From: a virus
Direction: 5' to 3' (one strand)
Virus record (IMG/VR): IMGVR_UViG_3300025168_000204
Location: 1 to 40,184 of that record
Length of the DNA: 40,184 nt
The notes under the pieces were generated by a model. That model was given only the letters and a program-made list of their open reading frames with translations, was not told the origin of the DNA and did not search any database. Positions 1 through 40,184 of this stretch are shown one piece after another. Positions within the stretch are counted from its first letter, which is position 1; each line of letters begins with the position of its first letter. Position numbers and translations under genes: made by a program.

Positions 1-475
1 CCCAATCCTCAGATTCTGTCAGGTCGAAACTTTGTTAAAATGTCTGGATCATTTATTCCCCATAAGGACAACCATTTTGACTTAGGAAACCAATATTTTG
101 AATGGAGAGATTTATGGGTTGATGGAACAGCATACATTGATACCTTGTCTGGAGGATCTATAACTGCTACTTCAGCTTCTATTAGTTATTTATCTGGATC
201 AAGCCCTATAATAGTAGGAGCAGCAATGATTCCTGATTTACATCAAACTCATGATTTAGGTTCAAGTACAAAACTATGGAATAATTCTTATGCTAGTTCT
301 TCTAATATATTTCAAATAAATCCAATTTCTGAAAATATTGTAGGTGGGCCCAATCCTCAGATTCTGTCAGGTCGAAACTTTGTTAAAATGTCTGGATCAT
401 TTATTCCCCATAAGGACAACCATTTTGACTTAGGAAACCAATATTTTGAATGGAGAGATTTATGGGTTGATGGAA
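1..475 (+). repeat. Direct repeat, two identical 127-bp copies, period 348 bp
   Basis: Bases 1-127 and 349-475 are identical as read, including silent codon positions. The copies sit 116 codons apart in the same frame inside the fibre gene. They diverge immediately after GATGGAA (GATGGAACAG versus GATGGAATAG). The first copy may extend upstream of the window. Identity at third positions points to recent duplication or gene conversion. Confidence 0.9.
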
Positions 476-831
476 TAGCCTATATTGATACAGCTCAAAT
501 ACACACAAAATTAGATATATCAAATACTAATGGTGCATCTGTAGATGCAGCCTTCCATTCAATAAATGGTCCTAGAGTAACACTTAAAACTCTAGCACAA
601 GCACAAATTAATGATGGAACCTTTGCAAAATTTGAGCTAAGAAACACGTCAATAGAGGCAGGCTCAATTGTAATGGGTGGAATTACTGGAAATACTGTTG
701 GAACTATTACAGGTTCTATAATAACAGCAGCAGTAATTGCAGCCCAAACTGCGTCAATTCAAATACACAATGAAACCGGTCTTGCAATTGCAAATAACGC
801 ACCGTTCACAGCTTCATTTGTTGTACTATAA
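1..831 (+). CDS. Tail-fibre-like repeat protein, 3' part (5' end outside window)
   Basis: The reading frame is open from base 1, and the first Met at base 40 is internal: the 13 codons before it recur before the same Met in the second repeat copy, so this is a partial gene. It carries two copies of a motif containing FDLGNQYFEWRDLWVDG (about residues 24-40 and 140-156 of the visible part) and a weaker third copy between them (DLGSSTKLWNNSYASS). The pattern DLG-S-x-x-W-x-x-L-Y/W is common in phage tail-fibre shafts. The C-terminal 80 residues are Ala/Thr/Ile-rich and beta-prone, like the ends of many phage fibre or head-decoration proteins. It lies just upstream of the neck genes. Tail fibre is the best call; a baseplate-attached spike or decoration protein is possible. 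Confidence 0.6.
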   Translation, partial: PNPQILSGRNFVKMSGSFIPHKDNHFDLGNQYFEWRDLWVDGTAYIDTLSGGSITATSASISYLSGSSPIIVGAAMIPDLHQTHDLGSSTKLWNNSYASSSNIFQINPISENIVGGPNPQILSGRNFVKMSGSFIPHKDNHFDLGNQYFEWRDLWVDGIAYIDTAQIHTKLDISNTNGASVDAAFHSINGPRVTLKTLAQAQINDGTFAKFELRNTSIEAGSIVMGGITGNTVGTITGSIITAAVIAAQTASIQIHNETGLAIANNAPFTASFVVL

Positions 832-849
832 TAAAGCATAAAATAAAGT

Positions 850-880
850 AAAGGGCCCTAATTTATTAGCGCCTTTTTCT
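850..880 (+). terminator. Probable rho-independent terminator after the fibre gene
   Basis: An imperfect hairpin pairs AAAGG (850-854) with CCTTT (872-876), has an internal mismatch, then pairs CTAA (858-861) with TTAG (866-869) around a TTTA loop, and ends in a T-rich tail. It lies 19 bases after the stop codon and directly before a late-type promoter. Confidence 0.55.
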
Positions 881-894
881 ATATTTATATATAG
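879..894 (+). promoter_or_regulatory. Late-type promoter element upstream of the neck genes
   Basis: CTATATTTATATATAG is one of eight near-identical elements placed just before structural genes. No -35 hexamer is seen. The ATG at 911 follows 17 bases later with AAGGG between. The core TATTTATA is the reverse complement of the T4 late box TATAAATA, yet all copies face + strand genes. Confidence 0.6.
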
Positions 895-910
895 ATAATA
901 AGGGATAACT

Positions 911-2074
911 ATGGCAAAACACATACCAATATGGCCAGGCTCAGCTTCATTTTTCTCAGGAGATACACCTTTTGGGTTATATGACACTGATACTGATTTT
1001 CAAACTGATATAGAAAAGACATCTGAATGGTGTGCTAAAAGATTGGGGTACCCTATAGTAGATATTGAATTACAAGATATAAATTTCTTTGCGTGTTTCG
1101 AAGAGTCAGTAACTGAATATGGTAGTCAAGTTAACTATTACAATATAAAGGAAAACTTACTAACATTAAAAGGGACTGCAACTGGTAGTAATCTTACACA
1201 CCAAGAAATTACACCAAATTTCGGCCGAGTAATAACATTAGCTCAAAAATATGGAACAGAAGCAGGTGTTGGTGGAGATACTACTCATTATAGTGCATCT
1301 CTACAATTAACAGCCTCCCAACAAGTGTACGATTTAACAAATCCATCAGTATTTAGTTTAGAATCTGGATCAGCTGACTCAAATAATATAGAAATAAAAA
1401 GGGTTTTTTATCAAGGTACTCCTGCAATGACAAGGTTCTTTGATCCATACGTTGGAACAGGACAAGGTACTGACCAAATGCTCGGTGGTTTTGGTTGGGG
1501 AAATTACAGTCCAGCTGTAAACTTTTTAATGCTACCAATGTATGATGATTTATTAAGGGTACAGGCTATAGAGTTTAACGACCAGATACGTAAATCAGCA
1601 TATTCTTTTGAACTAAGAAATAATAGATTGCGAGTATTTCCACATCCAAAAACATCATATAAAATTTGGATAGAATATGTACTACTTTCAGAAAGAAATG
1701 ATAATCTAAAAAATGGTAATATTGCAAATACTATAACCGACTTTTCTAATGCAACATATAATGATATGATATATTCTAATATCAATCATCCAGGAAAACA
1801 ATGGATTAGAAAATATACACTTGCACTGGTAAAAGAATTATTAGGTAATGTTAGAAGTAAATATAGTTCTATACCTATTCCAGGAGCAGAAGTTAATATA
1901 GATGGAGACACACTACGTTCTGAAGCTGCTGTAGAAAAAGAAAATTTAATATCTCAATTAAGAGAAGACTTAGAGGCCTCATCTAGAAGAAATCTTTTAG
2001 AAAGACAAAAAGAAGAATCAGAATTTATGGGTGAAACACTAAACAAAGTACCATACGGAATATACATAGGGTAA
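911..2074 (+). CDS. gp13: Neck protein, T4 gp13-like (head completion)
   Basis: 387 residues. In T4, gp13 and gp14 form the neck that seals the filled head and joins it to the tail. The N-terminal part has a conserved-looking block, YPIVDIELQDINFFACFEES (about residues 47-66). The C-terminal block around WIRKYTLALVKELLG, followed by GxxxNxDGDTLRSEA and an acidic helix, resembles cyanophage and T4 gp13 C-termini as I remember them. The 3-gene run that follows (gp14-like, gp15-like) matches T4 order, which supports the call. The start has AAGGG about 7 bases upstream and follows a late-type element. The protein is somewhat longer than T4 gp13 (309 aa). Confidence 0.65.
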   Translation: MAKHIPIWPGSASFFSGDTPFGLYDTDTDFQTDIEKTSEWCAKRLGYPIVDIELQDINFFACFEESVTEYGSQVNYYNIKENLLTLKGTATGSNLTHQEITPNFGRVITLAQKYGTEAGVGGDTTHYSASLQLTASQQVYDLTNPSVFSLESGSADSNNIEIKRVFYQGTPAMTRFFDPYVGTGQGTDQMLGGFGWGNYSPAVNFLMLPMYDDLLRVQAIEFNDQIRKSAYSFELRNNRLRVFPHPKTSYKIWIEYVLLSERNDNLKNGNIANTITDFSNATYNDMIYSNINHPGKQWIRKYTLALVKELLGNVRSKYSSIPIPGAEVNIDGDTLRSEAAVEKENLISQLREDLEASSRRNLLERQKEESEFMGETLNKVPYGIYIG

Positions 2075-2077
2075 ATT

Positions 2078-2629
2078 ATGGCATTATTTGGAAGCGCAAG
2101 AGATGTAAGTCTATTTAGAACTCTAAGTAGAGAATTAGTAAATAAAATTATAGATATTGAGGTTGATATTTTTAAATCAGCAGTGTATGATTCAGATACT
2201 AATTTATATGGCGAATCTATAAATAAGGTATATAAGCCAGGAGTAAGAGTTGCCTGTTTAGTTGAGGTAGAAGATCAAGAATGGGATAGCGGCGAATTTG
2301 GTGTTGATGTCAATCAACTTGCTAAGTTTTCATTTTTAAGAGATGACCTATTACCTGCTGGAAGTATTGGTACACCAGCTTCAAATGTAGTTTTAGAGGT
2401 TGGAGATACTATTTGGTGGAATAATATCTATTGGGAATTAGATGCAGTAGTAGAAAATCAATTTGTTGTTGGTAAAGATCCTGAAACAGATAAAGGTTTA
2501 TTAAGTAATGATAGAGGAGAGTTTGGATCTAGCTTCTCAATAATTTGTTCAGGACACCAAAGTAGAAAAAGTAGAGTTCAACTAGATAATATAAGAGCAG
2601 GATACAAATACGGATTATATAACGAATAA
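2078..2629 (+). CDS. gp14: Neck/head-completion protein, T4 gp14-like
   Basis: 183 residues, shorter than T4 gp14 (256). The central-to-C-terminal part, EVGDTIWWNNIYWELDAVVE followed by NQFVVGKDPE, matches the gp14 pattern of 'GD-I-Y-F-P..LFEI..V....Q.G'. It starts 3 bases after the gp13-like stop, and its stop overlaps the next start (TAATG), so the three neck/completion genes look translationally coupled. The position between gp13-like and gp15-like genes is the T4 order and is the main support. Function by family: a neck ring between portal and tail terminator. The sequence match alone is modest. Confidence 0.55.
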   Translation: MALFGSARDVSLFRTLSRELVNKIIDIEVDIFKSAVYDSDTNLYGESINKVYKPGVRVACLVEVEDQEWDSGEFGVDVNQLAKFSFLRDDLLPAGSIGTPASNVVLEVGDTIWWNNIYWELDAVVENQFVVGKDPETDKGLLSNDRGEFGSSFSIICSGHQSRKSRVQLDNIRAGYKYGLYNE

Positions 2630-3543
2630 TGGCAGATAAAAAATACATATCAAATATACGTTCTCAACAAATAGATAGGGGAAATGATTCATTCAAGGAA
2701 CCTACGGTTGGACTATATGATGTAGATGAAGCAATTCATTATTATTTTGAAAATATTATTCAACCGAGAGTAAAAGATGGAGAAAGTGAAATTAGAGTGC
2801 CAATAGTATATGGTTCTCCAGAAAGATGGTCAAGCGTACAAAAATCGGGTGTATTTAGGGATGAAACTGGTAAGATTCAATTGCCTTTAATAATGTATAG
2901 AAGAACATCTGTTGAAAAAAATAGAAATTTATCTAAAAAACTAGATGCTAATACACCAAATTTACATGTCACATTTGAAACACAATACAATCAAACAAAT
3001 AGGTATGATAATTTCGATGTACTAGTTGGTAGAAAACCTTCTAGAAAATTTCACAGTGTAGTAATTCCTGACTATGTCACACTATCATATGAATGTATAA
3101 TCTGGACAGATTTTATACAACACCAAAATAAAATAATTGAAGATATAAATTACGCCTCAGATGCATATTGGGGAAAACCAAATGCATTTAAGTTTTTAGC
3201 AACCCTTGATTCTTTTGATATACAAAATGATTTAGTACAAGGGAGTGATAGAATGTCTAAGGCTAACTTTACACTAAACATGTCTGGATACATTATACCT
3301 AATAATTTACAAAAAGATATGACACAATTTAATAAAACACACTATGGAGTAGCAGAAGTAAATTTATTTACTACTGACGTTACCGTAGTTAATGATCTAA
3401 ATGAAGTTTACGACGGAGCTGGTAATTTAATAACAAAACAAATACCAGACTCAAATTTAGCAAACCAAAACCTACCAAATGTAGATACCAACCCAGACAA
3501 CAGTAATAATAATAATCCTGGGTGGGTTAATATTAATGATTAA
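2629..3543 (+). CDS. gp15: Tail terminator / sheath stabiliser, T4 gp15-like
   Basis: 304 residues. T4 gp15 caps the finished tail tube and sheath and docks the tail to the neck. Matches by eye to T4 gp15 in order: an N-terminal helix then SEIRVPIVYGSPERW (T4: FIRVPITYASKEHF), a middle IQLPLIMYRRTSVE, then YVTLSYECIIWTDFIQHQNK (T4: MIYELSIFTRYEDDMFQI), and near the C-terminus KANFTLNMSGYIIPNN (T4: EWSLTFEVNGWMYPP). The last 50 residues are Asn/Pro-rich and probably disordered. Its start overlaps the gp14-like stop. Confidence 0.8.
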   Translation: MADKKYISNIRSQQIDRGNDSFKEPTVGLYDVDEAIHYYFENIIQPRVKDGESEIRVPIVYGSPERWSSVQKSGVFRDETGKIQLPLIMYRRTSVEKNRNLSKKLDANTPNLHVTFETQYNQTNRYDNFDVLVGRKPSRKFHSVVIPDYVTLSYECIIWTDFIQHQNKIIEDINYASDAYWGKPNAFKFLATLDSFDIQNDLVQGSDRMSKANFTLNMSGYIIPNNLQKDMTQFNKTHYGVAEVNLFTTDVTVVNDLNEVYDGAGNLITKQIPDSNLANQNLPNVDTNPDNSNNNNPGWVNIND

Positions 3544-3560
3544 AATAAGGGAGTTATAAA

Positions 3561-3887
3561 ATGAACAAAGAACAAGAAATTGCTGATAAATTAGCAACAC
3601 ACAGAGCAGAAAAAGCTGTTTCAACAACAGAAGAAAGTAAAATTAAAAAGTTTACTCAAGAAGAATTAAAATCTATATCCAATATTAAACAGGTATATGA
3701 TAATACAACTTTGCGAATAGGACAATTGCATTTTGAAGAAAAACAATTACTAAAAGAGCGCATAGAACTTGAGTCAATGTTTAACAATAATAGAGAAAAA
3801 GAAATTAAATTTGCGCAAGAACTTAATGATAAATATGGCAAAGGGACTTTAGATATAGAAACAGGAATTTTTACTCCTGTAGAATAA
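3561..3887 (+). CDS. Small coiled-coil protein of unknown function, gp15-gp18 interval
   Basis: 108 residues, highly charged (Lys/Glu-rich) and predicted mostly helical. Residues 30-95 show heptad-like spacing typical of a coiled coil. The C-terminus, KYGKGTLDIETGIFTP, resembles an ending I have seen on short phage proteins, but I cannot assign a function. The start has AAGGGAG about 8 bases upstream. It occupies the place where T4 has the terminase genes 16 and 17, which are absent here. A structural or assembly role is inferred only from position. Confidence 0.75.
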   Translation: MNKEQEIADKLATHRAEKAVSTTEESKIKKFTQEELKSISNIKQVYDNTTLRIGQLHFEEKQLLKERIELESMFNNNREKEIKFAQELNDKYGKGTLDIETGIFTPVE

Positions 3888-3903
3888 CTTTGGCGTTTAC
3901 GGT

Positions 3904-3918
3904 GATATTTATATATAG
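3904..3918 (+). promoter_or_regulatory. Late-type promoter element upstream of the sheath gene
   Basis: GATATTTATATATAG matches the shared element exactly in its core. It lies 53 bases before the sheath ATG in an 84-base gap. No -35 hexamer is seen. Confidence 0.6.
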
Positions 3919-3971
3919 AGAAACAAAAGATTTAGTATAATCTCAATAAAATATACAGAGGAGAATAAAAC

Positions 3972-6896
3972 ATGGCAGAAAGAATTGTTAGCCCGGGTGT
4001 TTTTACACAGGAAAACGACCTTTCATTTTTACCAGCTGGTATAGGCGAAATTGGTGCTGTAATTATAGGTAGAACAGAAAGAGGACCGGCTTTTCAACCT
4101 ACCGTAATACGTTCTATGAACGATTTTGAATTACAGTTTGGAAGTGCAACCCAAGGAACTTATGTTCCATTTACAGTTAAAGAATATATTAGAAGCGCAG
4201 GGGCTGTTACGATAGTAAGAGTTCTTGGATTAGATGGATATGAAAATACTAAACAAGTATTTGTATATGCTTCTGGTTCTACAACATTTGCTTCAAACTC
4301 AGCTGCAACTGCAAATACTGATAAACACTTATTAGCTGTTTTACACGCTACAGCAGACGATCCAGACCAAGAATGTTCGGCAATTTCATTTGGTGAAACT
4401 GCTGGTGGACAATTTGCAATAAAAACTGTATTATTAGATTCAGGATCTTTAGCATTTCCTGGTGACTTAGCATCCTCTGGACCAAGTGTATATTTCCAAT
4501 TAACTTCTTCTAATGATTTAAGATATAGATTTATTGGTTTAGATACTGTAAACTTAAATGCAGTAACTAATGATATAAATACTTCTGCTGGTTCAACATC
4601 AACAGTATATTTCTTATCTAGTTCTGCAGGAAATAATGAAGACTCTTTATTATCTTTTGTGACTCAACTACAAGGTGTACAATCTAATTTGGGAATAACT
4701 GCAACTTTAGGTGCATCTCAATCAGTATCACCTTTCCACTTTAATTTACAATTATCAGCATCAGCAATTGGATTAGCTGGTAATACAATAACATTAGCTA
4801 CATCATCCCAAGGTGGCACAACAGCTGCTCAAACATTTGCAGGTGGTGCAGAAAATACTGGAAGTGGAGACTTAAGTAATTCATTAACTGGTAACGGTGT
4901 TGCAACATTTACATGGCACACTGCAGTAGCTTCTACTTGGTCATTTGATAAAGCAAACGCAAATTATTTTGAAAATCAATTACCAATGGAGCCAGGAGCA
5001 TATATTCCTGGTGTTGAAACTGGTGTTGAAACATACATAAGATCTTTTTACATACACTCACTATTTAATTCACAATCATATGGTGCTTCGGCAGATAATG
5101 TTGGTGGTGGATATGGATTTACAAAGGCTTCAGCATCTACACATGCTGTAAGCTATAACGCAGTTGCAAGTTCTGCTGGTACTGGAACAAATAGTTCTAC
5201 ATCTGGTAAATCTTATGTTGCTGCATGCACTCCATGGGTAACATCTCAAACTGTTGGTGCAGGTACAAACGATCCTTTATTTAAGTTCCATACATTATCT
5301 CACGGTAATGGGTCCAATAAAATGGCAAAAATAAGTATTGCTGCAATTAAATCTGCTGGATCAATTAGTGGACAAGATTATGGAAGCTTTACAGTACTTA
5401 TTAGAAAATTTGACGATACAGATTCAAAGGTAGTTACGTTAGAAACATATGCTAATTGTAATTTAGATCCAAATTCTCCAAACTACATAGCTAGAAGAAT
5501 TGGTGATAAATATAAATACTACCAAGACATCGGTACAGATAGTAAATTAGTAGTTGCTGGTGACTATGATAATATGTCTAAATATGTAAGAGTTGAAGTA
5601 GATGAAAGAGTAAGAAATGCAATATACTCCCCACAAATAATTCCATTCGCACACGAAGCATATTTATCGCCATACCAAGCTAATTTATATGGAGCTTATC
5701 CTCCTGCAGCATTAGTAACGTCTAGAAGTTTAATGACTGATACTAAAACATATTATGGATTTAACTTTAATGAAACAATTCTTAATAATGGAATGAAATA
5801 TTATCTTGCTCCATTAAGTGATACTGCAAACATAGGATACAATGCAGCATTTAAGTTAGAAAACTGTGTTAACTCTGGTTCAACAGTAACTACAGGTTCA
5901 GCATTACACGCTAAAAGATTTACTCTTGCATTCCAAGGAGGATTTGATGGAGTTAATCCTGCAATGCCTGTTAACCTAGGTAAAGACTTAGCACCAGGAA
6001 ACAGTTTTGGATTTAACTTTAGTTCAACTGCTGGTAGTGGATATAAAGCATTTAAAAAAGCATTAGATACTGTATCTAATCCTGATGAAATAGATATTAA
6101 CATGATTGTTATGCCAGGTATTCTTTCTAAGAATGCTTCAAATATAATTACAAAAGGTATCGAGGTTTGTGAAGACAGAGGTGATGCATTCTTTGTATTT
6201 GATGGTGTTAATTCTCTTGAAGGAGACTCAATCACTGCAGCAGTTGCTCAAGCTGATTTATATGATACAAACTACGGTGCACAATATTACCCATGGGTAA
6301 AAATACTTGATGCAACTGTAAATAAATTTTTATGGGTTCCACCATCCGTAGTAGTACCTGGTGTAATCGCCTTTAATGATAAGGTTGCATTCCCTTGGTT
6401 TGCTCCTGCAGGTCTTAATAGAGGAAGTTTAGCTCAAGTATCTGACGTATATACAAGATTAACTCATGGTGAAAGAGATGATTTATATGAAGGTAAAGTT
6501 AATCCTATTGCAGTATTCCCTTCAGTTGGAGTATGTATTTGGGGCCAAAAAACCTTACAAACAAAATCTTCAGCACTTGATAGAATCAATGTTCGTAGAT
6601 TATTGATAAAACTTAAGAAATTTATTGCTTCATCTACAAAATATCTTGTATTTGAACAAAACACAACAGCAACTAGAAATAGATTCTTAAATATTGTTAA
6701 CCCTTATTTAGAAACAGTACAACAGCAACAAGGTTTATATGCCTTTAAAGTTGTAATGGATGAAACAAATAATACTCCAGATGTAGTTGATAGAAACCAA
6801 ATGAAAGGTGAAATATTCTTACAGCCTGCAAAAGCTGCTGAATTCATCATTGTAGACTTCAACATAATGAGAACTGGTGCATCATTTGAAGAATAG
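3972..6896 (+). CDS. gp18: Contractile tail sheath protein, T4 gp18-like
   Basis: 974 residues. The N-terminus MAERIVSPGVFTQENDLSF is the classic start of contractile sheath proteins (SPGVxxxExD), followed by IIGRTERGPAFQPTVI. The C-terminal domain, from about residue 860, has INVRRLLIKLKKFIASST and ends in a block rich in IxLQPAKAAEFIIVDF, both typical of the conserved sheath core that packs on the tube. The protein is about 300 residues longer than T4 gp18 (659); the extra mass is a Ser/Thr/Ala/Gly-rich region at about residues 95-430, probably a surface-exposed insertion. AGAGGAG precedes the ATG. The tube gene follows, as in all contractile tails. Confidence 0.95.
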   Translation: MAERIVSPGVFTQENDLSFLPAGIGEIGAVIIGRTERGPAFQPTVIRSMNDFELQFGSATQGTYVPFTVKEYIRSAGAVTIVRVLGLDGYENTKQVFVYASGSTTFASNSAATANTDKHLLAVLHATADDPDQECSAISFGETAGGQFAIKTVLLDSGSLAFPGDLASSGPSVYFQLTSSNDLRYRFIGLDTVNLNAVTNDINTSAGSTSTVYFLSSSAGNNEDSLLSFVTQLQGVQSNLGITATLGASQSVSPFHFNLQLSASAIGLAGNTITLATSSQGGTTAAQTFAGGAENTGSGDLSNSLTGNGVATFTWHTAVASTWSFDKANANYFENQLPMEPGAYIPGVETGVETYIRSFYIHSLFNSQSYGASADNVGGGYGFTKASASTHAVSYNAVASSAGTGTNSSTSGKSYVAACTPWVTSQTVGAGTNDPLFKFHTLSHGNGSNKMAKISIAAIKSAGSISGQDYGSFTVLIRKFDDTDSKVVTLETYANCNLDPNSPNYIARRIGDKYKYYQDIGTDSKLVVAGDYDNMSKYVRVEVDERVRNAIYSPQIIPFAHEAYLSPYQANLYGAYPPAALVTSRSLMTDTKTYYGFNFNETILNNGMKYYLAPLSDTANIGYNAAFKLENCVNSGSTVTTGSALHAKRFTLAFQGGFDGVNPAMPVNLGKDLAPGNSFGFNFSSTAGSGYKAFKKALDTVSNPDEIDINMIVMPGILSKNASNIITKGIEVCEDRGDAFFVFDGVNSLEGDSITAAVAQADLYDTNYGAQYYPWVKILDATVNKFLWVPPSVVVPGVIAFNDKVAFPWFAPAGLNRGSLAQVSDVYTRLTHGERDDLYEGKVNPIAVFPSVGVCIWGQKTLQTKSSALDRINVRRLLIKLKKFIASSTKYLVFEQNTTATRNRFLNIVNPYLETVQQQQGLYAFKVVMDETNNTPDVVDRNQMKGEIFLQPAKAAEFIIVDFNIMRTGASFEE

Positions 6897-6921
6897 AATT
6901 TAACAATTATTAAAAGATGAC

Positions 6922-6936
6922 GATATTTATATATAG
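6922..6936 (+). promoter_or_regulatory. Late-type promoter element upstream of the tube gene
   Basis: GATATTTATATATAG followed at once by AGGAGAAAAATAAATG, so the ribosome-binding site begins right at the predicted transcript start. A separate promoter lets the tube be made independently of the sheath. Confidence 0.6.
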
Positions 6937-6949
6937 AGGAGAAAAATAA

Positions 6950-7441
6950 ATGGCAAACTTAGTAGACCCAAGTGAAATTATGTTCACGGCCTTTGAGCCA
7001 AAACAACAAAATAGATTTATATTCTATATTGATGGAATACCTGCATATCTTATTAAGACAGCAGCTAGACCAAAGGTAGTGACTGAAGAGGTTGAATTAC
7101 AACATATAAACGTTTCAAGATATGTAAAAGGTAAAACAACTTGGGACCCAATTGATATTGTACTTTATGACCCAATTGTACCATCAGGTGCACAAGCAGT
7201 AATGGAGTGGGTAAGACTACACCACGAATCAGTAACAGGTAGAGATGGTTATGCTGACTTTTATAAGAAAGATATAACAATTAATGTACTTGGACCTGTA
7301 GGAGATAAAGTAGAAGAATGGACTGGTAAAGGTGCATTGATCACTGGTGCAGATTTTGGCGCTATAGATTGGACCCAAACAGCTGCTGTTAATGAAATAA
7401 CAGTATCTATTAGATGTGATTACTGGATATTACAATACTAA
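6950..7441 (+). CDS. gp19: Tail tube protein, T4 gp19-like
   Basis: 163 residues, the same length as T4 gp19 (163). It follows the sheath gene directly, as in T4. The N-terminal part has KQQNRFIFYIDGIPAYLIKT, and the central VELQHINVSRYVKGKTTWDP fits the tube-family pattern in which the protein binds its neighbour ring through long beta hairpins. The C-terminus EITVSIRCDYWIL fits the final strand of the beta barrel. A strong terminator follows, so sheath and tube form the end of a late transcript. Confidence 0.93.
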   Translation: MANLVDPSEIMFTAFEPKQQNRFIFYIDGIPAYLIKTAARPKVVTEEVELQHINVSRYVKGKTTWDPIDIVLYDPIVPSGAQAVMEWVRLHHESVTGRDGYADFYKKDITINVLGPVGDKVEEWTGKGALITGADFGAIDWTQTAAVNEITVSIRCDYWILQY

Positions 7442-7465
7442 TACATCTTTATATTCAATAAAATT

Positions 7466-7497
7466 AAGACCCTTACAAATGTTTGGGTCTTTTTTTG
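7466..7497 (+). terminator. Strong rho-independent terminator after the tail tube gene
   Basis: Perfect 7-bp stem AAGACCC (7466-7472) with GGGTCTT (7485-7491), 12-base loop, followed by a run of T to 7496. It lies 25 bases past the tube stop and before the next late-type element. Confidence 0.92.
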
Positions 7498-7515
7498 TTT
7501 ATTTTTTGCGGGAAT

Positions 7516-7530
7516 ATATATTTATATATG
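7516..7530 (+). promoter_or_regulatory. Late-type promoter element upstream of the gp26-like gene
   Basis: ATATATTTATATATG, a variant of the shared element, 36 bases before the ATG at 7566 in a 124-base gap that otherwise holds only the terminator and a TAGGAGA ribosome-binding site. Confidence 0.5.
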
Positions 7531-7565
7531 TTACAAGTTAAAAAACACAAAATAGGAGAAAAGTT

Positions 7566-8447
7566 ATGGCAAAGTCCCAAGTAGTAAATCCAGACTATCC
7601 AGATCAGGATAGATTATCTAATGAAGAACTAAAAAGTAAAGTTATTAGTGAAGCACCAACTAAAAACGTTAAACAAGAAAGTGAATACAAGTTTCCAACA
7701 GAAACTATAGATTTACCATCTAAAGGTATATTATATCCTCAAGGAAGTGTATTATCTCAAGGTAGTGTAGATGTAAAATATATGACTGCAAAAGAAGAAG
7801 ATATTCTTACATCTCAAAACCTTATTAAAAATGGAACTGTTATTGATAGATTATTGCGTTCACTTATAGTTTCACCTATAAATTACAATGACCTACTTGT
7901 TGGAGACAAAAACGCTATAATGGTAGCAGCAAGAATTCTTGCTTATGGTAAAGAATATAAGGTAGAATTAACAGATCCTAATTCTGGTGAAAAACAAGAA
8001 GAAATAGTAGACCTTACCCAATTTGAATACAAAGATTTTAATATTGATGGACTAGAGGCTGGAGAAAATAAGTTTGTGTTTAACTTACCAGCAGCAAAAA
8101 GAACTATTGAATTTAGACTACTTTGTCATGGTGATGAAAAATCAGTACAAGACGAATTAAAAAGACAGAAAAAATCTTTTAAAGGTGGATTTGCAGGAGT
8201 AAAGCCTGAATTAAGTACTAGACTTAAAAAAATGATACTATCTGTAGATGGAGACACAGACCCTATAAAAATAAGAAACTTTGTAGAAAATGAGTTTTTG
8301 TCTAGAGACTCTTTAGCCTTTAGAGAACATATTGAAGCTATGTCGCCTGATATAGATTTAACATATAACTATTATAGTGAATCAACTGGTGAGGAAAATG
8401 AAATAACCCTACCAATGTCCGTTCAGTTTTTTTGGCCTAGGGCCTGA
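7566..8447 (+). CDS. Tail/baseplate assembly protein, T4 gp26-like (frameshift donor)
   Basis: 293 residues. The signature DLPSKGILYPQGS (about residues 49-61) followed by VKYMTAKEEDIL is the start of the T4 gp26-type 'base plate protein' family. The rest is charged and helical. It lies between tube and tape-measure genes, the place where tailed phages encode tail-assembly chaperones. The frame ends in QFFWPRA directly after a run of seven T, and the next frame continues the protein (see 8427-8433), so a longer product is likely. Family role: assembly factor, not necessarily in the virion. AGGAGA lies about 8 bases before the ATG. Confidence 0.75.
   Translation: MAKSQVVNPDYPDQDRLSNEELKSKVISEAPTKNVKQESEYKFPTETIDLPSKGILYPQGSVLSQGSVDVKYMTAKEEDILTSQNLIKNGTVIDRLLRSLIVSPINYNDLLVGDKNAIMVAARILAYGKEYKVELTDPNSGEKQEEIVDLTQFEYKDFNIDGLEAGENKFVFNLPAAKRTIEFRLLCHGDEKSVQDELKRQKKSFKGGFAGVKPELSTRLKKMILSVDGDTDPIKIRNFVENEFLSRDSLAFREHIEAMSPDIDLTYNYYSESTGEENEITLPMSVQFFWPRA
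8424..8436 (+). other. Probable programmed frameshift site, tail assembly genes
   Basis: In frame 0 the site reads CAG TTT TTT TGG and stops 4 codons after TGG. The downstream open frame is at +1 (equal to -2). A P-site Phe-tRNA on TTT (8430-8432) can move +1 and still read TTT (8431-8433), giving Gln-Phe-Phe-Gly-Leu-Gly-Pro; the -2 alternative inserts one more Phe. The downstream frame has no start with a ribosome-binding site. Frameshifts at this place in the gene order are well known in tailed phages. Confidence 0.7.
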
Positions 8448-8634
8448 ATATAGGCCCATTCTGCACCAAATGCTATTTGAGATGGCATACCATTCCCAAG
8501 GGGGTTTTCAATGGGCTGACCTATATGATATGCCGGTAGCCCTTAGAAGATTCTATTGGGATAAACTTCTTGCAGCTAAAAAAGCAGAAAAAGAAGAGAT
8601 GGATAAGGCTAACAAAGGGGCAAAACGAAGATAA
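8434..8634 (+). CDS. Second frame of the tail assembly protein (reached by frameshift)
   Basis: 66 codons from GGC at 8434 to TAA at 8632-8634; the frame is open from 8407. The product begins GLGPEYRPILHQMLFEMAYH, then has GGFQWADLYDMPVALRRFYW and a Lys/Glu-rich tail ending in KGAKRR. The GGF-W-x-x-L/V-Y-x-MP-x-x-LRRFY pattern recurs in T4-like phage tail-assembly proteins as I recall. The only ATG before the conserved part is at 8470, with no ribosome-binding site, and it would lose the first conserved residues. It is therefore best read as a C-terminal extension of the preceding protein, giving a fusion of about 360 residues. Confidence 0.7.
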   Translation, partial: GLGPEYRPILHQMLFEMAYHSQGGFQWADLYDMPVALRRFYWDKLLAAKKAEKEEMDKANKGAKRR

Positions 8635-8649
8635 AAAGCCAACTTCTTT

Positions 8650-8664
8650 GATATTTATATATGA
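8650..8664 (+). promoter_or_regulatory. Late-type promoter element upstream of the tape-measure genes
   Basis: GATATTTATATATGA. The ATG at 8661 is part of this element, so the longer reading of the next gene from 8661 would start inside its own promoter. The true start is the ATG at 8688. Confidence 0.6.
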
Positions 8665-8687
8665 ATCAAAATCAAAGGAGATTACAT

Positions 8688-8921
8688 ATGACCAATGAGG
8701 AAAAAGTAAGAAAGGCAGTCCGAAAGGAAATCAAACAAACACTTAAAGAAGACAATATAGCTGTTGACCTAATATCATGGTTAACTAAAAAAATGGGTGT
8801 GTCCATAGAAAAACGCGCCATGAAAAAGTTAGCTAAAGATAAAATTTTACAAGGAGCATTAGCCGATCTTAAAGATAGGATGAAAAAATACGACTACCAA
8901 GATAATCTAGATAGAATATAG
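8688..8921 (+). CDS. Small basic helical protein of unknown function before the tape measure
   Basis: 77 residues from ATG 8688, chosen because AAAGGAG (8674-8680) stands 7 bases upstream, while the in-frame ATG at 8661 has no ribosome-binding site and lies in the promoter element. Lys-rich, two predicted helices (about residues 4-22 and 36-66), no cysteine, no membrane segment. It sits between the tail-assembly genes and the tape measure and shares their late promoter, so a tail or assembly role is inferred. I do not recognise the family. Confidence 0.7.
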   Translation: MTNEEKVRKAVRKEIKQTLKEDNIAVDLISWLTKKMGVSIEKRAMKKLAKDKILQGALADLKDRMKKYDYQDNLDRI

Positions 8922-8932
8922 GAAAATAACAG

Positions 8933-11900
8933 GTGGCCAATAAAAAGACTCAAGGATATTACGATGCAATTACAAAGGCTCAAAAAGAGCAGTTGGCACT
9001 ATTGCAAAAAATCTCGGGTCTTGAAAAAAGCATCACTAAAGAAAAGAAAGAAAATAAAATCTTTTCACAATCTATTGCAGATTTAGACCAATCAGCAGCT
9101 CTTGCGGCAAAAGCTAGGCAAACAGCTGAAGAAGGAAGATTAGGTACTTCTCAGGCCTTAACCAGCCTGGCAAGTATTGAATCAGGTATGATGAAAGACC
9201 TTCAAACTGGAGCAATACAGTTAGGTGATCTATATTCTCAACAAGAGGAATTACTTACTTCAATGAATGAAGAACATGCAGCAGAAATAGCTGCAATGGA
9301 AGAGACTGGTGCTGGATATGGCGATATAGTTAGTAAACTTGTAGAACAAAAAGCAGCTCAAGAAGAAATACAAAAGATTATGACGGAGCAAGTTGATAAG
9401 GCCATAGAATTAAATGAGGAAATGGACAAACAGCTTATTACTGGTGAAACCATGCGTGATAGGTTAATGACCCAAAATGATACCCTTAAAAGTCAAGAAG
9501 GAGTTATTGGTGATATACAAAAAGGTGCACAAAAATATATAGGAATATTTACTAATGGCCAAGCAGCATTTGCATTTATAGCGAATAAATTATTTGAAAT
9601 GGCTAAAGCAGCTAGAGATTTTGCACAACAAGTAGGTATAGGATATGCAAGTGCAGCAAAACTACAGGCATCAGCAAATATAACAGCAGCTAAATATTCA
9701 ATGATGGGTGTAGCAGTTCAAGATGTTACTGATGCCCAACAAGAATTACTCCAACTAGGTTATAGTGTTGAAAAAGTAACTATGGAAACAACAGATTCAG
9801 TTGTTTTTATGTCAAAAAGATTTGGAGTAGCTACACAATCAGCAGCAAAATTAAATAAAATAATGGCAGGTATGGCTGGACACAGTCAACAGGCAGCAGA
9901 TGCAATGTTAGACCAAGCTGTTGCTCTGGCAAAGGCAAACAAAGTTGCACCCGGTGTAGTTGTTCAAGAAATGGCTAATAATGCTGGTGAATTTGCAGCT
10001 GCAGGTAAAGACGGTTTTGGAGCAATGGCAATGACTGCGGTAGCAGCTAAAAAATTAGGTATGTCTATGTCAGAAATTGCCAGCATAGCTGATGGACTAT
10101 TAAACATAGAGTCATCGATAGAGGCAGAAATGCAAGCACAGGTTCTTACTGGTAAATCTATAAATCTAAATAGAGCCAGAGAATTAGCAAATGCAAATAA
10201 TCTTATTGATATGACTAAAGAATTAGTAAAACAATTAGGTAGCTACGAACAATTTACTAATATGACTCGTATAGAACAAGAAGCATACGCTCAATCTGTA
10301 GGTATGACTAGAACAGAATTAGCAAAAATGCTACAAAATGCAACCAAATTAGAAGGACTTACTGCAGCACAAAAAGAGCATTATAATCAAACAGGTGAAA
10401 TACTAAAAGATAATGATTCAATATTAACTGCTGAAAATGCAACACTGGCCGCAAGTATTGCAACAGGATTAGTAGCAATAGGACAACTAGCTGCAAAAGG
10501 TGTAGGTTTAACAAAAAACTTATTTTTAGAAAAATCAATTACTAAAGAAAAACAAAAACAATCAAAACCTAGTAAAGGTGGTGGAACTCCTGGTAAAGGA
10601 TTTAATGTAAAATCTGCCTTAAAAGCAGCTGCAGGAATGTTAATAATAGCTGCCGCAATGTTTGTTTTTGCAAAAGCTGCACAACAATTTGGGGATGGTA
10701 TAAATTGGAGTAGCGTGGCTATGGGATCTGCTATACTTATTGTATTAGGTTTAGCAGCTGCTTTAATAGGAAACATGTCTTCACAAGTCATACAAGGTGC
10801 ATTAGCAATGGCCATTCTTGGAATAGCACTTATACCTGCAGCATTTGCATTTAGTCTTTTAGCTGGAGTAGACGCTGGAGCCATAATTGCAATGGCTGCC
10901 GCAATTATAGTACTTTCTGCAGCCGCACTAGTTATTGGATCTATAATGATGTCTGGTGTAGGTGCAGTTGCATTTGCCGCAGGAGCAGCTGCAATTGCAT
11001 TATTGGGAATAGCCATAATACCATTTGCAGGAGCCCTAAGTATGTTAAAGGGTGTAGATGTAGAAGGAACTATGTCTGGAATAGTTTCTTTGGCCGTGAT
11101 TGCACCATTACTGGCATTAGCCGGAGTAGGTATGGCTTTACTTGGATTAGGAACACTAGGATTCGCGGCCGCCATGTATTTACTAGCACCAGTAATAGGA
11201 ACAGCTTTACAATTTTCAGATTTAATGGTTCAATTAGCGCCAAATCTAGCTGCACTAGGTGCTGTTGGATCAGGTTTATTAGCAATAGGACCGGCTCTTG
11301 GATTAATAGGATTAGGTTTAATACCTTTTTCTCTTGGTTTATTAGCTCTTGCAATGGCTTCTTCATTTATACCTTTATTAGGTGTATTAGGAGAACATAT
11401 GGCAGTATTAGGACCAGCATTAGCAGAATTAGCAGGTGCTGGAGGAAATTTACTTCTTATAGGTCCTGGACTAGCATTACTTGGTGCAAGTCTTATACCT
11501 TTTTCTTTTGGTTTATTAGCACTGGCAATGACTGCTTCATTTATACCTTTATTGGGTGTATTAGGAGAACATATGGCAGTATTAGGACCAGCATTATCTC
11601 AATTAGCTTCAGCTGGAGGAAACTTACTACTCATTGGTCCTGGCCTTGCCTTACTTGGTGCAAGCCTTATACCACTTGCCTTTGGATTATTAGCACTATC
11701 ATTTGTTTCAGGTATGATTCCAGTTCTTGGTCAACTAGCCCCAATACTTTCTGAAATGGCGCCAGCATTAGTTGCTCTATCAGCAGCTGGACAAGGAATG
11801 TTTTTAATGGGTGCTGGTTTTGCTGCATTTGCTGGAGGATTATTACTTATGGTACCAGCACTATATGCCCTTATGCCACTAATGCCAACGTTGTTATTAC

Positions 11901-12124
11901 TCGGTGGAATTGTTGGAACTATGGGAGCACTTGGAGCGTTTAGTGGTGGAGGTGAAGAAAGTTCAGAACCCGCAGGAGAGTCAAAAGAAGGAACAGGAAA
12001 CCAAGAAGTAATAGCTAAATTAGATCAGTTAATTGCAGTAATACAGCAACCAGGCGTAATAAACATGGATGGTAGAAAAGTTGGAGAGGTACTACACATG
12101 GCAAAAGGATTAGCGAGAACATAA
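8933..12124 (+). CDS. Tape-measure protein
   Basis: 1063 residues, GTG start at 8933. The N-terminal 200 residues are coiled coil (QKEQLALLQKISGLEKSITK and similar), residues about 200-500 are Ala-rich and helical, and about 560-1010 form a series of hydrophobic Gly/Ala/Leu/Ile segments typical of tape measures that insert in the host membrane. The last 40 residues end in VINMDGRKVGEVLHMA, a pattern common at phage tape-measure C-termini. In tailed phages the tape measure sets tail length at roughly 1.5 angstrom per residue, so a tail near 150-160 nm is predicted. It corresponds in role to T4 gp29. The next gene starts 1 base after the stop. Confidence 0.9.
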   Translation: MANKKTQGYYDAITKAQKEQLALLQKISGLEKSITKEKKENKIFSQSIADLDQSAALAAKARQTAEEGRLGTSQALTSLASIESGMMKDLQTGAIQLGDLYSQQEELLTSMNEEHAAEIAAMEETGAGYGDIVSKLVEQKAAQEEIQKIMTEQVDKAIELNEEMDKQLITGETMRDRLMTQNDTLKSQEGVIGDIQKGAQKYIGIFTNGQAAFAFIANKLFEMAKAARDFAQQVGIGYASAAKLQASANITAAKYSMMGVAVQDVTDAQQELLQLGYSVEKVTMETTDSVVFMSKRFGVATQSAAKLNKIMAGMAGHSQQAADAMLDQAVALAKANKVAPGVVVQEMANNAGEFAAAGKDGFGAMAMTAVAAKKLGMSMSEIASIADGLLNIESSIEAEMQAQVLTGKSINLNRARELANANNLIDMTKELVKQLGSYEQFTNMTRIEQEAYAQSVGMTRTELAKMLQNATKLEGLTAAQKEHYNQTGEILKDNDSILTAENATLAASIATGLVAIGQLAAKGVGLTKNLFLEKSITKEKQKQSKPSKGGGTPGKGFNVKSALKAAAGMLIIAAAMFVFAKAAQQFGDGINWSSVAMGSAILIVLGLAAALIGNMSSQVIQGALAMAILGIALIPAAFAFSLLAGVDAGAIIAMAAAIIVLSAAALVIGSIMMSGVGAVAFAAGAAAIALLGIAIIPFAGALSMLKGVDVEGTMSGIVSLAVIAPLLALAGVGMALLGLGTLGFAAAMYLLAPVIGTALQFSDLMVQLAPNLAALGAVGSGLLAIGPALGLIGLGLIPFSLGLLALAMASSFIPLLGVLGEHMAVLGPALAELAGAGGNLLLIGPGLALLGASLIPFSFGLLALAMTASFIPLLGVLGEHMAVLGPALSQLASAGGNLLLIGPGLALLGASLIPLAFGLLALSFVSGMIPVLGQLAPILSEMAPALVALSAAGQGMFLMGAGFAAFAGGLLLMVPALYALMPLMPTLLLLGGIVGTMGALGAFSGGGEESSEPAGESKEGTGNQEVIAKLDQLIAVIQQPGVINMDGRKVGEVLHMAKGLART
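11280..11690 (+). repeat. Tandem 174-bp repeats in the tape-measure gene
   Basis: About two and a half units of 58 codons. The block around LLGVLGEHMAVLGPAL recurs with near-identical DNA: ATATGGCAGTATTAGGACCA occurs at 11397 and 11571. A GPGLALLGASLIP block recurs alongside. Unit gain or loss would change tail length by 58 residues. Confidence 0.85.
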
Positions 12125-12125
12125 T

Positions 12126-15100
12126 ATGGCAGAAGAATTAAAAAAGTTTCAAACTACAAACCTAGCCGATTACTATTCAAAAAATGGTAGTGAATATTCT
12201 ACTATGGGTGATATAACGCCATATTCTGCAGGAGGAACAAAGTTTGATAATACTTCTCCAATAGAACAAGGGTTTTTAAACCAAACTCCACTAGACGATT
12301 TTATAGCAGCATTGCAAAATCCTGAAAAATTAGCAGCTGTTCAAGAAAAATCAGGTATTGAAGTGTTTGCATTACCAACAACCCCAGATAAAGTAGGAAT
12401 ATCTCCAGCTGGTTTTAGCTTTATACCATCCTTTACAACACAAAATACAAACGTATTTAATTTTATTTCAACATTTGATACTGGTTTAATTGGTGCTAAT
12501 GTAGCAAATAATATGGTTGGACCTATAAATGCTGGAATAACTGTGTCAAATAATATGATTGCTCCAGTAAATTCTGGATTAGGTGTATCAAATAATATGG
12601 GTAATCCTCCAGGAACAGCACCTTTAGTATCAAATAATATGGGTAATCCTCCAGGAACGGCGCCTTCAGTTGCAAATAATATGGGCAATCCACCAGGAAC
12701 AGCACCTTCAGTAACAAATAATATGGGTAATCCTCTAGGAACAGCCCCTTCAGTAGCAAATAATATGTCTAATCCTAATCATGGTGTAGGTTTATTAACT
12801 CTTGTTGATGGACAACCAAATATAAATGCTTTAGGTTTTACAGGTGGAATGACAACTACTCAATTTGTAGGTATAAGTGGAGGTCCAACCAATGGAACAT
12901 TTACGTATAGTCATACAGGAAATCAAGGATTAGGTATATTAGGAATATGGAACGGCTTTAATGACGTTGATGCTACTGGATTTGTACCTGGTAAACACCA
13001 TTTATCTCCATCAGATTTTACTGGTATTAGTGGTTTACCTGGAAATATGACGTTTAACTTTAATGATGTAGCTAATGGCGGTGGCCAAATATGGGCATGG
13101 AATCGTTCTATATATAATTCAAAAATAGGTGAGCCAGTTGACGGTATTCAAAATGCAAAAGCAAATGGATTTATTTTAAATAAAATACATATGGATAATA
13201 TTTCAGATTTTAAAGGTGTATCTTTTCCTAAACCATATAATTATCCTGTTGAACCATCCCCGTTTCAATCGTACACCTTTACAGACTCAATTTACCCAAG
13301 TATAATGGACAAAACACAGGTTCCATCATCCCCAGGATCTGCAGATGGTATAGGTCAAGCATACAATGTAAGGCATGGAGGAAATGTAACTGGTAGAAAA
13401 ACTAGATTTACAAATAGATCAGCTGATAATATTCAATTAGTAGGAAACTTTAAAACTACAGTAGAAGATTTATATAACTCCCTGCCATTACAAGATGAGG
13501 CATTTAATTCAGGATTTTACGGAACACAACCATATATAACTAGAGATATAGGTTCTAACTGGAGTTTATTTAGTGATGGACCAGGACCTATACATGGTGA
13601 CACTGCTGTTAGAGGTGGAGTAGGTACTTCACTAAATAGAGCATTAAAAGACGTTGAAAGAATAGGTCAATATATGTTAAGTCCAAATGGACTAATATTT
13701 ATAGCCAAAAATGTAGGAATGCAACTATCCAATCCAAAATGGCAAGGTGCCACAATATTAGGATTATCAAGAACTAGAGTTTATCCTCTTGGTTTATCAA
13801 CAATAGCGCAAGTAGCAACAAATGCCGCAGGATTACATTTGGTAAGACATGGATTGGGCCCACTAGAAGGAGACGGTACCCACTATGAAAAAAGTGTAAA
13901 TGAAATAGGTAGAGATAATTATACAAAGGGTACAGTATACGGTGTAGGATTAACTAGAACTAAGAGTAGATTATATGCTTTGGCTAGTGAATTAGGTTCA
14001 GGATATTTTGATAGTGATACAATGGATGCAGCAAAGCCAAAAACAGAAGGAACAGGATTTTTTGCAAAAGCTGTAAAGTGGACAAAAAAACAACTACAAA
14101 AATTAACACCTAGCCGAGAAAAAATAGATGTTCTTTCAGGACTACTTGGTCCTCATTCAGTTTATGGTATTGGTCGTACAAGAATATTTAGGTCAAATGT
14201 AGGTTTTGGTGTAGGACAACACACAAACCTTACTGGTACCCATGGAGATTCTGTTTCTTTAACAACATCTTGGGCAAATGTACCTGAAAAAGAAAGAGGT
14301 AGTAAATTAGTTAATACGGCAAACCCCCAGGCATTAAATCCAAATTTTGGAAACAATGGTTGGACACCCAAAGAAGGTAATAGATATAGTGATAATAAAG
14401 ATGAGGAAGGAGGATTTAAGTCAGAAGTAGCCCCACAAATTGGGTTAATGCACCATAGACCCGGAGATGATGCAAATACTAGTGGTAGAGAATCTCCATC
14501 TTTAAGGGATAAATTAGGTGCAAAAGATTATGAAACTGGTCTTAGCCACAGATATGAAACAATTGCATATGATAAAATAGGAAAAATACAATCACAAACA
14601 AAAAGATTAAATGACTTTAGAGAATTTACTTTCTCAAATACGGACATAGATTTAGGAATAGCAAAGAGAATATTTCAACAACCAAATGGTGGAGATGCAG
14701 GAGAAGGCCCTGCATGGAATAATGAGGATAGAGTAACTAGATTTAATGAAGACTATGGTAGGGTAGGGGTAGATAGGTCAAATAGACTAGCTGATTTAGG
14801 ATTAAACGATAAAGCTGTTGGAAGAAATGCGGTTGGTATGCCAGAACCTGTAAATGCTCTAAACGAAGTAGTTATAGATGGTAACCCAACAGCAACAGAA
14901 TTTCCAGACTTAATATTATTTCAATTTAAAACATTCCAAGAAAGTAGAAATGCAATTCAATTTAGAGCAATGCTAACAGACTTTACTGATACTTTAACTC
15001 CAAACTTTGAAGATGTAGGTTATGTTGGTAGAACAACCCCATCATATTTATTTAAGAGTATAGCTAGAGAGACTAAATTTAGTTTTAAAATGTATGCTAT

Positions 15101-15527
15101 GACTAGGCAAGAACTAGATGCACAATATAAAAGATTAAACAGGCTAATGCAGTCTATATCTCCAGGATATACATCTGGAAATTTACCCATTGGACCAATG
15201 CTAAAATTAACAATAGGAAATTATTTTGTAGATACACCAGTTGTTTGTGATAGTTTTGATATAAGTATACCTGATAGCTCTCCATGGGATATAGATCCAG
15301 GTAGACAATTACCACTATATCTAGAGGTTAGTATGGGCTGTAAAATAATGTTTAATGAAACTGAAAACTATGACCCTAATACTGGAGCATTTAAAACTCC
15401 AACAGAAGACAAAAAATTCCCATCACAAGTAGGACTTGCAATACTTAAGTCAACTAGTAATTATTTTAATGGGGTAAATTCTAATTTTGGACGAGGTGAA
15501 TCAGCACCAGTAGCTAACGGAGAATAA
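12126..15527 (+). CDS. Large baseplate / tail-tube-initiator-like protein
   Basis: 1133 residues. The N-terminal 120 residues are polar; residues 127-222 are a run of 14-residue repeats; the middle is Gly/Asn-rich. The conserved-looking part is the last 200 residues: PDLILFQFKTFQES, then MLTDFTDTLTPNFEDVGYVG, then TKFSFKMYAMTRQELDAQYK, LMQSISPGYTSG and LKLTIGNYFVDTPVVC. This order resembles C-terminal domains of phage baseplate or tube-cap proteins that precede a LysM protein. The next gene (15529) encodes exactly such a LysM protein. It lies where T4 has gp48/gp54 (tube initiator). Exact T4 counterpart not certain. Start is 1 base after the tape-measure stop. Confidence 0.6.
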   Translation: MAEELKKFQTTNLADYYSKNGSEYSTMGDITPYSAGGTKFDNTSPIEQGFLNQTPLDDFIAALQNPEKLAAVQEKSGIEVFALPTTPDKVGISPAGFSFIPSFTTQNTNVFNFISTFDTGLIGANVANNMVGPINAGITVSNNMIAPVNSGLGVSNNMGNPPGTAPLVSNNMGNPPGTAPSVANNMGNPPGTAPSVTNNMGNPLGTAPSVANNMSNPNHGVGLLTLVDGQPNINALGFTGGMTTTQFVGISGGPTNGTFTYSHTGNQGLGILGIWNGFNDVDATGFVPGKHHLSPSDFTGISGLPGNMTFNFNDVANGGGQIWAWNRSIYNSKIGEPVDGIQNAKANGFILNKIHMDNISDFKGVSFPKPYNYPVEPSPFQSYTFTDSIYPSIMDKTQVPSSPGSADGIGQAYNVRHGGNVTGRKTRFTNRSADNIQLVGNFKTTVEDLYNSLPLQDEAFNSGFYGTQPYITRDIGSNWSLFSDGPGPIHGDTAVRGGVGTSLNRALKDVERIGQYMLSPNGLIFIAKNVGMQLSNPKWQGATILGLSRTRVYPLGLSTIAQVATNAAGLHLVRHGLGPLEGDGTHYEKSVNEIGRDNYTKGTVYGVGLTRTKSRLYALASELGSGYFDSDTMDAAKPKTEGTGFFAKAVKWTKKQLQKLTPSREKIDVLSGLLGPHSVYGIGRTRIFRSNVGFGVGQHTNLTGTHGDSVSLTTSWANVPEKERGSKLVNTANPQALNPNFGNNGWTPKEGNRYSDNKDEEGGFKSEVAPQIGLMHHRPGDDANTSGRESPSLRDKLGAKDYETGLSHRYETIAYDKIGKIQSQTKRLNDFREFTFSNTDIDLGIAKRIFQQPNGGDAGEGPAWNNEDRVTRFNEDYGRVGVDRSNRLADLGLNDKAVGRNAVGMPEPVNALNEVVIDGNPTATEFPDLILFQFKTFQESRNAIQFRAMLTDFTDTLTPNFEDVGYVGRTTPSYLFKSIARETKFSFKMYAMTRQELDAQYKRLNRLMQSISPGYTSGNLPIGPMLKLTIGNYFVDTPVVCDSFDISIPDSSPWDIDPGRQLPLYLEVSMGCKIMFNETENYDPNTGAFKTPTEDKKFPSQVGLAILKSTSNYFNGVNSNFGRGESAPVANGE
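12504..12790 (+). repeat. Seven 42-bp tandem repeats (14 residues) in the baseplate-like gene
   Basis: Units begin at 12504, 12546, 12588, 12630, 12672, 12714 and 12756. The protein unit is (S/A/T)NNMGNPPGTAP(S/L)V. The first two and the last units are diverged; the four middle ones are nearly identical. The Pro/Gly/Asn content suggests an extended or beta-solenoid linker. Confidence 0.95.
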
Positions 15528-15528
15528 T

Positions 15529-15837
15529 ATGAGAAGATACTCACCAACACCAGCAATAATAGAAAAAATAACTAAAACCATAAAACATAGAACTTCTTTT
15601 TGCCCAAAAATAGCACTACAAGATAGTGACTCATATATAAGGACTAGGGCTGGTGATAGATTAGATAATTTAGCATTTGAATTTTATAGTGATGTTAGTT
15701 TATGGTGGATTATAGCAACTGCAAATAATATAGGCAAAGGTAGTTTTGCCGTTAAACCTGGTACAAAATTAAGAATACCTCGAGATATTACCCAAATAAT
15801 AGAAGACTATAGAAATTTTAATGAGTTTAGAAGATAA
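15529..15837 (+). CDS. LysM-type baseplate wedge protein, T4 gp53-like
   Basis: 102 residues. Residues 35-85 form a LysM-like fold: TRAGDRLDNLAFEFYSDVSL, then WWIIATANNIG and a C-terminal VKPGTKLRIPRD. T4 gp53, a baseplate wedge protein, contains a LysM domain of this style, and short LysM proteins follow the tube-initiator or baseplate genes in many contractile-tail phages. T4 gp53 is longer (196). It starts 1 base after the preceding stop. The LysM fold is clear; the gp53 assignment rests on family style and place. Confidence 0.75.
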   Translation: MRRYSPTPAIIEKITKTIKHRTSFCPKIALQDSDSYIRTRAGDRLDNLAFEFYSDVSLWWIIATANNIGKGSFAVKPGTKLRIPRDITQIIEDYRNFNEFRR

Positions 15838-15853
15838 TAAAATTCATTTTTGT

Positions 15854-15868
15854 TTTATATTTATAGTA
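15854..15868 (+). promoter_or_regulatory. Late-type promoter element upstream of the hub-like gene
   Basis: TTTATATTTATAGTA, a shorter variant that keeps ATATTTATA. It is followed by AAAGGAG and the GTG start at 15881. Confidence 0.5.
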
Positions 15869-15880
15869 AAGGAGAATTAA

Positions 15881-18800
15881 GTGTCTTTATTAGGAAACGA
15901 TATGGCCCCTGGCGTAAGAAAAGAATTATGCCGACGAGCAAAGATTATACCCGATGGTTATGGTCCATGGTCACATGCGAGAATTCCTTGGATTAGAGTA
16001 TCTCCTTGTGTACACGATAATCAGCAATCTTCTCCTGAAAGTTTAAGAAAAAAGCATATATTATTTGGTGGATCACTACAAGGTTTAGAAAGTACATATA
16101 ATATAAATACAAGAAATCGATTAGGACCACAAAGAGACACAGATACTGGAGGAAGTCGTAGAAATACCCCAAAAGCTGGCGTAAAATCTGTTTCTATAGA
16201 AGAAAAAGGTACTTTAGGTGGAATAAAAAAGGCTATAGTCAATTTTACTGTTTGGTCAGATAAAGACCTTATTAAATATGAACGACATTTAATGACACTT
16301 GGAAAACATGTGTTAGTAGAATGGGGTTGGAACGTTGATTCACATGGATCAGTTGTTAGAACAAACTTAGGTAAGTCACAAACATCCGTAAGTCTAACAG
16401 ATTCTGAACTATCATGTACCATACGTGGTAAACAATCAACAGAACACTATTGTTATGATGCAATACGTGGAATGGTTTCTAATTTTAATTGGAGTATAAA
16501 TGAATTTGGTGGATTTGATTGTAAGGTAGACTTAATTTCAAAAGGAACAACATTTTTATCTACACCAATAGAAACTGCAACAATGCATAGTGGGTGTGAT
16601 GAAGACCCTGAAACGGCAGATACAGCAGGAGATGAAGGAAAAGTACATAGGCCAAATATAGAACAACCAATGGCCTTTTTAAGACAAACCCTAGCAGATA
16701 CATGGGATAGTGCAGAACCTCACAAAAATAAAAATGCAGCTGGTAATGGATACATAGGAATGGCCGCTTTATTTGATAAAGAAATAGGTTTTATGGATTG
16801 GCTCGGTTCATTTTTCTCATCAGAACCAACGAATGCAGAATTAGAATTTTATATTACTTGGGATTATTTTGAAGAATATATAATAAATAGAAAGTTAGCT
16901 CCGGCATATGCATTAGGTTCTTCAGCAGGAAAAAAAGATACGGCCCAATCAGAGCCAGGAGTAGATAAGTGTGGTAATAAAAAAACAGTCGACAATCCTC
17001 AATCATGGACATCAATATATAATAAGAATTCAGCAAATATAGATAAACACCCTAGAAAAAGTGATATTCCATATGCACTTGATAGTAGGGGTAGTGTTTT
17101 AAGAAACTCAACATTTTTAATGTCAGCTGATCCAACAAAATGTATGCTTCCTGGCCAAGAACACTGGAAATTACACAAAATAAGACAAACAGGAATAGGA
17201 AATATTATGGCCTGGCTTGGTGGTGTTGCTGACTATGCAAAAACATATGTTGTTGAATTAGTAAAGAGTATATCTGTTTCATTAAAGGACGGGGTAACTG
17301 TAGACTATGGTAATGCAAAGAAAAAAGCAACTGCGGCCCAAAAAGATACACAAAAACAACTACAAGAAGACTTAGCAGACGATAACGTATCTAAAACAAC
17401 AGATAAACTTATGAAAAACTTTAAGCGATTTGACCCTAAAGCACCAGGTACAAATGGTCCAGGCTCATCAGGTGAAGGTTTGATTAGTAATATTATGTTA
17501 AATTTAGCATTTATAGAAGAGGTCGCAAATGAGGCTAAAACTTTAGATGAATTTCTGGATCAACTACTACAAGGAATTCAAGATGCTTGTGGTGGCCACT
17601 GGGACCTAGTAATTTGTCCTGATCCAGATAATCCTCAAATTGTACGGGTAATAGACCAAAATATGAAAACACCTAGTGATAAAATAAATGGTTTTCATTT
17701 TGATGGTATAGGTAGAAAATCTATATGTAGAGATATATCTATAGAAACAGATATAGATTCAAAAATGGCAGCTGTAGTAATGTACGGTAGTAATAAACAT
17801 CAAAATTCAGATGTCACAAAAAGCCCACAACCAATGGGTGGAAAAGGTTCTTCTGAATACAGTACATGGGGTGCTGGAATACAAGATTTAGTCCTAGCCG
17901 GAATAGGTCTTAGAGATTCTAAAGGTCAAGAACCAGAAGTAGATTGTTGTAATCAAGCGACTGGACATAATGGAAATGCAACTGATTCTGCATGGAGTGG
18001 CTATTTTAAAAGTGCAGAAGAATTAGCTAATAAGGTAACCGCAGACGCAAGTGAAGGTATGGTAACTGCCATGAGAAAACTTTTAAATACTGCTAATCCC
18101 GACCAAGCACTACCAACAAAGGATGGTGTTGCTGTTGCAGCATTTCATAATGAAGATCACACAATAACAATACCACTTAAGGTTGGGTTGACTATAGACG
18201 GAATATCTGGAATAAAGTGGGGAAATATGTTTTCATTTACAAACTCTACCCCTATACCAACTAGGTATAAAAACTTTTCATTTCAAATAACCAAAGTAGA
18301 ACATGAAATAAGTGATGATGGTTGGAAAACAACTCTTGGTAGTGTAATGCGCCCATTAAAATGTAAAACATATACATCTTGTGGTAGCAATCAGGGTAAA
18401 TTACCAACAGATATAGTTCCTACAACAGCTGATGTAGTTGACTATGAAATAATAACTGTTAAAGATATAGATGTAGATGATGACCAAAACACAGAAGAAA
18501 CACAAGACAGGGATTCAGTCACTGCAGTAAAAATGGATACTATCCCTCCTGGAGAATTAGATACAGATTCAGATATGGAATTGGCAAAAGCAAAATGCCC
18601 TTGTCAAGATGGTACCCATCATGAAGATTGTTGTAATTCTGCATCTGAAGGAGAGGAAGGTACCATACCAGTAATAACAAAAGAAGAAGTAGAAAAAACA
18701 GACCCTGATAAAAAAGGTTGTCAATGTGCAGACGGTGAGTTTAGAGAAGATTGTTGCGAACAAAACCCAAATGACGGTGATGGAGAAAAAGAAGGTGGTG

Positions 18801-19846
18801 ATGGTGAATGTAAGGACGATGTACCGATTGAAGAACCTGGATATACAGAAAATATAGAAGAAGAAAAAAATCCACCAGAAGACGTTGTTGTTGAAGACAA
18901 AGTAGAAGAGGAAGACTGTGATGATTGGGGCCCACTTGGAGAAACACTTGAATCAGGTACTATAACATATTGGCCAAGGCCAGAAATAAAATTTGAGTGG
19001 TACTATGAATTTAGAAGACATCAAAAACATTGTTTCTTTACTGACTTTTACCTATGGAGTGGAATAGATTCTCAAACAGGTAAACCTGCATTTACTCAAA
19101 TGTACCCACCATCAAGTATACCTACAAAAAACTTGTCTGGTACTATGAATTTATTTACTGGTGCAATGCTTAATAGGCGTGCAACTGTAAAAGATGTTTC
19201 ACAAATAACTGGTAAAAAGAAAAAAGAGCTAAAGGCTAAAAAATCTTATCAACAAAATAACAGATTTGAATATGGCAGATCTTCAGGAATTTCAGAAAAT
19301 CAAGATGTAGATCTTAAACCAGGATCCAATGATTCTCCTGGATTGTGGGTAGATACTCACATGCAATTCTTTAGAGAAGACCAACCATATGCTGCATGGC
19401 AAGGACCAGGTGGTATGGATGTTTGGAATAAATGGAAAGACGGTAAAGGAGGAACAAATGTAGTTCTTGGGCAAAAGAACCAAGGTGGAAGTGTAAAAGC
19501 TATGATGTCTGGTTGGATAAAACATGCTGTTTTACCTATGATGACACAAACTTGTAGAGATATAACAAAGAAGATGATAAAGGGAGCAGGTAGAAGTTCA
19601 GGTGGTAAACTATATTACAGGCCAAGTGAAATACAATCATTAATGCAAGATGCAAAAACTGGTAAAGTACCTTATGGTTGGAACCAAGAATATTTTTCAG
19701 CAGTTAAAGAAGAAGACTTAAACGACTACAATGATATACAATTTGTTCAAGGCTACCAAAATGCTGGAGTAGAAAATGTTAGAAACGAATTTAAAGATAA
19801 ACCAGGCCGACTGTTTACTTCAAACGGAATAAAAGCTACAGGATAA
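15881..19846 (+). CDS. Giant baseplate-hub-like structural protein with two SEC-C-type motifs
   Basis: 1321 residues, GTG start with AAAGGAG 6 bases upstream. Around residues 98-145 it has TPKAGVKSVSIEEKGTLGG, KKAIVNFTVWSDKDLIKYE and KHVLVEWGWN, a pattern I know from large T4-like and marine-phage baseplate proteins. Residues about 855-1015 are very acidic and carry two cysteine clusters of the form C-x-C-x8-C-C: C906/C908/C917/C918 and C947/C949/C958/C959, matching the spacing of the SEC-C zinc motif. The C-terminal 300 residues are basic and aromatic. It follows the LysM gene and a late-type element, so a tail baseplate role is likely. The exact T4 counterpart is uncertain. Confidence 0.6.
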   Translation: MSLLGNDMAPGVRKELCRRAKIIPDGYGPWSHARIPWIRVSPCVHDNQQSSPESLRKKHILFGGSLQGLESTYNINTRNRLGPQRDTDTGGSRRNTPKAGVKSVSIEEKGTLGGIKKAIVNFTVWSDKDLIKYERHLMTLGKHVLVEWGWNVDSHGSVVRTNLGKSQTSVSLTDSELSCTIRGKQSTEHYCYDAIRGMVSNFNWSINEFGGFDCKVDLISKGTTFLSTPIETATMHSGCDEDPETADTAGDEGKVHRPNIEQPMAFLRQTLADTWDSAEPHKNKNAAGNGYIGMAALFDKEIGFMDWLGSFFSSEPTNAELEFYITWDYFEEYIINRKLAPAYALGSSAGKKDTAQSEPGVDKCGNKKTVDNPQSWTSIYNKNSANIDKHPRKSDIPYALDSRGSVLRNSTFLMSADPTKCMLPGQEHWKLHKIRQTGIGNIMAWLGGVADYAKTYVVELVKSISVSLKDGVTVDYGNAKKKATAAQKDTQKQLQEDLADDNVSKTTDKLMKNFKRFDPKAPGTNGPGSSGEGLISNIMLNLAFIEEVANEAKTLDEFLDQLLQGIQDACGGHWDLVICPDPDNPQIVRVIDQNMKTPSDKINGFHFDGIGRKSICRDISIETDIDSKMAAVVMYGSNKHQNSDVTKSPQPMGGKGSSEYSTWGAGIQDLVLAGIGLRDSKGQEPEVDCCNQATGHNGNATDSAWSGYFKSAEELANKVTADASEGMVTAMRKLLNTANPDQALPTKDGVAVAAFHNEDHTITIPLKVGLTIDGISGIKWGNMFSFTNSTPIPTRYKNFSFQITKVEHEISDDGWKTTLGSVMRPLKCKTYTSCGSNQGKLPTDIVPTTADVVDYEIITVKDIDVDDDQNTEETQDRDSVTAVKMDTIPPGELDTDSDMELAKAKCPCQDGTHHEDCCNSASEGEEGTIPVITKEEVEKTDPDKKGCQCADGEFREDCCEQNPNDGDGEKEGGDGECKDDVPIEEPGYTENIEEEKNPPEDVVVEDKVEEEDCDDWGPLGETLESGTITYWPRPEIKFEWYYEFRRHQKHCFFTDFYLWSGIDSQTGKPAFTQMYPPSSIPTKNLSGTMNLFTGAMLNRRATVKDVSQITGKKKKELKAKKSYQQNNRFEYGRSSGISENQDVDLKPGSNDSPGLWVDTHMQFFREDQPYAAWQGPGGMDVWNKWKDGKGGTNVVLGQKNQGGSVKAMMSGWIKHAVLPMMTQTCRDITKKMIKGAGRSSGGKLYYRPSEIQSLMQDAKTGKVPYGWNQEYFSAVKEEDLNDYNDIQFVQGYQNAGVENVRNEFKDKPGRLFTSNGIKATG

Positions 19847-19852
19847 TAATAT

Positions 19853-20680
19853 ATGTACGTAATATCTAGATTTAAAAAGGGACCAGGAATACAATCTAAT
19901 TTGTACACTAAAGGGGGAGAATTTGCTGATCCTAAAAAACTAAATATAAATGCATATAGGGGTTCATACCACATGATTCATGGTAGAGCATATAAAGGTG
20001 CTGAAGCAACTAAATCTTCTTGGAAATCCCCACTAGTACCTATATCTAGAATAAACCAAAACTTTCAATATAACCAATTAAAATATGACGACTATGCAAA
20101 ACCTTTTGACGGTGTCATAAGTGGTCAAACTATGATAACCCAAAAAGATGAAGATAGGGGCTGGATGTTTAGGTTTGTTGCACAGTATTTACCAAGTAAT
20201 GAAATATTTGAGGTGGATGAAGATCAACACCAAATGATATTAAAGAAAAAAACCCCACATCACAAATTATATGAAACGGCAAAGTTAAAATGGAAAATAG
20301 AAGGGCCCATATTTGATAGGTATATCAAGGCAGCAATAGACGAATATGGAATAATTGATACAAATAGGAGATCTGTTGAAATAATAGAAGACACTATTCC
20401 AGAATTATCTTCGTTTTTTCTTGACTTGATGCAATTTGCAAAACCATTTGAAGAAGAAAATAAATATACTGACGGTTTAGAATTTGAAGATGAAGATGGA
20501 GTACCATATAAAGGACACTACCATGTACATACAGAATCTGGTATAATGAAAGGAAAATATCACACTAATAAACCTCACGGACTATTAAGACCAATAGCAT
20601 ATATAAATCCTCCAAAAATAGAAGAAAAAAGGATGAGGCAAACCCCACAAAATATTTATAACTCAATTAAAGGCAAATAA
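19853..20680 (+). CDS. Probable baseplate-associated protein of unknown function
   Basis: 275 residues. I do not recognise a domain. Visible features: a basic N-terminus, a central helical charged part, and a C-terminal His/Tyr-rich stretch GHYHVHTESGIMKGKYHT that might bind a metal or nucleate a beta structure. It lies 6 bases after the hub-like gene and shares its transcript, which suggests a tail protein. The ribosome-binding site is weak, so coupling to the upstream gene is likely. The replication region begins right after its stop. Confidence 0.65.
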   Translation: MYVISRFKKGPGIQSNLYTKGGEFADPKKLNINAYRGSYHMIHGRAYKGAEATKSSWKSPLVPISRINQNFQYNQLKYDDYAKPFDGVISGQTMITQKDEDRGWMFRFVAQYLPSNEIFEVDEDQHQMILKKKTPHHKLYETAKLKWKIEGPIFDRYIKAAIDEYGIIDTNRRSVEIIEDTIPELSSFFLDLMQFAKPFEEENKYTDGLEFEDEDGVPYKGHYHVHTESGIMKGKYHTNKPHGLLRPIAYINPPKIEEKRMRQTPQNIYNSIKGK

Positions 20681-20681
20681 A

Positions 20682-20712
20682 TTTTTTCGATTCAATAATT
20701 TTTATTATATTA
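20682..20712 (+). promoter_or_regulatory. Replication-class promoter upstream of the polymerase
   Basis: T-run from 20682 and TTTATTATATTA at 20701-20712: the two parts begin 19 bases apart, as in all six copies of this class. The ATG at 20719 is only 6 bases past the element and no ribosome-binding site is present, so the mRNA may be leaderless. Confidence 0.7.
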
Positions 20713-20718
20713 TACTAA

Positions 20719-22020
20719 ATGAAAGTTATAGAAACATCACAAGATTTTAGTACATTTGCAGAAGATTGCAATAACTCAAGCATATTGTTAATAGCTATAC
20801 CCTGCGATCACTCAAAACACCCTAGGTTAACTAGTATTGCTGGAATTTATATATCCACGTTAAATAATATGCAAAATTATTATATTTCTATAAATCATGA
20901 GGAAGCACTACTAAATTTTGATATTATTGATGTTATGGCTGCAATAGAAACAGCTAAAATAAAATATGTTCACGATATTAAACAATTTAATCATTTTATG
21001 GCTTTAAATAATGTAGTTTGTTGTAATTCCTTATCATATTTTTTTAATAATAAAAAAATAGAGGCTAAACTTACTCCAGCACATAATAAATTGTACTCGA
21101 TGTATTGGAATAAAAAAAATGTAAATAAAATAATACCAATATATAAACATATAGAATATTGCCAACAACTACAAATTGAAATGGCTAAAGTTATAAATGA
21201 AACAGAAAAGTCAGAAGTATTTCAAGTAAATACAATGATAAATTATTTAAAAAACTTAAATAATATAGAATCTTCTGGACTATACACCGAAAATGGATAC
21301 GAATACTGTAATTATAATCCATACACAACTACAGGAAGGCCAAGTAATACATTTAATAAAATAAATTATGCAGCCTTAAATAAATCTGATGGTAGTCGTA
21401 ATAAGTATTGTAGTAGATTTAAAAATGGGTCTATATTAGAATTAGATTATGATGCATATCACCTAAGAATAATAGCGGAAATGGTAGATTATACTTTACC
21501 TGACACATCAATACACGAATATTTAGGTAAACAATACTTTGGCAAAGAAAAATTGTCGGATAAAGAATATTCTGAAGCAAAACAAATAAGTTTTCAAATA
21601 TTATATGGTGGTATACCTGAAGAATTTTTATCTATTCCATTTTTTAATAAAGTTAATGATTTTATTTATAAATTTTGGGAAGAATGGGAGTTAAAAAACT
21701 ATTATAAAACATATTTATATAATAGAAAAGTAAAGAAATCGGTTATAGGTAAAATGAATCCTCAAAAACTATTTAACTACTACATTCAATCAGCAGAAAC
21801 AGAATTAAATTCTGAAGCTATGGCTAGAGTTTTTGATGTATTAAAGGATTATAATAGTAAATTTATACTGTATACTTACGATAGTTTTACATTTGATTTT
21901 GATATGGATGATGGAAAAGACTTAGTTTTGCAAATAAAACAAGCAATGAAGTATCCAACAAGAATAAGTGTAGGTTCTAATTATGGTGACCTAAAAGATG
22001 TTTCTTTAAGATTTTCTTGA
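20719..22020 (+). CDS. Family-A (Pol I type) DNA polymerase with decayed exonuclease domain
   Basis: 433 residues, shorter than the Klenow fragment (about 605). Motifs in order: TTGRPSN (204-210); motif A LELDYDAYHLRIIAEM with D243; SIHEYL (264-269); motif B KQISFQILYGG with K288, F292 and Y296; motif C LYTYDSFTFD with D388, where Pol I has HDE. Both metal-binding Asp residues are kept, so it is probably active. The N-terminal 110 residues look like a remnant 3'-5' exonuclease domain, but the DxE triad is absent (IAIPCD instead), so proofreading is unlikely unless a separate exonuclease is encoded elsewhere. T4 relatives normally use family-B gp43. It has its own replication-class promoter. 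Confidence 0.85.
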   Translation: MKVIETSQDFSTFAEDCNNSSILLIAIPCDHSKHPRLTSIAGIYISTLNNMQNYYISINHEEALLNFDIIDVMAAIETAKIKYVHDIKQFNHFMALNNVVCCNSLSYFFNNKKIEAKLTPAHNKLYSMYWNKKNVNKIIPIYKHIEYCQQLQIEMAKVINETEKSEVFQVNTMINYLKNLNNIESSGLYTENGYEYCNYNPYTTTGRPSNTFNKINYAALNKSDGSRNKYCSRFKNGSILELDYDAYHLRIIAEMVDYTLPDTSIHEYLGKQYFGKEKLSDKEYSEAKQISFQILYGGIPEEFLSIPFFNKVNDFIYKFWEEWELKNYYKTYLYNRKVKKSVIGKMNPQKLFNYYIQSAETELNSEAMARVFDVLKDYNSKFILYTYDSFTFDFDMDDGKDLVLQIKQAMKYPTRISVGSNYGDLKDVSLRFS

Positions 22021-22032
22021 TATTTATAGATT
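22019..22032 (+). promoter_or_regulatory. Late-type promoter element upstream of the 739-residue gene
   Basis: GATATTTATAGATT starts on the last two bases of the polymerase stop. GAGGG and the ATG at 22044 follow. It marks a late unit embedded among replication genes. Confidence 0.55.
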
Positions 22033-22043
22033 GAGGGTACTAT

Positions 22044-24263
22044 ATGAAAAATTTATTTTTAGACAATTTAATTAGGGATTGGGCTTGGCGTGTAAACGAT
22101 GGTTGTCCTGACCCAAAAAATAGAAATCACTTGGGATTACTTGAAGATACTTTGCGAGACCTAAAATACAATGAAGATTTCATACTAAGCTACATGCAAC
22201 AGCTTACAGAAGCTGAGGTTTTTAAAGCACGATCTACTAAAGGTGATAAACAAATAGTAGTTTTTAAATCAAAAGAAAACATGAAAAAGGCTATTGAAGA
22301 TGGAAATGCAGAACCTATAGAAAAAGATGATTCTAAACCTGATCAAGAACAAGAAATAGACCCTCAAGCATTATCTGCTAAAGGTGGAGATTTTGAAAGA
22401 AAGGCTGATAATACAACAGATAAAACTGCAGATATAAAAAAAGATTCTAAAAATACAGATCAAACAAAAACAATATCAAATCTAAATAAAATACAAAATG
22501 AATTAGCAGAAGATAGAAATATAGGTATTGCAGGAGCTGGAGGAGCAAAGGCAAGTCAAGGAGAATCAATATATGTGAGTTCAGTAAAAACTGCTTTGAC
22601 AAATACAGCATCAGACGAAGAAAGAAACACATTAAGAAATAGAAGTCGATATCCAAATAAAGCTGAAAAAATAATACTAGAAGATTTAGGATTAGATGCA
22701 GCTAGTGATGAAGCAGCAGATTATCTTATTTCTAGAGAAAAATATGCCCAAGCTGAGCTTGAAAAAATAAAAAACTATAAGTTGTCCCCAAGACAAGAAA
22801 AAAGAAAACAACTATTAGAGTCAAAAGAAAAACTAAACAAAAAAGAAAAAGTAGAATTAAAAAAACTTTCTACAAATGTTTTTGAAAGTAAGTCTGGATT
22901 TGGTGGTAATGAAAAAGATTATTTAGAATGGGCAAAAGTTGCCTTTGATGGTGGAATAGCTACTAGAGAATTATTAGATAAAAGTAGAATGAATACATCA
23001 AAACCTTATGAAGCTGTCCAATCAACAGCTGAAATAGATGATAGTGTTGAATCAAAAATCAAATCATTGCGGGATAATTCTGAACCAGGTAGTGATGACT
23101 ATAAATACTATGATAAAGAATTAAAATCATTTAAAAAATTTAGAACATATCATGACACCTATGTTGTTGGAGAAGATAACCAAGGTAGAATGTTTACAGT
23201 ACACATTACAAATAAAAAGGCTAGTGATTTATCAGATCCACATTTTAATACAACTGTTGCTAATAGGTTTAGGTCTCTTAAAAATAATGAAGACCCTGAG
23301 TCAGAGAATCTAATAAAAATATTAGAAAATGCAATTGATAAAACAACCAACTTTAAACAAAGTACTGTTTCTAGTGTGTCCAATATTAACATAGATGATA
23401 ATTTTGTAAAGCTAGCTGAGGTAGCTGTATCTAAAAGACTAGAAGAAATAACTGAAAGAGGATTAAAAAATAACTCTAAATTAAATAAGTGGCTAAATGA
23501 TTCTAACATTACTTCAGATACTTGGCAAAAAATGGATACAAAAACACGATTACAAAGTGTTCAAAAGTTTACTGCTGATATGGAATGGCATAAAGCCAAT
23601 GGAAACGTAAATACTGACGAAGACGGTAATAGTTATCCAAAAATTGCATATGACCCATTTGGTAGAATATTTGTTAAGGTTGGTGAAGAAGCAAAATTAA
23701 AGAAACACGCAGAGTTAGTAAATAGCTCTACAGGATTACAAAAAGTTTTAAAAATAAAACAAGAAGAGTCAGATGTTGTTTCAATTCAACACAAAGCTGT
23801 CGTAGAAGGAATAGAAAAAGCAGATAAAGCAAAGGGTTACCCAAAAACAGATGCAGATGGTATTGTGGTAGAAAATGGTCCTCACACACAAAAATATATT
23901 GAAAGAGTAATGGCAGATATTCATTTTACAACATATATAGATATGGAAGAAGAAGATGATGATAAAGTTATAGCTCAAATGGGAATAAAGGGTGCAAAAC
24001 CTAGCCATATAAGAAAGTGTTTAGCAGAACAAAGTGGATACCCAGGAGACCCTAGCGACAAAGAGGCGTTAAAATCTTATATAGTAAATACTGCACAAAT
24101 ATCAGAAGACAGAAAGTTTATTACTATTGGAAAAAATAAAAATGAACTAATAAAAGATGAATATAGATTAGCTGCACCTGGAACCAAGGCGGTATCTTAC
24201 TTTGGTAAAGCAATTAAAAACTGCGTAAGTAAAACTGTTGCAGCAAGTAGGAGTCAAAAATAA
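22044..24263 (+). CDS. Large charged protein of unknown function, probably late/virion
   Basis: 739 residues. The N-terminus has LIRDWAWRVNDGCPDPKNRN followed by a helical block ending TEAEVFKARS. This 'WxWRVxDGxPxPKN' start occurs on several large phage proteins as I recall, without known function. Residues about 85-140 are low-complexity and acidic/Lys-rich; the middle is helical with many Lys/Glu pairs; the C-terminal 60 residues are compact and basic. No membrane segment. The late-type element upstream predicts a virion or packaging-related role. It overlaps the next gene by one base (TAATG). A head-internal or DNA-binding protein is possible, but that is a guess. Confidence 0.7.
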   Translation: MKNLFLDNLIRDWAWRVNDGCPDPKNRNHLGLLEDTLRDLKYNEDFILSYMQQLTEAEVFKARSTKGDKQIVVFKSKENMKKAIEDGNAEPIEKDDSKPDQEQEIDPQALSAKGGDFERKADNTTDKTADIKKDSKNTDQTKTISNLNKIQNELAEDRNIGIAGAGGAKASQGESIYVSSVKTALTNTASDEERNTLRNRSRYPNKAEKIILEDLGLDAASDEAADYLISREKYAQAELEKIKNYKLSPRQEKRKQLLESKEKLNKKEKVELKKLSTNVFESKSGFGGNEKDYLEWAKVAFDGGIATRELLDKSRMNTSKPYEAVQSTAEIDDSVESKIKSLRDNSEPGSDDYKYYDKELKSFKKFRTYHDTYVVGEDNQGRMFTVHITNKKASDLSDPHFNTTVANRFRSLKNNEDPESENLIKILENAIDKTTNFKQSTVSSVSNINIDDNFVKLAEVAVSKRLEEITERGLKNNSKLNKWLNDSNITSDTWQKMDTKTRLQSVQKFTADMEWHKANGNVNTDEDGNSYPKIAYDPFGRIFVKVGEEAKLKKHAELVNSSTGLQKVLKIKQEESDVVSIQHKAVVEGIEKADKAKGYPKTDADGIVVENGPHTQKYIERVMADIHFTTYIDMEEEDDDKVIAQMGIKGAKPSHIRKCLAEQSGYPGDPSDKEALKSYIVNTAQISEDRKFITIGKNKNELIKDEYRLAAPGTKAVSYFGKAIKNCVSKTVAASRSQK

Positions 24264-24664
24264 TGAAAACACAATTACTATGTACGTTCACAAATACCAA
24301 AGCCCTATCAAAAACAGTCGATAAGGTTGTTCAAGCATACGATATATTATATAATAAACTATTTGTATTAAAAAATGAAAATGATACAAGAGAATTAATG
24401 TGTACCTATAATATTGATTCAAGTGGAGATGTTGTAATATTACCAGATACTATTTCACTACATAGAAAAAAACAGACAAATACGCTATATACTATAAATG
24501 CATTAAATGAATGTATAAAATCCCATAATAATGGAATATTAGATACCTCGTTTAGATTAGAATGGGAAGGGTATAGAAACTCAATATTATTAACAAATGA
24601 TATGGGCCTAAGACGAATAGACACAAGTATTCATGAGGTAATTTATATAAAGGTTAAAAAATAG
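24263..24664 (+). CDS. Hypothetical protein in the late unit
   Basis: 133 residues, start overlapping the stop of the 739-residue gene (TAATG), so the pair is translationally coupled. Mixed alpha/beta by eye, with hydrophobic strands such as GDVVILPDTISL. No recognised motif, signal peptide or membrane segment. Its function is probably linked to its upstream neighbour. Not recognised. Confidence 0.7.
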   Translation: MKTQLLCTFTNTKALSKTVDKVVQAYDILYNKLFVLKNENDTRELMCTYNIDSSGDVVILPDTISLHRKKQTNTLYTINALNECIKSHNNGILDTSFRLEWEGYRNSILLTNDMGLRRIDTSIHEVIYIKVKK

Positions 24665-24665
24665 T

Positions 24666-24845
24666 ATGAAAAATGAAGACATGTTTCAACCAAAAAACAG
24701 GGTAAGTAGAAAACATACAGTTTCTACTAAACCAAAATATGATCCTGATGCTCATCTTGCAAGAAGAGACCAAGACGAAGAAAAACTAAAAGATCTTTTA
24801 ACAGATTTTATACGTACAGAAATAAATAAAATTTTAGAAAAATAA
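24666..24845 (+). CDS. Small hypothetical protein
   Basis: 59 residues, one base after the preceding stop. Basic N-terminal half (NRVSRKHTVSTKPKYDPDAH) and an acidic amphipathic helix at the C-terminus (EEKLKDLLTDFIRTEINKIL). Support comes from close spacing, full-length open frame and codon use like its neighbours; there is no clear ribosome-binding site, so coupling is likely. Function unknown. Confidence 0.6.
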   Translation: MKNEDMFQPKNRVSRKHTVSTKPKYDPDAHLARRDQDEEKLKDLLTDFIRTEINKILEK

Positions 24846-24855
24846 TCACCTCAGA

Positions 24856-24886
24856 TTTTTTTATTTGAAATATTTTTATTATATTT
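24856..24886 (+). promoter_or_regulatory. Replication-class promoter upstream of the membrane protein gene
   Basis: T-run from 24856 and TTTATTATATTT at 24875-24886, 19 bases start to start. It is preceded by CTCAGA, like the copies at 25297 and 28520. The end also contains ATATTTATA, so late transcription from the same spot is possible. Confidence 0.65.
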
Positions 24887-24928
24887 ATATTAAATAACAA
24901 TTAAACAGCAACAACTAAAAATTAAGAA

Positions 24929-25273
24929 ATGAATCAATTAACAATTGCAATACTCCTGTTCTTCGCAGGCCAGACCCTAATCTGGATTCAAACAAACGGA
25001 CAATTTCTATGGAAATGGTTTGACAAAAACCCACTAATTTTATCGATAACATTTGGAACTATAATTTCCTATCTATTTATTTTTGCAACAAAATATGTTG
25101 TAAATTATTTCGATGGCCTTCTATGGCCTGGTAGATTTATAGGATTCGGAACAGGTATGATCTCGTTTGTACTATTAACATGGTTTTTTATGGGAGAAGG
25201 TATAACAACAAAAACTGCAATATCACTTGTATTGGCAACAACACTGGTATCAATACAAATATTTTGGAAATAA
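24929..25273 (+). CDS. Four-helix membrane protein of unknown function
   Basis: 114 residues with about four hydrophobic segments (approximately residues 4-22, 34-58, 68-88 and 93-112). A conserved-looking WPGRFIGFGTG lies before the third. It is not an obvious holin: there is no lysis gene beside it and it sits in the replication-class regulon with DNA repair genes. An inner-membrane role in early takeover is possible. No clear Shine-Dalgarno site is present. Confidence 0.7.
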   Translation: MNQLTIAILLFFAGQTLIWIQTNGQFLWKWFDKNPLILSITFGTIISYLFIFATKYVVNYFDGLLWPGRFIGFGTGMISFVLLTWFFMGEGITTKTAISLVLATTLVSIQIFWK

Positions 25274-25296
25274 TGTTAATAACTTTTCACTCAGAA

Positions 25297-25327
25297 TTTT
25301 TTTATTTAAAACAAATTGATTATATTA
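25297..25327 (+). promoter_or_regulatory. Replication-class promoter upstream of uvsE
   Basis: T-run from 25297 and TTGATTATATTA at 25316-25327, 19 bases start to start. The upstream 30 bases (25275-25304) are repeated with one mismatch at 28498-28527, so this promoter and that of the 5' nuclease gene are copies of one another. Confidence 0.75.
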
Positions 25328-25347
25328 ACCTATATAAAAATTAAACT

Positions 25348-26364
25348 ATGGCAAAAAGACTAGGATACGCGTGTATAAATATGGCTTTATCGGAACAAGG
25401 CATATCATGTAATAGAAGTATGATACGAAGAACATTCGATGCTAAAGGTATTAACTATGCTTCTGAACTAATACTAATAAATATTACTAATTTACTAAAA
25501 CTTGTAAACTGGAATAATGAAAACAACATAAAGGTATATCGCATGTCTAGTGATATGATGCCGTGGATGTCTGAATACGAATTAAAAGATTTACCAGATT
25601 ATCAAGAAATATGTGCTTTACTAAAAGCTGTCGGCAAACTGGCAATGGATAATAACCAACGTTTATCGTTCCATCCAGGTCAATTTTGTGTATTGGCTTC
25701 TAAAAGCGAAAAAGTAGTACTTAATGCCATTAATGAACTTAATAAATCTGCTGAAATTATGGACTTAATGGGTTTACCAAAGTCTCGTATGTCAAAAATA
25801 AATATACATGTAGGTGGCGCGTATGGCGATAAAAAATCTGCACTTGAAAGATTTTGTAAAAACTATTTACGAACTACTCCATCAGTACAAGCAAGACTTA
25901 CAGTAGAAAATGACGATAAAGCTAGTATGTACTCAGTAAAAGATTTATATGAAGGCGTATACAAGATTGTTGGTATACCAATAGTATTTGACTATCACCA
26001 CCACAAGTTTTGTACCGGTGATATGACTGAAGAACAAGCGCTTAAACTTGCATCAAAAACCTGGGGCAATGTAAAACAATGTACCCATTATTCAGAATCT
26101 AGAAGACAAGAACAAACATTAATCATGGAAGATATAATGTCTAAAAATAATATAACGCATGATACACTACAAGACTGGCCAACTATTGCAAAAATGCATA
26201 AAGAAGTTAGCAAAATAAAAGTACAAGCCCATTCAGACTATATCATAGAAGAAATTCAAGACTATGGACTAGATATTGATGTGGTAGTTGAAGCAAAAGC
26301 AAAAGAATTAACGGTACAATCGTACCTAAAAAAATATGAAAATAACTTACAAAAAGTTTTATAA
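25348..26364 (+). CDS. uvsE: UV damage endonuclease, UvsE/UvdE family
   Basis: 338 residues, TIM-barrel family. The N-terminus RLGYACINMALSEQ is the family hallmark (LGYxCxNxxL). Further motifs: YRMSSDMMPWMSEYE, RLSFHPGQFCVLAS, INIHVGGAYGDKK, LTVENDD and VFDYHHHKF, which supply the His/Glu/Asp metal ligands. The family nicks DNA 5' of UV photoproducts and abasic sites. In T4 the comparable work is done by the unrelated DenV. It sits next to SSB, recombinase and 5' nuclease genes, so it feeds repair intermediates into phage recombination. Its last codons (AAA GTT TTA TAA) form the T-run part of the next promoter. Confidence 0.95.
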   Translation: MAKRLGYACINMALSEQGISCNRSMIRRTFDAKGINYASELILINITNLLKLVNWNNENNIKVYRMSSDMMPWMSEYELKDLPDYQEICALLKAVGKLAMDNNQRLSFHPGQFCVLASKSEKVVLNAINELNKSAEIMDLMGLPKSRMSKINIHVGGAYGDKKSALERFCKNYLRTTPSVQARLTVENDDKASMYSVKDLYEGVYKIVGIPIVFDYHHHKFCTGDMTEEQALKLASKTWGNVKQCTHYSESRRQEQTLIMEDIMSKNNITHDTLQDWPTIAKMHKEVSKIKVQAHSDYIIEEIQDYGLDIDVVVEAKAKELTVQSYLKKYENNLQKVL

Positions 26365-26387
26365 TGTGAGTTATTTTTATTATATTA
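26357..26387 (+). promoter_or_regulatory. Replication-class promoter upstream of the SSB gene
   Basis: T-run from 26357, inside the uvsE stop region, and TTTATTATATTA at 26376-26387, 19 bases start to start. The 26351-26363 stretch AAAAAGTTTTATA is shared with the promoter at 38130. An AGGAG leader follows before the ATG at 26419. Confidence 0.75.
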
Positions 26388-26418
26388 ACTAAATAATAAT
26401 TAAAACAGGAGAAAAAAA

Positions 26419-27210
26419 ATGGCAATTGACTTAGATGCAATACGCAAAAAACTCGGAGACTTACAGTCTCAAACAACAAGGACTTCCAGCTTATGGAAAC
26501 CAAGTCCAGGTAAAAATCAAGTAAGAATAGTACCTTACCAACATGATACGGATAACCCGTTCTTAGAATTATTTTTTCATTATGACTTAGGTAAAAGAAA
26601 CTATCTTTCACCAGTAACTCATGGAGAATCTGATCCAGTAGTAGAATTCGCAGAAAAATTAAAATCAACTGGTAATTCAGATGATTGGAAACTTTCTAAA
26701 AAATTAGAACCTAAGATGAGAGTTTATGTACCAGTAATTGTACGTGGCGAAGAAGGTGAAGGTGTTAAGTTTTGGGGATTCGGTAAACAAGTATATGCAG
26801 AGTTATTAGGATTTATTTCTGATCCAGACTATGGTGATATTACAGGTTTAAAAGATGGTAGAGATATTGTCGTAGAATTTACTCCGTCAGAAGGTGCAGG
26901 AACATATCCAAAAACTGCAATCCGCGTAAAACCAAACCAAACTCCAGCAACTGAAGATAAAGCTCTTGCTGATAAAATTGTTAGTGGACAACAAGAAATT
27001 TTTAGTATCTTTAAAAAAGTTTCATATGAAGAACTAAAAGGTGCATTAGAAACGTGGTTAAGTCCAGACGGAGATGGTGAAGATCTTGGTAGTGATTTAC
27101 CATGGGAATCTAATTCTAAAAAATCAAATACTAAAACAGAAGCTAAAACTGAATCAAAGGTAGGTAAAACTGATGATATTAGTAAAGCATTTGACGATTT
27201 ATTTAGTTAA
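26419..27210 (+). CDS. gp32: Single-stranded DNA-binding protein, T4 gp32-like
   Basis: 263 residues (T4 gp32: 301). The N-terminal domain has basic residues, then an OB-fold-type core: WKPSPGKNQVRIVPYQHD, LELFFHYDLGKRNYLSP, SDPVVEFAEKLKSTGN and VYVPVIVRGEEGEGVKFWGF, a series I recognise from cyanophage gp32. The C-terminal tail is acidic and flexible and ends DDISKAFDDLFS, as expected for recruiting replication partners. Unlike T4 gp32 there is no cysteine, so the structural zinc site is missing. uvsX follows after 5 bases, an arrangement that suits coordinated dosage. Confidence 0.88.
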   Translation: MAIDLDAIRKKLGDLQSQTTRTSSLWKPSPGKNQVRIVPYQHDTDNPFLELFFHYDLGKRNYLSPVTHGESDPVVEFAEKLKSTGNSDDWKLSKKLEPKMRVYVPVIVRGEEGEGVKFWGFGKQVYAELLGFISDPDYGDITGLKDGRDIVVEFTPSEGAGTYPKTAIRVKPNQTPATEDKALADKIVSGQQEIFSIFKKVSYEELKGALETWLSPDGDGEDLGSDLPWESNSKKSNTKTEAKTESKVGKTDDISKAFDDLFS

Positions 27211-27215
27211 TAGAT

Positions 27216-28340
27216 ATGGTAGATAAAGGACAAGATAGAGATAAATTAGCAGAAGTATTAGCTGATAGCTTAAATAAGAAATTTAAGGACTTTAAAGTAG
27301 CCCACTTTCTTGATGGAGCCGATGAAACACCAACAGATTTAACTGAGTGGATATCAACAGGTTCTTCTATGCTTGATATTGCGATAGCTAATAGACCTAA
27401 TGGTGGTATTCCAGTTGGTAGAATTACCGAAATAACTGGTATGGAGGCTTCAGGAAAATCTTTAGTTGCTGCACAAATACTTGCAAACACACAAAAGAAA
27501 GGTGGATTGGCGGTATTTATAGACACTGAAAATGCAGTAAATGAAGAATTTCTTGAGTGTTTAGGTATTGATACTAAAAAACTATTGTATATTCAATTAG
27601 AAACAGTTGAAGATATATTTGAAGTTATAGAAAACATCATTAGTAAAGTTAGAGAAAGCGACAAGAATAGACTGGTAACTATAGTTGTAGATTCAGTCGC
27701 AGCTGCAACTACTAGAGTAGAGCAAGAAGCTGATTACAGTAAAGACGGTTGGTCGACTGGAAAAGCTATTGTTATTTCAAAGGCAATGAGAAAGTGTACA
27801 AACATGATTGGTCGCCAGAGAATTGCTTTGATATTTACAAACCAATTGCGTCAAAAACTTGGTGTAATGTTTGGAGACCCATGGACAACAAGTGGTGGAA
27901 AGGCATTACAATTTCATGCGTCTTGTAGACTAAGATTAAAAGCAGCAGGTCAAATTAAAGCAAAGGTTAATGGAAAAGACCAAGTTGTTGGAATCAAGAC
28001 CAAATGTATAGTTGTTAAAAACAGAATGGGTCCACCATTAAGAACTTCTGAATTCGATATTTATTTTGAATCTGGAATAGATGATTTAGGTGGATGGTTG
28101 AGAATTCTAAAAGACTATGGAATGATTAAGCAGGGTGGTAGTTGGTATACTTTAACTAGAGATTCAGGTGAAGAAATTAAATTCCTTTCAAAAGATTGGA
28201 ATGGAAAGTTAGAAGCTGACCCAACATTAAAGGAAGAAGTGTATAAGAAGATATGTGATAAAGTTATAATGGATTACAAATTAGATAATTTTGGAATCGA
28301 TGATTTAGAACATACAGACGAAACTCCTCCAACAGGTTAA
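27216..28340 (+). CDS. uvsX: RecA/UvsX-type recombinase
   Basis: 374 residues. Walker A GMEASGKS (75-82), then AVFIDTENAVNEEFL (RecA 'DAEHALDP' region), Walker B LVTIVVDSVAAATTR, then IALIFTNQLRQKLGVMFGDP with the loop-2 region TSGGKALQFHASCRLRL. The protein lacks the long RecA C-terminal domain. It forms presynaptic filaments on ssDNA for recombination-dependent replication, working with the SSB encoded just upstream. It is co-transcribed with gp32 (5-base gap, no clear ribosome-binding site). Confidence 0.95.
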   Translation: MVDKGQDRDKLAEVLADSLNKKFKDFKVAHFLDGADETPTDLTEWISTGSSMLDIAIANRPNGGIPVGRITEITGMEASGKSLVAAQILANTQKKGGLAVFIDTENAVNEEFLECLGIDTKKLLYIQLETVEDIFEVIENIISKVRESDKNRLVTIVVDSVAAATTRVEQEADYSKDGWSTGKAIVISKAMRKCTNMIGRQRIALIFTNQLRQKLGVMFGDPWTTSGGKALQFHASCRLRLKAAGQIKAKVNGKDQVVGIKTKCIVVKNRMGPPLRTSEFDIYFESGIDDLGGWLRILKDYGMIKQGGSWYTLTRDSGEEIKFLSKDWNGKLEADPTLKEEVYKKICDKVIMDYKLDNFGIDDLEHTDETPPTG

Positions 28341-28344
28341 TTAA

Positions 28345-28542
28345 ATGGAAAAGCCAAGCGTAGTGACTAAACACATTACGTTTGGTTATTCCTATGTTCT
28401 ACGAAAAAAGGCCACCTTCCCGTGGTGTAGAGCGTCAAGGTTAAAAGTCCTCACTATGATAAAGACTGTTTTAGCCAACCAAGAGCCTTTTATTTTTGTT
28501 AATAACTTTTCACCCAGAATTTTTTTACTTCAATTAAATTGA
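28345..28542 (+). CDS. Doubtful small ORF, or structured non-coding interval, after uvsX
   Basis: An open frame of 65 codons starts 4 bases after uvsX with AGG about 9 bases upstream, but its last 15 codons are the repeated promoter sequence (28498-28550), and the product (FPWCRASRLKVLTMIK and so on) resembles nothing I know. The stretch 28405-28445 is much less AT-rich than the genome and holds a hairpin GCCAC-cttccc-GTGGT. No other frame gives a convincing protein. It could be a small gene, an RNA element, or a decayed gene. Confidence 0.25.
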   Translation: MEKPSVVTKHITFGYSYVLRKKATFPWCRASRLKVLTMIKTVLANQEPFIFVNNFSPRIFLLQLN

Positions 28543-28550
28543 TTATATTA
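28520..28550 (+). promoter_or_regulatory. Replication-class promoter upstream of the 5' nuclease
   Basis: T-run from 28520 and TTGATTATATTA at 28539-28550, 19 bases start to start. It is a copy of the promoter at 25297. The ATG at 28555 follows 4 bases later with no ribosome-binding site, so the transcript is probably leaderless. Confidence 0.75.
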
Positions 28551-28554
28551 CTAT

Positions 28555-29595
28555 ATGAATAAAAAATACCTAAATATGTTGGCAAGCCTGGAAAAGCAGG
28601 AATTGCCCAAAGATGCAAATGACAGAATACTAATCATTGATGGATTAAATACGTTTATAAGAGCGTTTGTTGTAGTACCAACTGTCAATGAAAATGGAAC
28701 ACATGTTGGTGGTATCACTGGATTTCTAATGTCTATAGGTTATGCTATAAGAAATATAAAGCCTACTAGGGTTATTATTTGTTTTGATGGAAAAGGTGGT
28801 AGCCAAAGAAGACGAAAATTATTTCCAGATTACAAAGCAACTCGTAGAGTTAAACATAGAATGACTAGAATAAATGAGTTTAATAGTGTTGATGACGAAA
28901 GAGTAGCAATGGCACAACAACTACAAAGGCTATCTCAATATTTAGAACAGTTGCCTATTAGTGTTATGTCTATAGAAAATATAGAAGCTGATGACGCCAT
29001 GGCTTATATTTCTCAACAAGTATATCCTAAAAGTCAATGTGTTATTATGTCAACAGATAAAGACTTTTTACAACTAATAGATGAACGAGTACAGGTTTGG
29101 TCTCCAACTAAGAAAAAATTCTATTTTAAAGATACAATAAAAGAAGAATTCGATATAGATTCTAAAAATTTCTTAATGTATAGAGTTTTAACTGGTGATA
29201 GCTCTGATAATATACCAGGAATTCGCGGTGCAGGTACCAAAACACTTCAAAAAAGATTACCTATATTATTCGAAGATAAAAAAATAAAACTAGAAGATAT
29301 ATTTGAACACATAAAAACAGCCGATGATGGAACAAAATTATCAGAATCTATTTTAAGTAGTAAAGATATGTTAGAACTAAACCATAAGTTAATGCAACTA
29401 GAAGAGGTTGATATATCTGGTAGATCTAAAGAATCTATAAATAATATTTGCAAGCAAGATATACCAAAACTTGTCAAACCAAATTTTATGAAAATGCTGT
29501 TGGAAGATTCTATAAATATGAATATAAAAAATCCTCAATTATGGTTAAAGGATACCTTTTCAACATTAAATGCATTTGCAATAAGAAATAAATAA
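28555..29595 (+). CDS. 5'-3' exonuclease / flap endonuclease (T4 RNase H type)
   Basis: 346 residues. Acidic metal-site motifs in order: ILIIDGLNTFIRAF (24-37), IICFDGKGGSQRRRKLFPDY (78-97), IENIEADDAMAYIS (about 141-154), MSTDKDFLQL and LTGDSSDNIPGIRGAGTKT (helix-hairpin-helix region). These are the FEN/T4 RNase H family residues. It removes RNA primers and 5' flaps from Okazaki fragments; because the polymerase at 20719 lacks the Pol I 5' nuclease domain, this gene supplies that activity. The TAATG overlap couples it to the helicase gene. Confidence 0.93.
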   Translation: MNKKYLNMLASLEKQELPKDANDRILIIDGLNTFIRAFVVVPTVNENGTHVGGITGFLMSIGYAIRNIKPTRVIICFDGKGGSQRRRKLFPDYKATRRVKHRMTRINEFNSVDDERVAMAQQLQRLSQYLEQLPISVMSIENIEADDAMAYISQQVYPKSQCVIMSTDKDFLQLIDERVQVWSPTKKKFYFKDTIKEEFDIDSKNFLMYRVLTGDSSDNIPGIRGAGTKTLQKRLPILFEDKKIKLEDIFEHIKTADDGTKLSESILSSKDMLELNHKLMQLEEVDISGRSKESINNICKQDIPKLVKPNFMKMLLEDSINMNIKNPQLWLKDTFSTLNAFAIRNK

Positions 29596-30938
29596 TGAAA
29601 GTAAATAAGTTAAGCGATTTTGGATATGCCTTTCAAATAAAATTAATAGCCGCCTTATTTAAGGATAAGTTATTTTTACAACAAATATCAGATATACTAG
29701 ATTCTTCATACTTCGAATCAGAAGCAAATATAATAATATTAGACATAATAAAAGATTACTACAGAGAATATAATTCATTACCAACTATTGAAGCCATGAA
29801 GGTTAAAATTATAGAAATGGATAATGAATTACTTAAAAAATCTATTGCAGATAATATAAAGGAAGCATTTAAAGAAATGGATGCAGAAGACTTAGACTTT
29901 GTAAAAGAAAAGGCCTTAGAGTTTTGTAAAAATCAATGTTTAAAAAAGGCGATAATTGAATCGGTTGAATTATTAAATAAAGGAGACTATGACGGTATAA
30001 AGCATAAAGTTGACGATGCTATGAAAGCTGGAGTAGAAAAAGACGTAGGCCATGAATACGCTGAACATATAGATGAAAGATATTTAGACTCTGTTAGAAA
30101 TACTGTAACTACAGGTTGGGATGCAATAGATGATATAGCAGATGGTGGATTAGGTAAAGGAGAACTAGGCGTAATGGTTGCTCCTGCTGGTATTGGTAAA
30201 TCTTGGGCCCTTGTAAATGTAGGTGCAAATGCCATTAAAGCAGGCTTAAACGTAATACATTATACGCTTGAACTAAATGCGGCATATGTAGGATTAAGAT
30301 ATGATTCAGTGTTTACAGGAATACAAGCACAAGAATTAAAATATAACATTGATGAAGTTAAGAAAAAAGTTGAAACACTTAAGGGTGATTTAATAGTAAA
30401 ATATTACCCAACAAAAGCTGCAACAGTAAATACTATATCAGCACATATTCAAAGATGTATGGCCCATGGTAAAAAACCAGATCTAGTTATAGTTGATTAT
30501 GCAGATTTATTGCGTGGCCACGGTAAAGAGGTTAGATTAGAGCTTGGTAATATTTATGAAGATTTACGTGGATTAGCTGGTGAATATGAAATACCTGTAT
30601 GGACGGCATCTCAAGCAAATAGATCTGCACTCGAAGATGATATTATTGGAGCAGAAAAAATTGCAGAATCTTATTCAAAAATTATGACTGCTGATTTTGT
30701 ATTATCTCTAAGTAGAAAAATAGAAGATAAACTTGCAAACACTGGTAGATGGCACGTTATTAAAAATAGATTTGGTCCTGATGGTATTACTTTTCCTAGT
30801 AAAATGAATGCATCAAACGGACAAATAGATATATATGTAGATACATCAATACAAGGAAAAGAAACAACAAAAGAAATGGATAACCATAATGAATATTTAA
30901 GAAAAATGATGAAAAAGAAATTCGACGAAATGAATTGA
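29595..30938 (+). CDS. gp41: Replicative DnaB-type helicase, T4 gp41-like
   Basis: 447 residues (T4 gp41: 475). An N-terminal helical domain (about 1-140) precedes a RecA-like ATPase core: TGWDAIDDIADGGLGKGELG, Walker A APAGIGKS (196-203), LNVIHYTLELN, Walker B DLVIVDYADLLRG and a later motif IPVWTASQANRSA, with an arginine-rich KIEDKLANTGRWHVIKNRFG end. A hexameric 5'-3' helicase for the lagging strand. No separate primase or loader gene is visible in the window. The start overlaps the nuclease stop; a strong terminator follows. Confidence 0.93.
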   Translation: MKVNKLSDFGYAFQIKLIAALFKDKLFLQQISDILDSSYFESEANIIILDIIKDYYREYNSLPTIEAMKVKIIEMDNELLKKSIADNIKEAFKEMDAEDLDFVKEKALEFCKNQCLKKAIIESVELLNKGDYDGIKHKVDDAMKAGVEKDVGHEYAEHIDERYLDSVRNTVTTGWDAIDDIADGGLGKGELGVMVAPAGIGKSWALVNVGANAIKAGLNVIHYTLELNAAYVGLRYDSVFTGIQAQELKYNIDEVKKKVETLKGDLIVKYYPTKAATVNTISAHIQRCMAHGKKPDLVIVDYADLLRGHGKEVRLELGNIYEDLRGLAGEYEIPVWTASQANRSALEDDIIGAEKIAESYSKIMTADFVLSLSRKIEDKLANTGRWHVIKNRFGPDGITFPSKMNASNGQIDIYVDTSIQGKETTKEMDNHNEYLRKMMKKKFDEMN

Positions 30939-30967
30939 TATATGTATATATCTATATTTATTAGTAC

Positions 30968-30995
30968 AACTGGTCTAGCAGCCAGTTATTTTTTT
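30968..30995 (+). terminator. Strong rho-independent terminator after the helicase gene
   Basis: Perfect 6-bp stem AACTGG (30968-30973) with CCAGTT (30982-30987), 8-base loop TCTAGCAG, then A and seven T. It ends the nuclease-helicase unit. The 91-base gap contains no recognisable cobalamin riboswitch. Confidence 0.9.
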
Positions 30996-31028
30996 CAATA
31001 ATAACTTACAGAATAAAGGAAGAGAAAT

Positions 31029-32888
31029 ATGAAACTATCAAATGAAATTTTATCTGATATAACAGTCTATATGAAGTACGCAAAATATGTACCTGAGCTG
31101 AATAGAAGAGAGACATGGGAAGAATTAGTAACGCGTAACATGAATATGCATATTAAAACATATCCAAAATTAAAAGACGAAATACAAGAAAAGTATAAAT
31201 TAGTATACGATAAAAAGGTTCTTCCTTCAATGAGAAGCCTACAGTTTGGTGGCAAACCAATTGAAATAAGTCCCAATAGAGTTTATAATTGTGCATATCT
31301 TCCAATTGACCATATTGACGCATTTTCTGAAACAATGTTTTTACTGCTAGGTGGAACAGGTGTTGGATATTCTGTACAGCGACATCATGTTGCAAAACTT
31401 CCTGTAATACAAAAACCATATCCCAAAAGAAAAAGAAGATTTTTAATTGGAGACTCTATTGAAGGTTGGGCAGATGCAATTAAAGTTCTTATGAAGTCAT
31501 ATATGAATGGTGGCGGTAGTAGGGTTGAATTTGATTTTTCAGATATTAGACAAAAAGGAGCCCAGTTAGTTACATCAGGTGGTAAAGCTCCAGGACCTCA
31601 ACCACTAAAGGAATGTATATTAAAATTAACTGGAATGCTTGATGCAAAAGAAACAGGGGATCACCTTTCAACTCTTGAAGCCCACGATATGATTTGTCAT
31701 ATAGCAGATGCAGTATTGGCCGGTGGTATTAGACGTGCAGCTTTAATTAGTCTATTTAATGCAGATGATGACCAAATGATTGGTTGTAAATCTGGTAATT
31801 GGTGGGAATTAAATGCACAGCGTGGTAGAGCTAATAATTCTGCAGTCTTAATGAGACATAAAATAACAAAAGACTTTTTTATGGACATTTGGAAACGTGT
31901 AGAATTATCAGGGGCTGGAGAACCAGGTATATACCTAAACAATGATAAAGATTGGGGTACTAATCCATGTTGTGAAATTGCATTGAGACCATTTCAGTTT
32001 TGTAACTTGTGTGAAGTAAATGCAAGTGATATAGAATCCCAAGAAGACTTAAATGAAAGGGTAAAGGTAGCATCCTTTATAGGAACACTTCAAGCAGGAT
32101 ATACAGAATTTCATTACCTTAGAGATGTATGGAGAGAAACAACTGAAAAAGAAGCCCTTATTGGTGTATCAATGACTGGTATCGGTAGTGGAACAGTATT
32201 AGGTTATGATATGAAAAAAGCTGCTGACGCAGTAAAAAGAGAAAACTCAAGGGTTGCAAAATTAATTGGAATAAATAAATCAGCTAGAACAACAACTGTA
32301 AAACCAGCTGGAACAACAAGTTTAGTTCTTGGTACAAGTTCTGGTATTCATGCATGGCACAATGATTATTATATACGTAGGATTAGAGTTGGTAAAAATG
32401 AGTCCATATATAAACATCTTTTAGCTAACCACCCTGAATTAGTAGAAGACGAATACTTCAGACCACATGATACTGCTGTTATATCAGTACCTCAAAAAGC
32501 TCCTGAAGGATCTATATTACGAACTGAATCCCCTTTCCAACTATTAGAAAGAGTTAAAAAGGTTGCTCAAGAATGGGTTAATCCTGGCCACAGAAAAGGA
32601 TCAAATACCCATAATGTTTCGGCAACTATTTCTCTTAAAGAAGAAGATTGGGAATTAGCAGGAGAATGGATGTGGGAAAATAGAGAATCATACAATGGAT
32701 TATCAGTCCTACCATATAATGGTGGAACATATACTCAAGCTCCATTTGAAGATATAACAGAGGAAAAATATAATAAAATGTTAGAATCCCTTACAAATAT
32801 AGATTTATCAACGGTTATAGAGGTAGAGGATAATACAAATCTTTCTGGAGAATTAGCATGTACAGGAGGAAGTTGTGAGATTACATAG
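31029..32888 (+). CDS. nrdJ: Class II (adenosylcobalamin-dependent) ribonucleotide reductase, monomeric type
   Basis: 619 residues (Lactobacillus RTPR: 739). Key residues match RTPR by spacing: C88 in PNRVYNCAYL (partner of C119 type), NPCCE with C314 (radical Cys) and E316, C325 eleven residues later (second disulphide Cys), and a C-terminal ACTGGSC pair C611/C616, the redox tail. LLLGGTGVGYSVQ and KPAGTTSLVLGTSSGIHAWH are substrate-site motifs. It reduces ribonucleotides using B12 from the host or environment, so it needs no oxygen and no small subunit. The protein is compact. AGGAAGAG precedes the start. Confidence 0.95.
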   Translation: MKLSNEILSDITVYMKYAKYVPELNRRETWEELVTRNMNMHIKTYPKLKDEIQEKYKLVYDKKVLPSMRSLQFGGKPIEISPNRVYNCAYLPIDHIDAFSETMFLLLGGTGVGYSVQRHHVAKLPVIQKPYPKRKRRFLIGDSIEGWADAIKVLMKSYMNGGGSRVEFDFSDIRQKGAQLVTSGGKAPGPQPLKECILKLTGMLDAKETGDHLSTLEAHDMICHIADAVLAGGIRRAALISLFNADDDQMIGCKSGNWWELNAQRGRANNSAVLMRHKITKDFFMDIWKRVELSGAGEPGIYLNNDKDWGTNPCCEIALRPFQFCNLCEVNASDIESQEDLNERVKVASFIGTLQAGYTEFHYLRDVWRETTEKEALIGVSMTGIGSGTVLGYDMKKAADAVKRENSRVAKLIGINKSARTTTVKPAGTTSLVLGTSSGIHAWHNDYYIRRIRVGKNESIYKHLLANHPELVEDEYFRPHDTAVISVPQKAPEGSILRTESPFQLLERVKKVAQEWVNPGHRKGSNTHNVSATISLKEEDWELAGEWMWENRESYNGLSVLPYNGGTYTQAPFEDITEEKYNKMLESLTNIDLSTVIEVEDNTNLSGELACTGGSCEIT

Positions 32889-33027
32889 CGATTGGATTCA
32901 AGAGTTATACTATAAAGAATTAGTAGGTTTAACCACTAAGGAGAAAACTCATGATAGATATAGGCGAATTGTCAAAAAAGCTAAAGCAAATCCAGAAGGA
33001 AATAGAAGAGTTCCAAAAAAACTGTAA
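32875..33027 (+). CDS. Small basic protein nested between RNR and zinc-ribbon genes (GTG start)
   Basis: 50 residues from GTG 32875, with AGGAGGA (32864-32870) 4 bases upstream inside the RNR C-terminal codons. It overlaps the RNR end by 14 bases and the next gene by 77 bases, in different frames. The product starts MRLHSDWIQELYYKELVGLT and continues with TKEKTHDRYRRIVKKAKANP, a coherent amphipathic basic protein. The strong ribosome-binding site and sensible composition argue for a real gene. Possibly nucleic-acid binding; function unknown. Confidence 0.6.
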   Translation: MRLHSDWIQELYYKELVGLTTKEKTHDRYRRIVKKAKANPEGNRRVPKKL

Positions 33028-33148
33028 ACATAAACAACAACAAATAAAATTTGACGAAAAAAATAATGCAAGGTGGTTTTGTGACAAATGCAACCAAAAC
33101 ATTAGAATACCTAATCCCAGCGAATTAGAAGATTGGATTAAGCGTTAA
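32951..33148 (+). CDS. Small zinc-ribbon-like protein
   Basis: 65 residues. An N-terminal coiled coil (LSKKLKQIQKEIEEFQKN) is followed by C-x-H ... C-x-x-C: CKH at residues 25-27 and CDKC about 20 residues later, suitable for one zinc ion. AAGGAG lies 7 bases before the ATG. The first 77 bases also encode the end of the 50-residue protein in another frame. Small zinc ribbons of this kind are common in phage replication regions; the partner is unknown. Confidence 0.7.
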   Translation: MIDIGELSKKLKQIQKEIEEFQKNCKHKQQQIKFDEKNNARWFCDKCNQNIRIPNPSELEDWIKR

Positions 33149-33161
33149 ATTGTTTTAATAC

Positions 33162-33177
33162 GATATTTATATATATG
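33162..33177 (+). promoter_or_regulatory. Late-type promoter element abutting the large surface-protein gene
   Basis: GATATTTATATATATG runs directly into the annotated ATG at 33175, leaving no room for a ribosome-binding site. Either the mRNA is leaderless or translation begins at a downstream codon. Confidence 0.6.
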
Positions 33178-36100
33178 TGTATAAGTGACATTTCAGCATC
33201 TTTAAGTACCAACTTTGGAGATCTTACGACAGTACAACTTTCCCAAAGTGTAATGAATAGCCTCCATAACTGGCCATGGAGACCAGTTGGCGCTGGAGGC
33301 AATGCTAGTTGTAGTATTTTTTATGTATCTGAAAGTGTACAATCAAAGGATAGAAATAATGATTGTGTTGATTTATTATATCTTTTTTTAGGTAGTGGAA
33401 GTTCTGCAAATAACGGCCCAACAAAAAAGATACACACAGATGATGGATTTGATTTTATTTGTGATGACGACCACCAAATTCTACAATGGTATTCTGGTAA
33501 TACTGCTCCTGGTATAGGTAATGCATATGTTAATGCTTATGATGTTTTTCCTGGAACAAAACTAGTTTCTTGGATGAATGACGTATACCAATATGTAACA
33601 GTTACGTCCTTATCTTTTCAAGAAGAGCAAGCCTCTGTAGCGGTAAACTGGTTAACAACTTTAACGAATAGTTATCAATTAGAAAATGGAATAGTTGTTA
33701 GAGGTTTTACAGGCGATGTTTGTAGTTGTGCACCAAGTGCAAGTATATTTGAAATTCCTTGTAATAGTACTATGTCTTTTTGTGTTTCAAATTCATTTCA
33801 AATGAATCTTTCTGGATCAGAATCGTTGCCAAACACTATAAAAAGTTGGACAGTATCAGATGTCAACCCAGCTGAAGGATCTGTTCAACCATTAATAAGT
33901 TTTGCAAGTGAATCAGCCTCGGCTTTAGATGGAAATCTTAATTTATTTCTTGACCAGGAATATGGATGTTGTACTTGTTCTATTAGGCTAGATTTAACCC
34001 ATATGCATGACTCAGCATCCGCATTTAATGGAACAGAAACAATATCTGGTCAACAACTTTTACCTAGATCTCAACTATCAAAAGTACTCTTTGCTAGACA
34101 AGACATTGCAGTTCCATTTACCCCTCCAGCTGGTTATCCAGGTGGTTATTCTGGAGTAAATCAATTTTGGATGGCATTGGCGTTTTCAGGATCTGGAGCA
34201 TCGAGTGTACCAAATAGTCCAGAAATATTTAACGCAAATTTAGGTAATGCTGAAACTAGAATAATTGCTCCTACTGGATCCCATGTATCTGTATCGATTG
34301 ATAATCTAGTTGAACATATAAATAATAGTTCATCCCATGCAGATTATACACCTTGGCTTACTGATGTAAGTGCTAGTAGACATGGTGCATCTGAACTTGT
34401 ATTACATAGGACAAAAATGGGTAATTGCGGAAACATGGCCGTTACAGGTGGTGTAGGTTGGTCTGCATTCTATATAAACTACAAATATTTTTCAACTCTG
34501 GGTGGAATAGCAAATACTTCTTCTGAAGCAGGCACTGGAAACTTAAGTAGTGGTAATGGCTTAATGCTAGGAGCCAATGGAAACCAAACATCAGTTGGTA
34601 ATATAAGTTTTGTAAGTGGAACACTTGAAGGCTCTTTTTCTGCATCTCTAGAGTTTACAAGATCAGGATGTTTTCCTAGTAATTTACCACAAGAATTTAA
34701 TGTTTGTTATACTGAAACACTGCTATTGGGATCAGATTTAGAAGCTTCTAGTTCATGTTGTTTTTTATTACAATTAAATAAACAACCATTTGCAAATTCA
34801 TCTTCTTCATATTGCCAACCAACTTTTACACCAGTAGTATGTTTAGATGAGGTGTTTGGTCCATGTAATTATGATACTTTAGAGTTTAATGCTAGTGATT
34901 TAGGGGTATTTGACTTATCAACATTTGCAGATAATAAACCTAGGTGCCAGTCGTTTACGGCAGATCAATCAACAATGGCAAATGGAAGTGTTATAATTAG
35001 TATGACTGCAAGTGCTGCAAATTCTGATTGTTTAAATGACGCTAGTGGTCAACCAAGTATGAGTCAAGGCCACAACCCTGAATCAGTATTAACCCCTGGT
35101 TGTTGTCCTGCATTTAGTCAATCTGCAATAATATATTTTAACCCAGGCCTTAATGCAGGAATTACTAATGTACAATGTTATCCAACAATGTCATTAGCTG
35201 CTAGTTCTATATTTGGAACAAGCCCAACCCTAGGAGCATACACTTGGAGTATTGCTGGAGGAAATGGTGCTCCAGCCCCTCACGCAATACCAGGTTTTAA
35301 TGGAAATGTTGCACCTGACGAAATATATATAGAAGGGGCAAATCTTTTACGTTTTAACACAGCCACTTCTAATTCATTTGCAACAGAAGTATACCTAAAT
35401 CATCCTACAGCCTCTGGGTTATATACAGCCAGTGTTTCAATAATGAATGGGCCTTGTGAATATAGTGCATCTGTATTTGTAAAAATGGTTTCAGCATCGG
35501 CAAATGCTGGCCCAGATATAAATTATTGTGTAGAACCAGGACATGATGCATCTTTAAGAATGGATGCTGAAGGGGTAGGTATTTGGACAGTTGTTTCTCC
35601 ACTACCACCTGCACCACAACCTTCAATTGGAGACTTATCTTCTCCAATTACTAAAATACAACAAGATATGTGCTCAACATACGTATATGAATGGACTATT
35701 AGTAGTGGTAGTATGCACTTTATAAATGAAGATACATATAGTGTAGTGTGTAATGCTTCAGATCAAGTAACGGTAAGTTTTAACAAATCTTTAATTAGCG
35801 GATCAATATTAGGAATACATACTGCTAGTGGATTTGGTACATCTCACCCTGCAATTACTCACACCCGTACTGACGGTACCAAGGTTTATAGTAATAATAT
35901 ATTTATGCAAAATTTAGATGGTAATACACCATTAACATTTAAAGGAATGATAGACCCAACTGCAACAGAGGCTACGTGGTCTGTTTACATGAGTGGTTCT
36001 CCATATGAATTTGCTAATTCTTTACATGCTATTGGAACAGATGACGCTCTTCAAGGTATAATGGGAGAATTTACTCCTGCTGGTACAATGTTTTGGCCAT

Positions 36101-37188
36101 ATTTATATTCTGGAAACACGTTAACAAGTCAGTCTGTAGGAGGAGCTGCCATGGGTCAAGGCCTTGCAGCACAAAATAGAATAAGTATAGCACAAGGACT
36201 TAATCCTCCAAGTATAGGTTCTCATAGGTTTAATTTTTCATCGTCACATTCTAATACTTGGGGAACAGTAATACCATATTTATTAGAACAAACTAGTCCA
36301 TGTATTTGTCCAGATAGTAGGCCTCGTATCCATGGATTTCTTACGTTTAGACCTCCAGCAAATGACGGTGCACTACAATTTGTATTACCTACACTATCAA
36401 ATCCAGGTTTATTTAATAATAACGCTGGTGCATATGCCCCACCATCTGCAGTTCCAGCACGATTTGTTTACGAACCTGTATTAAGTATGTCAGTACCTAA
36501 GTATGATTCTGCAGTAATGATATCATTTCACTCAGGATCAAATTGGCAAGGCCCACGGTCTCAATCAGCTGTTATGTCAAAAAATGGACAAAACTTACAT
36601 GCTCCATATTTAACATTTTCATATGATCCTGGTACAAATCCACCTACTCCACCTATAGTACCATTAGAAAGAAAAACTTCTATTACTCTAGGTGTATTAC
36701 CAGAAGACGTTGATAGTTCTGCTCCAAACCCTAATGCTTCCGCTCCATTCTGGCCTGCACATAACGGCCCAGCAGTTAAAGTAGGAACGGGTATTACTTC
36801 TGGTAGTGGTGAAACATTATCTTGGAATTGGAAAGCAAGAGAAATAGCAGTATATAGGAATGGTATTATTTTACCACTTGCACATGATGGAACTACAATT
36901 CCACCTACTATTGTAACTGGATCTTTTACAGATACAATGACTTCTGAATCACACGTAGAGGCTCCAGCTTTTTTCCCTCCCCATAGAGATCCAACTAATG
37001 CAGTTGCTAATTGGAACTCAAGTGCAATAGGTATAGCTGTTCATAGACCATATGGTAATATTTCAGGATATAGTGCAATAAAAAGTTGTTCAATAATGTT
37101 TGAGGTAACGATGTCTAGAATTGACCCTGTATCACAAACACCATGGAAAACTTACTATGCTAGTCAATCTGCAATGTTTGTCGCCTAA
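33175..37188 (+). CDS. Large Cys-containing surface/fibre protein with Hint-like and PKD-like segments
   Basis: 1337 residues, Ser/Thr/Asn/Gly-rich, beta-prone, no signal peptide. Residues about 88-180 resemble a Hint (intein-type) fold: DFICDDDHQIL with H100, AYDVFPGTKLVSW, VTVTSLSF and a closing SYQLENGIVVRG. Around residue 775 a PKD/Ig-like domain begins (SANAGPDINYC, then GVGIWTVVSP and YVYEWTISSG), a style frequent in Bacteroidota adhesins. CysCys pairs occur at several places. The C-terminal 200 residues are compact. The late-type element makes a virion protein likely: receptor-binding fibre, head fibre or adhesin. The start is uncertain because the ATG abuts the promoter; the next Met is at residue 28. 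Confidence 0.7.
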   Translation: MCISDISASLSTNFGDLTTVQLSQSVMNSLHNWPWRPVGAGGNASCSIFYVSESVQSKDRNNDCVDLLYLFLGSGSSANNGPTKKIHTDDGFDFICDDDHQILQWYSGNTAPGIGNAYVNAYDVFPGTKLVSWMNDVYQYVTVTSLSFQEEQASVAVNWLTTLTNSYQLENGIVVRGFTGDVCSCAPSASIFEIPCNSTMSFCVSNSFQMNLSGSESLPNTIKSWTVSDVNPAEGSVQPLISFASESASALDGNLNLFLDQEYGCCTCSIRLDLTHMHDSASAFNGTETISGQQLLPRSQLSKVLFARQDIAVPFTPPAGYPGGYSGVNQFWMALAFSGSGASSVPNSPEIFNANLGNAETRIIAPTGSHVSVSIDNLVEHINNSSSHADYTPWLTDVSASRHGASELVLHRTKMGNCGNMAVTGGVGWSAFYINYKYFSTLGGIANTSSEAGTGNLSSGNGLMLGANGNQTSVGNISFVSGTLEGSFSASLEFTRSGCFPSNLPQEFNVCYTETLLLGSDLEASSSCCFLLQLNKQPFANSSSSYCQPTFTPVVCLDEVFGPCNYDTLEFNASDLGVFDLSTFADNKPRCQSFTADQSTMANGSVIISMTASAANSDCLNDASGQPSMSQGHNPESVLTPGCCPAFSQSAIIYFNPGLNAGITNVQCYPTMSLAASSIFGTSPTLGAYTWSIAGGNGAPAPHAIPGFNGNVAPDEIYIEGANLLRFNTATSNSFATEVYLNHPTASGLYTASVSIMNGPCEYSASVFVKMVSASANAGPDINYCVEPGHDASLRMDAEGVGIWTVVSPLPPAPQPSIGDLSSPITKIQQDMCSTYVYEWTISSGSMHFINEDTYSVVCNASDQVTVSFNKSLISGSILGIHTASGFGTSHPAITHTRTDGTKVYSNNIFMQNLDGNTPLTFKGMIDPTATEATWSVYMSGSPYEFANSLHAIGTDDALQGIMGEFTPAGTMFWPYLYSGNTLTSQSVGGAAMGQGLAAQNRISIAQGLNPPSIGSHRFNFSSSHSNTWGTVIPYLLEQTSPCICPDSRPRIHGFLTFRPPANDGALQFVLPTLSNPGLFNNNAGAYAPPSAVPARFVYEPVLSMSVPKYDSAVMISFHSGSNWQGPRSQSAVMSKNGQNLHAPYLTFSYDPGTNPPTPPIVPLERKTSITLGVLPEDVDSSAPNPNASAPFWPAHNGPAVKVGTGITSGSGETLSWNWKAREIAVYRNGIILPLAHDGTTIPPTIVTGSFTDTMTSESHVEAPAFFPPHRDPTNAVANWNSSAIGIAVHRPYGNISGYSAIKSCSIMFEVTMSRIDPVSQTPWKTYYASQSAMFVA

Positions 37189-37189
37189 T

Positions 37190-38137
37190 ATGAAATATAT
37201 ACTTGGAAACAATAATGCATCTTGGTTTTTGTCATACTTACTTGATACTAAAATAATATTGCACAAAACGTTAGATAACTTAGACTATAATGCTGGACCT
37301 GAAATAATACAACCTTCACTACTAAATATTGTAAAGGGCGAATTTGAAAATGTAACAATATCAGAATTAGAAAGGTTTTACGATGACAGAGGAAAACAAA
37401 CATCAGTTCAACCTAAAAACTTTGGCAAATTATACTCATTATATACCAGGGGAAAAGTAATAACTGAAGAATCATATAAGAATTCATATTCAAAATATGA
37501 AAAATATGTTAGTATTAATGGTTTTGGTCCTGAAGAAAGTTATAAACTATTTTTATTAAAAATTAAAGAAAGTGTAAATAAAAACACTATTGATTCATCA
37601 ATAAAATCTATAGAAACATCAGGAAACATACACCTGGAATCAGAAAGCCTACCATTTGAACGTATAATATCAACTATGAATATTATTGATTTAGCAGAAT
37701 TAGACCTAAGTGGAAATATTAGAGATTCTATTATAAACAATAATTCTCTAGAAGGATTTAATTTACCACACAATGATAGATTTATCTATATATGTTCACT
37801 AGATAACAGTGAGGATAAAACAATATCAAAAATATATAAACAGGTATTGGTAACTGGAAAACCATATTTTAAAAAAACATATATCCTTGATAAAATAATT
37901 TTTGAATCAATGAGAAATATATATCAAAAAGATATAGACGGAAATAAAATACTACAATATATTGAATCAACACAAATATCAGATAATCTTTCAATAAATA
38001 AAGTACTTGGAATAGACCTAGTTGGTAAATTTTCAGAATGGAATGAAAATACTACACTAGAAACTATATATCATAGAGCAAAACAGTTACAAGAATTTTA
38101 CAATAATAATGAAAATAATCATAAAAAAGTTTTATAG
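37190..38137 (+). CDS. Degenerate FAD/NAD-binding oxidoreductase-like protein
   Basis: 315 residues from ATG 37190. A longer reading from 37121 would overlap the previous gene by 68 bases and is rejected. The N-terminus KYILGNNNASWFLSYLL has the strand-turn-helix form of a Rossmann dinucleotide fold, but the GxGxxG glycines are largely lost. LYTRGKV (about residues 85-91) and ISTMNIIDLAEL (about residues 161-172) resemble blocks of phage flavoprotein-like (UDP-galactopyranose-mutase/amine-oxidase style) proteins that I recall near thymidylate synthase genes. A role in nucleotide or base chemistry is a guess. Its last codons (AAA GTT TTA TAG) form part of the next promoter. Confidence 0.45.
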   Translation: MKYILGNNNASWFLSYLLDTKIILHKTLDNLDYNAGPEIIQPSLLNIVKGEFENVTISELERFYDDRGKQTSVQPKNFGKLYSLYTRGKVITEESYKNSYSKYEKYVSINGFGPEESYKLFLLKIKESVNKNTIDSSIKSIETSGNIHLESESLPFERIISTMNIIDLAELDLSGNIRDSIINNNSLEGFNLPHNDRFIYICSLDNSEDKTISKIYKQVLVTGKPYFKKTYILDKIIFESMRNIYQKDIDGNKILQYIESTQISDNLSINKVLGIDLVGKFSEWNENTTLETIYHRAKQLQEFYNNNENNHKKVL

Positions 38138-38160
38138 TCTCAATTATTTTTATTATATTA
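38130..38160 (+). promoter_or_regulatory. Replication-class promoter upstream of the ThyA-family gene
   Basis: T-run from 38130, inside the preceding stop region, and TTTATTATATTA at 38149-38160, 19 bases start to start. AAAAAGTTTTATA is shared with the promoter at 26357. An AAAAGGG leader precedes the ATG at 38188. Confidence 0.75.
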
Positions 38161-38187
38161 GTTATATAAAAAAAATAAAAGGGTTAT

Positions 38188-39039
38188 ATGAACAAATTCA
38201 GCAGTCTTCACGAGCTATTTTTATCAGAACTTCAAGCACTTACCTATTTTGGTAATGATGTTAGTAGTAATGGAAGTAAACAAACAGAACTATTATTTAG
38301 ATCTTTTCAATTAACAGATCCTACAATGCTAGGTATTGGTTTTCCATCTAGAAAGTTTAATATAAACTATGCTATAATGGAATTTTTATGGTATTTATCT
38401 AGAAATAAAAGAGTAGATAATATTGGTAAGTGTGCAAGTATCTGGCTTAGAATACAAGATGGACAAAATGAAGTAGAATCTAACTATGGTAGCTTTATTC
38501 TCGGTCAACAATGGGACTGGATCAAGAAAGAGTTAGAAAAAGATAAAGACTCTAGGCGATGTACAATTGTAATAGGTCAACCTTATCATAAAACAAAAAA
38601 CTGGCACGATATTCCATGTACACAATATCTTCAAGTATTTATTCGAGATAATAAATTACACTTAGGAGTTAACATGCGAAGTAATGATATTATATTTGGT
38701 ATGTGTAACGACATATTTAATTTTGCACTTTTCCAACAACTCATGCTAAATGAACTAAGAGAAATATATCCAGACCTAGAACTAGGTTCATACTACCATC
38801 AAGCAGGCAGTTTACATTTATATGATATGCACTATAATATGAGAGATAATATACTTATGGACGCATCTAAACAGGTTCGTACTAAATTAGTAGACGTAAA
38901 AAATAGTCAATGGATATTAAAACCTGAAGTAACGATAGATTATATAGACAAAGAAAAAATATTTTTACCTCAAAAAAGTATGACAAAATTAGAATTAGTA
39001 GACTTTACAAACAAACAAATAAAAAAGTTATTTATATGA
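38188..39039 (+). CDS. ThyA-family pyrimidine methylase, probably dCMP (hydroxy)methylase
   Basis: 283 residues. Catalytic core of the thymidylate synthase family: E65, SIW and SNYG, DSRR, DIPCTQYLQ with nucleophile C144, and GSLHLYDMHY. R164 and D167 match E. coli R166 and D169. The stretch NMRSNDIIFGMCND puts Asp175 at the place of E. coli Asn177. That Asn reads the uracil ring; Asp there is the hallmark of T4 dCMP hydroxymethylase, whose sequence NMRSNDVVFGFRND I recall as nearly the same. Predicted substrate is therefore dCMP, product 5-hydroxymethyl- or 5-methyl-dCMP. Plain thymidylate synthase is the alternative. It overlaps the next gene by 4 bases (ATGA). Confidence 0.8.
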   Translation: MNKFSSLHELFLSELQALTYFGNDVSSNGSKQTELLFRSFQLTDPTMLGIGFPSRKFNINYAIMEFLWYLSRNKRVDNIGKCASIWLRIQDGQNEVESNYGSFILGQQWDWIKKELEKDKDSRRCTIVIGQPYHKTKNWHDIPCTQYLQVFIRDNKLHLGVNMRSNDIIFGMCNDIFNFALFQQLMLNELREIYPDLELGSYYHQAGSLHLYDMHYNMRDNILMDASKQVRTKLVDVKNSQWILKPEVTIDYIDKEKIFLPQKSMTKLELVDFTNKQIKKLFI

Positions 39040-39314
39040 AAAAGAAAGAATCAATACTTAAAAGAGCTGATGAGATAATTCATAATCGATCAGAAGAAAA
39101 AGAAAGAAAATACGGACCTTTTAGTGAAGGTATGGAACGTGCTGCAAAAATAGCCAGTGGCATGACGGGAAAAGACTTTAATGCAGAAGATATGTATTCA
39201 GCTCTAGTAGCTTTAAAACTATCCAGGCATTCATATAACTATAGAGAAGACAATTTATTAGACTGTGTTGCCTATATTGGTGCACTAGACAACTATATCA
39301 AGGAGAAAAAATAA
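39036..39314 (+). CDS. DUF6378-like small protein
   Basis: 92 residues, all helical. Pattern ILKRADEIIHNRSEEKERKY followed by GPFSEGMERAAKIASGMTG, then ALVALKLSRHSYNYREDNLL and DCVAYIGALDNYI, which fits a small phage family I know as DUF6378 (an acidic-helix fold reminiscent of MazG-like nucleotide hydrolases, not proven). It overlaps the ThyA-family stop (ATGA) and is followed by dut with a TAATG overlap, so the three genes form a tight nucleotide-pool operon. A role as nucleotide pyrophosphatase is only an inference. Confidence 0.7.
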   Translation: MKKKESILKRADEIIHNRSEEKERKYGPFSEGMERAAKIASGMTGKDFNAEDMYSALVALKLSRHSYNYREDNLLDCVAYIGALDNYIKEKK

Positions 39315-39754
39315 TGAAAATAACAAAAATTAGAGACGTAAAAACGCCAACAAGGGCAAACTCAACAGATGCAGGTGTAGATTTTTTTATACCAAATGAT
39401 TACGATTGTAAAACTGAATTATCGCCAGGAGAATCTTGTTTTATTCCAAGTGGAATCAAAGTAAATGTACCTGAAGGATATGCTTTAATAGCATTTAATA
39501 AATCTGGAGTGGCTACTAAAAAAGGATTACATGTAGGAGCTTGTGTTGTTGATTGTGGTTATCAAGGAGAACTACACATAAATCTAACTAATGTAAGTGC
39601 AGAAGACCAAACAATAGCGGCTGGAGATAAAATAGTTCAGTTTGTACTATTACCTTTAGGTGATCCATCAATAGAACTAGTAGAAGAAAATAATTTATAT
39701 GAGGCAGTATCCACAAGAGGAGAAGGCGGATTTGGTTCATCAGGAACAAAATAA
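39314..39754 (+). CDS. dut: dUTPase (trimeric type)
   Basis: 146 residues, normal for trimeric dUTPases. Five motifs: I DAGVDF (19-24), II NKSGVA (62-67), III VVDCGYQGELHINLTN (79 onward, with Y83), IV AAGDKIVQF (102-110) and V RGEGGFGSSG (135-144). It hydrolyses dUTP to dUMP and PPi and keeps uracil out of DNA. Motif II has Asn-Lys-Ser-Gly where many have x-Arg-Ser-Gly. It belongs to the operon with the ThyA-family enzyme; if that enzyme uses dCMP, dUMP from here would feed a host or other phage thymidylate synthase. Confidence 0.95.
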   Translation: MKITKIRDVKTPTRANSTDAGVDFFIPNDYDCKTELSPGESCFIPSGIKVNVPEGYALIAFNKSGVATKKGLHVGACVVDCGYQGELHINLTNVSAEDQTIAAGDKIVQFVLLPLGDPSIELVEENNLYEAVSTRGEGGFGSSGTK

Positions 39755-39755
39755 T

Positions 39756-40184
39756 ATGATAACACTAATAGATAAAATCCAAGATAAAGGTATTAAAATA
39801 GGTATTGATGGTCTTTCAGGCGCAATATCAAAAAGAATATCAAACCATAATGGCGCATGGGCCCATAAAGTATTAAATCAATGTATAAATGCTGGTTATA
39901 AAAATGTTACAATTTTAGATAAAGGCGAAAAACTTAATAGTTATGACGCAATTATACTTTACATGGGTATAAGTTATGAGGGTACACTTAATCTCTTTGG
40001 AGGTTTAGGTGACGACTTTTGTAAAAAGATGATTCAACTAGAAAGTTTCCCCGGAATATTATTATCCCTACAACATGAAATGCCAGATCTTGTAGATATG
40101 GTTTCTAAAAGACTTAAAAATAGTTCTACTTCTCCATTTGCAAAAATAATAGATTTAGAAGAATTACAAAAAGCTGTTGATAAA
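39756..40184 (+). CDS. Unknown protein, 5' part (runs off the window)
   Basis: 143 codons are visible, ATG one base after the dut stop, no stop before the end. It starts MITLIDKIQDKGIKIGIDGL and has alternating strands and helices suggestive of a Rossmann-like fold. YDAIILYMGISYEGTLNLFG followed by GGLGDDF is distinctive; I believe similar blocks occur in phage proteins near nucleotide or modification genes, but I cannot name a family. It is in the same operon as the ThyA-family enzyme and dUTPase. If it acts on sugars or nucleotides, it could be part of a DNA-modification pathway. Confidence 0.7.
   Translation, partial: MITLIDKIQDKGIKIGIDGLSGAISKRISNHNGAWAHKVLNQCINAGYKNVTILDKGEKLNSYDAIILYMGISYEGTLNLFGGLGDDFCKKMIQLESFPGILLSLQHEMPDLVDMVSKRLKNSSTSPFAKIIDLEELQKAVDK

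Follow-up and report, generated by a model that had tools for sequence, protein, structure and literature searches.

A degenerate Hint fold at the start of a putative late surface protein of a marine phage: probable structural reuse of an intein-like domain

Hint domains are known for their self-cleaving activity. The locus described here raises the question of what such a domain may be doing at the very beginning of a long phage protein. The window, i.e. the whole stretch of DNA analysed (40,184 nucleotides, positions 1 to 40,184 of IMG/VR virus record IMGVR_UViG_3300025168_000204), carries an ORF of 1337 aa that starts with the ATG at 33175 and ends with the stop codon 37186–37188, without any in-frame ATG between the upstream stop and this start (Table 1). 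It is a genuine ORF, with the coordinates and length given in the original prediction. The gene lies 3' of nrdJ and not in the tail cluster.

Table 1. Position of the features discussed in the text (window coordinates).
Feature	Coordinates	Strand	Basis or remark
Late-promoter-like motif ATATTTATATATATG, core TATTTATA at 33164–33171	33163..33177	+	Ends 3 bases 5' of the start codon and merges with it
ORF, putative late protein of surface/appendage type, Hint fold at its N-terminus	33175..37188	+	Homologues in 12 IMG/VR contigs
Degenerate Hint domain, residues 2–178	33178..33708	+	hhalign with controls; Foldseek and VIA-align matches to inteins/Hedgehog
Block A-like segment, residues 2–25 (Cys2 = intein Cys1, T12, G15)	33178..33249	+	Global hhalign
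Segment between blocks A and B, residues 45–66, window SCSIFYVSESVQSKDRNNDCVD	33307..33372	+	Strongly conserved; alignment A5
Block B-like segment, residues 84–105, KKIHTDDGFDFICDDDHQILQW	33424..33489	+	Site table; best-modelled part
Equivalent of the A-x-x-L-x-x-G-D turn, residues 121–134, AYDVFPGTKLVSWM	33535..33576	+	Within the hhalign-aligned stretch
Block F/G-like segment, residues 157–178, VNWLTTLTNSYQLENGIVVRGF; His-Asn end and +1 nucleophile replaced by Arg-Gly-Phe	33643..33708	+	
Cys-rich joint, residues 181–203 (C183-x-C185...C196...C203)	33715..33783	+	Best conserved stretch of the protein
Variable body, residues 208–500	33796..34674	+	28.8% mean pairwise identity, 78% occupancy, 8 full-length homologues
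PKD/Ig-like segment, residues 775–868 (AGPD...C...GIWT)	35497..35778	+	Motif only
C-terminal region, residues 1061–1337	36355..37185	+	35.0% mean pairwise identity, moderate conservation, no known family

A Hint domain had been proposed at residues 88–180; the fold is retained here, with an extent that is now about 2–178. Indeed, when the family profile (12 homologues) was compared by hhalign with seven phage-type inteins, a probability of 74.9 and a score of 36.2 were obtained. None of 200 column shuffles reached this score (mean 12.2, maximum 18.4), and the reversed family scored 13.9. With 13 homologues, the probability was 76.4, against 0.1 for each of 10 slices taken from the rest of the protein. 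The hhalign-aligned stretch spans residues 80–149, and in the global hhalign alignment Cys2 faces the Cys1 of inteins and NGIVVRG their C-terminus, the equivalents of blocks A, B and F/G following each other in intein order. The A-x-x-L-x-x-G-D turn of Hint domains has its equivalent between blocks B and F/G. The predicted closing Y-x-x-x-NGIxV is also present (Y167-Q-L-E-N171-G-I-V-V175). Loop insertions of ~70–85 aa are found 3' of block A in the homologues L104, L106, L107 and L108, and one of ~150 aa ahead of the last Hint strands in L008; the idea that the latter is the same module as window residues 320–445 was dropped (hhalign probability 0.1).

The predicted structure points to the same fold. 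The AlphaFold2 model has a mean pLDDT of 40, with residues 1–82 and 150–200 below 50, and is usable at residues 83–149 only; because it is poor outside this region, the first and last strands of the domain are placed by sequence alone. A model computed from three near-identical sequences (pLDDT 32) was not usable. When the model with a mean pLDDT of 40 was compared with the PDB by Foldseek, ranks 1–27 were all inteins or Hedgehog proteins and 44 of the 50 matches listed were Hint; over its usable residues, the model did not turn out to be an ordinary beta sandwich devoid of a Hint horseshoe. With VIA-align, the 50 rows listed were all Hint, the best one having a Z score of 9.5 over 76 residues at 2.2 Å, on a scale where values below 8 may stem from common arrangements. 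The BFVD matches included terminases and ribonucleotide reductases, two rows being labelled intein splicing regions and one Hint. As judged from these two comparisons, one of profiles and one of a model of moderate confidence at residues 83–149 only, the N-terminus (residues ~2–178) is a Hint (Hedgehog/intein) fold and belongs to that superfamily.

Current databases leave the domain unnamed, since Pfam, NCBIfam and PHROGs gave no meaningful match with the domain, the whole protein or the homologues. The Pfam models PF14890 (Intein_splicing) and PF13403 (Hint_2) matched none of three records, including that of the window, at E ≤ 10, the controls being positive in 7 and 3 of 14 genomes. Likewise, PDB sequence searches with the queries A1, P0001 and A5 found no match at E ≤ 10, and a scan of genome contigs with A2 found no relative. 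A tblastn search of 50,697 phage records with the window, L006 and L008 proteins returned nothing but one L008 fragment (31%, E 0.5). An HMM of the seven inteins, run on 4128 open frames of 111 sources, retrieved its own members and one match in L109 (E 0.002). The family profile detects a single Hint domain per record (8/8 and 5/5 records) and no paralogues, the domain of L106 and L108 being reported in two pieces owing to the insert.

The residue sets required for autocatalysis, made up of residues whose roles are described in PMC4031507 and PMC7664689, are missing from the whole family, Cys1 excepted. This Cys1 (Cys2 of the protein) is invariant in the 13 homologues. In block B, Thr B:7 is found in seven of them and His B:10 in three, never together. 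In the window, Thr B:7 is replaced by Asp97 and His B:10 is His100; the predicted dHxxL motif is therefore present (D99-H100-Q-I-L103), whereas its supposed conservation does not hold, Gln occupying the position of the His in 10/13. Furthermore, the penultimate His is replaced by Arg or Lys and the C-terminal Asn by Gly in 13/13, and the +1 residue is Phe (12/13) or Gln (1/13) instead of a Cys, Ser or Thr nucleophile. The start codon directly precedes Cys1 in all 13, leaving Met alone ahead of it and no N-extein. Among the features of class 1 inteins, the domain thus has the Cys/Ser at position 1 and lacks the Thr/His pair, the Asn/Gln/Asp end, the +1 nucleophile and the flanking exteins. Judged from these residues, it cannot be a working intein, and an active self-cleaving Hint was rejected as improbable on the basis of the site table. 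Of the two branches left open by the original prediction, the active one (self-cleavage or cross-linking) is unsupported because there is no N-extein, C-terminal Asn or paired Thr/His, whereas the other, an inactive domain whose fold is reused structurally, is supported by the data.

Purifying selection acts on the Hint domain. For three pairs, its dN/dS is 0.11, 0.14 and 0.13, versus 0.25, 0.22 and 0.28 for the rest of the protein; for L106/L108, which differ by very few changes, the values are 0.31 and about 1. Mean pairwise identity reaches 55.5% in residues 1–179 (26% invariant) and 63.8% in residues 180–207, where C183, C185 and C196 are kept in 13/13, versus 28.8% in residues 208–500 (1.7% invariant), a gradient that is inflated since the homologues were gathered by N-terminal similarity. 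L110 can be aligned over residues 1–207 and 502–855 but not over the variable body.

The start of the gene is also constrained at the DNA level. The core TATTTATA occurs nine times in 2005 intergenic bases (mean 0.62 and maximum 5 in 2000 shuffles), versus no occurrence of TATAAATA in the same bases, and TATTTATATAT-ATG is found in the 13 homologues. Codons 1–3 (ATG TGT ATA) are identical in 13/13, with synonymous changes from codon 4 onwards, over residues 4–25. As these invariant codons adjoin an invariant motif, Cys2 is perhaps kept for reasons of DNA or translation start. The promoter-like motif is shared by structural genes, that of the tail sheath among them, and charged residues make up 11% of the protein, versus 14.5–33.7% in nine other window proteins compared; both count for a late, surface character.

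Further downstream, a PKD-like domain had been announced near residue 775. The letters are there (A778-G-P-D...C785...G802-I-W-T), without support from profiles or searches: Pfam matched none of six homologous segments at E ≤ 10, comparisons with PDB, plasmid and phage sequences gave only unrelated proteins (E ≥ 0.3), the best PDB match of the A6 profile was a C-type lectin (E 0.31), and the genome contigs scanned held no relative. Capture of a host adhesin and a Bacteroidota host, both drawn from this motif only, are likewise unsupported; the nearest isolates by tail sheath include Flavobacterium phages, but also a Microcystis phage.

Taken as a whole, the data make it rather likely that a catalytically dead Hint now serves a late surface protein as its structural base, probably one that anchors it to the virion. 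The protein would be expressed late and belong to the surface or to an appendage of a marine phage with a contractile tail; its first ~178 residues would be a Hint devoid of autocatalysis and retained for its shape. Because the Hint fold places both ends close together, these residues could make up a compact base, with the N-terminal Cys lying inside it or close by, and the long body would exit from this base via the conserved Cys-rich joint. The base, within the most conserved part, would most likely dock to a constant virion partner, residues 45–66 being a candidate partner-binding face, and the variable body would extend outward, probably towards host cells. The Hint domain would thus perhaps be the part holding the protein on the virus particle; we infer the virion presence, the docking role and the host contact.

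Other readings have to be weighed. The Hint match would be a false positive if the N-terminus were an unrelated beta domain; model confidence is low, HMMs do not match and low Z scores may reflect common arrangements, but two methods with clean controls converge on one fold and the block equivalents keep the intein order, making this very improbable. A recent intein or Hint remnant, decaying and devoid of any role, would explain the missing catalytic residues and the loop insertions. It was already disfavoured and deserves hardly any credence in view of the low dN/dS of the three pairs, the high conservation and a pattern of loss that is identical across 13/13.

It is scarcely more probable that some chemistry persists, Met1 being removed and Cys1, in the old active site, forming a thioester, a disulfide or a ligation to a virion protein. 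The invariance of Cys2 would fit, and inteins can tolerate the loss of the block-B and penultimate His through compensatory mutations, according to PMC7664689; however, the DNA-level invariance of codons 1–3 beside the promoter-like motif offers another cause for Cys2, and block-B Thr and His never co-occur in a family devoid of a C-terminal Asn, Gln or Asp. Similarly, we give little weight to an anchoring device in which the Cys1 cleft of an intein-type Hint, acquired by a phage lineage and fixed N-terminally on a surface protein, would have ceased to splice and would bond the constant virion partner, covalently or with metal assistance. A non-virion protein, either released or exposed on the infected host cell, whose Hint would bind a host or phage partner, is unlikely, though less so than these. 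The gene is an accessory insert 3' of nrdJ, directly downstream in only one (L018) of 67 loci around related nrdJ genes, and its product has no structural annotation, but the start MCISDISAS, read by eye, does not look like a signal peptide, and the promoter-like motif is that of structural genes. Structural reuse of the dead Hint remains the preferred reading.

With fold and Cys1 under purifying selection and the catalytic set lost, this family would be a case of Hint serving as plain structure. It bears on intein domestication and provides a testable candidate anchoring domain for uncultured marine phages; it also invites caution, an invariant Cys1 being not necessarily a sign of catalysis. 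Among the papers that the literature searches listed, none dealt with a Hint domain of a virion or fibre protein from a phage; PMC5259590, PMC8790156, PMC3556154 and PMC5526547 either place inteins or Hint domains within enzymes (terminase, helicase or ribonucleotide reductase) or describe none.

The phage domain shares with class 1 mini-inteins (Npu DnaE, Pho RadA, gp41-1) the fold, the order of blocks A, B and F/G and the N-terminal Cys. Unlike them, it is not inserted in a host protein, lacks the N-extein, the Thr/His pair, the His-Asn end and the +1 nucleophile, and has a longer A–B segment. BIL domains, represented by 2lwy in the list of matches, have in common with it the Hint fold and the missing +1 nucleophile, but they still cleave, according to PMC7664689, whereas the phage domain has lost the cleavage residues. 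The Hedgehog C-terminal (Hog) domain, matched through 6tyy and 1at0, also has the Hint fold; however, it is C-terminal and uses Cys1 and the block-B Thr/His for an N-S acyl shift that acts on the domain ahead of it, whereas the phage domain has nothing ahead of Cys1 and no Thr/His pair. Finally, the inteins that interrupt phage enzymes such as terminases and ribonucleotide reductases share both the phage setting and the fold, but they splice out, whereas the domain described here is a fixed N-terminal part of a surface-type protein.

The window, a virus record of 40184 bases, comes from a contractile-tailed phage in which baseplate hub and head-tail adaptor genes are annotated along with a tail sheath, and genes for a ribonucleotide reductase and a thymidylate synthase surround the large ORF. 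No Pfam or PHROGs model names the protein encoded by this ORF, and it has no tblastn match at E<=1 in 50,697 phage records. It contains 31 cysteines and 11.0% charged residues versus 14.5–33.7% in nine other proteins of the window. IMG/VR scans yielded 12 further contigs encoding homologues (L001, L002, L004–L008; L104, L106, L107 and L108, found through a degenerate Hint-end motif; L110, found through a second motif). With the window, these 13 homologues represent about 10 distinct lineages: the L006 and L007 proteins are identical, L104 pairs closely with L107, and L106 does so with L108.

Features of the window discussed in the text
Feature	Position	Strand	Remark
TATTTATA sites	882, 3906, 6924, 7519, 8652, 15858, 22021, 24882, 33164		coding strand of genes, structural and other
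Tail sheath	3972-6896		structural gene
TATTTATAT with ATG of 86-aa ORF	8652-8663		ORF at 8661
1321-aa protein	15881-19846		27 Cys; late gene cluster
Large ORF	33175-37188	+	intact, 1337 aa
C-x-C...C...C motif	33715-33783	+	shortly after Hint domain
315-aa gene	37190-38137		3' of large ORF; start MKYILGNN

The Hint resemblance put forward in the original prediction is upheld by two lines of evidence that share the homologue alignment but use different information. In hhalign, a profile of 12 homologues matched a set of seven inteins, Npu DnaE plus six taken from phage records, with a score of 36.2, a probability of 74.9 and a P of 2.6e-5, versus a mean of 12.2 (maximum 18.4) for 200 column shuffles and 13.9 for the reversed profile. 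The probability was 76.4 with 13 homologues, 0.1 for each of ten 180-column slices from the rest of the protein, and 96–99 for each single intein against the other six. The local match spans residues 80–149; in the global alignment (probability 45), Cys2 falls on Cys1 of the inteins and NGIVVRG on their C-terminus. The AlphaFold2 model built from 12 aligned sequences is weak overall (pLDDT 40; about 58–77 by blocks for residues 83–149), yet Foldseek placed only inteins or Hedgehog at ranks 1–27, with 44 such rows among the 50 listed (best E 3.8e-3), and VIA-align returned Hint structures in all of its best 50 (best Z 9.5, 76 residues, 2.2 A). Among the 50 BFVD matches listed are terminases, ribonucleotide reductases and polymerases, with two named intein splicing regions and one named Hint.

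The roles of the catalytic residues are those given in PMC4031507 and PMC7664689. The Cys1 equivalent is kept in 13/13 homologues, the Thr B:7 equivalent in seven and the His B:10 equivalent in three (window, L001 and L004); none of the 13 has both of the latter. The penultimate His is replaced by Arg/Lys and the C-terminal Asn by Gly in every homologue, and the +1 position is Phe in 12 and Gln in one. Furthermore, the start Met directly precedes Cys1, leaving no N-extein. Because of this residue pattern and the missing extein, splicing and C-cleavage are very unlikely, and any N-terminal chemistry would have Met alone as substrate. The inactive alternative of the original prediction, a structural reuse of the fold, is thus the one that the residues favour as regards inactivity.

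The invariant Cys2 is no proof of chemistry, as a constraint on the DNA itself may be the cause. All homologues begin with MCI[SA]D, and TATTTATATAT-ATG-TGT-ATA (codons 1–3, 33175–33183) is identical to the base in 13/13, with two extra bases ahead of ATG in L006/L007; synonymous variation begins only at codon 4 (11 sequences). TATTTATA, frequently as TATTTATATATA, occurs nine times in the 2005 intergenic bases of the window, versus a mean of 0.62 (maximum 5) in 2000 mononucleotide shuffles, and gene starts (our own ORF picks), including that of the tail sheath, follow it; it therefore reads as a late-promoter-like motif and may be the late promoter of this phage group. TATAAATA, the late element of T4, is absent from the same bases. 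At the large ORF, TATTTATA ends 3 bases upstream of ATG, suggesting an mRNA that is leaderless or nearly so. The 86-aa ORF, with TATTTATAT directly 5' of its ATG, hints at another leaderless start.

Purifying selection acts on the Hint domain, with dN/dS values (Hint versus rest of the protein) of 0.11 versus 0.25 (window/L001), 0.14 versus 0.22 (L004/L005), 0.13 versus 0.28 (L104/L107), 0.26 versus 0.50 (window/L005) and, with few changes, 0.31 versus ~1 (L106/L108). Mean pairwise identity among eight full-length proteins is 55.5% for residues 1–179, 63.8% for 180–207 and 24–42% for the remaining regions, a gradient towards which collection by N-terminal similarity biases the set; BLAST finds nothing in L110 that matches residues 208–500 of the window protein. 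C183, C185 and C196, in the stretch that follows the Hint domain, are invariant in 13/13, and a metal site or disulfides are possible there. Loop insertions occur in the domain in two groups: ~70–85 aa after the first block in L104, L106, L107 and L108, and ~150 aa right before the last Hint strands in L008 (approx. L008:6433-6960), without detected similarity to the window protein, at a site, placed by alignment only, close to the endonuclease position of inteins.

The gene is accessory. Among 80 nrdJ loci kept, 67 were scanned for the gene directly downstream and one was positive (L018, on the same contig as L008), several loci ending before such a gene could show; of the 13 others, at least L005 and L009 have the gene, L009 lying on the contig of L001. 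A family profile over all loci revealed no additional member. Among isolates, the closest are Flavobacterium phages (sheath 49% over 45%) and Microcystis phage Mel-JY01, with 69% for the ribonucleotide reductase and 44% for the sheath. In Mel-JY01 the reductase is followed by an annotated gene of 651 bases, so there is no large ORF at this place. The 315-aa protein has no credible Pfam match; its start is reminiscent of a dinucleotide-binding one, and in several relatives without the large ORF the gene behind nrdJ begins in a similar way. The 1321-aa protein belongs to no credible Pfam or PHROGs family. The L110 contig (IMGVR_UViG_2811995091_000107) has a number style unlike that of metagenome entries; it may be an isolate or single-cell genome, which might name the host. 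A PKD segment had also been proposed: the AGPD...C...GxWT letters, said to resemble Bacteroidota repeats, are present at residues 778–805, and no profile or search match supports a PKD domain there.

Altogether, a catalytically dead Hint fold has probably been reused as the base of a surface-type phage protein. As a structural base, it would dock the protein to the virion, the likeliest role by analogy, because phage appendage proteins usually combine a constant base and a changing body. A dead Hint domain at the base of such a protein would be a moderately surprising variant.
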